Shown here piece by piece: positions 1 to 64,000 of a stretch of 64,000 nt of DNA. The first letter of the stretch is position 1. Each line of letters begins with the position of its first letter. Origin of the DNA: Brevibacterium sp. XM4083 (GTDB lineage: Bacteria > Actinomycetota > Actinomycetes > Actinomycetales > Brevibacteriaceae); the NCBI RefSeq assembly GCF_006489205.2, contig NZ_VFYR02000001.1, positions 608,563 through 672,562 on the forward strand. Reading direction: 5' to 3'. A model generated the notes under the pieces. The model was not told the DNA's origin, made no database searches, and worked only from the letters and a program-made list of their open reading frames with translations. Position numbers and translations under genes: made by a program.

Positions 1-1190
1 CCGACGATGCCGATGTTGTTGGCGAAGGCATCCATCGTGTCGAGCACGTAGAGCGCGGTGACGGTCGACATGAGCAGGATCGAGATGATCGCCATGCCAC
101 CGCCGACGAGGAGGATCGAGGCCTTGTTGCCGATCCCGAACTTCTCACGCAGCGCCTGGATCGGCACCTGGACGATCGAGATGAGCGAGGTGAGGCCGGC
201 GAAGACGAGGCACGCGAAGAACGCGAAGCCGAAGAGCCCGCCACCGGGCATCTCGGAGATCAGCGTCGGGAACGCGACGAACGCCAGCCCGATGCCGCTG
301 GTCGCGACGTCCGAGACCTGCGAGCCCGACGCCGCGGCCATGAATCCGAGCGCGGCGAAGACGCCGATGCCGGCGAGGATCTCGAAGCCCGAGTTCGAGA
401 ACGCGACGACGAGGCCGGAGCCGGTGAGGTTCGTCTTCCGCCTGAGGTACGACGCGTACGTGATCATGATGCCGAACGCGATCGACAGTGAGAAGAAGAT
501 CTGCCCGTAGGCGGCGATCCACACCGTCGGGTCGGCGAGTGCCGAGAAGTCCGGGGTGAACAGCGCATTGAGTCCCTCGGCCGCACCGGGCAGGAACAGC
601 GCGCGGATGACGAGCGCGAGGAAGAGGATGATGAGCAGCGGGATGAAGATCTTCGAGAAGCGGGCGATGCCTGCCTGAACGCCGCCGAGGAGCACAGCGA
701 GGGTGATCACCCAGACGACGATGACGAGGATGAGGATCATCGGCACGAACTCGAACGAGACCCCCGGATCGCCCATCTGGAGGAAGCTGCCGAAGAAGTA
801 GGTCTCCGCGTCATCGCCCCACGCCTGGTTGAGTGAGAAGAACATGTACGCGCCGGCCCAGCCGATGATCGCGGCGTAGTAGATGCCGATGACGACGGCC
901 ACACCGGTCTGGAACCAGCCGATCGGCTCTGCGACCTTCGTCGCCATGCGGAACGCCAGCGGCGCCGAGCCGCGGGAACGGTGACCCATCGCGTAGTCGA
1001 AGAAGAGCAGCGGGATGCCCGCCGTCAGCAGCGCGACGAGGTAAGGGATGATGAAGGCGCCGCCGCCGTTCTCATACGTGACATACGGGAAGCGCCAGAT
1101 GTTGCCGAGGCCGACTGCCGATCCGATGGCCGCGAAGATGAACGCGCCGCGGGTGGCGAAGACCTCCCTCTGGGGTGTGGTGGTAGACAT
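1..1190 (-). CDS. Sodium-dependent transporter, NSS/SNF family (3' end beyond window)
   Basis: Reading leftwards from the ATG at 1190, at least 396 codons stay open to the window edge, so the C-terminus is missing. The N-terminus has the neurotransmitter:sodium symporter signature: a [20 protein letters not shown] stretch followed by IWRFPY, which in this family forms TM1 and its sodium and substrate site. Many hydrophobic helices follow. It should import an amino acid or related solute with Na+ across the cytoplasmic membrane; the substrate cannot be read from sequence. The start is preceded by GAAAGG at a good distance and is divergent from cysS. Confidence 0.93.
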
Positions 1191-1365
1191 GATGACCTTT
1201 CGTAGTTCACCGCCAGGAGGCGTCGATGCCCCCTGATTGCGGATGATCGACCTCCAGCTTACTGGGAGTTGCTTGTGAGTGGTGGCGCACATCACGTGTC
1301 CCGGGTCACAATTCGGCACCGAATGGTCTCGGTTCGGGAGCGAGCCGCATCGGCGTCATCCCCGG

Positions 1366-1371
1366 TAGACT
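1366..1371 (+). promoter_or_regulatory. -10 box of cysS, leaderless
   Basis: TAGACT ends 7 nt before the GTG start at 1379, and no Shine-Dalgarno is visible. Transcription would start at or next to the start codon. Confidence 0.6.
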
Positions 1372-1378
1372 TGGGCGG

Positions 1379-2830
1379 GTGACTATCGCCTTGTACAACA
1401 CCGCCACCCGCACGACCGAAGATCTCCGGCCCGTCACTGACGGCCATGTCGGGATCTATGCGTGTGGTGCCACGGTGCAGGGCGAACCGCACATCGGGCA
1501 CCTGCGGTCCGCGTCGGTCTTCGACGTGCTCCGCCGCTGGCTGCTCTACCGCGGCTACGACGTCACCCTCATCCGCAACGTCACGGACATCGACGACAAG
1601 ATCCTCTCGAAGTCCGTCGAGGAGGGACGGCCCTGGTTCGCCCACGCCTACCTCTACGAGCGCGCCTTCACCGCCGCCTACGACGCCCTCGACGTCCTCC
1701 CGCCGAGCTACGAACCGCGGGCGACCGGCCACATCACGGAGATGCACGAGCTCATCAGCCGCCTCATCGATGCCGGTCACGCCTACACCGCGCTCGACGA
1801 CAGTGGCGACGTCTACTTCTCGACGACCTCGTGGCCCGACTACGGGGAGCTGACGAACCAGCGGCTGACGGACATGGAGCCGGCCGAGGACTCGGACATG
1901 CGCGGGAAGAAGGACCCCCGGGACTTCGCGCTGTGGAAGGCGCACAAGCCCGGCGAGCCCGAGACCGCGTCGTGGCCGTCCCCGTGGGGACGCGGCCGGC
2001 CGGGCTGGCACATCGAGTGCTCGGCGATGTCGACGAAGTACCTCGGGTCGCACTTCGACATCCACGGCGGCGGGCTCGACCTGCGCTTCCCGCACCACGA
2101 GAACGAACTCGCCCAGTCCCGCGCCGCCGGTGACGAGTTCGCGAACATCTGGATGCACTCGGGACTGCTCAACGTCGGCGGGGACAAGATGTCGAAGTCG
2201 CTCGGCAACTCCGTCTTCGCCTCCGACCTCTTCGCCCGCTTCAGCCCGCTCGCGGTGCGCTACTTCCTCACGAGCGCGAGCTACCGCTCCGTGCTCGAGT
2301 ACTCACCCGAGGCGATGGAGCGCCAGGCCGCGTCGCTCGAGCGGCTCTCGAACTTCCTCGACCGGGCCCGGCAGGCGCTCGGGGACGAGGCGCCGCCGCT
2401 GCCGAACGTCGCAGCCTCCTACGCCGACCGCATCATCGACGTCCCCGTCGACTTCGCCGCCGCCCTCGACGACGACCTCGGCGTGCCCCGTGCGCTGTCT
2501 GTCGTCTTCGCCCGCGTCACCGAGGGCGCGAAGCTCCTCGACGCCGGCTCCGACAAGCCGGACCTGGCCCGGATCGTCGCCGAGGTGGAGCTCATGCTCG
2601 ACATCCTCGGCGTCAATCCCAGCGCCGAGGTGTGGGGCAGTGCCGACGGCAGCGCACCGGCCGTGGCCGCCCTCGATGCACTCGTCGGCGACCTCGCGAC
2701 CAAGCGGATCGCGGCGAAGGCGGAGAAGGACTACGCACAGGCCGACGCGATCCGCGATCAGCTCGCCGCCGCCGGTGTCGCGATCGAGGACACGACCGAC
2801 GGTTACCGTTACCATCTCAAGAACAGCTGA
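1379..2830 (+). CDS. cysS: Cysteinyl-tRNA synthetase
   Basis: Class I aminoacyl-tRNA synthetase of 483 residues that charges tRNA-Cys in the cytoplasm. HIGH is at residues 38-41 and KMSKS at 270-274. The expected zinc ligands are C29, C214, H239 and E243, aligned with E. coli C28, C209, H234 and E238. The C-terminal half (about 300-480) is the helical anticodon-binding part. Length is normal for CysS. The paralogue MshC of mycothiol synthesis was considered, but full length, HIGH and KMSKS favour CysS. The GTG start is chosen because a TAGACT box lies 7 nt upstream. rlmB follows after 65 nt, an order common in actinobacteria (IspD/F-cysS-rlmB). Confidence 0.95.
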
Positions 2831-2895
2831 GACCGCGGACGCGCCCGGGCAGACCCGGGCACCGCACCCAGCACCGACGAACCAAGAGGACTGAC

Positions 2896-3837
2896 ATGGC
2901 TTCCAACCCACGCTCCGGCGGGTCGAAGAAGAAGGGCCCGCCCAAGGGATCCGGCGGCAAGCACCGCCGCAGCCTGCAGGGCAAGGGGCCCACGCCCAAG
3001 GCCGAGGACCGCGTCTACCACAAGGCGCACAAGGCCGCGCAGGCGAAGCGGGCCGCCAACGCCTCGGCGCAGGCGAAGCGGAAGAAGAAGGAGCTCGGGC
3101 CGAACATGGTCGCCGGGCGCAACTCCGTCGTCGAAGCCCTCCGTGAGGAGGTGCCGGCGACCGCGCTCTACGTGGCCAGCCGCATCGACTCCGACGACCG
3201 GGTCAAGGAGGCGATCAAGCTCGCCTCGGCCCGCGGCATCTCGATGCTCGAGGCCAGCCGGTCCGACCTCGATCGGCTCACCGACGATGCGATCCACCAG
3301 GGCATCGCCCTGCAGATCCCCCCGTATGACTACGCCGATCCCCGAGATCTCCTCGAGTTCGCCGCCGATCGGGGCGAGGCTCCGCTCATCGTCGCCCTCG
3401 ACGGCATCACGGATCCGCGCAACCTCGGCGCGATCGTCCGCTCTGTCGCGGCCTTCGGCGGGCACGGGGTAATCATCCCCGAACGCCGCGCGGCATCGAT
3501 GACCGCGGCGGCCTGGAAGACCTCGGCCGGGGCCGCCTCGCGGATCAAGGTCGCGCAGGTCGTCAACCTCGCCCGTGCGATCGACGAGCTGAAGAAGCAG
3601 GGCGTCTTCGTCGTCGGCCTCGACATGGACGGCGACGTCGACCTGCCCGAGCTCACCTTCAGCAACGACCCGCTGTGCATCGTCGTCGGCTCCGAGGGCA
3701 AGGGGCTCTCCCGCCTCATCGCCGACAAGTGCGACCAGATCGTCTCGATCCCGATCGCCGCGACGACCGAATCGCTCAACGCCGGCATCGCCGCAGCCGT
3801 GAGTCTCTACGAGGTCGCCCGCGCCCGTCGGGGGTGA
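2896..3837 (+). CDS. rlmB: 23S rRNA 2'-O-methyltransferase, TrmH/SpoU family (RlmB-like)
   Basis: A 313-residue SpoU methylase that transfers methyl from SAM to a ribose of 23S rRNA. Residues 1-70 are a Lys/Gly/Ala-rich basic extension, typical of actinobacterial members. The substrate-binding domain starts near [12 protein letters not shown] (about 71). The three SPOUT motifs are present: [26 protein letters not shown] and the knot segment with [14 protein letters not shown]. The ATG at 2896 has AAGAGGA seven bases upstream. A longer in-frame open reading runs back into cysS but lacks a ribosome site. Probably cotranscribed with cysS. Confidence 0.92.
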
Positions 3838-3871
3838 GCGGTTTCAGTCACCGGTCCGGGCGCTGAGCGCC

Positions 3872-5356
3872 TCAGGCGTTGAGGCTCGTGCGGTAGTCCT
3901 GCTCGCTCATCGCACCGACGCGGGAGTGGCGGCGGCTGTAGCCGAAGTAGATGAGCGCCCCGACGAGCATCCAGATGCCGAAGACCGCCCAGGTCACGCC
4001 GCCGAGGTTGAGCATGAGGAACGCACACGCGAGCGCGCCGAGCACGGGGATCGTGTACCCCAGCGGCGCTTTGAAGGTCCTCTCGAGCTCCGGCTTCGTC
4101 GCGCGCAGGTAGATGACGGCGACGTTGACGAGGCAGAACGCGAAGAGCGTGCCGATGCTCGTGGCGTTCGCGAGCTCGCCGAGCGGGATGAGCGCCGCGG
4201 TGATCGCGACGAGGGTGCCGGTGACGAGCGTGCCGACGAGCGGGGTGCCGGTGCGCGGGGAGACGACACCGAAGAGGCGCGGGACCATGCCGTCGCGCGA
4301 CATCGTCAGCAGGATGCGCGACTGTCCGTAGAGGACGGTGATGACGACGGAGAAGATCGCGAGCACCGAGGAGGCGGCGAAGAGGAAGACCGCGAAGTTC
4401 GACTGGGTGATCTCGTGGACGATCTGGACGAGCGGCGCCGTCGACGTCTCGAACCACTCCCACTCGCGGGCACCGATCGCGGTGACGGCGACGAGGACGT
4501 ACATCGTCGTGACGATGACCATCGAGAGGATGATCGCCCGCGGCAGATCCCGCTTCGGGTTCTTCGCCTCCTCACCGGCGGTCGAGGCGGCGTCGAAGCC
4601 GATGTAGGAGAAGAAGACGACCGAGGCCGCCGCCGTGACTCCGGCCGCGCCCATCGGCAGCAGCGGTTCGAAGTTGCCGGCCTGGAACGCGGTGAACGCG
4701 ACGATCGAGAAGAAGACGAGGATGCCGATCTTGACGAACACGATGATCGTGTTGACGATGCCGGACTCCTTCGCCCCGCGCATGAGCAGGATCGTGGCAA
4801 GGGCGACGACGATGAGGGCGGAGAGGTTGATGACCCCGCCGGGCTGTTCGGGGCCCGAGGCGAGCGCCGGGGGCAGCTCGAGTCCGAAGATCCGCAGCGT
4901 CTCGTTGACGTAGTCGGCCGCGCCGACGGCGACCGCGGCGACGGAGACGGCGTATTCGAGGACGAGGCACCATCCGCAGACCCAGGCCACGCCCTCACCG
5001 AGGGTCGCGTACGTGTACGAGTAGCTCGACCCCGAGACGGGCACCATGCCCGCCATCTCCGCATAGCTGACGGCCGAGAGCAGGGCCGTGACGCCGGCGA
5101 GGATGAACGCGATCCACACTCCGGGTCCGGCGATCGGCACGGCCTCGCCGAGGATGACGAGGATGCCGGTGCCGAGCGTCGCGCCGACGCTGATCATCGT
5201 CAGCTGGAAGACACCGAAGGTGCGCCGCAGCTCCTTCGAGTTCGCATCCTCGGTGTCCTTGATCATGCTCGTGATCGACTTGCGTCGTCCCAATTGGCGG
5301 ACGATTCCTGTGCCCTGCCCCGACGGTGGGGCAGGCGTGTGCTGCGGAGAACTCAT
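3872..5356 (-). CDS. APC-superfamily amino-acid permease
   Basis: A 494-residue transporter with about 12 membrane helices. After a polar N-terminus of about 50 residues, TM1 carries SVGATLGTGILVILGEAV, whose GxG(I/V) break is the APC substrate site. The C-terminal FGYSRRHS fits the cationic amino acid transporter branch (CAT/YfnA type). It would exchange or import amino acids at the cytoplasmic membrane; the substrate is not known. It is convergent with rlmB, 34 nt apart. The ATG at 5356 lies 6 nt after GACAAT, so the mRNA may be leaderless. Confidence 0.9.
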   Translation of the reverse strand: MSSPQHTPAPPSGQGTGIVRQLGRRKSITSMIKDTEDANSKELRRTFGVFQLTMISVGATLGTGILVILGEAVPIAGPGVWIAFILAGVTALLSAVSYAEMAGMVPVSGSSYSYTYATLGEGVAWVCGWCLVLEYAVSVAAVAVGAADYVNETLRIFGLELPPALASGPEQPGGVINLSALIVVALATILLMRGAKESGIVNTIIVFVKIGILVFFSIVAFTAFQAGNFEPLLPMGAAGVTAAASVVFFSYIGFDAASTAGEEAKNPKRDLPRAIILSMVIVTTMYVLVAVTAIGAREWEWFETSTAPLVQIVHEITQSNFAVFLFAASSVLAIFSVVITVLYGQSRILLTMSRDGMVPRLFGVVSPRTGTPLVGTLVTGTLVAITAALIPLGELANATSIGTLFAFCLVNVAVIYLRATKPELERTFKAPLGYTIPVLGALACAFLMLNLGGVTWAVFGIWMLVGALIYFGYSRRHSRVGAMSEQDYRTSLNA

Positions 5357-5362
5357 TGAGCC

Positions 5363-5368
5363 ATTGTC
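5363..5368 (-). promoter_or_regulatory. -10 box of the APC permease, leaderless
   Basis: On the minus strand GACAAT ends 6 nt before the ATG at 5356. It matches TANNNT less well than the other boxes in this window. Confidence 0.4.
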
Positions 5369-5625
5369 ACATGTCGTTCACAGGCCGCTGACACCGAGGT
5401 TTGACCGTGATCAGGGTGAACCGCCTCACACCTGGGACGACGCCCGCAGTGACCGTGCACGATGAGGTTCAGATCACATTCGCCGAGGCGGCTGGGCCGA
5501 TCCGCTCATGCGGGACGGTGGTTCGTGGAGAGTGATGCAGCGGGTCGTCCTGGGGTGCTCGCCCACGGTGGCGATGTGGGCAGAGACAGGCAGGGTGGCT
5601 GTGCGGGGGTGATCGTGCAGGCCGC

Positions 5626-6471
5626 TCACACGTCGGGGGTGAACCGACCGTCGTGGGCCATCCACCCGCCGTCGACGAGCTGGGAGGTGCCGGTGACGTA
5701 CGAGGACGCGTCGGAGGCGAGGAAGAGGACCGGCCCGGCGATCTCGTGGAGGCGTCCCCACCGGCCCAGTGCCGTCTTGTCGGCGTAGGCCTCCCACCAC
5801 GCCTCGTCGGCTTTGATCTGCTGGGTCAGGGGAGTGTCGAAGGGGCCGGGGAGGATCGCATTGACCCGCACGCCGTCGGGCCCGAGCTCGCTCGCGAGGG
5901 TCTTCGTCAGTTGGACGACCCCGGCCTTCGCCGCCGCGTAGAGGCCCTGGCCCGGTTCGACGGTGAGCGCCCTGAACGACGCGTAGGTGACGATCGACCC
6001 GCGTCCGCGCTGCGCCATCTGCGCACCGAACCCGCGCATCAGCCGGTACGTGCCCTTGAGGTTGATGTCGATGACCCGATCGAACTCGTCGTCGGTCGTC
6101 GCCGTCAGGCGTTTGCGGACGTTGGCCCCGGGGGTGATGACGAGGATCTCGGCGTCGGGGTGAGCGGTGAGGAGGGCGTCGACGGAGACCGGGTCGGTGA
6201 TGTCGACGACGGCCGCCTCGGCGCTGCCGCCCGCACCGTCATGTCGGCCCATGCCGGTGCGCTCGGTGATGAGGCGGACCGTCTCGGCGGCGCCCTCGGG
6301 GCTGAGGTCGGCGGCGATGACGCGGGCGCCGGCGTCGGCGAGGCCGAGAGCGCTCGCCTGCCCGAGCCCGGACCCGGCGCCGACGACGACGGCGGTGCGC
6401 CCGCCGAGGTCGAACAGGGAGGGGATCGACGGGTTGGCCGCGTTCGTCGGCATGGTGGGGTCCGGGGTCAT
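5626..6471 (-). CDS. SDR-family NAD(P)-dependent oxidoreductase
   Basis: A classical short-chain dehydrogenase of 281 residues. The nucleotide-binding glycine motif is in VVVGAGSGLGQA, and a D near the end of beta2 (IAADLS) suggests NAD preference. The catalytic Ser (in TYASF) lies 13 residues before the YAAAK motif with Tyr and Lys. The C-terminal VLFLASDASSYVTGTSQLVDGGW is typical. The substrate is unknown. I place the start at 6471 because AAAGGA lies just upstream; an in-frame ATG at 6567 would add a 32-residue tail unlike the family. The gene stands alone: the 269 bp to its right-hand neighbour on the left side hold no convincing gene. Confidence 0.9.
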   Translation of the reverse strand: MTPDPTMPTNAANPSIPSLFDLGGRTAVVVGAGSGLGQASALGLADAGARVIAADLSPEGAAETVRLITERTGMGRHDGAGGSAEAAVVDITDPVSVDALLTAHPDAEILVITPGANVRKRLTATTDDEFDRVIDINLKGTYRLMRGFGAQMAQRGRGSIVTYASFRALTVEPGQGLYAAAKAGVVQLTKTLASELGPDGVRVNAILPGPFDTPLTQQIKADEAWWEAYADKTALGRWGRLHEIAGPVLFLASDASSYVTGTSQLVDGGWMAHDGRFTPDV

Positions 6472-6632
6472 CGGAGGTCCTTTCCGTCCGGCATCGTCGC
6501 CGGTCAGGGTGCGGTGGTGCGCGCCCGCGAACGCGTGGTGCCTGCCTGCGGGTGCCGTTGCGCTCACCCTAGTTCACCTCACCGAGGTTCGCCCTGCTGT
6601 CCGCGTCACTGCCGCCGCGTCCGCGGGGCACC

Positions 6633-7931
6633 TCACCGCGGCGGGGGCTGGACGTACCGGGATTCGTCGGGCAGCTTCGCGAGATCGTCCATGATGAAGT
6701 ACGCGATCGCCTCCCGCAGCGGGATGTCGCGCTGCCGGGCGTGGGCCATGACCCGCCGGTGCTCGGCGAACTCGTAGAAGATCTGCCCGGGTTCGAGCTT
6801 GTTCATCAGGCTCTCGGGGATCGCCCCGAAGAGCGGCTTGTAGACCTCGTCGAGCCAGATCCGCGCGGCCTCCTCCTCGCTCAGCTCCGCAGGGTGCTCA
6901 CCCGAACCGTGCGCACCCCCGGTGAACCCGGGAGCCGTCCGGTACGAGTCGAGGTCGTTGAGCATCGCCCGCGCCTGGTTCTCGTTCGCCCCGATCCCCG
7001 TCAGCCGCAGCAGGCGCCGCGAATGGTGGTTGGGTTCGACGACCTTCGGTTCGACGAGGAGGCTGACCCCGTCGAGGTCCGTCGTCACCGTGAGCTCGCC
7101 GAGGTCGAACCCGAGATCGTTGAGCCGGCGGATCCGCTCGTCGATGCGCCACCGTTCGTTGACGGAGAACTCCTCGACGCGGGTGAGTTCGGCCCACAGG
7201 CCGTTGTACGCCTCGTAGAGGCGGTCACCGGCGGCGAGGGGATCGACCGAGGCCTCGATGAGCCCGGCGGCCTGGAGGTCGAGGAAGTCCCCGGCGATGT
7301 TCGTCCTAGCGATCCGCAGATCCATCTCCCGCTGCCCGTCGGAGAGGCGGTCGTGGAGTTCTCCGGTCTCGGCATCGACGACGTACGCGGCATAGGCATC
7401 GGCATCCCGGCGGAAGAGCGTGTTCGACAGGGAGACATCGCCCCAGTAGAACCCGACGAGGTGGAGCCGGGCGAGCAGTACGGCGAGCGCGTCGACGAGG
7501 CGACCGGCCGTGTCCTCGGCCAGCGACCGGGAGAACAGCGCCCGGTACGGCAGGGAGAAGTCGAGGTGCGAGGTGACGAGCGCCCCGGGCAGGGACTCGC
7601 CGTCGGGGGTGCGGCGGCCGGTGATGTAGGCCCGCGGTTCGACGCTGGGCACGTCGAGGTTCTCGAGCACGCCGAGGATGTCGAACTCGCGCAGCGCCTG
7701 TCGGTCCTCGGTCTCCTTGATCGCGAGCACCTCGGCGCCGTTCTCGATGAACCGGACGATGTGCCGGGAGATGCCGCGCGGGATCCCGCCGATGATGTCG
7801 GCCGGCCAGTCTTCGAGCGGGAGCTCCCAGGGCAGGCCGGCCAGCGCCGCCTGGTCGGTCGGGTCGATGGCGTGGATGAGCGGGCCGGTCTCGGTCGGGG
7901 GAGCGGCCGGTGCGGGCGGGGAGCCGGCCAC
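6633..7931 (-). CDS. DUF4032 protein with a protein-kinase-like (LPS/Kdo kinase type) N-terminal domain
   Basis: 432 residues, GTG start. Kinase-like landmarks are visible: AIKE with a candidate ATP lysine (about residue 71), a Glu in ALREFDILGVLE as a possible helix-C glutamate, WGDVSLSNTLF resembling a catalytic loop (Asp and Asn), and YVVDAETGE at the DFG position. This agrees with the lipopolysaccharide-kinase-like fold; the C-terminal half (about 230-430) is DUF4032 with no known function. Whether it phosphorylates anything is not known. It starts 3 nt after the stop of the upstream ABC ATPase, so the two are cotranscribed and probably act together. No sugar or lipid gene is adjacent to name a substrate. 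Confidence 0.85.
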   Translation of the reverse strand: MAGSPPAPAAPPTETGPLIHAIDPTDQAALAGLPWELPLEDWPADIIGGIPRGISRHIVRFIENGAEVLAIKETEDRQALREFDILGVLENLDVPSVEPRAYITGRRTPDGESLPGALVTSHLDFSLPYRALFSRSLAEDTAGRLVDALAVLLARLHLVGFYWGDVSLSNTLFRRDADAYAAYVVDAETGELHDRLSDGQREMDLRIARTNIAGDFLDLQAAGLIEASVDPLAAGDRLYEAYNGLWAELTRVEEFSVNERWRIDERIRRLNDLGFDLGELTVTTDLDGVSLLVEPKVVEPNHHSRRLLRLTGIGANENQARAMLNDLDSYRTAPGFTGGAHGSGEHPAELSEEEAARIWLDEVYKPLFGAIPESLMNKLEPGQIFYEFAEHRRVMAHARQRDIPLREAIAYFIMDDLAKLPDESRYVQPPPR

Positions 7932-7934
7932 GGC

Positions 7935-8642
7935 TCAGACCTCCGGGTCGGCAGCCGAGGCGACGAGCGCCTCGGCGACTTCCGGCTTCTCCACGCCGAT
8001 GAGCCGACCGCGGTCGAGGAAGGCGATGCGGTCGCCGAGGACCTTCGCGTCCTCGAGGTTCGACGTCGCGTAGAGCGTCGTCAGCCCGAAGTCCTGCTGG
8101 AGGTCCTTGATGAGGCGGATCGTGTCGGCCTGGTGCTCGGGTACGAGGTTGACGACGGGTTCGTCCATGATGAGGACCTTCGGCTGGCGCACGACCGCGC
8201 GGGCCAGGGCGATCGTCTGCCGCTGGAGCGGGGAGAGATCACCGGGAACGGCGTCGAGGAGGTCGCGCAGCCCGATCGTCGCGGCCACGGATTCGACGCG
8301 GGCGGCGATCTCCTCGGCGGGCAGGCCGTCGACGCGGAGAGCGAACCCGAGGTTGTCGCGCACGCTCATGTGCGGGTAGAGGGCGTAGGACTCGAGCGCC
8401 AGCGTGACATCGCGGTCGTTGACCGCCGCGTGCGTGACATCGACGCCGTCGATGAGGATCGTGCCCGATTTCGGCGCCTCGAGTCCGTGGAGCATCCGCA
8501 GGATCGTCGACTTGCCCGACCCGGACGGGCCGTAGAGGACGAGGAACTCGCCGTCGTCGATGAAGAGATTGAACGGATGGACCGAGGGCGACACGGTGTT
8601 CTCATACACATGGCTGAGACCGTTCAACGACACTGTTGACAT
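7935..8642 (-). CDS. ABC-type ATPase of the MalK/UgpC lineage with degenerate transport motifs
   Basis: 235 residues with Walker A GPSGSGKST and Walker B VLIMDEP intact. The other ABC motifs depart from consensus. The Q-loop region reads ALESYALYPHM where relatives have FQ(N/S)YALYPHM, so Gln is Glu. The signature is LSPLQ instead of LSGGQ. The D-loop is VVNLV instead of SNLD. The switch His region is YATSNLED instead of YVTHDQ, so His is Ser. The C-terminal TOBE domain of MalK relatives is absent and no permease is nearby. ATP binding is likely; normal transport coupling is doubtful. First gene of the pair with DUF4032. The ATG at 8642 has AAGGAG upstream; a longer in-frame reading to 8777 lacks a site. 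Confidence 0.88.
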   Translation of the reverse strand: MSTVSLNGLSHVYENTVSPSVHPFNLFIDDGEFLVLYGPSGSGKSTILRMLHGLEAPKSGTILIDGVDVTHAAVNDRDVTLALESYALYPHMSVRDNLGFALRVDGLPAEEIAARVESVAATIGLRDLLDAVPGDLSPLQRQTIALARAVVRQPKVLIMDEPVVNLVPEHQADTIRLIKDLQQDFGLTTLYATSNLEDAKVLGDRIAFLDRGRLIGVEKPEVAEALVASAADPEV

Positions 8643-9048
8643 GCCAACTCCTTCTCCATCGATCGTGAGCAGATGATCGCCGGTACCCCGGCGGAGTTGC
8701 CCAACACCCCTCATCCTATGCGGTGCGCGCAGGGCGACGATAGGAAATTCGACACGGCGTAGAGTGATTCTCAGCACTGTGACAGGCCCCGCCCTCCCGC
8801 CTGAGGACGGGCTGAACGCGACCAGGTGCCTTGCCGCAAGTCAGGTGTCCTGCCGGGGAATCAGACGGACGGCCGTGCGATGAGGGTTGGTCCCCGCGCC
8901 GAGGTGGGGCCCGGGTGTCCCAGCCACCGTCTCTCGGGTGCGGGGCGGGGCACCCCCTGCACGGATCCGGGCACGTCTCCCGTGACGGTCGGCAGAGCCG
9001 TGACCGCGCAGTTCCCGGTGGGCGGGCCACTGACCGTACACTCGCGGT
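8643..9048. other. Intergenic region between divergent ABC ATPase and LacI genes
   Basis: 406 bp with no convincing gene. It should hold promoters for both flanking genes: ATCCTA at 8713-8718 reads TAGGAT on the minus strand, a possible -10 for the ABC/DUF4032 unit. A 13-nt imperfect duplication (AGGTGCCTTGCCG and AGGTGTCCTGCCG) lies near 8824-8855. Confidence 0.5.
9037..9042 (+). promoter_or_regulatory. -10 box of first lacI-type gene, leaderless
   Basis: TACACT ends 6 nt before the ATG at 9049 and no Shine-Dalgarno is visible. Confidence 0.6.
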
Positions 9049-10029
9049 ATGAGGGTCACGCTGGAGGAGGTCGCCGCCCGGGCGGGAGTGTCGCTGGCGA
9101 CGGTCTCACGGGTCATCGGGCGCCGCGGCACCGTCTCAGCGACGACGCGCACCGCCGTCCTCGAGGCGATGGACGCCCTCGGCTACACCCGTTCGACGCT
9201 GCTGCCCGAGGCGCCGCGGCGGCTCGTGGCCGTCGGCGCGCCCGGCAACCCCGAGTACTGGCAGACCCAGGTGTGCACCCGAGTCGCCACCGCCCTGCAG
9301 GACCGGGGCCTGCTCATCACCCGGCCGCCGGTGGAGACAGAGTCGGCCCCGCTCGACCTCGCGATCGCCGCCGGTGCCGTCGCCCTCGTCACCCCGACAC
9401 TGACCTCACTGGAGACGACGGTCCCCTGCATCCGCGTCGACGAGCAGTCGGCCGGCGGTGGGGAGAACGCGAGCGGCGACATCATCGCCGCCCGCCTCGA
9501 CCTCGGCGGGGGAATGACGACCGCGTTCGAGCATCTGCGGGCGATCGGCCACCGCCGCATCGGACTGATCTGCAACGACACCGGCGAACTCGCCGCGCAG
9601 CTGATCAAGCGGTTCCTTGCCGAACATCCCGCCCGCTCCTTCGGTCTGCCGCTCGAGGACTGGATCGCCCCGGTGCCGAAGTCGTTCTCGGGCGGGTCGC
9701 GGGCGGTCCTCGAACTCAAGGATGCGACGTGCACGGCCGTCATCGTCCAATCGGCCCTCCAACTCCACGGGGCGCTCCACGGGCTGCGCAACCGGCACCT
9801 CCAGGTGCCGCGCGACATGTCGCTCGTCGGCTTCGGGGACTCCCCGACGATGAAGTTCACCGGCCCACCGGCCACCGTGCTCGGCATCGACGTCGACGGT
9901 CTCTCCACCGCCCTCATCGACGCCACCCTGAGCACGCTCAAGCTCACCGATGCGCCGCTGCCGTCGGTGCCTCCCGTCTTCCGTCCCCGCCTCCTGGCGA
10001 GGGGCTCGACCGCGGCGGCCCGACAGTGA
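9049..10029 (+). CDS. LacI-family transcriptional regulator 1
   Basis: 326 residues. The N-terminal helix-turn-helix (residues 2-48) reads VTLEEVAARAGVSLATVSRV followed by a hinge helix ending in ALGYTRS. A periplasmic-binding-protein-like effector domain follows, with HLRAIGHRRIGLI and a VPRDMSLVGFGD segment typical of LacI/GalR. The effector is unknown. Its stop overlaps the GTG start of a second LacI gene (GTGA), so both are on one transcript. Targets could be trehalose or sugar genes nearby, but no operator was identified. Confidence 0.92.
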   Translation: MRVTLEEVAARAGVSLATVSRVIGRRGTVSATTRTAVLEAMDALGYTRSTLLPEAPRRLVAVGAPGNPEYWQTQVCTRVATALQDRGLLITRPPVETESAPLDLAIAAGAVALVTPTLTSLETTVPCIRVDEQSAGGGENASGDIIAARLDLGGGMTTAFEHLRAIGHRRIGLICNDTGELAAQLIKRFLAEHPARSFGLPLEDWIAPVPKSFSGGSRAVLELKDATCTAVIVQSALQLHGALHGLRNRHLQVPRDMSLVGFGDSPTMKFTGPPATVLGIDVDGLSTALIDATLSTLKLTDAPLPSVPPVFRPRLLARGSTAAARQ

Positions 10030-11123
10030 GCGCCGGTCAGTCCCGGCAAGTCCGCCTCGCCGACATCGCCGACCTCGCCGGAGTCTCGAAGGCCACGGTC
10101 TCCCGGGCCCTGCGCGACCCGCAGGCCGTCTCCGGGTCCTCCCTGGCCGCGGTGCGCCAGGCGCTCGCGGTCCTCGGCGTCGAGGTCCCGGCGGCCGAGT
10201 CCGCCGCGGTGCCCCTCATCGCGCTCGTGCGTCCCGCCGCCCCGGCCGGCAACGTCGACCCGTACACGCATCTCTTCGAGATCCTCACCAATCGGATGTT
10301 CGCCCAGGGCATCGCCGTCGTCCACGTCGAAGCCGAGGCCGAGCGCCTCGACCAGCTCACCGAATCCCTGCTCGGACCGCGCCCCGACGACTCCGGGCCG
10401 GAGGCTGCGCAGACCTCCGGGTCGGCGGCGAACGGCGCCGCGCAGGCGGCGGGCCCGCAGATCGCCGGGGCGATCGTCCTCGGCGGGGGCGCGGCCGGAG
10501 CGCTCGCGGCCCGCCTCTCCACGCGGGGACTGCCGCTCATCCGCGTCTCGAACGCCCGCCACGGCGACGGACTCTCACGGATCATCCTCGACGCCACCGA
10601 CGGCATCGCCACCGCCGTCCAGCATCTCGTCCACCTCGGACATCGGCGGATCGGGCTCGCGGTGCTCCGAGACACCGCGGCGGCCGCGCGCATCGCGGGA
10701 TTCCGGAAGTCGATGGCCGCGGTCCTCCACATCCCCGCGACCCGCGACCAGGCACCCGTCGTCGAAGCCGCAGGCGGGCCGATGGCCGGAGTGGCCGCCG
10801 CCGAGGAGCTCCTCGACATCGGCTGCACCGCCGTCATCGCGTGTGCCCCGTCCCTGTCGTTCGGCATCCTCGAGGCGGCCGCGCGGGCCCGACTCGATGT
10901 GCCTCGCGACCTCTCCCTGCTCACGGTCGGCGACATGCCCGATGCCGACGTCATCGCCCCGCCCCTGTCCCAGGTCAGCTACGACTGGGAGACGGTCGCG
11001 GCGTCAGCCCTCGACGAGGTGCTCGCGATGATCGCGAATCCCGGCACTGCGGCGCGGGTCGACTACTCGGTCACTCCTGATCTCGTCCTGCGGGCGAGTG
11101 CGGTTCCCCCGCAGCGGCGGTGA
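10026..11123 (+). CDS. LacI-family transcriptional regulator 2
   Basis: 365 residues from the GTG that overlaps the previous stop. The helix-turn-helix VRLADIADLAGVSKATVSRA lies at about 10-30. The effector domain contains HLVHLGHRRIGLAVL and VPRDLSLLTVGDMP. It differs from its neighbour by an Ala/Gly/Ser-rich insertion (about residues 118-145, with AAQTSGSAANGAAQAAG), probably a surface loop. Its 3' end overlaps the 3' end of otsB on the opposite strand by 53 bp. A tandem pair may form heteromers or regulate each other; this is inference. Confidence 0.9.
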   Translation: MSAGQSRQVRLADIADLAGVSKATVSRALRDPQAVSGSSLAAVRQALAVLGVEVPAAESAAVPLIALVRPAAPAGNVDPYTHLFEILTNRMFAQGIAVVHVEAEAERLDQLTESLLGPRPDDSGPEAAQTSGSAANGAAQAAGPQIAGAIVLGGGAAGALAARLSTRGLPLIRVSNARHGDGLSRIILDATDGIATAVQHLVHLGHRRIGLAVLRDTAAAARIAGFRKSMAAVLHIPATRDQAPVVEAAGGPMAGVAAAEELLDIGCTAVIACAPSLSFGILEAAARARLDVPRDLSLLTVGDMPDADVIAPPLSQVSYDWETVAASALDEVLAMIANPGTAARVDYSVTPDLVLRASAVPPQRR

Positions 11124-12081
11124 ACCCGCGCCGCTGCTCGGCGAGCCGGGTGAGCAGCGCGGCGACGGCGTCGGGATCGGCGACGCGGAACTCGGCCTGC
11201 GTCGGCGCCTCCCCGACCTTGATGCCCACCCCGGTGAGCTCGTCGTCCATGTCGGCGAGTTCCGCGAAGGCGTCCTCGTCGGTGATGTCGTCACCGAGGT
11301 AGAGCGCGGCCGTCGGGTCGACGGCGCCGACGAGGGCGCGGATGCCGGTGCCCTTCGTCGCCTGGCTCACGGCGAGTTCGGTGATGTCGTGGCCTTCGAT
11401 GACGCGGATGCCCCCGTGCTCGGACTGGACGGACACGACGTGCTTGCGCAGCTCCTTCGCCAGCCCCGGCGCCATGCCCCGGGTGTGGACGGTCCGCGAG
11501 TACGGCTTGTACTCGATGCGCAGGTCGAAGCCGTCGCGGTCGCTGACCCGGGCGAGCTCGGTGAGGTGGTCATCGATCGCGGCGAGCAGAGCGGTCTCGT
11601 CGCTGGTCAGAGCGCTCGCCTCCGCGGCCCGCTGCTCAGCCGCCGCCTCGTCGTCGCTGTCCTCGGCATTGGCGATGCTCACCTCGGCGGCGGACGTCTC
11701 CGCCGGAGTCGCGCCCGCCTCGTCGGAGGAGTCGTCACCGCCGTCGCCGAGGTCGATCTCCGCTCCGTGGGAGCCGACGATCATCGTCTCCGGCGGGGGA
11801 GAGGCGAGCCTGCGCAGCGTCTCGACGTCACGACCGGAGACGAGGGCGAGCTGGGTGCGCGGCAGTCCGGCGAGCTCGGCGATCGCCGCCGCCGAGGCGG
11901 GCACCACCCGGCTCCGGGACGGATCGTCCTGCAGGGGGGCGAGCACCCCGTCGAAGTCGAGGGCGACGAGGAGGACGTCCGCCTCGGCGAGCGGGCGCAG
12001 ATCGATCTCGCCGGGATCGACGAGCGGGGGCACGAGTGGATCGGAAACGGCAGGCGGCATCGAGGTCGAGTCCGAGGTCAC
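11071..12081 (-). CDS. otsB: Trehalose-6-phosphate phosphatase
   Basis: HAD-superfamily phosphatase of 336 residues that removes phosphate from trehalose 6-phosphate in the cytoplasm. Motif I is LVALDFDGVLAP with the nucleophile Asp and general acid Asp. LALVSGRDVETLRRL is motif II. ALYLGDDITDEDAF near the C-terminus is the metal-binding motif. An acidic, Ala-rich insertion of about 50 residues (about 125-175) lies in the cap region and is longer than usual. GTG start with TAGGAGA upstream. It follows otsA by 8 nt, so the two form one otsA-otsB operon. Confidence 0.93.
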   Translation of the reverse strand: MTSDSTSMPPAVSDPLVPPLVDPGEIDLRPLAEADVLLVALDFDGVLAPLQDDPSRSRVVPASAAAIAELAGLPRTQLALVSGRDVETLRRLASPPPETMIVGSHGAEIDLGDGGDDSSDEAGATPAETSAAEVSIANAEDSDDEAAAEQRAAEASALTSDETALLAAIDDHLTELARVSDRDGFDLRIEYKPYSRTVHTRGMAPGLAKELRKHVVSVQSEHGGIRVIEGHDITELAVSQATKGTGIRALVGAVDPTAALYLGDDITDEDAFAELADMDDELTGVGIKVGEAPTQAEFRVADPDAVAALLTRLAEQRRGFTAAAGEPHSPAGRDQE

Positions 12082-12089
12082 GGGGTCTC

Positions 12090-13763
12090 CTAAGTCGCGG
12101 AACGGGATTCAGGGGCGGGCGGCTGCGGTTCGGCGCTCGACGCCGGCGCGGCGGGACGGGCCGGCGATGCCGGCGACGTCGAGGCCGAGGCCGCCGACGT
12201 CGATGCCGGTGGGGCCGCCGCGGGGGCCGGGGTCACCGGCACCGCCTCGGGGGCTGGCGGTTGGGCCGCGGGGCGCCCGGCGGCCGCCGGACGGTCCGGG
12301 ACGACGGCCTCGGGGTTGGCACGGATGGCTTCGAGCTCTCCGAGGAACCGCTTCGACCAGGCGGTCACGGTGTCGGTCTTGACCTTCTTGCGCATCTGCC
12401 GCATCCGCCGGGCCCGGGCCTTCGGGTCCATCGTGACGGCCTCCATGATGCCGGCCTTGAGGTTGCCGATGTCATGCGGGTTGACGAGGACGGCGCCGGC
12501 GAGCTGCTCGGCGGCGCCGGCGAACTCCGAGAGGACGAGCGCGCCGTCGTCGTCGAGGCGGCACGCGACGTACTCCTTGGCCACGAGGTTCATGCCGTCG
12601 CGCAGGGCGGTGACGAGCATGACGTCGGCGGCGATGAAGAACGCCGTCATCTCATCGCGCGGATAGGAATGGTGGAGGTAGTGGACGGCGATCGTGCCGA
12701 TGTCGGCCTGTTCGCCGTTGATCCGGCCGACGGCGAGTTCGACGTCGTGACGGATGAGCTTGTACTGCTCGAGGCGCTCCCTCGACGGCGTGGCGATCTG
12801 GATGAGGACGACGTCCTCGACGTTGAGCCGGCCTTCGGCGAGCAGCTCCCCGTAGGCCTTGAGGCGGTGCCGGATGCCCTTCGTGTAGTCCATCCGGTCG
12901 ACGCCGAGCATGATGACCTTCGGGTTGCCGACCTCCTCCCGGATCTGGGCGGCGCGCTCGATGATCGCCGGATCCCGCGCGAGCTCCTCGAGGTAGGGGG
13001 TGTCGATCGAGATGGGGAACGCCTCGGCGCGCACGAGATGCGCGGGCAGTTCGTCACCGGCGGGGACGGTGACCGTCGATCCCTTCGTCTGGAAGCCGAG
13101 GCGACCGCGCACCGCGCGTCGGAAGTTCGCGGCATCCGCGGGCCGCTGGAAGCCGATGAGGTCGGCGCCGAGGAGGCCGCGAAGGATCTCATCGCGCCAC
13201 GGCAGCTGCGCGAAGAGCTCGAACGGCGGGAACGGGATGTGGTTGAAGAAGCCGATCTCCAGATCCGGGCGCATCCGGCGCACGAGCTGCGGGACGAGCT
13301 GGAGCTGGTAGTCGTGGACCCACACGGTCGCGGACTCCGCCGCCACCTCCGCGACCTTGGCCGCGAAGCGCTCATTGACCCGCACATACGCATCCCACCA
13401 TGTCCGGTGGTACTCCGGTGGGGCGATGACGTCGTGGTAGAGGGGCCACAGGGTGGCGTTGGAAAACCCTTCGTAGTACCTGAGGACATCCTCATTTGTC
13501 AGCGTCACGGGGATGAGGTGCATGCCGTCGATCTCGAAGGGCTCGAACTCGACGTCGGGCACACCGGTCCAGCCGATCCACGCCCCCTCCTGCGCCTTCA
13601 TCACCGGAGCCACCGCAGTGACCAAACCTCCTGGTGAAGTGCGCCATTCCCGGTCCGGGTCGCTGGCGTCGCGGTCGACGGGAAGCCTGTTGGCCACGAC
13701 GACGAAATCGCTGTCGCCGTACGTGTCCGCAGTCGCGTTCTCAGTGGCGTCGACGGTGCTCAT
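12090..13763 (-). CDS. otsA: Alpha,alpha-trehalose-phosphate synthase (UDP/GDP-glucose)
   Basis: GT20 glycosyltransferase joining a nucleotide-activated glucose to glucose 6-phosphate, the first step of OtsAB trehalose synthesis. The core (about 20-475) shows FVVVANRLPVDR, WVHDYQLQLVPQL, GFFNHIPFP, LGVDRMDYTKGI and RDGMNLVAKEYVAC, all standard GT20 elements. Residues about 485-557 are a Pro/Ala/Ser-rich tail not needed for catalysis. ATG start with GAGGAGG upstream. Divergent from a Ser/Thr kinase gene 62 nt away. Trehalose protects against osmotic and desiccation stress. Confidence 0.95.
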   Translation of the reverse strand: MSTVDATENATADTYGDSDFVVVANRLPVDRDASDPDREWRTSPGGLVTAVAPVMKAQEGAWIGWTGVPDVEFEPFEIDGMHLIPVTLTNEDVLRYYEGFSNATLWPLYHDVIAPPEYHRTWWDAYVRVNERFAAKVAEVAAESATVWVHDYQLQLVPQLVRRMRPDLEIGFFNHIPFPPFELFAQLPWRDEILRGLLGADLIGFQRPADAANFRRAVRGRLGFQTKGSTVTVPAGDELPAHLVRAEAFPISIDTPYLEELARDPAIIERAAQIREEVGNPKVIMLGVDRMDYTKGIRHRLKAYGELLAEGRLNVEDVVLIQIATPSRERLEQYKLIRHDVELAVGRINGEQADIGTIAVHYLHHSYPRDEMTAFFIAADVMLVTALRDGMNLVAKEYVACRLDDDGALVLSEFAGAAEQLAGAVLVNPHDIGNLKAGIMEAVTMDPKARARRMRQMRKKVKTDTVTAWSKRFLGELEAIRANPEAVVPDRPAAAGRPAAQPPAPEAVPVTPAPAAAPPASTSAASASTSPASPARPAAPASSAEPQPPAPESRSAT

Positions 13764-13812
13764 CTGCGCCTCCTCATGTGTCGTTGCTTGGAACGAACTC
13801 TACTCGCTCGAC

Positions 13813-13818
13813 TACCCT
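13813..13818 (+). promoter_or_regulatory. -10 box of the Ser/Thr kinase gene
   Basis: TACCCT ends 7 nt before GTG 13826 and 10 nt before ATG 13829. This favours a leaderless mRNA beginning at the GTG. Confidence 0.5.
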
Positions 13819-13825
13819 TGAGACC

Positions 13826-15964
13826 GTGATGGTTCAGGATCTGGGAGGCTACCGCCTCATCGAGGAGCTCGGCTCGGGCGGCATGGGTGTCGTCTACCTC
13901 GGTGTCGACGGCGGCAACAATCCTGTGGCCGTCAAAGTCCTCCATCCGCACATCGCCAGTGACGAGACCGCGCGCAAACGGCTGGCCCGGGAGGTGCGCA
14001 CGCTGCGGCGGATTCGCCACCCCCGCATCGCCGAGGTGCTCGACGCCGAGCTCGACTCCGCGCAGCCGTTCATCATCACCGAATTCGTCGACGGTCAGAC
14101 CCTGTCCGACGACGTCCGGGAGAACGGTCCCTTCGCCGAGGACGAGCTCGTTCACTTCGGCCATGCCCTGCTCGACGCTCTCGGCGCCGTCCACGACTCC
14201 GGTGTCATCCACCGTGACCTCAAACCCGCGAACGTCATGATCATGGACGGCGAGCCGATGGTCATCGACTTCGGCATCGCCCAGGTCGCCGACGAGGTGC
14301 GGGTGACGGCCACCGGACTCGTCATGGGCACCCCCGGCTACCTGTCCCCGGAGATCGCCGACGGCAAGGCCTCGAGCGAGAAGACCGACTGGTGGGGGTG
14401 GGCGGCGACGATGGCGTTCGCGGCGACCGGACGCAACCCGTACGGTGCCGGACCCCTCGAGGCGGTGCTCGGCCGCGTCGCGATGGGCAAGTTCGACCTC
14501 GACGACACTCCTCCCAACTTCGTTCCCCTCCTCAAGGCGTGCCTCGATCCGAAGCCGGAGCGGCGCCCGAGCGGTCAGATGATCCTCGATGCGCTCGTCG
14601 ACATCGAGTCGGGCAGGCCCCCGCAGCTCGGATCGGGGTCCGGTCAGGGCTCCGTGCAGCGCACCGCGGTCATGCCGGCCGTCGAGGACACCGCTGAGGG
14701 ACGCGGGTCGCTGCGCGGCGGGTACCCCGGCGGGGCTGCTGCGGCTGCTGGCGGAGCGGCTGTCGGTGGAGCGGCGCTCGGCGGGGCGGCTGCAGGCGCG
14801 ATGGGCTCCGGCGGTGCCGGCAACCCGCCGACGCGGGTCGCCGATCCTGCCGCCTTCGCCCAGGGCGGCGGTCCGGGACCGGCCGGCCAAGCGTTTGCGG
14901 GCCAGGGACGCGTCCCCGGTCAGGGGCAGCTGGGTCAGGGGCAGTACAACCAGGGACAGGTCAGCCAAGGGCAGCCCGGCCAGGGCCAGCTCAGCCAGGG
15001 CCAGCTCAGGCAGGGCCAGATCGGTCAGGGCCAGGTCAGCCAAGGGCACCCCGGTCAGATGCCAGGGCAGATGCGCGGGCCGCTGTCCTCCCCGCAGGGA
15101 CAACCGCAGATGCGACAGCGGTTCGATCAGCCTCCCGGGCAGTACCCCGGTCAGGGCGCCGGCGGCCACGGTGGTGCGATGCGCCAGGCGACCGCCGGGC
15201 CGATCCACAATCCCAACGGCGCGATCCAGGTCGGCCCCGGCTCGCAGATGGCCGGCGCCGACATCGGCGGCAGCCGGCAGGGCGCGGGCCACGGCGGCAC
15301 CGCGCCGGCGGGTGGACCCTCCGGCGACTGGTCCGGCGGCCCGGACAATCCGCCGTGGGCGCCGATGACGTACCGCTCTGTGCGCACGGGCGGCTGGGTC
15401 GTCTTCGCCCTCATCGTCTTCGCCGTCGCCATCACTCCGCTCAGCCCGCTCGTCATCACGGCCTTCGCCTTCGCCTGGTCGGTGCTCGCCCGCACCGCGA
15501 CACGGCTGGACCGAAAGGTCCAGAAGTACCGGTACGAACGCGGCGAGGACGGCGGGGGCACGCTCCGGTCGGTCGCCTCGGCGCCGGGAGCCCTGCTGGC
15601 CTCCGTGCTCACGTCCGTTGCGACGTTCCTGCTGCCGGCGGTCGCCGGCATCGCGATGCTCGTCCTCACCCGACTCGACGTCGCCGGCATCGTACCCGGC
15701 GACCTCTCCGAGCAGTGGTCGGTGTGGGCGGCGGCCGCGGCCGGGGCGCTAGTGCTGTGGATCGGTCCGGGCGCGGCGAGCCTGCGCTACGGTTCGCGCC
15801 TTCTCGTCAGCGGTGCCACCCGCAGCGGGCTGGGCCGCCTTATCGCCCTGGGAGTCATCGTCGTGCTCACCGTGCTCGCGATCATGGTCATCACCTCGGG
15901 GGCGGCGATGAACTGGTGGCCGCTGCCGGTCAGCCCCTTCACCTACCTGCCCGGTCCTGTGTGA
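13826..15964 (+). CDS. Membrane Ser/Thr protein kinase with Q/G-rich linker and polytopic C-terminus
   Basis: 712 residues from GTG 13826 (711 from ATG 13829, numbering used here). A complete Hanks-type kinase domain spans about 8-275: glycine loop GSGGMGVVYLG, VAVKVLH (K36), E55, HRDLKPAN (D130, N135), DFG (D147) and a GYLSPE activation segment. Residues about 362-415 are a run of short QGQ-type repeats. From about 520 several hydrophobic segments follow, so the kinase is tethered by a polytopic tail. PASTA repeats of PknB are absent, so it is not the usual cell-wall sensor. Substrates are unknown. Divergent from otsA. Confidence 0.9.
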   Translation: MMVQDLGGYRLIEELGSGGMGVVYLGVDGGNNPVAVKVLHPHIASDETARKRLAREVRTLRRIRHPRIAEVLDAELDSAQPFIITEFVDGQTLSDDVRENGPFAEDELVHFGHALLDALGAVHDSGVIHRDLKPANVMIMDGEPMVIDFGIAQVADEVRVTATGLVMGTPGYLSPEIADGKASSEKTDWWGWAATMAFAATGRNPYGAGPLEAVLGRVAMGKFDLDDTPPNFVPLLKACLDPKPERRPSGQMILDALVDIESGRPPQLGSGSGQGSVQRTAVMPAVEDTAEGRGSLRGGYPGGAAAAAGGAAVGGAALGGAAAGAMGSGGAGNPPTRVADPAAFAQGGGPGPAGQAFAGQGRVPGQGQLGQGQYNQGQVSQGQPGQGQLSQGQLRQGQIGQGQVSQGHPGQMPGQMRGPLSSPQGQPQMRQRFDQPPGQYPGQGAGGHGGAMRQATAGPIHNPNGAIQVGPGSQMAGADIGGSRQGAGHGGTAPAGGPSGDWSGGPDNPPWAPMTYRSVRTGGWVVFALIVFAVAITPLSPLVITAFAFAWSVLARTATRLDRKVQKYRYERGEDGGGTLRSVASAPGALLASVLTSVATFLLPAVAGIAMLVLTRLDVAGIVPGDLSEQWSVWAAAAAGALVLWIGPGAASLRYGSRLLVSGATRSGLGRLIALGVIVVLTVLAIMVITSGAAMNWWPLPVSPFTYLPGPV

Positions 15965-16227
15965 GCGCGGGATGACCAGGGTGCAGGCACCGCGGATGCG
16001 GCGACGCTCCCGCGCCACGCCCACCGGCATGACCGCTGATGGGCCCTGTCAGGGAGGCTTGCCGCCTCGGCGAATGAGGTGATTGAACCTTGAATTTCAC
16101 TGGGAGCCGCGCCACAGACGGTTTCGGTACAGTGGGGGCGTCGAGGGAATGGACCGCTCGACGGGTCCTTGAGTCGGCGCACCGACGGGGACCGGCCCCA
16201 GTCGGACGATCGACAACGTGAGGAACC

Positions 16228-17088
16228 ATGGCGAAAGACAACTCCGCTGAGCAGAGGCGGAACAAGGCACGCGAGAACGCCCGCCAGATCGCAGCAGCTC
16301 AGGCGAAGAAGGAGAAGACCGCCAAGACGATCCTCTACTCAGGGATCGGCGTGGTCGTCGTCGCCGTGGCCGTCGTCGTCACGCTGCTCATCGTGCAGCA
16401 GGCGCAGCCGGCCGTGACTCCCTCGAACTACGTCGCCGGAGGCGTCAACGTCGCCAGGGACAACACGGTTGTCCAGCCGATGAACATGCCGGAGGGCGAG
16501 GAATCGAGCCTGCCGACCCCCGCCGAGGCGGGCGTCAAGGAGAACGCGGCCACCGTGACCGCGTACATCGACTTCCAGTGCCCGGCGTGCAAGGCGTTCG
16601 AGGACACGAACACCGAGATGCTCATGAACCTCGTCAACGAGGGCTCGATCGTGCTCGAGTACAAGCCGATCGCGATCCTCGACCGCTTCTCCAACGGCAA
16701 CGAGTACTCGACCCGCGCGGCGAACATCGCCGCCTGCGTCGTCGACGCGCAGCCGGAGAAGACCGCGGACTTCTTCGCCGCGATGTTCGCCCAGCAGCCC
16801 CAGGAGGGCACGAGCGGCCGCACCGACGAAGAGCTCCTCCAGGTCGCCACCGATGCCGGCGTCGACACGAACGCGCCGCTCCAGACCGACCCGGAGCAGA
16901 CGATCGCGAGCTGCGTGACGGATCAGACCTTCGCGAAGTACGTCGCCAACACCACACAGGAGACCCTCGACTCGGGAGTCGACGCGACGCCGACCGTGCT
17001 CATCAACGGTCAGCCGACCCAGCAGACCGGCGACGCCCAGGCGCTCGCCGTCGAGATCCTCCAGGCCACCGGCGAAGTCCAGAACTGA
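16228..17088 (+). CDS. Membrane-anchored DsbA-like thioredoxin-fold protein
   Basis: 286 residues. A basic, Lys/Gln-rich cytoplasmic segment (1-33) is followed by one membrane helix (about 34-57) and an extracytoplasmic DSBA-type thioredoxin domain. The active-site motif CPAC is at 118-121 in DFQCPACKAFED. The cis-Pro loop is probably VDATPTVLINGQ. The family introduces or shuffles disulfides in secreted proteins; the redox partner is not visible here. The upstream 263 bp contain TACAGT near 16130, a possible -10, implying a leader of about 90 nt. A hairpin terminator follows. Confidence 0.9.
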   Translation: MAKDNSAEQRRNKARENARQIAAAQAKKEKTAKTILYSGIGVVVVAVAVVVTLLIVQQAQPAVTPSNYVAGGVNVARDNTVVQPMNMPEGEESSLPTPAEAGVKENAATVTAYIDFQCPACKAFEDTNTEMLMNLVNEGSIVLEYKPIAILDRFSNGNEYSTRAANIAACVVDAQPEKTADFFAAMFAQQPQEGTSGRTDEELLQVATDAGVDTNAPLQTDPEQTIASCVTDQTFAKYVANTTQETLDSGVDATPTVLINGQPTQQTGDAQALAVEILQATGEVQN

Positions 17089-17164
17089 CCCGATCGCTAC
17101 TGACCCGGCCGTCCGCGGGGCTGTACCTCCGCGGGGACTGAGTCTTTCGAGACAACCGGACCGC

Positions 17165-17208
17165 ACGGCCGGTCGCACCCGGGCATTCGCCCCGGTGCGG
17201 CCGGCCGT
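17165..17208 (+). terminator. Hairpin terminator after the dsbA-like gene
   Basis: The 15-bp arms 17165-17179 and 17194-17208 pair with one G-T wobble around a 14-nt loop that can itself pair. No long T tract follows. The 319-bp gap 17089-17407 otherwise holds only this hairpin and the tRNA promoter. Confidence 0.6.
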
Positions 17209-17362
17209 TCGTCTGCGGTCTCGTCGGCCCGGCACCCCGTCCGGATCGCGAGGCTCAGCGGGCGTGGTCCCCGTCTGCGGTCAGAGAACCGAGCGGGAGA
17301 CGGCGCATCGGGAGAACCCCCTCGGTGAACCGACCGCAAACCGCCTGCGTGGGCTGACGGCT

Positions 17363-17392
17363 TTGTCGCCCATGGCCCGGATGCACTACTAT
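17363..17392 (+). promoter_or_regulatory. Promoter of tRNA-Thr
   Basis: TTGTCG (17363-17368) and TACTAT (17387-17392) are separated by 18 bp and end 15 nt before the mature tRNA. Confidence 0.5.
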
Positions 17393-17407
17393 CGTGGAGG
17401 CGCAACC

Positions 17408-17480
17408 GCCTCCTTAGCTCAGTTGGTAGAGCACCGCTCTTGTAAAGCGAAGGTCGTCAGTTCGAGTCTGACAGGGGGCT
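17408..17480 (+). tRNA. tRNA-Thr (anticodon TGT)
   Basis: The 73-nt cloverleaf has acceptor arms GCCTCCT and AGGGGGC (one T-G pair), a D-loop with AGCTCAGTTGGTAGAGC, anticodon loop CTTGTAA (TGT reads ACA and other Thr codons) and T-arm GTCAGTTCGAGTCTGAC. The discriminator is T. CCA is not encoded. Confidence 0.95.
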
Positions 17481-17488
17481 CACTCGTC

Positions 17489-17522
17489 AGGGGCGGCACT
17501 CGAGGAACCGAGTGCCGCCCCT
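17489..17522 (+). terminator. Terminator of tRNA-Thr
   Basis: A perfect 14-bp stem (17489-17502 with 17509-17522, 6-nt loop) starts 9 nt after the tRNA. It also lies downstream of the convergent MFS gene and may serve both. Confidence 0.8.
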
Positions 17523-17595
17523 GTGCGTTCTCCGCACCGGTTCCAGGTGCGCGACGACAGCTGTCCCGTGCCTGCCATGATTGCGCGAGGGGCCC

Positions 17596-18924
17596 TCACC
17601 CGCCCGCCGAGGTGCGCGCGGCGCGGCGGTCGTCCCGGCTCGCCCGTCGCTTGCGGCCATCGGCGCGACCGGGCAGCCCGATCCGCTTGGCCCACACGAG
17701 CACCCAGAGCGCGCCGGCGATCGCGAAGACACCGGTGAAGAGGACCCCGAAGCGCAGGGACGCGACGGCGATGACGAGCGAGATGAGCGTCGGCCCGGCG
17801 AGCTTGCCCCCGTTGGAGAAGATCGCCCAGACGCCGAGGAACCGTGCGCGTCCGACGGCGGGAGAGAGGTCTGCACCGATCGTCATGTTCACCCCCGCGC
17901 CGAGGCCGTTGCCGACGGCCATGATGCCCACGGAGACGATCATGCCGATGAGGCTCGGCGCGCAGACCATGACGATGAACCCGGAGCCGAAGATCGTCAG
18001 GCAGGCGACGAGTGTGGCGATCCGGCCCAGCCGGTCCTTGATGTAGGCGCCGAGGAACATGAAGACGAGTTCGAGCCCGGCGCCGAACGCGATGAGCAGC
18101 GAGATCTCCGACTCGTGGAGTCCGATCGTCACGCCCCACAGCTGGATGACGACCGGCTGAGCCGACCGGGCGATCGTCAGCGTCATGATCGAGATCCCGA
18201 CGAGGACGACCGCGCCCCAGCGCACGTCGAGCCGTGCCCGCCGAGGCGGAGCGGAGGGGCCGCCGACTGCGAGGTCATCGGTGGCCGGGGCGACCGCCTC
18301 GGCGGGGTGTGCCTGCGCCTTCCCAGTGCTGCCGCCGACCCGCGTGCCCGGGTAGTCGGGGATGCGCGCGATCGGCAGCGCCATCACCCCGATCGCGGCG
18401 AGCCCCGCGACCCCGGCGAAGACGAACACCGACCACAGGGGGAAGACGAGCATGAGGCCGGCGCCGATGATCGGGCCGAGGAGGTTGCCCACCCGCATGC
18501 TCCCGCCGAGCGCCGTCATCGCCTTCGCGAGATCGGCGGCGGGCATCACCTCGGCGACGACGGCCTGCCGGGCCAGGTTCCACACATCGGAGACCGGGGC
18601 GAAGAGCATGAGCGCGACGGTGTAGACGATGATCGAGGCCGGCGACTCCCAGACGAACGCGGCGACGATGGCCCCGAGGACGACGATCGCGGTGAGCGTG
18701 GCGACGACCATCGCACGGAAATCGCCGAGGCGGTCGATGAGCAGTCCCGCCGGCACCGTGGCGAGGAGCGAGACGGCGCCCATGATCCCGACGATCGCCG
18801 CCGCGAACGCCGCTGTCGCCCCCAGCGACAGGGCCCCGAGCACGAGGATCGGGAGGATCGATCCCAGCCCGACCGCGAAGAGCAGTGAGGGGATGAGGAC
18901 CGGCCAGAGGATGGGTTTGAGCAC
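17596..18924 (-). CDS. MFS transporter
   Basis: 442 residues, about 12 membrane helices with a cytoplasmic loop (about 195-230) in the middle that is rich in Ala and Pro. The TM2-TM3 loop has AGLLIDRLGDFRAM, the MFS motif A. The second half repeats it as GAYIKDRLGRIATL. The last 20 residues are basic. Substrate unknown; the overall form suits drug or metabolite efflux. The GTG start lies 6 nt after TACACT on the minus strand, so the mRNA is probably leaderless. Confidence 0.87.
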   Translation of the reverse strand: MLKPILWPVLIPSLLFAVGLGSILPILVLGALSLGATAAFAAAIVGIMGAVSLLATVPAGLLIDRLGDFRAMVVATLTAIVVLGAIVAAFVWESPASIIVYTVALMLFAPVSDVWNLARQAVVAEVMPAADLAKAMTALGGSMRVGNLLGPIIGAGLMLVFPLWSVFVFAGVAGLAAIGVMALPIARIPDYPGTRVGGSTGKAQAHPAEAVAPATDDLAVGGPSAPPRRARLDVRWGAVVLVGISIMTLTIARSAQPVVIQLWGVTIGLHESEISLLIAFGAGLELVFMFLGAYIKDRLGRIATLVACLTIFGSGFIVMVCAPSLIGMIVSVGIMAVGNGLGAGVNMTIGADLSPAVGRARFLGVWAIFSNGGKLAGPTLISLVIAVASLRFGVLFTGVFAIAGALWVLVWAKRIGLPGRADGRKRRASRDDRRAARTSAGG

Positions 18925-18930
18925 GTCGCC

Positions 18931-18936
18931 AGTGTA
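18931..18936 (-). promoter_or_regulatory. -10 box of the MFS gene, leaderless
   Basis: TACACT on the minus strand ends 6 nt before GTG 18924. Confidence 0.6.
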
Positions 18937-19052
18937 GATCCGGTGTCCTCATCCCCGCCGAGGCGGTCGGGTGGCGGTCGGGTCAGCCGAGGCAGTGGGC
19001 GAATTGAGGCAACTCCCATTGAAATCTCGGACGGAAGTGAGAGCCTGGTCAC

Positions 19053-20177
19053 ATGACACGCACAGATCTGCCAACGCTGTCCACCGTCGTCCCGCCCTAC
19101 CTCCTCAACGCCATCGCCGAGAACGGCGCGACGAAGTTCCCCAAGGCCGCCGTCGCCGCCCGCTCCTTCCTCGCCCAGGACCAGCGGGTCCGTGAGCTCC
19201 GCGCACAGGGTCTGCGCCCATCCTTCGACGGCGCCACCGCACGGAACGTCAGCGCCGACCAGCAGGCCACCGGTGCGGGACCGAACCGTCAGGTCCACGA
19301 CGCCCAGAACAAAGAGGACCTCCCCGGTGTCCTCGTCCGCGCCGAAGGGGACGCCCCCGTCGCCGACGAAGCGGTCAACGAAGCCTACGACGGCCTCGGC
19401 GATTCCTACGCCCTCTTCTCCGAAGCGTTCGGCCGGGACTCCCTCGATGGCAACGGGATGCCGCTCATCGCAAGCGTCCACTACGGTCAGGACTACGACA
19501 ACGCCTTCTGGGACGGCCGCCTCCTCGTCTTCGGCGACGGTGACGGCGAAGTGTTCACGAGCTTCACCGGGTCCCTGTCGATCATCGGCCACGAACTCAG
19601 CCACGGCGTCATCACGAACACCGCCGACCTCGAGTACTTCGACCAGCCGGGCGCCCTCAACGAGCACATCGCCGACGTCTTCGGTGCGCTGACGGAGCAG
19701 CACGCGGCCGGTCAGTCCGCGGAGGACGCGACGTGGCTCATCGGCGCGGGCATCTTCACCGAGGCGGTCACCGGCAAGGCCCTGCGCTCGATGCTCGAAC
19801 CCGGCACTGCCTACGACGACGACGTCCTCGGCAAGGATCCGCAGCCGGCGCACATGGACGACTTCGTCACGACCGAGTCCGACAACGGCGGCGTCCATCT
19901 CAACTCCGGAATCCCCAACCGCGCGTTCGCGGTCGCGGCGACGAGCCTCGGCGGGCCGGCTTGGGAGACCGTCGGCCAGGTCTGGTACGCCGTGCTCACC
20001 GGCCCCGACATCACGACGAAGACGGACTTCGCGCAGTTCGCGGCGCTCACCGTCGCCGAGGCTGCCGCGCAGTTCGGTGAGGGCTCCGACGTCCACGATG
20101 CCGTCATCGAGGGATGGACGACCGTCGGCGTCGACACCGGAGCCTCCCAGCGGGGCAACCGCGGGAGCAGCTGGTGA
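19053..20177 (+). CDS. M4 metallopeptidase, protealysin-like
   Basis: 374 residues, no signal peptide. The N-terminal segment with PPYLLNAI (about 14-21) is the short protealysin-type propeptide. HELSH gives zinc ligands H180 and H184 with catalytic E181. The third ligand is E204 in ALNEHIADVFG. H282 in VHLNSGIPNRAF is the transition-state histidine of thermolysin relatives. The family cleaves proteins before hydrophobic residues; protealysins can act inside or outside the cell. The next gene encodes an emfourin-like inhibitor that overlaps by GTGA. No Shine-Dalgarno is seen. Confidence 0.93.
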   Translation: MTRTDLPTLSTVVPPYLLNAIAENGATKFPKAAVAARSFLAQDQRVRELRAQGLRPSFDGATARNVSADQQATGAGPNRQVHDAQNKEDLPGVLVRAEGDAPVADEAVNEAYDGLGDSYALFSEAFGRDSLDGNGMPLIASVHYGQDYDNAFWDGRLLVFGDGDGEVFTSFTGSLSIIGHELSHGVITNTADLEYFDQPGALNEHIADVFGALTEQHAAGQSAEDATWLIGAGIFTEAVTGKALRSMLEPGTAYDDDVLGKDPQPAHMDDFVTTESDNGGVHLNSGIPNRAFAVAATSLGGPAWETVGQVWYAVLTGPDITTKTDFAQFAALTVAEAAAQFGEGSDVHDAVIEGWTTVGVDTGASQRGNRGSSW

Positions 20178-20614
20178 ACGCCGAGGCGGCCGCCGGCGGT
20201 GCAGGTGCCGGCGGGGCAGCGGGCGGCGGCGGTTCGGGCGGCGGTGCTTCGGGCGACGGCGCGGACAAGCGCGGCTTCGGTCACGTCCTCGTCGAGCGCA
20301 GCGGGGGGATCGGCGGCTTCCTCGTCGTATGGGATCTCAACATCGACGCCACGGCGCAGCCGGAGAAGCTCGGCGAACGAGTCGCGGACCTGCCCTGGCC
20401 GCACCGGGAGGACGGCGAGGACGGCAGCGCAGATGCCCCCGGCGCTCAGGCAGCCCCCGGCCCCTCCTCGGCAGATCGCTACGTCTATCTCATCGAGAGC
20501 CGCTTCGGCTACGCCCGCTTCGGGGAGAAGGAGCTGACGGGGGAGTGGAAGGACCTCGTCGACCACGTCCGCGACGTCGCCGAACCCGAACGCCGCCCGC
20601 CCGGCGGGAGGTGA
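20174..20614 (+). CDS. Emfourin-like inhibitor of protealysin-type proteases
   Basis: 146 residues from the GTG overlapping the protease stop. The emfourin hallmark is an N-terminal strand with VERSGGIGG (about 40-48). Known emfourins are about 110 residues, are encoded beside protealysins and bind them tightly. Here a Gly/Ala-rich stretch of about 30 residues precedes the core, and a poorly conserved acidic loop lies at about 75-100. Translational coupling suggests the cell makes enzyme and inhibitor together, as expected for an intracellular protease. The function is inferred from the motif and neighbour. Confidence 0.8.
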   Translation: MNAEAAAGGAGAGGAAGGGGSGGGASGDGADKRGFGHVLVERSGGIGGFLVVWDLNIDATAQPEKLGERVADLPWPHREDGEDGSADAPGAQAAPGPSSADRYVYLIESRFGYARFGEKELTGEWKDLVDHVRDVAEPERRPPGGR

Positions 20615-20710
20615 GCAGGTCAGGGGGGGCGTCGCCTCGGCGAGGGAGGACACCAGCCGATGGGCGCCACCGAATTCCGGGCTCGCGCCGAGCCATGACA
20701 TGCTGGTGAC

Positions 20711-21610
20711 ATGACACACGACACGTCGACGGCGGAGAAGAACGAGCGCGCGCTCGAGGACGAGATCCACACCGACCTGCGGGAGCAGATGACATACGGG
20801 TCGTACCTCGACCTCGACGATCTGCTCAGCGCACAGCATCCCGTGAGCAGCCCCGAGCACCACGACGAACTGCTCTTCATCATCCAGCACCAGACGACAG
20901 AGCTGTGGTTCAAGCTCGTCATCCACGAACTCCTCGACGCCCGGCGGCTCATCGCGGCCGATCAGCTGCAGCTCGCGCTCAAGCGCATCGCCCGGGTCAA
21001 GCACATCCAGAAGACGCTCACCGAGCAGTGGTCGGTGCTCGCGACCCTGACGCCGAGCGAGTACGTGGGCTTCCGCGACGAACTCGGACAGTCCTCGGGA
21101 TTCCAGTCCTGGCAGTACCGGGCCGTCGAGTTCCTGCTCGGCAACAAGAACAAGGGCATGCTCAAGGTCTTCGACGCAGAACCCGAGGCCCAGGCCGTGC
21201 TGCGGCAGTACCTCGAGGAGCCGAGCGTCTACGACGAGTTCCTCCGGTTCCTCGCCCGCCGGGGCCTCCCGGTCCCGCAGCGGGTGCTCGACCGGGACGT
21301 GTCGGTGGCGCACACCTTCGACGAGGAGCTGCTCGAGACCTTCCGGATCATCTACGAGAACCCCGAGGAGTACTGGCTCGAATACGAGAGCTGCGAGGAG
21401 CTCGTCGACCTCGAGGAGAACTTCCAGTTCTGGCGCTACCGCCACATGCGCACGGTTCTGCGCATCATCGGGATGAAGCGCGGCACCGGCGGCTCGAGCG
21501 GCGTCGGCTTCCTCCAGAAGGCCCTTGATCTCACGTTCTTCCCTGAGCTCTTCGACATCCGCACCGGCATCGAGAACGGCCCCGGCACGCAGACGGCACC
21601 GCGTCACTGA
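20711..21610 (+). CDS. kynA: Tryptophan 2,3-dioxygenase
   Basis: Heme enzyme of 299 residues that opens the indole ring of L-tryptophan to N-formylkynurenine. Recognisable stretches are [25 protein letters not shown] (H60 aligns with the distal active-site His) and the C-terminal [19 protein letters not shown] with the proximal heme His, followed by GTGGSSG. Length is normal. A weak CATGCT box ends 6 nt before the ATG, so it may be leaderless. The convergent hydrolase 89 bp away could act on the product. KynU and later pathway genes are not in the window. Confidence 0.95.
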
Positions 21611-21699
21611 GCCGCCGTCCGGGTGCCCGGCACTCCTGCGCCGCGGTGCTCAGCGCTACGGTGCTCAGCGCCCGAAGGGTGGCCGCGGCAGGCGGCGGC

Positions 21700-22515
21700 T
21701 CAGCGGTCGGCGAGGAGGAGTTCGACGACCTGCGGGAAGTACGACGACTCGGGGTCGACGAGGTCCATGTGATCGGCGCCGGGCAGGACCGTCAGCGGCG
21801 CCGGATAGTTCTCGGAGAACGACACTGCGACGATTCCGTCGGCGTCACCGTGGATGATGTGCGCGTGGGCGCGGGCCGGAATGAGCACCGCCCGGGAGCG
21901 CGGATCCTGCCACAGGTAGGCCGCGAGGTCCTCCTGGGGTGGCGCCCCCATGTAGTCGAGCACCGCGCCGTCGGCGAGCCCGTCGTTGACCTCCCGGAGC
22001 AGATCCGAGATCGGCGCGAGCGGACGCAGGCGGATTTCCGGGCCGTCCGCGCCGAGGTGGCTTGCCCAGCTGAGCACGAGGCAGCCGCCCGCCGAATGAC
22101 CGGCGACGACAGGTCGTTCGCCCGCCGCGGCGGGCACGCCCCACCCCGTGAGAGCGTCCTGGGTGAAGCGAATCGCGGCGGTGACGTCGGTGAGGCAGCG
22201 CGGCTGCCCGCCGATGCGCCCGTATTCGACGAGCACGCAGAGCAGCCCGCGCTCGGCCAGGGCCTGCGCCAGCGGTCGGGCGTGGACGAAGTCGATCGAG
22301 GGTCGGAAGTACCCGCCGTGGACGAAGATCACCACCGCCGAGGCGGTCGCCGGGTCCCCGTGGACCTCGACGAACTGGTCGGCATCGTCCCCGTAGGCGT
22401 GGCGGACGACGTTCGGTGCGCCGCCGAGCGTCTGGCCGAGGGCATCGAGGGCGTCGCTGCGCTCATCCTCGGTGGGCCGGCGTGCCGGTGATCCCGGATT
22501 CGTCGATTCAGTCAT
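21700..22515 (-). CDS. Alpha/beta hydrolase, possible kynurenine formamidase
   Basis: 271 residues with the HGGY oxyanion motif (VVIFVHGGYFRPS), nucleophile elbow GHSAGG, a likely Asp in HGDADGIV and His in GADHMDLV. The HGGY/GHSAGG combination is that of the arylformamidase/esterase group. Since tryptophan 2,3-dioxygenase is next door on the other strand, hydrolysis of N-formylkynurenine is a fair guess, but a general esterase is equally possible. I use the ATG at 22515, with GTGAGGG upstream; 22527 is an alternative. The start overlaps the end of the SGNH gene, so both are cotranscribed. Confidence 0.8.
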   Translation of the reverse strand: MTESTNPGSPARRPTEDERSDALDALGQTLGGAPNVVRHAYGDDADQFVEVHGDPATASAVVIFVHGGYFRPSIDFVHARPLAQALAERGLLCVLVEYGRIGGQPRCLTDVTAAIRFTQDALTGWGVPAAAGERPVVAGHSAGGCLVLSWASHLGADGPEIRLRPLAPISDLLREVNDGLADGAVLDYMGAPPQEDLAAYLWQDPRSRAVLIPARAHAHIIHGDADGIVAVSFSENYPAPLTVLPGADHMDLVDPESSYFPQVVELLLADR

Positions 22516-23389
22516 TCCTGCCCTCACTCACTGCGTCGTCGCTGATGATGCGTTCGACCTCGATGTCCCTGCCCTCGACGTGCTCCTCATCGACGACGAT
22601 GCGCTTGACGGGGGAGAGATCGGGAACCTTGGGAGAGAGCTTGTCACCGGAGGACTCTCCGCGCAAGCGCCTGCCCACCCAGGGGGCGAGGTGCTCGCGC
22701 GCCCACTTCGACTCCTCGACGACGACCTCGCGGATCGCCCGGGTCGTGCGCGGGGGCATTCCGAATCCCGTCGTCGGCAGCGAATGCCCTGACTCGAGCG
22801 TCGCGAGCGCCTGCCGGGCGACGAGGTCGTGGCCGGCCGGGGAGAGGTGGATCTTGTCCTCGGCCCACTTGTCCTCGGCGTAGAGCGGACGCAGACCCCA
22901 GACATCGACCATATGGCAGCCGTGGCGCTGGGCGATCGTCCACAGGTGCGCGTTGTAGACGCCGACCCGGGGGCGGACCGCGCGGAGCAGCGGCGACATC
23001 GTCTCGGTGTCGAAGCCGTTGGCCATGACGACCTCGATGCCCTCCTCGCGCATCGCGATGACGGCGCGTTCGAACTGATTGGCCAGACCGTCGATGTCCG
23101 TGCGCGGGCGCAGGCAGTCGTTGCCGCCGGCGCAGAAGCTCACGAGGTCCGGTTTGAGGTCGAGGACCTTCGGCACCTGCTCGTCGATGACGCCCTGGAG
23201 CAGGCGACCGCGGATCGCGAAGTTCGCATAGAGGAGTTCGGGCCCGGCGGCGGGCGAATCGACGAGGAGTTCGGCGAGGCGGTCCGTCCAGCCGCGGAAG
23301 CGATCGGGAGTGCCGTCGGGGTCGGGGTCCATGAGACCCTCGCTGAAGGAGTCGCCGATCGCGACATAGGACGTGATGGTTTCGAGCAT
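22508..23389 (-). CDS. SGNH/GDSL-family hydrolase
   Basis: 293 residues. Block I is AIGDSFSEG with the catalytic Ser. The Gly of block II is in YANFAIRGRL, block III is SFCAGGNDCLRP with the Asn, and block V is KIHLSPAGHDL, a DxxH variant that retains the His. No signal peptide is evident, so an intracellular esterase or lipase-like role is likely; the substrate is unknown. The last 60 residues are charged and not part of the catalytic fold. AAGGAG precedes the ATG. First gene of a two-gene unit. Confidence 0.87.
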   Translation of the reverse strand: MLETITSYVAIGDSFSEGLMDPDPDGTPDRFRGWTDRLAELLVDSPAAGPELLYANFAIRGRLLQGVIDEQVPKVLDLKPDLVSFCAGGNDCLRPRTDIDGLANQFERAVIAMREEGIEVVMANGFDTETMSPLLRAVRPRVGVYNAHLWTIAQRHGCHMVDVWGLRPLYAEDKWAEDKIHLSPAGHDLVARQALATLESGHSLPTTGFGMPPRTTRAIREVVVEESKWAREHLAPWVGRRLRGESSGDKLSPKVPDLSPVKRIVVDEEHVEGRDIEVERIISDDAVSEGRND

Positions 23390-23646
23390 GGGTCACTCCT
23401 TCGTTCGGTCGTCCGCTGCGTCCAACCTATACCCATGGCCCGGCCAGGTGTACCGGTGAGTAGCCGAGGAGTCTGAGCGGTGACGACACGGCGCCTGTGC
23501 CGCCCCGGCGCGTCGTCTGTGGTCACGGCCCACGCCTCCGCAGAGGTCGCCGCGCGCTCCGGTCGACGGCATGGTCAGGGCGGTGTGCGGACGCCCTCGT
23601 GGCGTAGACTCGTCCCGTCGCGAATCACCGCCGTCGAAGGAGCACG

Positions 23647-24915
23647 ATGTATCGTTCGGTCCCCGTTCCCCCTCGCCACGATGTCGCCATCACCGGTGCC
23701 CGCATCCTGCCGATCGCGAACGCCGACGGCACCCGGGCCGAACCGATCGAGACCGGCACGATCGTCATCTCCGACGGCGTCATCACCGCCGTCGGCGCCG
23801 ATGTCGAGGTTCCCGAGGGCGCTGAGGTCATCGAGGCCGCCGGGCGCTGGGTGCTGCCGGGATTCATCGAAGCCCACGGCCACCTCGGCGTGCATGAGGA
23901 CGGCGAGGGCTGGTCCGGTGACGACACGAACGAGATGACCGACCCCAACGGGGCCGGGCTGCGGGCACTCGACGGCATCGACCCCGCCGACCTCGGTTTC
24001 AAGGACGCGCTGCGCGGAGGAGTCACCTCGGCGCTCATCAAACCCGGATCGGGCAACCCGATCGGCGGACGCACCGCCTTCGTCAAGACCTGGGGACGGA
24101 TCGTCGACGAGATGCTCGTGACCGAGGACCTGTCGGTGAAGTCCGCACTCGGGGAGAACCCGAAGCGGGTCTACGGGGACAAGAAGGTCACCCCGTCGAC
24201 GCGGATGGGCACCGCGAAGATCATCCGCGACGCCTTCGTCGAGGCGCAGAACTACCAGGCCAAACGTGCCCATGCCGAGGCCGAGGGGACTCCGTTCGAG
24301 CGCGACCTCGTCAGCGAGACCCTCGCCGCGGTCCTCGACGGCACCCTCGCGTGGGACCAGCACTGCCACCGCGCCGACGACATCGCCACCGCGATCCGAC
24401 TGTCCGAGGAGTTCGGGTACCGGCTCGTCATCAACCACGGCACCGAAGGCCACAAGATCGCCGACTACATCGCCGAGAAGGGCATCGACGTCATCCTCGG
24501 ACCCCTGATGACGAGTCGCTCGAAGGTCGAGCTGCGCGACCGGACGCTCGCCACCGCGGCAGCGCTCGCCGAGGCGGGGGTGCGCATCGCGCTGACGACC
24601 GACCACCCGGTCATCCCCATCAACTTCCTCATCCACGAGGCCTCGCTCGCCGTCAAGGAGGGCCTCGGCCCGGTCGTCGCCCTCGAGGCGCTGACGATCA
24701 ACCCGGCCGCGATCTTCGGCCTCGACGACCGCCTCGGCTCGCTGGCCCCCGGCCGGGACGCCGACCTCGTCGTGTGGTCCGGCGATCCCCTCGACCTCGA
24801 TTCGCGGGCCGAGCAGGTCTTCGTCGACGGTCGCCGGGTCTACGCATTCGACGCCGACACCGGCACCGCCGAGGTGGCCGACCCCTTCGGCCCGACTCTC
24901 ATCAGCGAGCCGTGA
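23647..24915 (+). CDS. Amidohydrolase (imidazolonepropionase-like)
   Basis: 422 residues of the metal-dependent amidohydrolase superfamily. Metal-binding features: HGHLGVHE (two His near 83-85), QHCHRADD, INHGTEGH and the conserved Asp in TTDHPV. The N- and C-terminal strands form the small beta-sandwich (ITGARILPIANADG at the start, SLAPGRDADLVVWSGDPL at the end). The substrate cannot be named. AAGGAG lies before the ATG, and TAGACT at about 23608 is a likely -10. Its stop overlaps the GTG start of the ThrE exporter, suggesting a peptide or amino-acid-derived substrate; this link is inference. Confidence 0.87.
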   Translation: MYRSVPVPPRHDVAITGARILPIANADGTRAEPIETGTIVISDGVITAVGADVEVPEGAEVIEAAGRWVLPGFIEAHGHLGVHEDGEGWSGDDTNEMTDPNGAGLRALDGIDPADLGFKDALRGGVTSALIKPGSGNPIGGRTAFVKTWGRIVDEMLVTEDLSVKSALGENPKRVYGDKKVTPSTRMGTAKIIRDAFVEAQNYQAKRAHAEAEGTPFERDLVSETLAAVLDGTLAWDQHCHRADDIATAIRLSEEFGYRLVINHGTEGHKIADYIAEKGIDVILGPLMTSRSKVELRDRTLATAAALAEAGVRIALTTDHPVIPINFLIHEASLAVKEGLGPVVALEALTINPAAIFGLDDRLGSLAPGRDADLVVWSGDPLDLDSRAEQVFVDGRRVYAFDADTGTAEVADPFGPTLISEP

Positions 24916-26801
24916 CGCAGAGGCCCCCTGACCGCACCGGGAACGGAGCCGACGAGGCGACTCCGGTCGACGCGAACGAGGCCACGACCGCCGAGGTGTC
25001 CGTCGAGGCGACGACGAGCGCCACCGAGGTCACCGCCTACGAGGTCATCGTCGAATCCGCTGCGGCATCGGCGGCGGCGTCGACCGAGGCCGAGGATGCG
25101 ACGACCGCGGACATCCCCCTCGACCGGAGGCACGGCGCCGAGGTGGTCCGTGACCAGGACCAGGCGACGGGCCCGGTGAAGGACCGGGGTCGGTCCGAGG
25201 CCGGTTCCGCTGCGCTGCGCGAACTCCTCGAGCGCACCCGCGCCCAGCGTCTCGCGGAGCTGCAGACCGGTGGCGGACCCGGCCGACCGCGCGGGCCGAA
25301 GCCGGCCAAACCGCGCACCGACACGACCCTTGGTGCCTCCCAGCGGGTCGCCCAGCGCGTGGCCCGCCGCACCGTCGGCAGGCTGGTGACCGGCACCTCG
25401 GTGAATACGCAGCCGGTGCCGATCATCACCGCCCTCAAGGGCACTCCCTACCAGGCACCCGTGCAGGCGAGCGAACCGAGCGAGGACGAGGCGCGGATGA
25501 TCCTCGACCTCGCCGCCGACATCGCTGCGATCATGATGCGGGCCGGCGCCGGCACGAACGACATCGAGGTCTCCGTCATCGCCGCGTGCACGGCCTGCGG
25601 ACTCGCGACCGCGGAGATCGACCTCACCTCGAACACCCTCGTCGTCCACTACTCGACCTCCGACGGACGCCTGATGACGGTGATGCGGGTCAACCGTGGG
25701 GAGTCGACGCACTACGCGAAGCTCGCCTCGGTCCACAAGCTCGTCTCCGACCTCGTCGACGGCCGCATCGGGTTCATGGAGGCCCGCAGCCGCCTCGACG
25801 CGATCCGCTCCCAGCGTCGGCCGTTCAAGGAATGGTTCGTCACCGGGGCGTGGGGGATGATGGTCGGCAGCCTCGTCCTCCTCCTCGGCGGGGGGCCGAT
25901 CGCGATCGTCCTCGGCATCGCGATGGCGATCTTCATCTTCGAGCTCGGCAAGGTCATCGGCCGCACCAGTCTGCCCGGGTTCTTCATCACCGCACTGCAG
26001 GCGGCGATCGGCACCCTCGTGGCGATGGCGGCCGGGAACTTCGGGCTCATCGACTCCCCGCAGTACCTCGTCGCCGCCGCGATCGTCCTCCTCCTGCCCA
26101 CTCAGGCCCTCTACTCCGCGGTCCAGGATGCGCTGACGAACTTCCCGCTCACCGCGGCCGGGAGGCTCGTCGGGGTGTTCATCTCCTTCGCCGGCATCGT
26201 CTCGGGTCTGGCGTTCGGGGTCGTGTGCGGGCAGGCCCTGGGCATGCAGCCGATCGAGATCCTCGTACCCCGCTCCGGGGTCCACGTCGTCGCCGTCATC
26301 GTCTCCCTCGGTGCCGCCGCCATCGTTGCGATGGCCGGTGCCGTGGGCATGCAGGCGTCCCGCCGGTTCATCCTGCCCGCCGCATTCGTCGGTCTCGCCG
26401 CGTTCATCACGATGACCTCGCTGTCGCTGCTCGGCATCGACAACGTGCTCGCGAGCCTGCTGTCGGCGACCGTCGCCGGGTTCCTCGCCCGGCCGCTCGC
26501 GCTGCGGCTCGGGGCGCCGGCGATCGTGTTGACGATTCCCGCGATCTACACCCTGCTCCAGGGGCTCTCGATCTTCACCGCCGTCTACCGCATCGTTGCA
26601 GAGACCGAGACGACTTCGTTCGCCGTCGGCCTCTCAGCGCTGTTCACCGCGATCCTCGCCAACGCCGCCCTCGCCGTCGGCGCTGTCCTCGGCAGCTACC
26701 TCGCCCGGCCCCTCAAGGGCCGCAAGGCGGAGAAGGTCGCCGATTCGGTGCGCGCCGGGGACACGCCGGCCGGCCCGGACACCGGTCCCGCGCAGGGCTG
26801 A
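24912..26801 (+). CDS. thrE: Threonine/serine exporter, ThrE family
   Basis: 629 residues from the GTG in the GTGA overlap. Residues 1-180 are a hydrophilic, Ala/Glu/Thr-rich cytoplasmic extension. A DUF1212-type domain follows, with ADIAAIMMRAGAGTNDIE and FMEARSRLDAI. About ten membrane helices complete the ThrE fold (both the ThrE and ThrE_2 halves in one chain, as in Corynebacterium glutamicum). Known members export threonine and serine using the proton gradient. The N-terminal extension is longer than in most members. Coupled to the upstream amidohydrolase. Confidence 0.88.
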   Translation: MTQRPPDRTGNGADEATPVDANEATTAEVSVEATTSATEVTAYEVIVESAAASAAASTEAEDATTADIPLDRRHGAEVVRDQDQATGPVKDRGRSEAGSAALRELLERTRAQRLAELQTGGGPGRPRGPKPAKPRTDTTLGASQRVAQRVARRTVGRLVTGTSVNTQPVPIITALKGTPYQAPVQASEPSEDEARMILDLAADIAAIMMRAGAGTNDIEVSVIAACTACGLATAEIDLTSNTLVVHYSTSDGRLMTVMRVNRGESTHYAKLASVHKLVSDLVDGRIGFMEARSRLDAIRSQRRPFKEWFVTGAWGMMVGSLVLLLGGGPIAIVLGIAMAIFIFELGKVIGRTSLPGFFITALQAAIGTLVAMAAGNFGLIDSPQYLVAAAIVLLLPTQALYSAVQDALTNFPLTAAGRLVGVFISFAGIVSGLAFGVVCGQALGMQPIEILVPRSGVHVVAVIVSLGAAAIVAMAGAVGMQASRRFILPAAFVGLAAFITMTSLSLLGIDNVLASLLSATVAGFLARPLALRLGAPAIVLTIPAIYTLLQGLSIFTAVYRIVAETETTSFAVGLSALFTAILANAALAVGAVLGSYLARPLKGRKAEKVADSVRAGDTPAGPDTGPAQG

Positions 26802-26875
26802 GCGGGTCGGCTCTCAAGCGCGCGGGAGAAGTGCTCGCCCCGGGCGGGCCGACGTCACGCTTCGCCCGCGGTGAA

Positions 26876-27000
26876 CCGTCACGCCTGTGTGGGCATTCGA
26901 CGCCGCGTCACGCCTGCGCGGGCAGTCTCCACGTCGCGCCTGCGACGCCGCGTCACGCCTGCGCGGGCGTTCGATGCGACGTCACGCCTGTGCCGGCAGT
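26876..27000. repeat. Imperfect repeats copied from the 3' end of ung
   Basis: TCACGCCTGTGCCGG at 26982-26996 encodes the last codons and stop of ung (minus strand). Similar blocks, TCACGCCTG(C/T)G(C/T)(G/C)GGG, recur at 26953, 26908 and 26879, with a shorter variant near 26934. Spacing is 19-29 bp. The rest of the 180-bp gap between thrE and ung shows nothing else. Confidence 0.75.
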
Positions 27001-27683
27001 CGCCAATCGATGGGATCGAGGCCCTTCTGCGCGAGCAGGTCGTTCGTCCGCGAGAACGGCCGGGATCCGAAGAACCCGCGCGAGGCCGACAGCGGTGAGG
27101 GGTGCGCGGATTCGATGATCGCCACCTCGGCGGTGCCGGAGGTGAGCAGGGGAGCGAGGTTCCGGGCGTCACGACCCCAGAGGATCGCCACGAGCGGCTG
27201 GTCGCGAGCCACCAGCGCCCGGATCGCGCGCTCGGTGATCGCCTCCCAGCCCCTTCCGCGGTGAGAGGCCGGTTGACCGGGGCTGACGGTGAGGACGCGG
27301 TTGAGGAGCATGACGCCCTGCTGCGACCAGGCGCGCAGATCGCCGTGGGCGGCCGGAGTCACGCCGAGGTCGTCGGCGAGCTCCTTGTAGATGTTCGTCA
27401 GGGACCGCGGCAGAGGTCTGACCTCGGGATCGACGGAGAACGAGAGCCCGATGGGATGGCCGGGAGTCGGGTAGGGGTCCTGCCCGACGATGAGGACCTT
27501 GACCGCGGACAGCGGTTCGCTGAACGCCCGGAACACCGCGTCGCCGGCGGGCAGGTACGAGCGGCCGGCGGCGATCTCGGCGCGGAGGAAGTCGCCCATC
27601 GCGTGGATCTCGGCCTCGGAATCGGCGAGGGCGTCGGCCCAGTCGGGGGACATGATCGTGCTCAGCTGCGCTGTCGAGGTCAT
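26982..27683 (-). CDS. ung: Uracil-DNA glycosylase, family 1
   Basis: 233 residues; removes uracil from DNA as the first step of base excision repair. The water-activating motif is [17 protein letters not shown] with the catalytic Asp. The leucine/His loop is [18 protein letters not shown]. Both are standard for Ung. The start is placed at the ATG 27683, because TAGACT lies 7 nt upstream on the minus strand; an in-frame extension to 27800 runs through the repeat-filled upstream region and is unlike the family. The gene ends in repeats derived from its own last codons. Confidence 0.95.
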
Positions 27684-27690
27684 GTCCGCG

Positions 27691-27696
27691 AGTCTA
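27691..27696 (-). promoter_or_regulatory. -10 box of ung, leaderless
   Basis: TAGACT on the minus strand ends 7 nt before ATG 27683. Confidence 0.6.
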
Positions 27697-27764
27697 GCGA
27701 GGACCGCCTCGGCGCCGGCAATCCCACCGCACCGTCCCCGGACACGATGCTCCCACCGGGCAGA

Positions 27765-27866
27765 CCAGCTGTGCACGTCGCGCAGATCGGCTGTGCCCAC
27801 CGGGCAGATCGACTGCGCCCACCGGGCGGACCTGCTGTGCCTCTCGCGCAGATCGGCTGTGCGTGA
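27765..27866. repeat. Tandem degenerate repeat upstream of the aldehyde dehydrogenase
   Basis: About five copies of a 20-24 bp unit resembling CGGGCAGATCGGCTGTGCC, alternating with a variant beginning TCGCGCAGATCGGC. The copies differ at several positions and no coding frame is convincing. Confidence 0.75.
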
Positions 27867-27886
27867 TCGCGCACACCCCAGCCGTT

Positions 27887-27918
27887 CAGCTCGAGAGGTG
27901 TCAGAGCTATGCTCGAGA
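27887..27918 (+). promoter_or_regulatory. Possible promoter/operator of the aldehyde dehydrogenase gene
   Basis: TATGCT (27908-27913) is a candidate -10. The octamer GCTCGAGA occurs twice in the same orientation (27887-27894 and 27911-27918), 24 bp apart and flanking or overlapping it, as expected for a regulator binding two turns of the helix. Confidence 0.35.
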
Positions 27919-27965
27919 CAGCGAGTTCATCGAAGAACCCCTGACTGGCGAGAGGACAGCGAAGT

Positions 27966-29432
27966 ATGTCGGAATTCCCCGAGGCCAAGGCCTGGAAGAT
28001 GCTCATCGGCGGAGAATGGGTCGACGCCCTCGACGGGGGGACGCACGACGTCATCACCCCCATCGACCGCAACGTCGTCATCGCCACGGTGCCCGAGGGC
28101 AAGGAAGCCGACGCCGACCGCGCCGTCAAGGCCGCGCGCGCCGCGTTCCCCGCCTGGGCGGGCCTGCCGTTCAAGGAGCGTCAGAAGCTGCTCATCAAGT
28201 GCGCCGACGCCCTTGAGGCCGGGTCGGAGGAGCTCGCCGAGCTCACCGCACTCGACACCGGCAACGCGATCCGCACCCAGGCGCGCCCCGAGACCGTCAT
28301 CCTCGCCGATCTCTTCCGCTACATGGGCGGGGTCGCCGGAGAGGTCAAGGGCACGACCCTGCCCGCCGGCGACAAGCAGTTCCAGTACACGAAGCGCGTG
28401 CCCCTCGGCGTCGTCGCCGGCATCCTGCCGTGGAACTCGCCGCTGATGATCGCGGCGTTCAAGACCCCGGCCGCGCTCGCCGCCGGCAATACGATCGTCC
28501 TCAAGTCCGCCGAAGACGCGCCCCTGACGATCCTCAAGATGGCCGAACTCCTCGACGGGATCCTCCCGCCCGGTGTCCTCAACGTCGTCACCGGCAAGGG
28601 CTCGGTCATCGGCGAGGCCCTCAACGTCCACCCCGACGTCGACAAGCTCTCGTTCACCGGGTCGACGGGCGTCGGTCGCCACGTCGCCGAGGTGGCCGGC
28701 CAGCGCCTCGCGCATTCGTCGATGGAGCTCGGCGGCAAGAGCCCGAACATCATCTTCCCCGACTCCGACGACGAGGACACCGTCGAGCAGGTCCTCCTCT
28801 CGACGCGCTTCGCCCGCCAGGGACAGTCGTGCACGATGGGCTCGCGCCTCTTCCTCCACGAGGACATCTACGATTCGTTCCTCGAGAAGCTCGTCGCCGC
28901 GGTGGCGAAGATGAAGGTCGGGGATCCGCGGGACGAGGAGACCGACATCGGCGCGATCATCAACGAGAAGCAGTACGACCAGGTGCAGAGCTACATCGAC
29001 ATCGGCAAGGGCATGGACGGCGTCGAGGTCGCCTACGACGGTCACGGCGAGCTCAACGTCGGCGAGCCCGGCTTCTACCATGCGCCGGTGATCTTCTCGA
29101 AGGCGCAGAACGACTGGCAGACGAGTCAGGAGGAGATCTTCGGACCCGTCCTCTCCGTCATCCCGTGGAAGACCGTCGACGAGGTCATCTCGATGGCCAA
29201 CACGAACGAATACGGTCTCGCCGCCTACGTCTTCACGAAGGACCTCGATTCGGCGTTGACGATGGCCGACCGGATCGAGTCCGGCTGGATCCAGGTCAAC
29301 CAGGGCGGCGGACAGCTGGCCGGGCAGTCCTACGGCGGCATGAAGAACTCGGGCTTCGGTCGTGAGGCCTCGCTCGAGGGCATGCTCGAGGGCTTCACGC
29401 AGATCAAGCAGGTCAACATCCGGATCCGCTGA
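27966..29432 (+). CDS. Aldehyde dehydrogenase, NAD(P)-dependent
   Basis: 488 residues of the classical ALDH family. Seen: VAGILPWNSPL (nucleotide-binding region), FTGSTGVG (dinucleotide turn), MELGGKSPN with the catalytic Glu, and ARQGQSCTMGSR with the nucleophile Cys. The C-terminal EIFGPVLSVIPW and NTNEYGLAAYVFTKD are typical. It oxidises an aldehyde to the acid; the best match by overall form is the betaine/aminoaldehyde or phenylacetaldehyde type, but the substrate is not determined. GAGAGGA precedes the ATG. Single-gene unit with a strong terminator downstream. Confidence 0.92.
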   Translation: MSEFPEAKAWKMLIGGEWVDALDGGTHDVITPIDRNVVIATVPEGKEADADRAVKAARAAFPAWAGLPFKERQKLLIKCADALEAGSEELAELTALDTGNAIRTQARPETVILADLFRYMGGVAGEVKGTTLPAGDKQFQYTKRVPLGVVAGILPWNSPLMIAAFKTPAALAAGNTIVLKSAEDAPLTILKMAELLDGILPPGVLNVVTGKGSVIGEALNVHPDVDKLSFTGSTGVGRHVAEVAGQRLAHSSMELGGKSPNIIFPDSDDEDTVEQVLLSTRFARQGQSCTMGSRLFLHEDIYDSFLEKLVAAVAKMKVGDPRDEETDIGAIINEKQYDQVQSYIDIGKGMDGVEVAYDGHGELNVGEPGFYHAPVIFSKAQNDWQTSQEEIFGPVLSVIPWKTVDEVISMANTNEYGLAAYVFTKDLDSALTMADRIESGWIQVNQGGGQLAGQSYGGMKNSGFGREASLEGMLEGFTQIKQVNIRIR

Positions 29433-29868
29433 GCGAGTCGGGCTCTCGTCCGGCTGCTCCGGTCCGGCTGTTCCGGCTCGGCTGTTCCGGTTCGGCTGCT
29501 CCAGTGATCCACGGAGGGCAGGGGAGTGATCCCCTGCCCTCCGTGGCGTCCGGGCGTGCGGGCCGGTCGTGTCCGCGTGTTCAGCCGTGCCTGTGCGTGC
29601 GGTCGTGCCATCCCCGCGCCGAGGCGGTCGCGCGATGTGATGTCCATGACCCTTTCGCGCTCGCCTCGGTGTTGGTCGGGGGCGCCCAGCGGACAGGGCA
29701 CCTGGCTCTGGGATCGCGCATGAGCGCTGGTCGCGCGGTGCCCGCGGCGGTGATCGGGACGAGCGGCGGGCCCGCCGGGGCGCGGATGCGGGCGTGCCGA
29801 GAATGACAGCCGTGTCATTCTCCCGATAGCATAAGCTCAAAGAAAACTCGTGAAGGAGCAGACTCCCT
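29433..29868. other. Intergenic region between aldehyde dehydrogenase and DUF3263 genes
   Basis: 436 bp. It holds a short tandem repeat of CGGCTGTTCCGG-like units at about 29450-29503, a strong terminator (29509-29546) and the promoter region of the DUF3263 operon (TAGCAT or TAAGCT near 29826-29837). No gene is seen. Confidence 0.6.
29509..29546 (+). terminator. Terminator after aldehyde dehydrogenase
   Basis: A perfect 16-bp stem, 29509-29524 with 29531-29546, closes a 6-nt loop. No T tract follows. Confidence 0.8.
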
Positions 29869-30135
29869 ATGCCGCAGAACGATGGCGCCTCTGAACTGAG
29901 TGAGCTCGAGGTGTCCGTTTTGGAGTTCGAGCGGCGCTGGTGGAAGTACGGGGGAGCGAAGGACCACGCGATCCGCGAGCGCTTCGACATGTCCGCCACG
30001 AGCTACTTCCAGATTCTCAACTCCCTGCTCGACAATCCTGCGGCCCTCGCAAGCGACCCCATGCTGGTCAAGCGCCTGCGACGCATCCGCACCACGCGCC
30101 AGAGCGAACGCGCTCAGGCTCGCGTCTCGAGGTGA
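29869..30135 (+). CDS. DUF3263 protein
   Basis: 88 residues. It matches the actinobacterial DUF3263 family: LSELEVSVLEFERRWWKYGGAKDHAIRERFDMSATSYFQILN resembles a helix-turn-helix, and the C-terminus is strongly basic (RLRRIRTTRQ), which suggests nucleic-acid binding. The function is unknown. AAGGAG lies 10 nt before the ATG. The LytR_C gene follows after 3 nt, a pairing that recurs in Micrococcales. Confidence 0.85.
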   Translation: MPQNDGASELSELEVSVLEFERRWWKYGGAKDHAIRERFDMSATSYFQILNSLLDNPAALASDPMLVKRLRRIRTTRQSERAQARVSR

Positions 30136-30138
30136 CAC

Positions 30139-30798
30139 ATGGCTGACGACTACGACGACATCGAACCCGGCCGCCGCTCCGGCGCCCACCGCCAGGAGGC
30201 GGCCGCCTCGTCGAACGTCGGGGCGATCGTGCTCGTCATCGTTCTCGCGCTCGTCGCCGTGCTCCTCGTCGTCGCGGCCATCAACATCATCACCTCCTCG
30301 ATGCGCAATCCCGAGTCGAACGTCGCCGAACCCGCGCCGGAGACGTCTGCCCCGGCGACTCCGACGCCCTCGGAGAGCGAAGTCAGCGTCGCCGACTCCT
30401 CGCTCACCGTCGATGTCCTCAACGGCTCCGGGGTCTCCGGCGCGGCCAAGGACTTCTCGACTGCCGTGGAGGAGGAAGGCTGGACGGTCGGCCAGGTCGG
30501 CAACTACTCGACCAGTCGCAGCGACTCCGTCGTCTACTACAGCGACGACGCGAACGAGGCGCAGGCGAAGCTCGTCGCCGACGCCCTCGGCATCGAAGCC
30601 ACCGAGAGATCGAGTGACTTCACCGCTGACCTCACCGTGCTCATCTGCTCGGACATCGCCCAGCGCGGTCCCGCCTCGAGCGGCGGCGAATCCGCCGGCA
30701 CTGAGGAATCGGGAGCCCAGGGCGGTGGCACGACGGGTTCCGACGGCGCTGGGACGACCGCTGGCGATTCGACGGACGGCAGCCTCGGCGAGGGCTGA
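30139..30798 (+). CDS. LytR C-terminal domain membrane protein
   Basis: 219 residues: short cytoplasmic N-terminus, one membrane helix (about 28-50), then a LytR_C domain with VDVLNGSGVSGAAKDF and VVYYSDDANEAQAKLVADALG, and a Gly/Ser/Thr-rich tail. It has no LytR-CpsA-Psr catalytic domain, so it is not itself a cell-wall ligase; the C-terminal domain alone probably binds a wall or membrane partner. Second gene of the DUF3263 operon. Confidence 0.85.
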   Translation: MADDYDDIEPGRRSGAHRQEAAASSNVGAIVLVIVLALVAVLLVVAAINIITSSMRNPESNVAEPAPETSAPATPTPSESEVSVADSSLTVDVLNGSGVSGAAKDFSTAVEEEGWTVGQVGNYSTSRSDSVVYYSDDANEAQAKLVADALGIEATERSSDFTADLTVLICSDIAQRGPASSGGESAGTEESGAQGGGTTGSDGAGTTAGDSTDGSLGEG

Positions 30799-31077
30799 GC
30801 TCTGCACGACTGACCAGGGTGAACGCCGCTGGAATTCAAATGTAACGAATTGATAACAGTGTTGAGCGAACCTGAGACGCGCACCACGCTGGGGTAGAGT
30901 TTTACCAGCTAGGCAAGCACTGCACCTTGTGTTCTGATCGTGCTTCACCGAGATCAATCTCCAGAGGTCAATGAGAGAAATCGCGGGGTCTGTTGAGGTT
31001 TACTAGCGTTCGCTCTTCGCCACTGAGCTGTGGGGTCGGGCGAATTTCAAATGACACTGCATTTTTTTGGAGAAGCA
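30799..31077 (+). promoter_or_regulatory. Promoter and long 5' leader of the cold-shock gene
   Basis: TGAGAC (30873-30878) and TAGAGT (30895-30900), 16 bp apart, are a candidate promoter. This would give a leader of about 170 nt before the ATG at 31078. cspA-type genes often carry long leaders that refold with temperature; this one is A/T-richer than its surroundings and has TTTGGAG before the start. Confidence 0.5.
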
Positions 31078-31281
31078 ATGGCACAAGGCACCGTCAAGTG
31101 GTTCAACGCCGAAAAGGGCTACGGATTCATCACGCTCGAAGGCGATGGCCAGGACGTGTTCGTTCACTGGAGCGCCATTCAGATGGACGGCTACCGCTCG
31201 CTCGAAGAGGGCCAGCAGGTTGAGTTCGAGGTCGGAGAAGGTCAGAAGGGTCCCCAGGCGGAATCCGTCACCCTCCTCTGA
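31078..31281 (+). CDS. Cold-shock protein, CspA family
   Basis: 67 residues, a single cold-shock domain. RNP1 is KGYGFITL and RNP2 is VFVHWSAI (His-rather-than-Phe order as usual VFVH). It binds single-stranded RNA and DNA and acts as an RNA chaperone in the cytoplasm. The start follows TTTGGAG; an upstream in-frame ATG at 31030 would add 16 residues not found in the family. A strong terminator follows. Confidence 0.96.
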
Positions 31282-31315
31282 GTCTGATATCGCCCGTGTG
31301 ATACCGGACGAGACA

Positions 31316-31347
31316 CAGCCCCGCGATCTGTGCTGATCGCGGGGCTG
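31316..31347 (+). terminator. Terminator of the cold-shock gene
   Basis: A perfect 13-bp stem (31316-31328 with 31335-31347) is followed by AGGTTTT. Confidence 0.85.
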
Positions 31348-31378
31348 AGGTTTTCGCTGCCACGGGCGACTGGGGCGG

Positions 31379-32806
<1,428 letters not shown>

Positions 32807-32974
32807 GAGTCCACTGTGGGTCCGCGCTACGATGGGCACAAGTATGCACAATCTCGGCCCCTACTGACACAAGTGGTACTGACTTCCCTGTGGTGACCTC
32901 GAAGTGGGGCCGAAGACGTCAGAGAAGCGCAGCGGCTCCGGTGAGTTCGGGAGAGCACGGTGAGGAGGACGGAT

Positions 32975-33448
32975 ATGCCCCGGAAGCGCGTCGACGGCGT
33001 CATCGCCTCGTGGTCGCACAACTGTGCGGCGGAGGTGACGGTGGCGGTACTCGGCGGGGCGTGGAAGCCGGTCGTCCTCAGCGTGCTCGGGCGGCACGAG
33101 GTCATGCGCTTCGGCGAGCTCCGGCGGGCCGCGGGCGAGCCGACGCCGCGCGTGCTCACCCGACAGCTGCGAGAACTCGAAGAGGACGGGCTCATCTCCC
33201 GGACCGTCTACGCCGAGGTGCCGCCGCGCGTCGAATACCGCCTGACGGCCCGCGGCAGGAATGTGCAGCCGCTGCTCGATGCCATGGCGGAGTGGGGGCG
33301 CGACTACGCTGCCGACGTCGAACGCGAGTCGGCAGACGATGACACCGGTGTCGGCGGAGACCGCCGAGACTTCGGCGACGACGCCCCTGCCCATGCCGGA
33401 CGCGGCCGCGGCGACGCCGGCGCGGGGGACCGCGACCTCGGCGAATGA
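32975..33448 (+). CDS. HxlR-family transcriptional regulator
   Basis: 157 residues. The winged helix (about 10-105) shows VTVAVLGGAWKPVVLSVL, RFGELRRAA, RVLTRQLRELEEDGLISR and the wing VPPRVEYRLTARG. The last 45 residues are acidic and Gly-rich. HxlR regulators respond to aldehydes, quinones or oxidants and often control a divergent efflux gene, as here. The start is fixed by AGGAGG at 32963-32968, 6 nt before ATG 32975; the GTG at 32960 is part of that site. Confidence 0.93.
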   Translation: MPRKRVDGVIASWSHNCAAEVTVAVLGGAWKPVVLSVLGRHEVMRFGELRRAAGEPTPRVLTRQLRELEEDGLISRTVYAEVPPRVEYRLTARGRNVQPLLDAMAEWGRDYAADVERESADDDTGVGGDRRDFGDDAPAHAGRGRGDAGAGDRDLGE

Positions 33449-35395
<1,947 letters not shown>

Positions 35396-35417
35396 CCCAC
35401 GTCCGCCAGGCACTGAC

Positions 35418-35457
35418 GGAGCCGTGCCATCACCCGCAGGGGTGGTGGCACGGCTCC
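35418..35457 (+). terminator. Terminator of groEL
   Basis: An 18-bp stem with one T-G wobble (35418-35435 with 35440-35457) and a 4-nt loop, followed by TGTCATT. Confidence 0.85.
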
Positions 35458-35515
35458 TGTCATTCCTGCACTCGGTTGAGGCTCAGGCGGTTCTTCTCGG
35501 CAGGGGCCGTATCAG

Positions 35516-35570
35516 CGGCGGTCCGTCTCAGCGCTGGTCCGTCTCAGCGCTGGTCCGCCTGAGCGGTGTC
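35516..35570. repeat. Short tandem repeat downstream of groEL
   Basis: About three copies of a 16-bp unit, GGTCCGTCTCAGCGCT, the last diverged. They lie between the groEL terminator and the end of the convergent DUF1707 gene. Confidence 0.8.
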
Positions 35571-35601
35571 AGTCCCGTGCGCGATCAGTCTCCGCGCGTG
35601 C

Positions 35602-36369
35602 TCAGTCCCAGGGGTTGCCGCGACGGCGTCGCCGCTCTTCCCTCCGCCGCCGCAGTTCGTCCGTCGACGGCTCCTGCCCGGGGGCGTAGGGCGGGGCGAG
35701 CGGGTGGGGAGGCTGGAGGCCGTGGCCGAAGTTCTCCTCGTAGTCGTCGTCCTGGCGCGGCTGCTCCTCGAGCTGGCGCTTCGCCTCCTCATCGCCGAGG
35801 TGGGCCCGAGCGCGCTTCGTCAGCTCCTGCTTGCGTTTGCGGATGATCTCCTCTTTGCCGGTCATCTGCGCGACCGCGCCGAAGAACATCGGGCCGAGGA
35901 TGAAGATCGGCCAGAAGAAGATGAGGCCCCCGGAGAAGAGACTCGTTGCTCCCCAGATGAGGAGCATGAAACCGGCAGGACCGGCCATGAGACCGATGAG
36001 GGCGCGTTTGACCCGGTCGCGGTAGTACTTCTCCGCGGCTTCCTGGATCTGCTCGGGCGTGATCGGGATCCGATCATTGCTGAGCTGGGCGAGCGCGCGG
36101 GCGCGGCTCGCCTCGTCGAGGTGGTCGGGATCGACGGGTTCGGCCTCGGCGATGACGAGATCGTCGATGAGCGCCGGGATCTCTCCGAGGGTCTTCACCC
36201 GTGCGGCCGTCTCGGTGCGCTCATCGAACTCCGTGGCATCGATCTGGCCGAGCGCATACGCTTCGGAGAGCACGTCGGTGACCACGGCTCGATCGGCATC
36301 GGAGGCTCTGACCTGCCCGTAATCGCGCGGGTCGGCGCTGAAGCGGGACCAGAGTGGACGACTTTCCAT
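35602..36369 (-). CDS. DUF1707 membrane protein
   Basis: 255 residues. The N-terminal DUF1707 domain (about 20-75) reads VRASDADRAVVTDVLSEAYALGQIDATEFDERTE, a short SHOCT-like module that often precedes membrane segments. Two membrane helices lie at about 130-175. The C-terminus is charged and ends in an Arg-rich run. The function is unknown. The ATG 36369 lies 6 nt after TACAGT on the minus strand; a longer in-frame reading to 36402 would start upstream of that box. Confidence 0.85.
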   Translation of the reverse strand: MESRPLWSRFSADPRDYGQVRASDADRAVVTDVLSEAYALGQIDATEFDERTETAARVKTLGEIPALIDDLVIAEAEPVDPDHLDEASRARALAQLSNDRIPITPEQIQEAAEKYYRDRVKRALIGLMAGPAGFMLLIWGATSLFSGGLIFFWPIFILGPMFFGAVAQMTGKEEIIRKRKQELTKRARAHLGDEEAKRQLEEQPRQDDDYEENFGHGLQPPHPLAPPYAPGQEPSTDELRRRREERRRRRGNPWD

Positions 36370-36375
36370 CTGTCT

Positions 36376-36381
36376 ACTGTA
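36376..36381 (-). promoter_or_regulatory. -10 box of the DUF1707 gene, leaderless
   Basis: TACAGT on the minus strand ends 6 nt before ATG 36369. Confidence 0.6.
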
Positions 36382-36520
36382 ACCCCGCTCCCGCGGCCTC
36401 AAACCTGGGACGTCGCGGCGAATGCGGCGAGAGAATCTGGTCCGCCACGACGGCTGTCCGGTCGCGGGGACCAGTCCGACTCACGGTGCGGACAGCCCCG
36501 GTGAGCGGGGACGAAACCAC

Positions 36521-36526
36521 TACACT
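36521..36526 (+). promoter_or_regulatory. -10 box of the TSUP gene, leaderless
   Basis: TACACT ends 7 nt before GTG 36534, which this box selects over upstream in-frame starts. Confidence 0.6.
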
Positions 36527-36533
36527 TGCTCAG

Positions 36534-37283
36534 GTGGAACCTGTGGTCGTGCTCATCCTCGCAGCCGTCTTCATCGGGGCACTCGCACAGCGCATCACCG
36601 GAATGGGCTTCGGTCTGGTCTCCGGGCCGTTCCTCGTCCTCCTCCTCGATCCCGTCTCCGGGGTCCTCCTCGTCAACCTCTGCGGCATCGTCGCGGCCGC
36701 CACCGTCTTCGCGCGGACATGGCGCGAGGTCGAATGGCCGGTGTTCTGGAAGCTCGCCGTCGGCACGGTCGTCGGGACGGTGCCCGGGGCGCTGCTGACG
36801 ACGGCCCTGCCGACAGCGTCGCTGCAGGTGCTCATCGGCGTTCTCATCATCGCCTCGCTCGCCGTCTCCCTGCTCATCGGTCGGGTCGGAATGACGATGC
36901 CGGCGAACTTCGGCACGCAGTTCTCGGCCGGCTTCGTCTCCGGCACGATGTCAGCAGCGGCGGGCGCCGGCGGTCCCGCGGTGAGCGCGTACGCGGTGCT
37001 CACCCGCTGGGACCATCGGCCGTTCGCGGCGACCCTGCAGCCGTTCCTCGTCGTCGGCACCGCCTCGGCGATCATCGCGAAGGTCATCGTCGACGGCGGG
37101 GTGTGGCCGCAGCTCGACCCGGCCATCTGGATCGGGATCGGCGTCGTCCTCGTCACCGGCCTCCTCGGCGGGGATCTGCTTGCGCAGAAGGTCGCGCCGA
37201 CAGCGGCGCGGATCGCGATGATCGTTCTCGCCTTCGGCGGGGGAGCGGCGACGCTCGCCAAGGGCCTCGGCCTCTTCGGCTGA
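36534..37283 (+). CDS. TSUP-family permease (TauE/SafE type)
   Basis: 249 residues, about 8 membrane helices in two homologous halves. GMGFGLVSGPFLVLLLDPVSGV in the first and SGTMSAAAGAGGPAVSAYAVL in the second are the duplicated TauE/SafE motifs. Members move sulfite, sulfonates or organic anions; no sulfur gene is adjacent, so the substrate is open. The GTG start follows a TACACT box by 7 nt. Confidence 0.88.
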   Translation: MEPVVVLILAAVFIGALAQRITGMGFGLVSGPFLVLLLDPVSGVLLVNLCGIVAAATVFARTWREVEWPVFWKLAVGTVVGTVPGALLTTALPTASLQVLIGVLIIASLAVSLLIGRVGMTMPANFGTQFSAGFVSGTMSAAAGAGGPAVSAYAVLTRWDHRPFAATLQPFLVVGTASAIIAKVIVDGGVWPQLDPAIWIGIGVVLVTGLLGGDLLAQKVAPTAARIAMIVLAFGGGAATLAKGLGLFG

Positions 37284-37406
37284 CGACGCTGCACGCCCCG
37301 TTGTGCGGGCCGGACAAGCGGAGGCGGCATGCGGGGTTGGCTCAGTCGCTTGCCAGTTTCGTCGGGCATACTGGACAGTGATCCGTCCATCTGGGAGGCA
37401 TTGATC

Positions 37407-38228
37407 GTGGGAACAGTATTCCTGCTCATACTCATCGTTCTCGGCACCATCTTCTTCGTCGGTTACCGCAAGGAGAAGAAGCGCAAGCAAGAGCTTCACG
37501 CCGCGGAACTCGAACTCGTGAAGAAGGCAGCGGAAGAGGACGTCACCGAGTTCGGTGAGGAAGTCGCCGAACTCGACATCATCACGTCCGGAGTCGAACT
37601 CGACACCGGTGGCCAGCAGGACTACAAGCAGGCACTCGACTCCTACGACGTCGCGAAGGAGACGCTCGACAAGGTCGACGAGCCCACCGACATCCGCCAC
37701 GTCACCGAGGCGCTCGAAGACGGTCGCTACGCCGCGAAGTGCGTGCGCGCCCGCGTCGAGGGCAAGCCCCTTCCGGTGCGCCGCCCGCCGTGCTTCTTCA
37801 ATCCGCAGCACGGTCCCTCGGTCGAGGACATCGACTGGGCTCCCGCCGGCGGTCAGCTCCGGCCCGTTCCCGTGTGCGCCGCCGACGCCGAACGCGTCGC
37901 CGTGGGCGCCGAACCCGCCGTGCGCAAGGTCGTCACCGGTGACGGTCAGACCCGTCGGGCCTACTGGGAAGCAGGACCGGCCTACGCCGAATACAACCGC
38001 GGCTACTTCAACTCGTACGCCGGGTCCGGTCTTCTCCCCGGCGTCCTCATGGGCGCCATGCTCTTCGGCGGCATGGGCGGCGGCTGGGACGGCTCGTACG
38101 CCGACGGCTACCAGGACGGCATGGGCGCCGACGGCGGCGGAGGCGACATGGGCGGCGGAGACGGCGGAGGCTTCTTCGACGGCGGTGGCGACGGCGGCGG
38201 CCTCGACTTCGGAGGCTTCGACTTCTGA
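37407..38228 (+). CDS. Uncharacterised single-pass membrane protein with Gly-rich tail
   Basis: 273 residues, not recognised. One membrane helix (residues 1-20) is followed by a Lys/Glu-rich stretch likely to be coiled coil (about 22-55). A middle region (about 60-180) has DSYDVAKETLDKVDEPTD and a pair of Cys in RRPPCFFNPQHGPS and VPVCAADAE. The C-terminus carries a short hydrophobic patch (GVLMGAMLFGGMGGGWDG), then a Gly/Asp-rich tail ending GGFDF, like tails of TPM-type membrane proteins. GGGAGG-like site GGGAGG at 37393-37398, 8 nt before GTG 37407, sets the start. Its stop overlaps the start of the S4 gene. Confidence 0.7.
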   Translation: MGTVFLLILIVLGTIFFVGYRKEKKRKQELHAAELELVKKAAEEDVTEFGEEVAELDIITSGVELDTGGQQDYKQALDSYDVAKETLDKVDEPTDIRHVTEALEDGRYAAKCVRARVEGKPLPVRRPPCFFNPQHGPSVEDIDWAPAGGQLRPVPVCAADAERVAVGAEPAVRKVVTGDGQTRRAYWEAGPAYAEYNRGYFNSYAGSGLLPGVLMGAMLFGGMGGGWDGSYADGYQDGMGADGGGGDMGGGDGGGFFDGGGDGGGLDFGGFDF

Positions 38229-38455
38229 TGGACGTCGTGACCATCCGCGACGAGACGATCAGACTCGGTCAGCTCCTCAAGCTCCACGGCGTCGCCGAAC
38301 ACGGCGCGATGGCGAAGGATCTCATCGCCGCCGGTGACGTCCGGGTCAACGGCAAGGTCGAGACCCGTCGCGGGGCGACGATCCGCCCCGGCGACCGCGT
38401 CGAAGCCCTCGGTGAGGCCTTCGAGGTCGAGTCCGAAGGCACCGGCGAGGCGTAG
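38228..38455 (+). CDS. S4-domain RNA-binding protein (YbcJ/RqcP-like)
   Basis: 75 residues, one S4 domain: IRLGQLLKLHGVAEHGAMAKDLIAAGDVRVNGKVETRRGATIRPGD. Such small proteins bind structured RNA, and RqcP-type relatives work in ribosome quality control; which class this belongs to cannot be decided here. The ATG overlaps the upstream stop (TGATG), so translation is coupled to the unknown membrane protein. Confidence 0.88.
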   Translation: MDVVTIRDETIRLGQLLKLHGVAEHGAMAKDLIAAGDVRVNGKVETRRGATIRPGDRVEALGEAFEVESEGTGEA

Positions 38456-38481
38456 ACAGCGCCGACAGACAGCGGTCGCCG

Positions 38482-39108
38482 ATGATGAACCGGGCCACGG
38501 GTACGGGAATCGATCTCGACTTCCCGTTCCGTGGCCGCTGGCTCGTCCAGAACAGCCCAGCCGATCGCCTGCCCAGTCACGGAACCACTCTGTTCGCGAC
38601 GGCGCAGGCGATCGATTTCGTTCCCGTCGATGACGCGGGAAGGTCAGCGCCCTTCACCCTGACCTCACTGCTGGCCCCGGAACCGCCGCAGCGCTTTCCC
38701 GGCTTCGGCCGCGCGCTGCTCTCTCCCGCGAACGGCACGATCATCGCCGTCGATGACGACCACCCCGACCATCCTGCCCACCGTGGACTGCCTTCGCTGA
38801 GCTATATGGCCGTCCAACCTCGGCGCCTGCGCCGCGGATGGCCTGCGCTCGCCGGCAACCACATCGCCATCGACATCGGCGGGATTGTCGTCGTCCTCTG
38901 CCACGTGCGACGGCACAGCACCGAGGTCGTCGTCGGGCAGTCCGTCCGCCTCGGCGAGGTGGTGACGGAGACGGGAAACTCGGGCAACAGCACCGAACCC
39001 CACCTCCACATCCAGGCCATGGATCGGCTCGACCCTGAGCGCGCCGAGGCGGTGCCGCTGAGCTTCCGCGGCCGACTGCCGCGCAACGGCGAGATCATCG
39101 AAGCGTGA
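38482..39108 (+). CDS. M23-family peptidase-like protein without signal peptide
   Basis: 208 residues. LPSHGTTLFATAQAIDFVP has the first His and the Asp, GNHIAIDIGGIVVVLCHV follows, and GNSGNSTEPHLHIQ is the HxH motif of lysostaphin/M23 endopeptidases. The zinc ligands therefore look complete. There is no signal peptide or membrane helix, so either it is exported by another route or it acts on a cytoplasmic or recycled peptide. It sits 26 nt after the S4 gene and may be its third operon partner. Function beyond the fold is inference. Confidence 0.82.
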   Translation: MMNRATGTGIDLDFPFRGRWLVQNSPADRLPSHGTTLFATAQAIDFVPVDDAGRSAPFTLTSLLAPEPPQRFPGFGRALLSPANGTIIAVDDDHPDHPAHRGLPSLSYMAVQPRRLRRGWPALAGNHIAIDIGGIVVVLCHVRRHSTEVVVGQSVRLGEVVTETGNSGNSTEPHLHIQAMDRLDPERAEAVPLSFRGRLPRNGEIIEA

Positions 39109-39166
39109 ACGCAGCAGGGACGCGACCGGCTGTCGAAGGCGGTGCCGCGCTCGGCTCGATGAGGTG

Positions 39167-39763
39167 TCAGCTGTCGAGGGCGCGGGGATTCTCCTCCATG
39201 CCCGGCGCATCCCAGAGCGGGGACCACCGGGACATGTCGTCCTCGAACGGCAGTTCGCCGGAGAGGATGCCGCGGACCTGGATCTCGAGCGCATTGTCGC
39301 GCTGCCGGGGACCGGTCTGGGCGAAAGGGTAGAACGTTCCGCGCTTGTACTGGTAGACGAGGGCAAGGCGGCGCCCGTCCGGGTGCGCGAAGTAGACGGT
39401 CGAGCACAAGAGCATCGTGTCGAAGCCCTGATTGACGAGGGCGGAGTTGACGGCGTGGAGGTTCGTCACGAGGTTGACGGCGTCGGCATCCGCGTCGGAG
39501 ACGACCTGCCACGTGTAGCCGAAGCCGTCATTCGTCTGTCGCACACTCGCGGCCGGGTCCGAGCCGATGAGGGCGACGCTCTCCTGTTCGGCGGAGTCGA
39601 ACGCCGCGCCCTCGACCTGGCGGAAGACGACGGCACCGACACCGGTCGGGACGAATCCCGTCGCCGCCTGCAGGGTGAGCGCGGCCGGTGGGAGCGCGAA
39701 GAGGTCGTCGAGGTTGGCCCGTTTGGGTTTGGAGCGCCCCAGGATGGCGTCGAAGAAGCCCAT
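39167..39763 (-). CDS. pspAB: PspA-associated protein PspAB
   Basis: 198 residues beginning MGFFDAILGRSKPKRANLDDLFALP, the PspAB signature, with RNALEIQ...LPFEDDMSRWSPLWDAPGME near the C-terminus. It accompanies PspA in actinobacteria and is thought to help sense or answer membrane stress; the mechanism is unknown. GAGGAG lies 4 nt before ATG 39763. Last gene of the unit pspA-pspAA-htpX-pspAB. The 99 bp before it contain the 13-mer GGTCAGGCGGGGT twice (39798 and 39843). Confidence 0.88.
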   Translation of the reverse strand: MGFFDAILGRSKPKRANLDDLFALPPAALTLQAATGFVPTGVGAVVFRQVEGAAFDSAEQESVALIGSDPAASVRQTNDGFGYTWQVVSDADADAVNLVTNLHAVNSALVNQGFDTMLLCSTVYFAHPDGRRLALVYQYKRGTFYPFAQTGPRQRDNALEIQVRGILSGELPFEDDMSRWSPLWDAPGMEENPRALDS

Positions 39764-39861
39764 GAAACTCCTCATCGGTGTCGTATCGTCAGTGGTCGGT
39801 CAGGCGGGGTCGTCTGCCCGCCTGCGGTGCTGCCGTGCTGCAGGTCAGGCGGGGTGCTGGC

Positions 39862-40773
39862 TCACTCCGGCTTCGACAGCTGCGCGGAGATCTTGGCGAG
39901 CTGAGCGAGCCGCTTGTCGAGCGAGGGATGGGTGGAGAAGAGCTCACCGAAGCCCGAGCCGCCGTGCGCGGCGGGGATGAGGGCGAGATGGTTCGCCGAG
40001 GCAGTGGCGCGGAGGTCCTTCTCCGGGATCTTGTTCATGTCGCCGCTCAGCTTCGTCAGCGCCGAGGCGAGCACCGACGGGCGGCCGGTGAGCAGCGCGG
40101 CCGCGCGGTCGGCTGCGAGCTCGCGGTAGCGGGAGAGGCTGCGGATGAGAAGGAACGAGAGTCCGTAGACCACGGCTCCGACGAGGATGAAGAGGAGCTG
40201 GATCGGGATGCCGCCGTTGTTGTCGCGGCGCCCGCCGAGGGTCATGTAGTAGCCGGCGCGCATCATCAGAGCGGCGACGACGCCGGTCACTCCCGCCACC
40301 GTCATGACGGTGACGTCACGGTGGGCGACGTGGGAGAGCTCGTGGGCGAGGACGACCTCGACCTCCTCGCGATCGAGGTTCTCGAGCAGACCGCGGGTCA
40401 CACAGACCACGGACCGCTTCGGGGAGCGACCGGTGGCGAACGCGTTCGGCGTCGCCGAGTTCGACACAGCCACCCGCGGCTTCGTCGAGTCGGAGAGCTG
40501 AGTGAGGCGGTCGACCATCGTGTGGAGTTCGGGGGCCTCCTCGGGGGTGACCTCCCGTGCCCCCATCGCCTTCATCGCGATGGAGTCGGAGAAGTACCAC
40601 TGGAAGAAGAACGCCCCGACGCTGACGACCACTGCGATGATGACTCCGGTCGTGCTGCCGCCGAGCATCCACCAGATGGCGAGGATGAGCACGACGTAGA
40701 TGAGGCCGTTGAGGAAGATCGTCCACCCCATGCGCATCGTGAGCCCGCTGTCCTTGACGAAACGGTTGGACAT
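39862..40773 (-). CDS. htpX: Membrane zinc metalloprotease HtpX
   Basis: 303 residues of the M48 family. Two N-terminal membrane helices (about 12-52), HELSH in VVLAHELSHVAHRDV with the zinc His pair and Glu, a second pair of helices (about 150-195), and RELAADRAAALLTG with the third zinc ligand Glu. It degrades damaged membrane proteins, and its place in the PspA operon fits membrane-stress repair. The ATG 40773 has GAGGA at 6 nt; ATG 40779 is an alternative two codons upstream. Confidence 0.95.
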   Translation of the reverse strand: MSNRFVKDSGLTMRMGWTIFLNGLIYVVLILAIWWMLGGSTTGVIIAVVVSVGAFFFQWYFSDSIAMKAMGAREVTPEEAPELHTMVDRLTQLSDSTKPRVAVSNSATPNAFATGRSPKRSVVCVTRGLLENLDREEVEVVLAHELSHVAHRDVTVMTVAGVTGVVAALMMRAGYYMTLGGRRDNNGGIPIQLLFILVGAVVYGLSFLLIRSLSRYRELAADRAAALLTGRPSVLASALTKLSGDMNKIPEKDLRATASANHLALIPAAHGGSGFGELFSTHPSLDKRLAQLAKISAQLSKPE

Positions 40774-40798
40774 CCTCATTCCTCTCTGGTGTTGCAGG

Positions 40799-40835
40799 TC
40801 CGGCCCACTGCCTGGTGAGCAGGCAATGGGCCGGA
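40799..40835 (-). terminator. Hairpin between pspAA and htpX (attenuator or partial terminator)
   Basis: A 16-bp stem with one mismatch (40799-40814 with 40820-40835), 5-nt loop, in the 131-bp gap between pspAA and htpX. No T tract follows on the minus strand. It may reduce readthrough into htpX-pspAB. Confidence 0.5.
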
Positions 40836-40904
40836 GGTGTCATCGTCGAACCGGTGCACCGGCGTTCATCGGAGCCGTGAAGTGCGGCAGGGCGCCGATC
40901 CTGC

Positions 40905-41189
40905 TCACGCGGGGTCGGGGATGAACCCTTCGCCCGTGAGCAGCTCGGCGATCTCAGTCAGGGTCGCGTCGACGAAGGGCACGACGACATCGCTGGATCC
41001 GAGGTAGTCATCGGAGACGGGCGTGCCGTGGCTGATGACGTAGTCGTGGAGCGCATTGAGCGCGGACTTCGCCTCCTCCTCGTCACCGGATTCGACGGCG
41101 CGCTCGACCTGGTTGTCGTACTTCTGCAGAAGCTCCTGGTCGACGTTCGCGACGTCGTACTGGCCCTCGCCCATGATGCGGATGATCAT
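40905..41189 (-). CDS. pspAA: PspA-associated protein PspAA
   Basis: 94 residues, MIIRIMGEGQYDV at the N-terminus as in PspAA proteins, followed by a helical body (LLQKYDNQVERAVESGDEEEAKSAL) and a C-terminus ending in LLTGEGFIPD. In actinobacteria it is coded directly after PspA. Its role is unknown. The ATG overlaps the pspA stop (TGATG); the GTG 3 nt upstream is possible. Confidence 0.9.
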   Translation of the reverse strand: MIIRIMGEGQYDVANVDQELLQKYDNQVERAVESGDEEEAKSALNALHDYVISHGTPVSDDYLGSSDVVVPFVDATLTEIAELLTGEGFIPDPA

Positions 41190-41935
41190 CACTGACCCTC
41201 GCCTTCGAGCGATTTCTGGTTGTTCTTCTCCTGGCCGGCGGGCAGCGATTCGCGCATCCGGGCGAGCTCCATCTCGACGTCGTTCTCACTCGAGAGGGCA
41301 TCGAGCTGCGCGCTGATGTCGTCCTTCGACGAGCCGGTGACGTCTTCGAGGGCGCCGGAGGCGATGAGTTCGTCGACAGCGCCGGCCCGCGCCTGCAGAG
41401 CAGCGGTCTTGTCCTCGGCGCGCTGGACGGCGAGTCCGACGTCGCCGAGCTCTTCGGAGATGCCCGAGAACGCCTCACCGATCTTCGACTGCGCTTCGGC
41501 GGCGTTGTAGGTGGCCTTGATGGTCTCCTTGCGCGTACGGAAGGCGTCGACCTTCGCCTGCAGCCGCTGCGAGGCCAGCGTGAGCTTCTGCTCCTCGCCC
41601 TGGAGGCCCTCGTGCTGGGTCTGCAGGTCGGTGATCTGCTGCGAGAGACCGGACTTGCGGGTGAGGGCTTCGCGGGCGAGGTCCTCACGGCCGATCTCCA
41701 TGGCCTTCTGGGCCTGCCCGGAGAGCTTGTTCTGCTGCTGTTCGAGCTGATTGATCTGCAGTTCAAGGCGCTTGCGGCTGGTGGCGACGTCCGCGACGCC
41801 GCGACGCACCTTCTGCAGCAGTTCGAGCTGCTTCTGGTACGAGTAGTCGAGGGTTTCGTTGGGGTTCTCGGCCTTGTCGAGGGCCTTGTTCGCCTTCGCT
41901 CCGAAGATCGTCGCGATTCGTTGGAAGATGCTCAC
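41189..41935 (-). CDS. pspA: PspA/IM30-family membrane-stress protein
   Basis: 248 residues. The N-terminal amphipathic helix MSIFQRIATIFGAKANKALDKAENP inserts into membranes, and residues about 30-200 form the long coiled-coil hairpin of the ESCRT-III-like PspA/Vipp1 fold. The family polymerises on damaged inner membrane and protects the proton gradient. First gene of a four-gene unit with pspAA, htpX and pspAB. A palindrome 85-120 bp upstream is a candidate operator. Confidence 0.95.
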   Translation of the reverse strand: MSIFQRIATIFGAKANKALDKAENPNETLDYSYQKQLELLQKVRRGVADVATSRKRLELQINQLEQQQNKLSGQAQKAMEIGREDLAREALTRKSGLSQQITDLQTQHEGLQGEEQKLTLASQRLQAKVDAFRTRKETIKATYNAAEAQSKIGEAFSGISEELGDVGLAVQRAEDKTAALQARAGAVDELIASGALEDVTGSSKDDISAQLDALSSENDVEMELARMRESLPAGQEKNNQKSLEGEGQ

Positions 41936-42315
41936 CGTTGTCGACTCCTGCTCTGGTCCTGGTCCGACGAGTGCGGTCGGAAACCTCCGGGTGCGGAGTG
42001 TCCCGGCCTCGATCGCCGTGAACTATCCCCTTCAGCCTACTCAAAAAGGCTGATAGTTTCCCAGATGTCGACGAGGGAGAACTACAGATGGCTCAGCGTG
42101 TCGCGCACGCGCGGACGGCCCGGAATCACCCCCTGATCCGTCTTGGCAGGTTCGCGCTCGGACTCCGTGAGCCCGACCCTGACTCCGGTGTTCGCTCCGG
42201 TTCTCATTGCGGGCCCGATCATGGCACTCGCTTCTCGACCGTTCCCTTTCGACCGATCCTTCTCGACCGGTCACGGTGCGAAGAGGCGCAGTCACAGTGC
42301 TCGCTGCCGGCCGGC
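41936..42315. other. Intergenic region between pspA start and WXG100 gene end
   Basis: 380 bp. It holds the pspA promoter region with the palindrome at 42021-42058. The part 42080-42315 has no convincing gene; open frames across it lack a ribosome site and protein-like composition. Confidence 0.5.
42021..42058 (-). promoter_or_regulatory. Nested inverted repeats upstream of pspA
   Basis: AACTAT (42021) and ATAGTT (42053) enclose CAGCCT (42033) and AGGCTG (42047). On the minus strand TAGGCT at 42034-42039 could be a -10. The element suits a stress-regulator site; the factor is unknown. Confidence 0.4.
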
Positions 42316-42603
42316 TCACGGCGCGAAGAGACGCGAGTTCGCCGCCTCGACCTCGGAGTACTGGGTGGCTGCGGTGCCGAGCGCACCGTGGATCGAGGTG
42401 AGCGATTCGAAGAGCTGCTTCTGTGCCCCCTCCCACTGGTTGATCACCGACTGGAAGTTCTGGGCGGCGCTGCCCTTCCAGCACTCCTGCAGGGTGAGCA
42501 GGTTCCGCAGCATCGTGTTCGACTCGGCGATGAGCGCCTGGGACGATGCGGCGGTCGCTGTGGCCGCGGACGAGACGCGTTCGGCGTCGACTTCGAAACT
42601 CAT
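42316..42603 (-). CDS. WXG100-family protein (ESX/type VII substrate type)
   Basis: 95 residues forming a helix-turn-helix hairpin with WKG at residues 42-44 (the WxG turn) and helices on each side (QALIAESNTMLRNLLTLQECW, AAQNFQSVINQWEGAQKQLF). Such proteins dimerise and leave the cell by the type VII (ESX) system. No EccC, EccB or other ESX component is in the window, so it is an orphan here. The usual C-terminal YxxxD/E signal is seen as YSEVE near the end. GAGGAGA precedes the ATG. Confidence 0.88.
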   Translation of the reverse strand: MSFEVDAERVSSAATATAASSQALIAESNTMLRNLLTLQECWKGSAAQNFQSVINQWEGAQKQLFESLTSIHGALGTAATQYSEVEAANSRLFAP

Positions 42604-43179
42604 GACTTCTCCTCATGTGGTCGGCGGATCGTGGAGTCCGCCGTGCTGCGTGAGCGCATTGGGTGAGTGCAGAGACCACGTTCCCCGGCGGGCTGGCGCG
42701 GCCGCAAGGGCGCGGAGCGTCCCTGTGGACACGGGTTGAGCGTCCACAGCCGTCCGGCACACGAGTGTGCGCGTCTTCCACACCTGCACGAGCGCGAGTC
42801 ACACCCGCAGTCATTCGAGCAGTGGAGCACGGGCCCGGGCGGAGCACGGGCCCGGGTGGAGAGACAGGCGAGGGGGCGTGGAACCTGAGGAGCTGGTCTA
42901 TCGCTGCGGGAACTGGAACGGCACCGGGGGAGCGGCCGCGCCACCGCTTCGGCGGACCCGGGGCGGGAGGACCCCCGGGGCGGAGCGGACGCGCGAGGGA
43001 GTGGACCCGCGGGGGAGTGGACCCGCGGCGGAGCGGATCCACGGACGTGCCACCATGCGAAACGGCGCCTCCCCGAGCGGGGGAGACGCCGTGCCACCAT
43101 GCGACACGGCGCCTCCCCGAGCGGGGAGGCGCCGTGTCGCATGGTGGCACGGCGCCGAGAACTCCTCGGCGCTCGGTCG
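42604..43179. other. Repeat-rich intergenic region between WXG100 and htrA genes
   Basis: 576 bp with no credible gene. Contents: the duplicated GAGCACGGGCCCGGG near 42827 and 42842; GAG-GGACCCGCG-type repeats at 43000-43040; the long hairpin at 43085-43156 and a degenerate copy of it just left. The promoter of the WXG100 gene must lie at its left end. Confidence 0.7.
43085..43156 (-). terminator. Very long hairpin downstream of htrA
   Basis: The arms 43091-43118 and 43123-43150 pair perfectly over 28 bp around GAGC, and six more base pairs with one mismatch extend it to 34. It begins 24 nt after the htrA stop, so it probably ends the mprA-mprB-htrA transcript. A diverged copy (43047-43096) forms an overlapping weaker hairpin. 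Confidence 0.8.
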
Positions 43180-45399
43180 TCACTTCAGTTCGAGAGACAC
43201 CTGGAGGGTCTGCTCCTGGCCGCCGCGGACGATCGTGAAGTCGACGGGAGTGTTGACCGGCTGGGCGCGGACGAGGGCCTGCAGCGACACTGCGCTGTTG
43301 ACCTTCGTGCCGGCCACGGCGATGACGTCGTCACCGTCCTGGAACCCGGCCGCAGCGGCGGGCGATCCCGCCTCGACGGTCTGGACCTTCGCGCTGGAGC
43401 GGGTCACTCCGCCGCTGTTGATCTGCCCGTCGGTGAGGGTGACGCCGAGGAACGGGTGCAGGGCCTGGCCGGTCGCAATGAGCTGATCGGCGATCGACAC
43501 CGCCTGCGAAGCCGGGATCGCGAAGCCGATGCCGATCGACCCGGACTGCTGTCCCTCCTCGCCGGAGCCGAGGGAGGCAGCAGCGGAGTTGACGCCGATG
43601 AAGTTGCCGTTGCCGTCGACGAGCGGGCCGCCCGAGTTGCCGGGGTTGATGGCCGCATCCGTCTGGATGGCGTTCGTGATGGTCAGCTCCTTCTGCTGAG
43701 CTGAGGCGTTGTCACCGATGTTCTCCGTGGTCACCGGCCTGTCGAGAGCGGAGACGATGCCGGTGGTCACCGAGTCGGCGAGTCCCAGCGGGTTGCCGAG
43801 CGCCATCACGGGATCGCCGACCTGGAGTGCCTTCGAATCGCCCACCGGCAGCGGCGTGACGTTCTGCGGAACCTGATCGAGCTTGATGATCGCGATGTCG
43901 GTCGAGGGGTCGCGCCCGACGATGCTCGCCTTCATCGTCGCGCCGCTCTTCATCGTCACCATGAGCTCTCCGCCTGCGGTGTCCGACGGCGCCACCACGT
44001 GGTTGTTCGTGATGACGTGACCCTGGTCGTCATAGAGCGATCCCGAGCCGAGCGCGACTGGCCGTCCGCCCACAGCGGCCTGGATCGAGACGACGGCCTC
44101 GGAGGCCTCCTTCGCGACCTGAGTCCAGTCCGGGGTCTCGATGGTCTGCTCGGCGACCTTGCGCGGGGCGTCATCCTGGAGGGCGTTGACCGCGTAGCTG
44201 CCGCCGAACGCTGCGCCTCCGCCGATGAGCGCGGCGATGAGGGCGATCGCGATCGTCGCGCCCCAGCCCGGTCCGCGCTTCTGGCGCCGAGGCGGTGCTC
44301 CACCGCCGTACGGGCCCTGATCGCCGGGGCCTGACGGGTTCGCCCCGTAGGCAGCGGATCCGTAGCCCCCGGAACCGTAGCCCCCGTAGCCAAAAGCATC
44401 CGACCCGTAGCCGCCGCCATAGGGCGAGCCCTGCTGGGAACCGGCGGGACCGGTCGTCGCCGTACCCGAACCGGCAGCGGCACCAGTCGTCGCCGAACTC
44501 GAACCGGCAGCGGCACCGGCCACAGCGCCGGCACCGGCACCCGCCGCCGCGCCGAAGGTCGCGGTCGAGCCGGTCGCTCCCTGCTGGCCGGACTGCCCTG
44601 ACCCTGCACCGTACTGACCCGACTGCCCTGACCCTGCACCGTACTGACCCGACTGCCCTGACCCTGCACCGTACTGACCCGCACCCGGCCCGTACCGGCC
44701 AGGGCCGGACGTCGGATTCTGCCCGGTGCCGTACCGGTCGGCACCGTACTGTCCGGACGTCGAGGCACCGCCCGCGGACTGCTGGCCTGCAGGGCTGAAG
44801 GGACTCGAGGCGCCCGACTGGTTCGACGCCCCATAGCCCGACGATCCGTAGCCCGGCTGGCCTGAGCCCGGCTGCTGGCCCGAGCCCGACTGCTGGCCGG
44901 ACCCCGAGAAGTGGCCTCCGCTCGCATTGCCCTGCGGCGCTCCGGTCACTCCGCGCGAATTGTCCCCAGGCGTCTGCGCGTAAGTCGGCTGCACCCGCGT
45001 CGTGTCCTCACCCCGACCGGTCCCGGGCTGTCCCTGACCCGGCGCAGCGGGGAAGCTGCGCGTGGAGGGATCGGAGTCCGGGCGGCTCGCCCCCGGTTGA
45101 GCCTGGCCCTGACCGGACTGACCCTGGCCCTGACCGGACTGACCCAGGCCCTGACCGGACTGGCCCAGACCCTGTCCGGACTGGCCCTGAGTCGATCCCG
45201 CCGGAGCCTGGCCTGAACCGGGCTGGGACGGGTCGGACGCGGGTGCGCCGTCCCGCCTCGGCGAGGTCCCCTGATCGGCGGTCGGGAAGGTGCGCGGAAC
45301 ATCCGATGACGCACGGGAGCCGTCGGTCGGGAACGTCCGGTAGTCGTCGTTTCCGTGGCGTCCCCGGTTGCGGGGAGTGTTGCCGTCGTTGCTGCTCAT
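43180..45399 (-). CDS. HtrA/DegP-type serine protease with PDZ domain and Q/G-rich N-terminus
   Basis: 739 residues. Residues 1-365 are low-complexity, Gln/Gly/Ser-rich and cytoplasmic. One membrane helix (about 376-400) follows. The extracytoplasmic trypsin-like domain has His in VITNNHVV, Asp in STDIAIIKLD and Ser in NPGNSGGPLVDG, and a PDZ domain closes the protein (about 640-735). This is the architecture of mycobacterial PepD/HtrA. It should degrade or refold misfolded envelope proteins. Its ATG overlaps the histidine kinase stop (ATGA). Inside the N-terminus a 30-nt unit occurs three times exactly (44591-44680) and 24-nt units recur near 45105-45190. Confidence 0.92.
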   Translation of the reverse strand: MSSNDGNTPRNRGRHGNDDYRTFPTDGSRASSDVPRTFPTADQGTSPRRDGAPASDPSQPGSGQAPAGSTQGQSGQGLGQSGQGLGQSGQGQGQSGQGQAQPGASRPDSDPSTRSFPAAPGQGQPGTGRGEDTTRVQPTYAQTPGDNSRGVTGAPQGNASGGHFSGSGQQSGSGQQPGSGQPGYGSSGYGASNQSGASSPFSPAGQQSAGGASTSGQYGADRYGTGQNPTSGPGRYGPGAGQYGAGSGQSGQYGAGSGQSGQYGAGSGQSGQQGATGSTATFGAAAGAGAGAVAGAAAGSSSATTGAAAGSGTATTGPAGSQQGSPYGGGYGSDAFGYGGYGSGGYGSAAYGANPSGPGDQGPYGGGAPPRRQKRGPGWGATIAIALIAALIGGGAAFGGSYAVNALQDDAPRKVAEQTIETPDWTQVAKEASEAVVSIQAAVGGRPVALGSGSLYDDQGHVITNNHVVAPSDTAGGELMVTMKSGATMKASIVGRDPSTDIAIIKLDQVPQNVTPLPVGDSKALQVGDPVMALGNPLGLADSVTTGIVSALDRPVTTENIGDNASAQQKELTITNAIQTDAAINPGNSGGPLVDGNGNFIGVNSAAASLGSGEEGQQSGSIGIGFAIPASQAVSIADQLIATGQALHPFLGVTLTDGQINSGGVTRSSAKVQTVEAGSPAAAAGFQDGDDVIAVAGTKVNSAVSLQALVRAQPVNTPVDFTIVRGGQEQTLQVSLELK
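44591..44680. repeat. Three exact 30-bp tandem repeats inside htrA
   Basis: Units at 44591-44620, 44621-44650 and 44651-44680 are identical. Each encodes ten residues of the QYGAGSGQSG type and keeps the frame. Confidence 0.92.
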
Positions 45400-47183
45400 C
45401 GCTCGTCCTTTCGCGCGTCTGGAGCACTGTCTTCGTTATCTGGGATGGGCAGGTCGACGCGGAAGGTCGCGCCGCCCCCTGGTGTCTGCTGCACGGAGAT
45501 GACTCCGTGGTGGTTCTCGACGATCGCCTTGACGATCGACAGGCCGAGGCCGGATCCGCCGGTGTCGCGGGTGCGGGAGACGTCGAGCCGGTAGAACCGC
45601 TCGAAGATGCGGGGGACGAGCTCGGGGTCGATGCCCTCGCCGTGGTCGCGGACCTCGAAGCGGACGCGTCCGTTCGGGAAGCCGCGCAGCGACTCGTCGA
45701 CGGCGACCGTGCCCGCCGCGGTGACGTTGGGGACGATGCCCGCCGGCTCCTGCGCGTCGGCAGGCTCCGCTCCGCTCGCGTCGCCGCGGCGGAAGATGCG
45801 GACTCCGCCGGTGACGAAACCGCGCTCCCGGGACTTCTCCTTCGCCCCCGCCTTGCCGCTGTCCTCCGGGCCGGTGGTGCCGGTCTCGGCTGCGGGGTCC
45901 TCGGGGAGTCCGACGACGCCGACGGCGAACTCGATCGCCGCGTCCTCCGGGGTGTGGCGGACGGCGTTGCCGGCGAGGTTGACGATGACCTGGCGGATCT
46001 TCGACTCCGAACCGCGGATGAGCGGCACCGGGGTCGCATCGTCCCCGTCGAGGCCGACGAAGCTGATCTCCCTGTCGGGAGCCTGGGCGGCGGCGTCGGC
46101 GGCGGCGTCGCGGACGACCTTGAAGAGGTCGATCGGACCGATCTCCGTCGGGCGCTGCTCGTCGAGCCGGGCGAGGACGACGAGGTCGTCGACGAGGACG
46201 CCCATGCGCTTGGCCTCCGACTCCATCCGCTCCATCGCCTGCGCGATGTCATCGGGCTTGGTGATCGCTCCCTGACGGTAGAGCTCGGCGTAGCCGCGGA
46301 TCGTCACGAGCGGAGTGCGCAGCTCGTGCGAGGCGTCGGAGACGAACTGTCGGATCCGCTTCTCCGATCGCGTCTGACCGTCGAAGGAATCCTCGATGCG
46401 ACCGAGCATTGTGTTGAGCGCCGCCGAGAGCCGTCCGAGCTCCGTGTTGCGGGGGAACGTCGGCACGCGCTGGCTGAGGTCGCCGCCGGCGATCCGCGAG
46501 GCCGTCTTCTCGATGTCACGCAGCGGGCGGAAGGTGTTGTTGATCGCCCAGTAGCCGACTCCGGCGACCATCGCCAGGGCGAGGAGGCCGATGCCGATCA
46601 TCGTGTTGCGGGCGCGTTCGTTGATGTTGTCGATCTCGCGGTCGAAGGGGACCGCGATCGCCACGAGCACGTCGGTGTTCTGCACCTTCATCGCCCGTGC
46701 CCGCCACTGCGACTTCGTTCCGGAGACCGTGAAGGGCCGGCCGCCCTGCGCGTAGACATCGGATTCGGTGATCGGCGGCAGCACCGGCTGGTTCTTCGGC
46801 TCGGGCGCCACGGGATCGCTGATCGCCTTGCCGTCGGTCGAGTAGAACTGGACGTAGAAGCCGCCGGGCAGAAGGCTCTTGAGCTCGTTCCACGAGTTCG
46901 AGTCGATCGTCGTCGCGCTGCCGTCGCCGCCGGATTCGGTCGACTGCAGCTGCGCCGGGGCGAAGACGTCCTGGTAGGCCTGCTTCGCCAGCGTCTCGGA
47001 CGCGCTGATGAGACGCTCGTCGGTGCGTTCGATGAGACTGTCGCGCAGGTTCTCGAGCACCCATGCGCTCGTCCCCGAGAGAACAAGCAGCATGAGCAGC
47101 ATCATGATCCCCAGGAGCTTGGTGGTCAGAGACCACTCCTCCCAGAAACCGGGTCGGGAGGGACGGGTGTGTTTTGTTGCCAC
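45396..47183 (-). CDS. HAMP-domain sensor histidine kinase (MprB-like)
   Basis: 595 residues. TM1 about 22-42, extracytoplasmic sensor 43-194, TM2 about 195-212, HAMP 216-270. The H-box is FVSDASHELRTPL with phosphoacceptor H286, the N-box is VNLAGNAVRHTPED, and the G-boxes are in DHGEGIDP and GGSGLGLSIVKA. An insertion of about 95 residues, rich in Gly, Ala and Glu, lies between the N-box and first G-box. The neighbours (response regulator upstream, HtrA downstream) match mprA-mprB-pepD of Mycobacterium tuberculosis, an envelope-stress system. GTG start with TAGATT 6 nt before it, so it also has its own leaderless promoter. Confidence 0.9.
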   Translation of the reverse strand: MATKHTRPSRPGFWEEWSLTTKLLGIMMLLMLLVLSGTSAWVLENLRDSLIERTDERLISASETLAKQAYQDVFAPAQLQSTESGGDGSATTIDSNSWNELKSLLPGGFYVQFYSTDGKAISDPVAPEPKNQPVLPPITESDVYAQGGRPFTVSGTKSQWRARAMKVQNTDVLVAIAVPFDREIDNINERARNTMIGIGLLALAMVAGVGYWAINNTFRPLRDIEKTASRIAGGDLSQRVPTFPRNTELGRLSAALNTMLGRIEDSFDGQTRSEKRIRQFVSDASHELRTPLVTIRGYAELYRQGAITKPDDIAQAMERMESEAKRMGVLVDDLVVLARLDEQRPTEIGPIDLFKVVRDAAADAAAQAPDREISFVGLDGDDATPVPLIRGSESKIRQVIVNLAGNAVRHTPEDAAIEFAVGVVGLPEDPAAETGTTGPEDSGKAGAKEKSRERGFVTGGVRIFRRGDASGAEPADAQEPAGIVPNVTAAGTVAVDESLRGFPNGRVRFEVRDHGEGIDPELVPRIFERFYRLDVSRTRDTGGSGLGLSIVKAIVENHHGVISVQQTPGGGATFRVDLPIPDNEDSAPDARKDER

Positions 47184-47189
47184 GTGAGT

Positions 47190-47195
47190 AATCTA
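47190..47195 (-). promoter_or_regulatory. -10 box of the histidine kinase gene, leaderless
   Basis: TAGATT on the minus strand ends 6 nt before GTG 47183, inside the 30-bp gap after the response regulator stop. Confidence 0.5.
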
Positions 47196-47213
47196 GCGCC
47201 CGTGCTTGGGCGA

Positions 47214-47969
47214 CTACTTGGATTCCGGTGTGCGCAGCATGTAGCCGACGCCGCGCTTCGTCTGGATCATCGGCGTCCACTCCATCTCCACGGTGTGACC
47301 GGCGGCGTCCGTTTCCGGAGTGACGTCGATCTTGCGACGCAGATAGGAGATGTAGGACTCGACGATTCCCGTGTCGCCGCCGAAGTCGTATTCCCAGACA
47401 TGGTCGAGGATCTGCGACTTCGAGAGCACGCGGTTGGCGTTGAGCATGAGGTAGCGCAGCAGTTTGAACTCGGTGGGGGAGAGGTCGATGAGGATCCCCG
47501 AGCGGCGCACCTCGTGGGTGTCGTCGTCGAGTTCGAGATCGCCCGCCACGATGACGGCGTTCTCTTCGTCCTCGAGGCTGCGGGTGCGGCGGAGGACGGC
47601 GCGGATGCGGGCGACGACCTCTTCGAGGCTGAAGGGCTTCGTCACGTAGTCATCGCCGCCGACGGTCAGCCCCGTGATCTTGTCGGAGGTGTCATCGCGA
47701 GCGGTGAGGAAGACGACGGGGGCGTTCATCCCGATCTGGCGGAGCCGCCGGGTGACGGTGAAGCCGTCCATGTCCGGCAGCATCACGTCGAGGACGAGAA
47801 GGTCGGGGGTGGTCTGCTCAGCGAGGCGCAGAGCCTCGGCGCCGTTGGCTGCCGACACGACGTCGAAGCCGGCGAAGCGCAGGCTCGTGGAGAGAAGTTC
47901 GCGGATGTTGGGCTCATCGTCGACAACGAGCAGAGTGGCTTCGATGTCGGTGTCGTTCTGTGTAGTCAT
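47214..47969 (-). CDS. OmpR/PhoB-type response regulator (MprA-like)
   Basis: 251 residues from ATG 47969. Receiver domain: acidic pair D17-D18, phosphorylated D61 in LLVLDVMLPDMDG, T89 in FLTAR and K111 in VTKPF. C-terminal winged helix (about 150-250) with LSPTEFKLLRYLMLNANRVLSK and the recognition helix SYISYLRRKID. It pairs with the histidine kinase 30 bp downstream. A 33-nt in-frame extension upstream to 48002 is possible but has no ribosome site. Confidence 0.95.
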   Translation of the reverse strand: MTTQNDTDIEATLLVVDDEPNIRELLSTSLRFAGFDVVSAANGAEALRLAEQTTPDLLVLDVMLPDMDGFTVTRRLRQIGMNAPVVFLTARDDTSDKITGLTVGGDDYVTKPFSLEEVVARIRAVLRRTRSLEDEENAVIVAGDLELDDDTHEVRRSGILIDLSPTEFKLLRYLMLNANRVLSKSQILDHVWEYDFGGDTGIVESYISYLRRKIDVTPETDAAGHTVEMEWTPMIQTKRGVGYMLRTPESK

Positions 47970-48141
47970 GACTTCAGTGTGAAGAGCGAGTCTGGGAGTC
48001 ACGTGAACGTTGCCTGAATGCGATTGTGATCCGCGTCACTGAAAAATTCCCAGGAAAGTCCATTCGAGTCCCCTCGGGGCCTGGGCTCTCAGGATCGGAG
48101 GGGTGAATTGCGGGATTTTTCAGCGTGCGAACAGGGCGGGT

Positions 48142-48828
48142 TCAGGAAGAGGGGCGGCCGGCGTCGCTCTGGCGGGCGCGGAAGGCGGCGACGTGGGTGC
48201 GGTTGGCGCAGTTGCCGGTGTCGCAGAAGCGCTTCGAGCGGTTGCGGCTGAAGTCGGCGAGGTACGCCCGGCAGTCCTCGGCCGCGCATCTGCCGAGGCG
48301 GTCGAGGTCGCCGGAGCGGATGAGATCGATGAGCACGAGGGCGACATCGGCGGCGACGCGGTCGGCGAGGCTCGCCGTCGCGCCCACGGCGTGGAGGTGC
48401 CAGTCCCAGTCGCCGTGGCGCACGAGCTGCGGCAGCGCATCGGTCTCGCGCAGGGTGAGATTGACCTCCTCGACGATGCGCCGCTCGAGGGCGTCCGCGG
48501 CCGATTCGTCCGCCGGGCCGGTGTCGGAGGCTGCGTCGGAGTCGAGGTTCGCCTCGGACGCGGGCTCGGCATCGAGGCTCGCTTCGGTTGCGGGCTCAGC
48601 ATCGAGGCCCACTGCGAAGGCGGCGGCGAAGCGCTCGCGCAGCCGGCGCGTCTCCTCGACGTCGGCCTTCGTCGCCGTGAGCGGCCCGGAGAAGTCGTGC
48701 CCGGCGGCGAAGTCACGGAGACCTGCGGTCGTCGTCAGCTGATCCCCGTCCGCGGCGATGCCGCCCGCGGTGTTGAGGAGATCGACGAGCATTGTGAGGT
48801 TCGAGCGGATGTCATAAGCGAAAGTCAT
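48142..48828 (-). CDS. CGNR zinc-finger protein (ABATE domain), probable regulator
   Basis: 228 residues. The N-terminal ABATE-type domain starts with SNLTMLVDLLNTAGG. The C-terminal zinc finger has C in RCAAEDCRAYL and CDTGNCANRTHVAAFRAR, the CGNR motif. Such proteins are thought to bind DNA; targets are unknown. An Ala/Glu/Asp-rich insertion with repeated LDAEPATEAS-like units lies at about 75-110. The start is placed at ATG 48828, 10 nt after CACAAT on the minus strand; ATG 48840 is possible. Confidence 0.85.
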   Translation of the reverse strand: MTFAYDIRSNLTMLVDLLNTAGGIAADGDQLTTTAGLRDFAAGHDFSGPLTATKADVEETRRLRERFAAAFAVGLDAEPATEASLDAEPASEANLDSDAASDTGPADESAADALERRIVEEVNLTLRETDALPQLVRHGDWDWHLHAVGATASLADRVAADVALVLIDLIRSGDLDRLGRCAAEDCRAYLADFSRNRSKRFCDTGNCANRTHVAAFRARQSDAGRPSS

Positions 48829-49024
48829 GATGCCTGCCATTGTGCCACATCGCGTAAGGAGCAAAATGCACTTGACTCATTTCACCGCGGTGGGAAATAC
48901 TGGCGATGGACAACGCACCGCCACCCCGGCGGAGACTGCACAACCCACCGTGGCGGTCACTGCACCGCCACCTCGGCGCGCTCATCCGTCCGCGCCGACC
49001 GCACCCGAGCTCAGGAGGCTGAGA

Positions 49025-49984
49025 ATGACCCGCACCGTCGTCCTGGGGTTTCTCCTCACCCTCGCCTCCGCCTTCTTCTTCGCCGTCTCCGGACCGATCG
49101 CGAAGACGATGTACGCCGTCGGATGGACGCCGGGCGCGGTCGTGCTCATCCGCCTCATCGGGTCGGCCCTCCTCCTGCTCATCCCCAGCCTCCTCGCCCT
49201 GCGCGGTCGCTGGGATGAAGTGCGCACGCACTGGAAGACGGTCCTCACCTACGGGCTCGTGTCGATGGCCGGGGTGCAGGGCTTCTACTTCGTCGCCGTC
49301 GAACACCTCACCGTCGCCGTCGCCCTCCTCCTCGAGATGACGGCGCCGATGCTCATCGTCTTCTGGATCTGGGGTCGGACCCGGACCCGCCCGGCGACCG
49401 TGACGTTCATCGGGGTCCTCGTCTCGATGGTCGGGCTCCTCCTCGTCCTCAACCTGCGCGGGGCCTCGATCAGCGTCCTCGGCGTCGTCATGGCGCTCGC
49501 CGCCGCGGTCTGTCTCGCCTCGTACTTCCTCGTCTCGGCGAAGGACACGATCAATGTGCCGCCGGTGGCGCTGACCGGACTCGGCATGGGCGTCGGCGCG
49601 CTGACCATGGGTCTCATCGTCCTCCTCGGCGTCATGCCGTGGGGCGCGGCGACCACGGACGTCGACTTCGGCGGCCTCCAGGTCTCGTGGGTGCTGCCGA
49701 TGGCCCTCATCGTCCTCTTCACCGCCGGCGCCTACATCACCGGGATCCTCGGCCTGCGCTACATCGGCGCGACCGTCGGCTCGTTCGTCAACCTCATCGA
49801 AGTGCCCTTCTCGGTCATCGTCGCGTGGCTCCTGCTCGCCGAGCTGCCCGCGCCGATCCAGCTCTTCGGCGGTGTCTTCATCCTCGGCGGCGTCGTCTTC
49901 ATCAAATGGGGCGAGGCCCGGCTGGCCCGGCGGATCGCCACCCGTGAGGTCGTCGCCCGCTCCGGTGCCCTCGCCGAGGTGTGA
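49025..49984 (+). CDS. EamA-family (DMT) permease
   Basis: 319 residues, ten membrane helices in two EamA repeats. ALLLEMTAPMLIVFWIWGR closes the first and FVNLIEVPFSVIVAWLLLAELPAP the second. Members export amino acids, nucleosides or drugs; the substrate is unknown. The start is fixed by AGGAGG at 49013-49018, 6 nt before ATG 49025; an in-frame reading that begins at 48827 has no such site. Divergent from the CGNR gene, which may control it. Confidence 0.9.
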   Translation: MTRTVVLGFLLTLASAFFFAVSGPIAKTMYAVGWTPGAVVLIRLIGSALLLLIPSLLALRGRWDEVRTHWKTVLTYGLVSMAGVQGFYFVAVEHLTVAVALLLEMTAPMLIVFWIWGRTRTRPATVTFIGVLVSMVGLLLVLNLRGASISVLGVVMALAAAVCLASYFLVSAKDTINVPPVALTGLGMGVGALTMGLIVLLGVMPWGAATTDVDFGGLQVSWVLPMALIVLFTAGAYITGILGLRYIGATVGSFVNLIEVPFSVIVAWLLLAELPAPIQLFGGVFILGGVVFIKWGEARLARRIATREVVARSGALAEV

Positions 49985-50144
49985 CCGGGAGGGGCGCGTG
50001 CGTCCCGGCGGCCCGCCCGTCCCGGCGGCCCTCCCGGCTGCTCGGTGCCGTGGCGAGGAACCCTCCGGGCGCTCAGCCACCCTGCGCCTCCGTGCCCTGC
50101 GCCCGGTTGCCCTGTGCCCGGCGGGCTGCTGAGAACGACGCTGA

Positions 50145-50150
50145 TAGCGT
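50145..50150 (+). promoter_or_regulatory. -10 box of the ABC-F gene, leaderless
   Basis: TAGCGT ends 6 nt before ATG 50157. The 172-bp gap before it also has short duplications such as CGTCCCGGCGGCCC near 50000-50025. Confidence 0.5.
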
Positions 50151-50156
50151 GAGCCC

Positions 50157-51836
50157 ATGGGCCACATCGACATCAACGACGTTGCGTACACCCTCGCCGA
50201 CGGCAGACCGCTGCTGTCGGGGGTGTCGTTCCGGGTCGGCGACGGGGCGAAGGCCGCGCTCATCGGCGCCAACGGGGCGGGGAAGACGACGCTGCTGCGC
50301 ATCCTAACCGGTGAGCTGTCCCCGGAGTCCGGGTCGGTGTCCCAGACCGGCAGCGTCGGCCTCATGCGGCAGTTCATCACCGCCGACACCGTCGCCGAGG
50401 CGCTCGAGGAGCTCGCACCGCAGCGGATCCAGCGGGCCGCCGCCGTCGTCCGACGGGCCGAGGAGCGTCTGCTCGGCCCCGACGGTGAGACGACCGAGGT
50501 CCAGATGGCGTACGCGAACGCCCTGAGCGAATGGGCGGATGCGGGAGGCTACGACGCGGAGGTCCTGTGGGACACGTGCACCACCTCGGCGCTGGGGATC
50601 CCCTTTGACCGGTGTCGGGACCGGGCGATTCCGACGCTCTCGGGCGGGGAGCAGAAGAAGCTCGTCCTCGAGGCGCTCCTGCGCGGACATGACGACGTGC
50701 TCATCCTCGACGAACCGGACAACTTCCTCGACGTGCCGGGCAAGCGGTGGCTGGAGGCGCAGCTGCGGGAGACGGACAAGAGCGTCCTCTTCGTCTCCCA
50801 CGATCGGGAGCTGCTCGCGCAGGCCGCGACGGAGATCATCACGCTCGAGCTCTCCGCCGCCGGAAACACCGCCTGGGTGCATCCGGGCGGCTTCGCCTCG
50901 TATCACGCGGCGCGGGTCGCCCGGTTCGACCGACTCGAGGAGCTGCGGAAGCGCTGGGATGAGGAGCACGCGAAGCTCAGGGCTCTCGTCCAGATGTACA
51001 AGCAGAAGGCCGCGTACAACTCGGATATGACCTCGCGCTACCGGGCGGCGCAGACCCGACTCGAACGGTTCGAGACCACCGGCCCGCCCGAAGCGATGCC
51101 GCGGGAGCAGAACCTCGGGATCCGCCTCGGCGGGGGTCGGACCGGGAAGATCGCGATCGTCGCCGACGCACTCGAGCTCACCGACCTCATGCTGCCCTTC
51201 GACCTCGAGGTCCACTACGGCGATCGGGTGGCGGTGCTCGGGTCGAACGGGTCGGGGAAGTCGCACTTCCTGCGCCTGCTCGCCGCCGGCGGCACCGATC
51301 CCGAGCCCGAGCATCGGCCCGTCAGCGACATCGACATCCCCGCTGTCGCCCATGAGGGACGGGTGCGGCTCGGGGCCCGGGTGCGGCCCGGCTGGTTCGC
51401 ACAGACCCACGGGCGGCCCGACCTCATCGGACGGACCCTGCTCGACATCCTCCATCGCGGTGACGAGCACCGCAGCGGGCTGCCGCGCGAACCCGCGTCC
51501 CGGGCCCTGGCCCGCTACGAACTCGCCGGGGCCGCCGAGCAGACCTTCGACTCGCTCTCGGGTGGGCAGCAGGCGCGGTTCCAGATCCTCCTGCTCGAAC
51601 TCGCCGGCGCGACTCTGCTCCTCCTCGACGAGCCGACGGACAACCTCGACCTCGTCTCCGCCGAAGCGCTGCAGGATGCGCTCGCCGCCTTCGACGGCAC
51701 GGTGCTCGCGGTCACCCACGATCGCTGGTTCACCCGTGACTTCGATCGGTTCCTCGTCTTCGGCGCCGACGGGGAGATCTACGAGTCGAACGAGCCCGTC
51801 TGGGACGAGGGACGCGTGTCCCGCGCCCGTGGGTGA
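50157..51836 (+). CDS. ABC-F family ATPase
   Basis: 559 residues, two ATPase domains in one chain and no membrane segment. First: IGANGAGKTTLL, LSGGEQKKLVLEAL, LILDEPDNFLD. Second: LGSNGSGKSHFL, LSGGQQARFQILLLEL, LLLDEPTDNLDL. The linker between them (about 270-320) is charged and helical. ABC-F proteins bind the ribosomal E site and act in translation or antibiotic resistance; which subclass is not decided here. The EamA gene upstream is on the same strand. Confidence 0.93.
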   Translation: MGHIDINDVAYTLADGRPLLSGVSFRVGDGAKAALIGANGAGKTTLLRILTGELSPESGSVSQTGSVGLMRQFITADTVAEALEELAPQRIQRAAAVVRRAEERLLGPDGETTEVQMAYANALSEWADAGGYDAEVLWDTCTTSALGIPFDRCRDRAIPTLSGGEQKKLVLEALLRGHDDVLILDEPDNFLDVPGKRWLEAQLRETDKSVLFVSHDRELLAQAATEIITLELSAAGNTAWVHPGGFASYHAARVARFDRLEELRKRWDEEHAKLRALVQMYKQKAAYNSDMTSRYRAAQTRLERFETTGPPEAMPREQNLGIRLGGGRTGKIAIVADALELTDLMLPFDLEVHYGDRVAVLGSNGSGKSHFLRLLAAGGTDPEPEHRPVSDIDIPAVAHEGRVRLGARVRPGWFAQTHGRPDLIGRTLLDILHRGDEHRSGLPREPASRALARYELAGAAEQTFDSLSGGQQARFQILLLELAGATLLLLDEPTDNLDLVSAEALQDALAAFDGTVLAVTHDRWFTRDFDRFLVFGADGEIYESNEPVWDEGRVSRARG

Positions 51837-51851
51837 GCCTCTCGGCCGCGC

Positions 51852-53486
51852 CTACCGCACCTCGATGTCGTAGCTGTAGCCCTGCTCGGTGAGGAAGCGG
51901 CGGCGCTGGGCGGCGAAGTGCTCGTCGACGGTGTCGGCGGCGACGACGGTGTAGAACGTCGCCGAGCCCGAATCCTCCTTGGGCCGCAGGATCCTGCCGA
52001 GGCGCTGCGCCTCCTCCTGCCGCGACCCGAAGGCACCGGAGACCTGGATGGCCACCGAGGCGGCGGGCAGGTCGACGGAGAAGTTCGCGACCTTGGACAC
52101 GACGAGGACCCTGATCGCCCCCGACCGGAAGTCGCGGAAGAGCTCCTGCCGCTGCGACTCCGGGGTCTGCCCGGTGAGCACGGGGGCACCGAGGGCTTCG
52201 CCGATCTCCTCGAGCTGGTCGAGGTACTGGCCGATGACGAGGATCTGCGCCTCGGGATGGTCGGCGACGAGCGTCTTGACGATCGGCAGCTTCGCATCCG
52301 AGGTCGCGGCCAGGCGGTAGCGATCCTCGCCGTCGGCACGGGCATACGCGGTGCGGGTGCCTCCGTCGAGGCGGACGCGGACCTCGTGGCATGCGGCGGT
52401 GGCGATGAAGCCGAGGCGTTCGAGCTCCTTCCACGGCACCTCGTACTGCTTGGGTCCGATGAGGGAGAACACCTCGTCCTCCCGGCCGTCCTCGCGCACG
52501 AGCGTGGCAGTCAGCCCGAGCCGCCGCCTGGCCTGGAGGCTCGCGGTGAGCCGGAAGATCGGCGCCGGCAGCAGGTGCACCTCGTCGTAGATGACGAGCC
52601 CCCAGTCCTTCGCGTCGAGGAGTTCGAGGTGGAGGTAGGAGCCCTTCCGCCTCGTCGTGAGCACCTGGTAGGTCGCGATCGTGATCGGGCGGATCTCCTT
52701 GACCGATCCCGAATACTCGCCGATCTCGTCCTCCGTCAGCGTCGTGCGCGCGAGGATCTCGTCCTTCCACTGCTTCGCCGACACGGAGTTCGTCACGAGG
52801 ATGAGCGTCGTCGTCTGCACCCGCGACATCGTCGCGACCCCGACGACCGTCTTCCCCGCCCCGCAGGGGAGGACGACGACTCCGGACTCCCCGGAGAGCG
52901 ACTGGTCGATGGCCTCCCGCTGGTAGTCGCGCAGATGCCAGGCCCCGCCGTGGGCGTCGTCGCTGAGCTCGATGTCGTGGGCTTCGCCGTCGACGTAGCC
53001 GGCATGGTCGGAGACCGGATGCCCGAGCTGGAGGAGGGCGTGCTTGAGCTCGCCCCGTTCCGAGGGGTGGACGAGGACGGACTCCTCATCGAGCCGCCTG
53101 CCGAACTTGCCGACGAGGTCGGGCTGGCCGGTCAGCCGGTCGAGGAGTTCGGTCTCCGTCGACGTCAGCGTCAGCCCGTGGACGGGATGGTCGATGAGGG
53201 TGAGCACCCCGAACCGGTCCATGATGTCGACGATGTCGACGAGCAGCTCGTGCGGGACCGGGTACTTCGCGAACTCGAGGAGGACATCGACGACCGATTC
53301 GGCGTCATGGCCGCTCGCGCGCGCATTCCACAGGCCCAGCGGGGTGATCGTGTACGTGTGGATGTACTCCGGGGTCCGGGCCAGCTGCGCGAACGGGGCG
53401 ATCGCCACCGCCGCCTCGGTGGCCAGGGGGTGCCCCGATTCGAGGAGCACAGTCCGATCGGACTGGACGATGAGAGGTCCGTTCAT
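51852..53486 (-). CDS. DNA helicase XPB (ERCC3 family)
   Basis: 544 residues, superfamily 2. Walker A VVLPCGAGKTVVG, DEVH box (IYDEVHLLPAP), motif III LGLTATLVREDGRED (the XPB-type RED element), and later SKVANFSVDLPAA and EEAQRLGRILRPKEDS (motif VI). N-terminal damage-recognition-like domain about 60-180. Bacterial XPB unwinds DNA with 3'-5' polarity in repair. The next gene upstream on the same strand encodes a helicase-associated protein; the same pair is ercc3/Rv0862c in M. tuberculosis. Confidence 0.95.
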   Translation of the reverse strand: MNGPLIVQSDRTVLLESGHPLATEAAVAIAPFAQLARTPEYIHTYTITPLGLWNARASGHDAESVVDVLLEFAKYPVPHELLVDIVDIMDRFGVLTLIDHPVHGLTLTSTETELLDRLTGQPDLVGKFGRRLDEESVLVHPSERGELKHALLQLGHPVSDHAGYVDGEAHDIELSDDAHGGAWHLRDYQREAIDQSLSGESGVVVLPCGAGKTVVGVATMSRVQTTTLILVTNSVSAKQWKDEILARTTLTEDEIGEYSGSVKEIRPITIATYQVLTTRRKGSYLHLELLDAKDWGLVIYDEVHLLPAPIFRLTASLQARRRLGLTATLVREDGREDEVFSLIGPKQYEVPWKELERLGFIATAACHEVRVRLDGGTRTAYARADGEDRYRLAATSDAKLPIVKTLVADHPEAQILVIGQYLDQLEEIGEALGAPVLTGQTPESQRQELFRDFRSGAIRVLVVSKVANFSVDLPAASVAIQVSGAFGSRQEEAQRLGRILRPKEDSGSATFYTVVAADTVDEHFAAQRRRFLTEQGYSYDIEVR

Positions 53487-53574
53487 GAATTCCTTCGCCG
53501 AGGTGACAACGACGAGGTCAACGCGCCAGGCGGCGCGATTGTTCCCACCGCTGCCCGTACCTGCCGGCTTGCGC

Positions 53575-55671
53575 TCACCTCGGCTCCGGCGCCGCTTCGA
53601 CGCTGACGATGCGCGCGATCGACAGGGACGCCTCGGCGCCGGTCGTCGTCACCGTGCCCCGGACCCGTCCGCCGTTGACCGTCGTCGGCTGCATCTGCAC
53701 GATGCGCTCCTGACCGTGGGAGTCGGCGAGCCGGATCGTCACGAGCGTCCGGGCCTGTGCGGCCTCCCGCAGCCGATCGAGGTGACCGAGCGGTTCGTCC
53801 GTCGCCGTGCGCTCGGCGGCTGCGCCCGCCGGGGAGCGCAGGATGCGGATGTAGTCGCCGAGGCGGTCGTCGGTGACCCGGGCCCGTGTCCGCGTCGTCA
53901 CCTCGGGTTCGGTCTGCGGGATCACCGACCGGCGGCGCACGGGACCGGCGGGGGAGTGGAGGAGCGCGTGATGGTCCCCGGCCTCGAGCAGGTGCAGCGT
54001 GCGTTCGGGGCCGAGCTGACTGATCGCCACCGTCGGGGCCAGACGGTCGAGACCGGCAGGGGCCATGAGCTGGTCGGAGAGGATGACGTCGAGGTCGACC
54101 GGGTCGTCGACGACGAGGACGGCACGGGCTCCGGCGACCCGCACCCGGCGCAGCTTCGCGGCAGTGTTCGAGACGAGGAACTCGAGCGTCGAGGGCAACG
54201 GTTCGGCGCTGATCTCGGCGAGTTCGCGCAGCGCTTCGGCGGCGTCGACGCCGGACTGCATGCTCGCCTCGATCGTGTCCCCGTCGATGCGGTAGACGGT
54301 GCCCTGGCCGCGGGCTTCGACGACCGCGAAGCGGCGGAGGATGTGGTGGACGCGGGGGTCGATCGGACCGGTCGCCACGGCGGTGAGATCGGACTGGATG
54401 AGGACGGTGTCGACCTCGGGGACGAGCCCTGTGCGGACCTCGGCGACGACCTCGGCGGGCACGGCCAGTGCCGCGACGCTGACACCGAGGGGGGCGAGTG
54501 CCGGATTGTCCCTGACCGCCGCGGCCGCGGCCCGCTCGAGACCGGCGGCGAGCATCACCCCGAACCGGCTCGGCCCGAAATGGCCCGGCTGCTGGAGTGG
54601 GGTCGTCGCGAGCCCGAACATCACCGCGGACTGCAGGACCTCCTCGGTGATGGCGGGATCGTGGGCCGGGGTCAGCGGCCGGGCTCGCAGGACCTGCGCG
54701 TGGATCCACTCGGCCGAACGCGATGATCCGACACCGATGTCGTGGAGCACGGAGAGCACGGTGGCACGCAGCAGCGGCATCGCCGGAACCGACTGGCTGA
54801 AGCCTTTGAACAGGGACTTCTTCGGGGCGGCGAGGACGGTGAGGCGCTCGTTCGCGCTCGCCCCGGCAACGAGCTGGGTGACGTCCTGGGATTCGCGCAG
54901 CCACGAGGAGACGAGCGACGCCCAGAGGTCGGCGCGGTCACCGGCGAGCATCGTCGCCGCGTCGTCACTCGCCGTCCACTGCGGGTCGAGCGGATCGTCG
55001 AGGACGCCGATGAGACCGAGGGACTTCGCCGCCAGCAGCAGGGTGATCGTCGGTTCGAGGTCGAGCTCGAGGGTGCGGGCGAGGCGGCTGACGTCGCGCT
55101 TCGAGATGCCGCCGCTCGTGAGGCGGGAGACGGGGGAGGACTCCATCTCGTCGACGAGGCCGCGCAGGGAGGACACAACCTCGGCGACGGCCGCCTGTTC
55201 GCTGTTGTGGACGAGAGCCTGAGGGATCGTCGTCGCCGAGGCGTCCGGGCGGTCCCCGAGACCCGCGTAGGTGTGCCAGGGGCGGGGGCGTGCGGAGTCC
55301 GCCGCCGAGGTGGGCAGCAGAGTGATCGCCTCGGTCTGGATCCGCCAGACGTCGGGGGAGTCCGTCGGCCATGCGAGCCCGAGGTCGCGCAGCCGGGTGA
55401 GGTCGGCTTCAGCGGGGGCGGCACCGTCGAGGCGGTCGAGACTGATGTCGGGGCCGGTGCGGGCGGCCGTGGCGAGACCGATGAGGAGGTCGAGCTGGTC
55501 GGCGTCGAGCGCTTCGATGCCGCGCGAGACGCCGATGCGCGACGACGCCGCAGCGGCAAGGGAGGACAGTGTCGGCGACTCGGGCCGGAGGAGGTCGCGA
55601 CGAGTCCGCACGAACGACTCGAAGTCCGCGTCAGAGCTCTGGGCCAGCCATGTGCTGAAGGTCATTGACAT
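53575..55671 (-). CDS. Helicase-associated protein (Helicase_C_3 family), XPB partner
   Basis: 698 residues, a large mostly helical protein with the XPB-associated (Helicase_C_3 type) region at the C-terminal half: EVRTGLVPEVDTVLIQSDLTAVATGPIDP and IDPRVHHILRRFAVVEARGQGTVYRID. It has no Walker motifs of its own and probably supports the XPB helicase encoded 88 bp downstream. The exact activity is unknown. ATG 55671 lies 8 nt after TACACT on the minus strand, so the mRNA is probably leaderless; a second ATG lies two codons in. Confidence 0.88.
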   Translation of the reverse strand: MSMTFSTWLAQSSDADFESFVRTRRDLLRPESPTLSSLAAAASSRIGVSRGIEALDADQLDLLIGLATAARTGPDISLDRLDGAAPAEADLTRLRDLGLAWPTDSPDVWRIQTEAITLLPTSAADSARPRPWHTYAGLGDRPDASATTIPQALVHNSEQAAVAEVVSSLRGLVDEMESSPVSRLTSGGISKRDVSRLARTLELDLEPTITLLLAAKSLGLIGVLDDPLDPQWTASDDAATMLAGDRADLWASLVSSWLRESQDVTQLVAGASANERLTVLAAPKKSLFKGFSQSVPAMPLLRATVLSVLHDIGVGSSRSAEWIHAQVLRARPLTPAHDPAITEEVLQSAVMFGLATTPLQQPGHFGPSRFGVMLAAGLERAAAAAVRDNPALAPLGVSVAALAVPAEVVAEVRTGLVPEVDTVLIQSDLTAVATGPIDPRVHHILRRFAVVEARGQGTVYRIDGDTIEASMQSGVDAAEALRELAEISAEPLPSTLEFLVSNTAAKLRRVRVAGARAVLVVDDPVDLDVILSDQLMAPAGLDRLAPTVAISQLGPERTLHLLEAGDHHALLHSPAGPVRRRSVIPQTEPEVTTRTRARVTDDRLGDYIRILRSPAGAAAERTATDEPLGHLDRLREAAQARTLVTIRLADSHGQERIVQMQPTTVNGGRVRGTVTTTGAEASLSIARIVSVEAAPEPR

Positions 55672-55679
55672 CGCCGTTC

Positions 55680-55701
55680 AGTGTATCCCCAGGGGTACAA
55701 T
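55680..55701. promoter_or_regulatory. Overlapping divergent promoters
   Basis: On the minus strand TACACT (55680-55685) serves the helicase-associated gene. On the plus strand TACAAT (55696-55701) can serve the 76-residue gene. The two boxes are 10 bp apart, so both promoters cannot be occupied at once. Confidence 0.55.
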
Positions 55702-55743
55702 GGAGGGGTCAGGAACGCCCAATCACCTCGGGAAGGACGAGCA

Positions 55744-55974
55744 TTGTCAGCCAAGCGTGCCGATACGGCCATCGTCGTCGTAGCCGTCGCAGCAGCCGTC
55801 ATCGGAGCAGCCGCACTCATCGGCGTTCTGGGTCAGGCGTGGATGGGGTACACCCCCTCGCACTTGCTGACATACCTGCCGATGATCCTTCTGCCCATCG
55901 CCTTCGCTCTGCTCGCTGCGGTCGTCATCCGCTCAGCGCTCAGACGCAGGCAGCCAGGGGTGAATGAGAGCTGA
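55744..55974 (+). CDS. Small two-helix membrane protein
   Basis: 76 residues from TTG 55744, preceded by AAGGA at 6 nt. Two membrane helices (about 10-32 and 40-66) with a short loop containing WMGYTPSHLLTYLP and a basic C-terminus. I do not recognise a domain; small proteins of this type are found next to XPB in some actinobacteria. The rare TTG start is chosen because of the ribosome site; an ATG at 55681 overlaps the promoter. Confidence 0.7.
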   Translation: MSAKRADTAIVVVAVAAAVIGAAALIGVLGQAWMGYTPSHLLTYLPMILLPIAFALLAAVVIRSALRRRQPGVNES

Positions 55975-56484
55975 GACGAACCGCGGGCTCACTTCCGCGG
56001 GCTCACGTCTCTGTGGCGATCACCTCCGTTCGGTCGGTGGTTCCATTCGCTCGGGGCCTCCGGTCGGACCGCAGTTCACGCCAGCTCACCGAAACCGCAC
56101 CGACCGAGCAGCTGAGGACAGACGGCTCAGCCGGACCCAGCCCAGCGCAAGCAGAGGCTGCGACCAGTCGACGAACGCTCACCGTGACGCTCACGAACAG
56201 AGCAACGGCACGGGGCAGCCACCGGGCGACAGTGACACGTGAGGCGAGCGATGAGACTCCCGCTCAGCGGCCGGAGCCGCGTTCGGTTGTGAGGCCACGA
56301 GTGCGAGGCATTCGAGGCCGACCGACGAACCACCATTGACCACCTCCTTCCATCTGAGTGCGCAGGACATTACCGGCCACCACTGACACAGACCGGTATC
56401 GCCGGTCAGAGACACAGGACCCGACCGGGTCCTCCGAGACACCGCAGGGCTGCGCACCACGGCAGCACTGCACGAAAGGACACC
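55975..56484. other. Intergenic region upstream of the second cold-shock gene
   Basis: 510 bp without a convincing gene. It contains CCGCGGGCTCAC twice (55981 and 55995), and a small hairpin with GGACCC and GGGTCC arms near 56417-56432. The right part is probably a long leader for the cold-shock gene; I did not find a clear -10. Confidence 0.5.
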
Positions 56485-56865
56485 ATGCCAACCGGACGCG
56501 TGAAATGGTTCGACGCCGACAAGGGCTACGGCTTCGTCGTCGCCGAGGACGGCTCGCAGGCCTTCCTCCACTCCTCGGTCCTGCCCGAAGGCGCCGAGGT
56601 CACCAAGGGCACCCGCCTCGACTACGACGTCGTCGACTCCCGCCGCGGCGCCCAGGTGCTCAAAGCACGACTGATCAGCGCTCCCGCGAAGGTCGCGAAG
56701 GCCCGCCGCCGCTCCACCGAGGATATGGCGGTTATGGTTGAAGACGTCATCAAAGTTCTCGATGACCTGGGCAACGGCCTGCAGCACGGCCGTTACCCCG
56801 ACCGCGAGCACGGGAACAAGGTCGCCTCGCTGCTGCGGGCGATCGCCGACGATTTGGAGTCATGA
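56485..56865 (+). CDS. Cold-shock protein with C-terminal extension
   Basis: 126 residues. Residues 1-65 are a cold-shock domain, with MPTGRVKWFDADKGYGFVV (RNP1) and AFLHSSVLPEG (RNP2 position). Residues 66-126 are a helical extension (MVEDVIKVLDDLGNGLQHGRY) absent from CspA but known in longer actinobacterial Csps such as CspB. It probably binds RNA; the extension may add a partner site. GAAAGGAC precedes the ATG. Its stop overlaps the DUF3027 start (ATGA). Confidence 0.92.
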   Translation: MPTGRVKWFDADKGYGFVVAEDGSQAFLHSSVLPEGAEVTKGTRLDYDVVDSRRGAQVLKARLISAPAKVAKARRRSTEDMAVMVEDVIKVLDDLGNGLQHGRYPDREHGNKVASLLRAIADDLES

Positions 56866-57887
56866 TGTCCTCTCTCTTCACCACGTGGCTGGACGAACAG
56901 CGCGCGGGTACTCGGGCCGCCGCCTCGGCGCCTGAGGACGCGGACGTCGCCACCGCCTCGGCGCCGGTCGATTCCACCGATGCCGCTGAGGCCACCGTCG
57001 ATGCCGCGGCGGCCAACCCCGATGCCGCGGCGGCCACCGTCGATCCCGGAACGGTCACGACCGCGACGAAGGCGGACGCGGCCTCGACACAGACCGCGGC
57101 CGCACCCGCGAAGCCGGCCCGCTCGACCCCGGAGAAGGTCGTCCTCGACGCCCAGCTGGCAGCGGCGATCGACGTGGCCCGGTCGGCGATCGCCGAGGTG
57201 GCCGGCAGCTCCGTGATCGGCGAGCACCTCGGCGCGCTGGCCGAGGGCACCCGGCTCGTCACCCACTACTTCGTGTGCACCGACCCGAGCTACCGGGGCT
57301 GGCGCTGGGTCGCCGTCCTCGCCCGAGCACCGCGGTCGAAGAAGGTCACGGTCTGCGAGACAGCGCTGCTGCCGGGTCCCGACGCCCTCGTCGCCCCCGA
57401 GTGGGTGCCGTGGGATCAGCGGCTCGAGCCCGGGGATCTCACCCCGCGCGACACCCTGCCGAAGGTCGACTCCGATCCCAACCTGCAGCCGGGCTACCAG
57501 CAGACCGAGGACAACTCGGCCGACAACATCGACCAGATCGCGAACTTCGAGTTCGGCATCGGTCGGGAGCGGGTGCTCTCCCCTGAGGGGATCTCCTCGG
57601 CCGCGACCCGGTGGGCGAACTCCGATGCCGGCGCTGAGGGCGAATTCTCCACCCGCGCCTCGGCGCACTGCAGCACCTGCGGATACTTCATGCCGATCGC
57701 CGGCTCGCTGCGCGAGCAGTTCGGGGTCTGCGCGAACGCCTGGTCGCCCTTCGACGGCCGCGTCGTCCAACTCGATTCCGGTTGCGGCGCGCATTCGGAG
57801 ACCGACGTCAGACGCCAGGACACCGAACCTGCCGAAGCCGTCGTCGACGACTACGCCCGCGGCGAACTCGAGTTCCAGGAGGGCTGA
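56862..57887 (+). CDS. DUF3027 protein
   Basis: 341 residues. DUF3027 body about 115-330: THYFVCTDPSYRGWRWVAVLAR, WVPWDQRLEPGDL and a cysteine motif HCSTCGYFMPIAGSLREQFGVCANAWSP that could bind zinc. The first 110 residues are Ala/Thr/Asp-rich repeats (AAEATVDAAAANPDAAAATVD) of low complexity. Function unknown. It is coupled to the cold-shock gene by overlap and followed by an MFS gene after 8 nt. Two ATG codons in tandem at 56862 and 56865. Confidence 0.88.
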   Translation: MMSSLFTTWLDEQRAGTRAAASAPEDADVATASAPVDSTDAAEATVDAAAANPDAAAATVDPGTVTTATKADAASTQTAAAPAKPARSTPEKVVLDAQLAAAIDVARSAIAEVAGSSVIGEHLGALAEGTRLVTHYFVCTDPSYRGWRWVAVLARAPRSKKVTVCETALLPGPDALVAPEWVPWDQRLEPGDLTPRDTLPKVDSDPNLQPGYQQTEDNSADNIDQIANFEFGIGRERVLSPEGISSAATRWANSDAGAEGEFSTRASAHCSTCGYFMPIAGSLREQFGVCANAWSPFDGRVVQLDSGCGAHSETDVRRQDTEPAEAVVDDYARGELEFQEG

Positions 57888-57895
57888 ACCACTCG

Positions 57896-59155
57896 ATGGC
57901 CCACACGTTCCGGTCGCTCGCCGAACCGAACTACCGACACTGGTTCGCCGGCGCGCTCATCTCGAACACCGGAACGTGGATGCAGAGGACGGCCCAGGAC
58001 TGGCTCGTCCTCACCTACCTGACGAACAACAACGCCTCGGCGCTGGGCATCACGATGGCGCTGCAGATGGGCCCGCAGCTCATCATGTTCCCCTTCGCGG
58101 GGGCGCTCGCCGACCGGTTCTCCAAGCGCGCGCTGCTCATGGTCACGCAGGCCCTCCTCGGCGCCGTCGGACTGCTGCTCTTCGTCCTCGTCATCACCGA
58201 CACGATCGAGCTGTGGCAGGTCTATGTGCTCGCGCTCGTCCTCGGCATCCTCGCCACCCTCGACACCCCTGCCCGGCAGGCCTTCGTCTCCGAGCTCGTC
58301 GGCGAGAAGCTCCTGCCCAACGCGGTCAGCCTCAACTCCGCGTCGTTCAACGGGGCGCGGATGATCGGGCCCGCGGTCGCCGGAGTCATCACGGCCCTCG
58401 TCGGCGCCGGACCCGTGTTCCTCATCAGCGGGCTCGGGTTCGCCGCGACGCTCACCGTGCTCATCCGGCTCGACCGCTCACGCCTCCACCCGTCCAATCG
58501 CCGAGGCGGCGGCGGGGTCCTCGGCGGGTTCCGCTACCTGCGCTCCCGCCCGGACGTCGTCATCGTGCTCATCGTCCTCTTCATCGTGGCGACGTTCGGA
58601 TTCAACTTCAACATCTACACCGCGACGATGGCGCGGATCGAGTTCGACAAGGATGCGAGCGGATTCGGCCTGCTCAACTCCGTCATGGCGATCGGTTCGG
58701 TGGCCGGCGCCCTCGCCTCGGCGAAGCGGGAGAAACCGCGACTGCGCTTCATCTTCGGTGCCGCCGGCGGGTTCGGCCTCGCCGTCGGACTCGCCTCGCT
58801 CATCACGAACTACTACGTCTTCGCCGCCGCGCTCATCCTCGTCGGATTCTCGTCGCTGACCATGCTGACCTCGGCCAACGCCTACGTGCAGACGACGACT
58901 CCGGCGTCCTACCGGGGCCGGGTGATGGCGATCTACGCGGCCGTCGTCATGGGCGGCACCCCGCTCGGCGCGCCGCTGGCGGGATGGGTCGCCGACGCTT
59001 TCGGTCCGCGCATGTCGATGGCCGTCGGCGCGGCCTCGGGCCTGCTCGCATTCTCAGTCGGGCTCGTCTGGATGATCGTCGCGAAGAACCTCCGCCTGAC
59101 CTACGACCCGAAGTCGCGCATCCGGCTCCACGTCAGCTACCTCGGACACCCGTAG
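57896..59155 (+). CDS. MFS transporter (MFS_3/EntS type)
   Basis: 419 residues, about 12 helices. N-terminus FRSLAEPNYRHWFAGALISNTGTWMQRTAQDWLVL is characteristic of MFS_3 exporters. AGALADRFSKRALLM is motif A, and DTPARQAFVSELV follows. Many members export enterobactin-like or drug-like compounds; the substrate is unknown. It starts 8 nt after DUF3027 and is probably cotranscribed. The GGAGGG run 12 nt before the ATG is farther than ideal. Confidence 0.88.
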   Translation: MAHTFRSLAEPNYRHWFAGALISNTGTWMQRTAQDWLVLTYLTNNNASALGITMALQMGPQLIMFPFAGALADRFSKRALLMVTQALLGAVGLLLFVLVITDTIELWQVYVLALVLGILATLDTPARQAFVSELVGEKLLPNAVSLNSASFNGARMIGPAVAGVITALVGAGPVFLISGLGFAATLTVLIRLDRSRLHPSNRRGGGGVLGGFRYLRSRPDVVIVLIVLFIVATFGFNFNIYTATMARIEFDKDASGFGLLNSVMAIGSVAGALASAKREKPRLRFIFGAAGGFGLAVGLASLITNYYVFAAALILVGFSSLTMLTSANAYVQTTTPASYRGRVMAIYAAVVMGGTPLGAPLAGWVADAFGPRMSMAVGAASGLLAFSVGLVWMIVAKNLRLTYDPKSRIRLHVSYLGHP

Positions 59156-59185
59156 GTCCGCCGGGTGCCGCACACCTGCGTCCCG

Positions 59186-59191
59186 TAAGAT
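59186..59191 (+). promoter_or_regulatory. -10 box of the DUF456 gene
   Basis: TAAGAT about 42 nt before GTG 59234. A ribosome site AAAGGG follows, so this gene has a normal leader. Confidence 0.4.
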
Positions 59192-59233
59192 CGGGCCTGC
59201 ACTCTCGTCTCCGAACTCGAAAGGGCCCGTCAC

Positions 59234-59731
59234 GTGGTGGATGCGGACATTCTCACATCGGTGCTCGTCGGCATCGCCGTGCTCATCGGCTGTCTCGGCA
59301 TCATCGTGCCCGTGCTGCCCGGGTCGATCCTCATCGGCATCGGGGTGCTCATCTGGGCCATCGTCATCGGCACTCCCGCCGCGTGGATCGTCTTCGCGAT
59401 CGTCGCCGTCCTCGTCGCCGCCGGGATGAGCGCGTCGCTCGTCCTCACTGGCCGCAAGCTCAAGGAGATGTCCGTGCCGAATCGGTCGGTCATGCTCGGG
59501 GGAGTGCTCGCGATCGTCGGCTTCTTCGTCATTCCCGTCGTCGGCCTGCCCGTGGGCTTTGTCCTCGGCCTCTACCTCGCCGAGCTGTCCCGGCTCAAGG
59601 ACCCGAAGGTCGCGTGGGGATCGAGCTGGGGTTCGATCAAGGCGATCGGCATCGGCACCGTCATCGAACTCGGTCTCGCGCTGCTCGCCGCGATCACCTT
59701 CGGCATCGGACTGCTCATCCACTTCATGTGA
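59234..59731 (+). CDS. DUF456 membrane protein
   Basis: 165 residues, four to five membrane helices. VLIGCLGIIVPVLPGSILIGIGVLIWA is the DUF456 signature, and VPVVGLPVGFVLGLYLAELSR occurs later. The family is common in actinobacteria; no function is known. GTG 59234 follows AAAGGG; a second GTG lies one codon in. Convergent with serC, 80 bp apart. Confidence 0.88.
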   Translation: MVDADILTSVLVGIAVLIGCLGIIVPVLPGSILIGIGVLIWAIVIGTPAAWIVFAIVAVLVAAGMSASLVLTGRKLKEMSVPNRSVMLGGVLAIVGFFVIPVVGLPVGFVLGLYLAELSRLKDPKVAWGSSWGSIKAIGIGTVIELGLALLAAITFGIGLLIHFM

Positions 59732-59811
59732 GCGGACGCCGCGATGCCCGGTGCGCTGCGAGTCGAGACCGGCGGGCGTCGCAGACTACCCGGAGCCCCA
59801 CTCCCGGGGCG

Positions 59812-61750
<1,939 letters not shown>

Positions 61751-61809
61751 CCGAAAGGTCAGGCCAGACTCTCTCCTGGACAGTCAGCCGCCCTGACCCA
61801 GACCCCTGC

Positions 61810-61849
61810 CGGGTCACCCGGCTCGCAGCGTCGTGAGCCGGGTGACCCG
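61810..61849 (+). terminator. Terminator after pdxH
   Basis: A perfect 15-bp stem (61810-61824 with 61835-61849), 10-nt loop, 19 bp before the ribosome site of the next gene. Confidence 0.75.
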
Positions 61850-61878
61850 ACCCCACCCCGAATCCTCAAGGAGCAGCA

Positions 61879-63438
61879 ATGGCACAGTCACCGCAGTCGG
61901 CACCGGCCGACACCACCACGACCGGCAACGACCCGGCGGCACCGGAGCGACAGACCCCGGAGGCCGACCGGGACACCGCCGCCGGCACGGAGGAAGGCAC
62001 GGTCGCCCGGTTCGACAACCTCATCGGCGGACAGCGCCGCGGCTCCGAGGACCGCGTGCTCAACCGCAACCCGTCCGATCCCGCCGACGTCATCGGCAGC
62101 TTCGCCCGCGCCGACGCCCAGACCGTCACCGACGCCATCGCCGCCGCCGCTGCCGCGGCACCGGCCTGGGCCGACTTCCCCGCGCAGCAGCGCTTCGCGA
62201 TCCTCGACACCGCAGGCACCCTCATCGCCGAGCGTGCCGCTGACCTCGCCGATCTCCTCGCCCGCGAAGAGGGCAAACAGCTGGCCGAGGCCCGCGGTGA
62301 GGTGCTGCGCGCCGCGCAGATCTTCAAGTTCTTCGCCGGTGAGACGATCCGCAACACCGGGGAGATCATCGACTCCGTGCGCCCCGGCCTCGTCGCCGAG
62401 ATGACCCACGAACCGATCGGCGTCGTCGGGGTCATCACGCCGTGGAACTTCCCCATCGCCATCCCCGCCTGGAAGATCGCCCCGACGCTCGCCTACGGCA
62501 ACACCGTCGTCTTCAAACCGGCCGAACTCGTTCCCGGCTCCGCTTCGGCACTCGTCGACATCCTCGTCGAGGCGGGCCTGCCCGACGGGGTCCTCAACCT
62601 CGTCATGGGGCCCGGTCGCGTCGTCGGGGAGGTGCTCACCGCCTCGGCGGACGTCGACGCCATCACCTTCACCGGATCCGCCGCCGTGGGGCGCGGAGTC
62701 ATCGCCGCTGCCAGCGACCACGGGATCCGCGTGCAGTGTGAGATGGGCGGGAAGAACCCCCTCGTCGTCCTCGGCGACGCCGACCTCGACGCCGCCGCCG
62801 ATGCCGCTGTCAACGGCGCCTTCTTCTCCACCGGACAGCGCTGCACCGCCTCGTCACGGCTCATCGTCACCGCTGACGTCCACGACGAATTCGTCCGGCT
62901 CGTCACCGAGCGGATGCAGGGCCTGACCGTCGGCGATGCCCGCGCCGAGGGCGTCGACATCGGTCCCGTCGTCTCCGACGACCAGCTCGCCCAGGACCTG
63001 CGCTACATCGGCATCGCCCGGGACGAAGGCGGCGAGGTCACCGGCGGTGACCGCGTCGAGGCGGACACGGAAGGGTACTTCCTCGCACCGGCTCTCGTCA
63101 CGGGCACGAAACCGACCGACACGATCAACGTCGACGAGGTCTTCGGTCCGGTCGCCTCGGTGATCAAGGTCGCCGACTACGACGAGGCGCTCGGGGTGGC
63201 CAACGACACCGCGTTCGGCTTGTCCGCGGGCATCTTCACATCGTCGCTGAAATATTCGAGCCACTTCAAGCGTTATGCCCAGGCAGGCATGGTGATGGTG
63301 AATGCGCCGACGGCAGGGGTGGATTACCACGTGTCGTTCGGAGGCCGGAAGGGGTCGAGCTACGGACCCCGCGAACAGGCTCGAGCGGCACGCGAGTTCT
63401 ACACCGTCCACAAGACGGCGTACGTCAACGCGGGCTGA
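61879..63438 (+). CDS. NAD(P)-dependent aldehyde dehydrogenase, semialdehyde type
   Basis: 519 residues. GVITPWNFPIAIPAWKIAP, FTGSAAVGRGV, CEMGGKNPLVV (catalytic Glu) and FFSTGQRCTASSR (nucleophile Cys) are all in place. The C-terminal VDYHVSFGGRKGSSYGPREQ resembles 2-oxoglutarate-semialdehyde dehydrogenases of sugar-acid catabolism, so that or succinate-semialdehyde is the best guess for substrate. The first 40 residues are an acidic, Ala/Thr-rich tail not found in most members. AAGGAG precedes the ATG. Confidence 0.9.
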   Translation: MAQSPQSAPADTTTTGNDPAAPERQTPEADRDTAAGTEEGTVARFDNLIGGQRRGSEDRVLNRNPSDPADVIGSFARADAQTVTDAIAAAAAAAPAWADFPAQQRFAILDTAGTLIAERAADLADLLAREEGKQLAEARGEVLRAAQIFKFFAGETIRNTGEIIDSVRPGLVAEMTHEPIGVVGVITPWNFPIAIPAWKIAPTLAYGNTVVFKPAELVPGSASALVDILVEAGLPDGVLNLVMGPGRVVGEVLTASADVDAITFTGSAAVGRGVIAAASDHGIRVQCEMGGKNPLVVLGDADLDAAADAAVNGAFFSTGQRCTASSRLIVTADVHDEFVRLVTERMQGLTVGDARAEGVDIGPVVSDDQLAQDLRYIGIARDEGGEVTGGDRVEADTEGYFLAPALVTGTKPTDTINVDEVFGPVASVIKVADYDEALGVANDTAFGLSAGIFTSSLKYSSHFKRYAQAGMVMVNAPTAGVDYHVSFGGRKGSSYGPREQARAAREFYTVHKTAYVNAG

Positions 63439-63464
63439 GCACCGCAGCGATGCCGCGGCCACGA

Positions 63465-63470
63465 TAGAAT
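63465..63470 (+). promoter_or_regulatory. -10 box of the DtxR-type gene
   Basis: TAGAAT lies about 127 nt before GTG 63597. Transcription would start near 63477, giving a leader of about 120 nt. Confidence 0.5.
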
Positions 63471-63481
63471 CGATGAGAATC

Positions 63482-63531
63482 TCAGGGGGCCGCGAGACAC
63501 CGCAGCCGGGGCACGGTCGCACGCCCCCTGA
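63482..63531 (+). other. Inverted repeat in the leader of the DtxR-type gene
   Basis: TCAGGGGGC (63482-63490) and GCCCCCTGA (63523-63531) can form a 9-bp helix closing a 32-nt G/C-rich loop. It could be a structured leader or an attenuator. I could not match it to a named riboswitch. Confidence 0.45.
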
Positions 63532-63596
63532 AATGTGTGAACGCCTGACATGGTCTTCCCAGACCTGAAGACGAAGAGTGGAGTGGCTGGTCTTAA

Positions 63597-64000
63597 GTGA
63601 ACGACCTCGTCGATACAACCGAGATGTACCTCAAGTCGATCATCGAACTCGAGGAGCAGTCGATCGTGCCCCTGCGGGCCCGCATCGCCGAGCGCCTCGA
63701 CCATTCGGGACCCACCGTCTCCCAGACCGTGGCCCGGATGGAGCGCGACGGACTGCTCCATGTGAGCAATGATCGGCACCTCGAACTCACCCCGGAGGGG
63801 CGCCGCATCGCCACCGAGGTGATGCGCAAGCACCGTCTGGCCGAACGGCTCCTCGCCGACGTCGTCGGTCTCGAGTGGGAGCTCGTCCACGACGAAGCGT
63901 GCCGGTGGGAGCATGTGATGAGCGAGCAGGTCGAGCGCAAACTCGTTAGCCTGCTGCCCGATACGAAGTCCGGTCCCTACGGCAACCCGATCCCGGGCCT
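63597..64000 (+). CDS. DtxR/MntR-family metal-dependent regulator (3' end beyond window)
   Basis: At least 134 residues from GTG 63597. Winged helix: [48 protein letters not shown], and the metal-binding/dimerisation region begins [21 protein letters not shown] and [17 protein letters not shown] with the metal ligands Glu, Cys and His in the usual places. DtxR/IdeR types use iron, MntR types manganese; the presence of Cys in EACRWEHV favours the DtxR/IdeR branch. Regulated promoters are not in the window. Confidence 0.92.

Follow-up and report, generated by a model that had tools for sequence, protein, structure and literature searches.

The window, as we call the whole stretch of 64,000 nucleotides that was analysed (its genome is G000), carries on the reverse strand a gene for a degenerate ABC ATPase, followed directly by one for a kinase-like protein with a DUF4032 domain. 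The features of this locus are given below by position in the window, with the basis of each assignment in brackets.

8762..8781, (-): conserved upstream element CACAGTGCTGAGAATCACTC (alignment and genome scan)
7935..8642, (-): degenerate MalK/MsiK-type ABC ATPase of 235 aa, without the OB/TOBE half (ORF and Pfam)
8505..8531, (-): Walker A, GPSGSGKST, retained (motif reading and 63-row alignment)
8391..8393, (-): Q-loop position, Glu84 for Gln (motif reading and 63-row alignment)
8223..8237, (-): signature, LSPLQ for LSGGQ (motif reading and 63-row alignment)
8160..8174, (-): Walker B and catalytic Glu, LIMDE, retained (motif reading and 63-row alignment)
8142..8153, (-): D-loop, VNLV for SNLD, after MDEP (motif reading and 63-row alignment)
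8061..8063, (-): switch position, Ser194 for His, in YATSNL (motif reading and 63-row alignment)
7939..7944, (-): GGAGGT ribosome-binding-like site inside the 3' end of the ATPase gene, 7 nt ahead of the GTG (sequence reading and alignment)
6633..7931, (-): DUF4032 protein of 432 aa with a GTG start, comprising an N-terminal WaaP/APH-like kinase domain and a C-terminal DUF4032 domain (ORF and Pfam)
7314..7781, (-): kinase-like domain, Pfam APH/Kdo, about residues 51-206, with K72, E82, D165, N170 and D186 (Pfam and family alignment)
6690..7199, (-): DUF4032 domain PF13224, residues 245-414 (Pfam)

The ORF coordinates place the ATPase stop 3 nt from the DUF4032 start, as a preliminary description of this DNA had stated. 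The GGAGGT site of the second gene is shared with one other locus (L002) and is not present in the other five aligned sequences. The element CACAGTGCTGAGAATCACTC lies some 120 nt ahead of the ATPase start codon. Each of the 25 named Brevibacterium loci has it, with 0-4 mismatches, and it was not found in the scanned divergent relatives with up to 4 mismatches allowed. A scan of the window genome with up to 3 mismatches gives one copy, and a regulon around this element was rejected on that ground.

The ATPase is recognised by the ABC_tran profile (PF00005) at 97 bits versus a Pfam cut-off of 25, with Walker A and Walker B both present, and a Pfam search finds no OB_MalK or TOBE domain in it. 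OB_MalK was detected in all three intact slot relatives tested (L148, L150 and L034) and TOBE_2 in the first two of these, not in L034; another MalK-type ATPase of the window genome (L153) has both. The best named NCBIfam profile for the window protein is UgpC, at 201.9 bits versus a cut-off of 432 and with the nucleotide-binding domain (NBD) alone matched, while the intact relative in L148 reaches 477.4 bits. Motif positions were checked by alignment with a solved sugar ATPase, and the Q-loop of the window protein reads VTLALESYALYPH, with E for Q.

These changes are fixed across the clade. Among 63 aligned ATPase rows from Brevibacterium and Brevibacteriaceae, in which some species appear twice and genome G023 is outside the set, the Q-loop residue is Glu in 62 and Asp in one. 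The second Gly of LSGGQ is never Gly (L, A or T instead), the D-loop Asp is never Asp (V, P, A or G) and the switch His is never His (S, A, E, R, K or T). Walker B D160 and E161 are retained in 63/63 rows and the Walker A Lys in 62/63. The same changes were read in eight additional genomes after the alignment was made, so that the motif reading for the 45 genomes that carry the pair combines 37 covered by the alignment with these eight. Both the loss of the four coupling motifs beside intact Walker motifs and the missing MalK-type TOBE domain, as reported in the preliminary description, are borne out. At 60 positions the ATPase is fixed (at least 95% of 26 rows) to a residue other than that fixed in 50 intact loci, and a further 86 positions are the same in the degenerate and intact sets, including Tyr13, Walker A, Walker B and Glu161. 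In one divergent genome (G033, locus L145) Arg replaces the Walker A Lys, and ATP binding may be weakened there for this reason.

The partner matches PF13224 at 176.8 bits versus a Pfam cut-off of 23.8, and its N-terminal part matches Pfam APH (25.9 bits) and Kdo (23.5 bits), each barely above cut-off. A DUF4032-family profile searched against the PDB finds the heptose kinase RfaP (6dfl) with an E-value of 1.1e-5, and the kinase-type catalytic residues K72, E82, D165, N170 and D186 are invariant in 143/143 family rows. The earlier suggestion that this protein is kinase-like agrees with these matches, and we infer that it would phosphorylate some target. Of 198 genomes sampled from the order, 188 encode a homologue, which in at least two of them is without the DUF4032 domain; C. 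glutamicum also has a member of the family. In G031 and G040 (L147 and L146) this domain is absent genome-wide, and the kinase and degenerate ATPase genes persist there with a 4 nt overlap.

A joint AlphaFold model of the pair, from one job, reached a pTM of 0.56 and a mean pLDDT of 74.5, values on which we claim no interface. A VIA-align structure search with this model returned the NBD fold, the match list being filled by the ATPase domain. An anti-phage defence system was considered and rejected: PADLOC gives no match for the kinase, and the ATPase matches mad3 at 67 bits only, a generic match, since the ordinary ATPases of L153 (92.8 bits) and L148 (94.4 bits) score above it. A full-text literature search, with subscription journals mostly outside its coverage, returned no paper for DUF4032, and a search of the same coverage for a lipopolysaccharide-kinase-type gene beside MsiK gave nothing on the pair. 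In a table of one paper, a Bifidobacterium longum gene named as a lipopolysaccharide kinase, BL105A_1910, is listed with those induced in the mouse gut (PMC7143038).

The position of the ATPase gene is informative. We kept 80 of 295 DUF4032 loci for reading, 25 from Brevibacterium and 55 from other organisms. All 25 Brevibacterium loci have the degenerate ATPase upstream of DUF4032, whereas 50 of the 55 others have a normal ATPase with FQNYALYPH, LSGGQ, SNLD and THD, usually 360-430 aa long (a few are longer from overcalled ORF starts). The remaining five have a partial ATPase near a contig end (L029, L053 and L056) or none (L047 and L061). The preliminary description had proposed to check homologues for the same motif changes and the same gene pair; the changes recur in the 63 aligned rows of Brevibacterium and Brevibacteriaceae, and the motifs are normal in the 50 loci outside Brevibacterium.

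For 128 genomes of the order the distance between DUF4032 and an intact ATPase gene was scored: it is at most 500 nt in 111 of them and at most 5 kb in 122. These 128 genomes are among the matches listed by both the DUF4032 and the ATPase searches and thus represent stronger matches; the score ignores strand, which differs between the two genes in at least two genomes (G414 and G424). Brevibacterium G002 and G056 were left out, their match being another ATPase copy, and for G412, with four ATPase matches, the one on the DUF4032 contig was entered. Beyond 500 nt, 11 of the 17 remaining genomes have the ATPase within 5 kb, one has it farther away and five have it on another contig. A phylum-wide survey, with five of 55 loci set aside for lack of a DUF4032 ORF by profile, found an intact ATPase within 500 nt upstream of DUF4032 in 9/55 loci, among them 7/7 of the same order. 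In families f17 and f46 the intact ATPase is farther from DUF4032 in several loci. From family f6, which has large genomes and is probably Streptomyces-like, six genomes were sampled, and none showed such an ATPase near DUF4032.

The surrounding genes match as well. In 26 hand-chosen loci we compared gene order, and cysS, an rlmB-like gene, SDR, DUF4032, the ATPase, two LacI genes, otsB, otsA and STPK have the same order and strands in the Brevibacterium loci L002, L004 and L013 and in L148. The last of these is an intact relative in which 10/10 of the window genes tested match in order and strand; L150 has the same order for the eight of these ten genes within its stretch. Cellulomonas (L034, L046 and L054) and Promicromonospora-type loci (L041 and L062) keep this order without SDR and LacI, L149 (G058) has otsB, otsA and STPK on the opposite side, and L063 has nothing in common beyond the pair. 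The Brevibacterium ATPase is therefore encoded at the place where relatives have a normal, full-length sugar ATPase of the MsiK/UgpC type (the slot), a point absent from the preliminary description.

We then considered permeases, of which the preliminary description had seen none beside the pair. The EAA motif of CUT1 permeases was found in 0/91 DUF4032 loci of 3-17 kb each, in agreement with that description, by a scan of imperfect sensitivity. The same scan detected the motif in two of three loci around the other MalK-type ATPases of the window genome (L153 and L155) and in L156 and L157, and it missed one permease (L154) that a permease search reveals. Permeases were counted with the MalF-type permease of the window genome as query (E up to 1e-8) and paired with ATPases that match the window ATPase at E up to 1e-40, a threshold that distant ATPases may escape in both groups compared. 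The two genomes with an intact slot ATPase hold 31 CUT1 permeases (11 in G057 and 20 in G059), 30 of them without a MalK-type ATPase within 10 kb, as expected where an ATPase is shared. The other 58 genomes of the family hold 59, of which five lack a nearby MalK-type ATPase (none on the same contig), and in the window genome all three MalF-type permeases are within 10 kb of one. Given its UgpC profile, its distance from permeases and the many permeases without an ATPase of their own, the intact slot ATPase probably functions as an MsiK.

For the Brevibacterium protein, the motif losses, the missing OB/TOBE half and these permease counts do not support an ordinary transporter ATPase. It might still take part in import as the degenerate half of an asymmetric importer. 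Transporters with one degenerate ATP site exist, and here the second ATPase below the sugar permease would be a normal one of MalK type. We consider such an importer improbable, since the OB/TOBE half is gone and no EAA motif was seen near the pair by the imperfectly sensitive scan. Moreover, 14 genomes have no match to the MalF-type query, and the eight of these that carry the degenerate pair also have none to a MalG-type query (E up to 1e-5), which gave 13 matches in G057 and 26 in G059. A second, intact MsiK-like ATPase lies about 5 kb from a sugar permease in G056, G002, G003, G042 and G009 (L244-L246, L248 and L249). In the ATPase tree these copies group with Micrococcaceae-type copies with moderate support (92/88), and it is possible that they derive from transfer or from an old duplication.

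The absence of transport features might suggest a decaying, functionless relic of the sugar ATPase. Four functional motifs and one domain have been lost, another ATPase is close to most of the permeases that are left, the slot is without an ATPase in 12 genomes of the family, and in G023 decay has advanced further. However, among 26 Brevibacterium sequences (325 pairs) the median dN/dS is 0.138 for the ATPase (317 pairs usable), below the 0.179 of the kinase gene (322 usable). Judged by this ratio the degenerate ATPase is under purifying selection; a pseudogene is contradicted by a value of about 0.14, and the 86 conserved sites include the ATP-binding ones. A relic is accordingly very improbable. 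Six intact outgroups were chosen by hand for comparison. Intact ATPases have a mean identity to them of 0.86-0.89 and the degenerate ones of 0.43-0.50; for the kinase it is 0.64-0.67 beside an intact ATPase, 0.51-0.56 for full-length proteins beside a degenerate one and 0.40 for the truncated proteins of G031 and G040. The ATPase would thus have passed through a burst of change and then come under constraint again.

The same divergence bears on descent. In the tree the 16 degenerate rows used stand together (100/99) on a long branch whose attachment varies among groupings that are not rejected. AU tests give p 0.36 for the degenerate ATPases with the intact slot ATPases, 0.15 for them with the two Brevibacteriaceae ones alone and 0.22-0.26 for three rival groupings, none of which is rejected. 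Since the tree does not settle the attachment, common descent with the slot ATPase rests on gene position and is probable on that ground. Alternatively, another MalK-type paralogue may have replaced the slot ATPase and taken on the same function as proposed below. The long, unsettled branch and the intact MsiK-like copies elsewhere in Brevibacterium are compatible with this origin, but replacement would be an extra event, the gene slot and order are identical and UgpC is still the best named profile; we regard it as quite unlikely. The normal homologues outside the clade, which the preliminary description had said would make this an ordinary transporter ATPase, do not make it one, because in Brevibacterium the changes are fixed, the gene is under purifying selection and it is uncoupled from permeases.

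The state of the slot in 60 Brevibacteriaceae genomes, where the ATPase was sought by tblastn at E up to 1e-5, links the two genes. Forty-five carry the degenerate ATPase with the kinase: 38 of the window type, four divergent ones (G008, G011, G030 and G033), the separate genus G058, and G031 and G040. Two have an intact ATPase with the kinase (G057 and G059), two the kinase without an ATPase at the slot (G010 and G020) and one the ATPase without the kinase (G023). Neither gene is present in ten (L276-L285), where LacI adjoins SDR as in a clean empty site; in G013 and G038 the contig stops shortly past SDR. Hence 45 of 46 degenerate ATPases are accompanied by a kinase gene, and the pair is usually retained or lost jointly, with exceptions both ways. 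The co-losses may represent few events in related species. Among the 11 genomes without the kinase, five have no ATPase match at E up to 1e-40, five have normal ATPases (L156, L157, L258, L260 and L261) and G023 has the altered one.

The ATPase of G023 (L259 1077-1808; L262) lies between LacI and SDR, directly beside SDR, and no kinase homologue was found in this genome. It is more strongly altered, with Asp in the Q-loop, most of the signature gone, ADDP for DEP and Thr at the switch. As even the Walker B Glu is lost, this protein may be decaying or acting alone.

Such exceptions raise the question of whether the two proteins share anything more than an operon. The degenerate ATPase might have a non-transport job that does not involve the DUF4032 kinase, for example the regulation of another protein, as by MalK acting on MalT, and two LacI-type regulators are encoded beside it. 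G023 retains the ATPase at the slot without the kinase; conversely, the kinase stands without the ATPase in G010 and G020, and DUF4032 apart from such an ATPase in the six f6 genomes, so the kinase does not always need it. Nevertheless, the near-constant company of the kinase gene (45 of 46), the ten genomes with neither gene at the slot and the persistence of both genes after loss of the DUF4032 domain in G031 and G040 argue against an association by operon alone, which we consider rather unlikely without dismissing it.

We favor, by a modest measure, the explanation that a shared sugar ATPase gave up its part in transport and was retained as a partner of the WaaP/APH-like kinase, one that would bind ATP and probably not hydrolyse it. 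The preliminary description proposed an ATP-using signalling or modifying module built on an ABC fold. The data are indeed fitted best by a module outside transport in which an ABC protein, reused for ATP binding, has a kinase-like partner; what that description lacked is the slot of the shared sugar ATPase. The ancestor of the protein, or its predecessor in the slot, would have been an importer ATPase of the shared MsiK/UgpC type, encoded directly before the DUF4032 kinase in related Actinomycetes. In Brevibacterium, many importers without their own ATPase would then have disappeared, leaving few permeases, mostly with an ATPase nearby. The slot ATPase would have lost its OB/TOBE half, together with the residues that serve ATP-sandwich dimerisation, switching and coupling to a permease, while keeping those that bind ATP. 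Most likely it is now a subunit that binds nucleotide, hydrolyses it weakly or not at all, and attaches to the kinase-like protein encoded with it as a regulator or scaffold. Binding of ATP without turnover and a physical complex with the kinase are both predicted by this scheme.

Put differently, the motor protein that lost its pumping parts in Brevibacterium is probably the one that drives many sugar importers in related bacteria. That an ATPase without pumping parts has been preserved beside a little-studied kinase-like protein points to another task, outside transport, that both would have in common. It is also possible, in a tentative extension to which we assign a little less than even chances, that regulation by this pair is general in actinobacteria, with the DUF4032 kinase sensing or setting the state of the shared sugar ATPase; after the loss of transport, Brevibacterium would have kept the regulatory arm alone, with the ATPase as the dedicated nucleotide-sensing subunit of the kinase.

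The kinase-like family is widespread in the order, usually beside a sugar ATPase of the MsiK type, and Brevibacterium may be viewed as a natural separation-of-function experiment in which transport was lost while the two partners stayed together. Should the proposal hold, the pair would give direct access to a possible connection between sugar uptake and kinase signalling in Actinomycetes, and the ATPase would exemplify a sugar-import motor that became a regulatory subunit.

Several known systems resemble parts of this arrangement. The DUF4032 protein resembles WaaP/Kdo and APH kinases in its Pfam APH/Kdo and RfaP profile matches and in its invariant catalytic K, E, D, N and D. It differs from them by the extra C-terminal DUF4032 domain and by its Gram-positive hosts, which are not known to make LPS. 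Among shared sugar ATPases, Bacillus subtilis MsmX is a functional parallel of MsiK. Two papers establish that MsiK is shared, serving as the motor for many sugar importers in Streptomyces, and describe msiK as standing apart from permease genes (PMC6167110, PMC4890002), as the window ATPase does. Compared through the UgpC profile and not through the Streptomyces MsiK sequence, the window protein belongs to the same NBD family, has the NBD fold and is encoded in the slot that an intact UgpC-type ATPase fills in relatives. In contrast to MsiK/UgpC it is missing the OB/TOBE half as well as the Gln of the Q-loop, the signature Gly, the Asp of the D-loop and the switch His, and it scores 202 bits against the UgpC cut-off of 432. 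Moreover, few permeases without a nearby ATPase are left in Brevibacterium, and none in the window genome. Finally, Escherichia coli MalK both energises transport and regulates MalT. The pair described here may be analogous, as a MalK-type ATPase with a proposed regulatory partner outside transport, although transport appears to have been lost by the Brevibacterium ATPase and its partner is kinase-like rather than a MalT.
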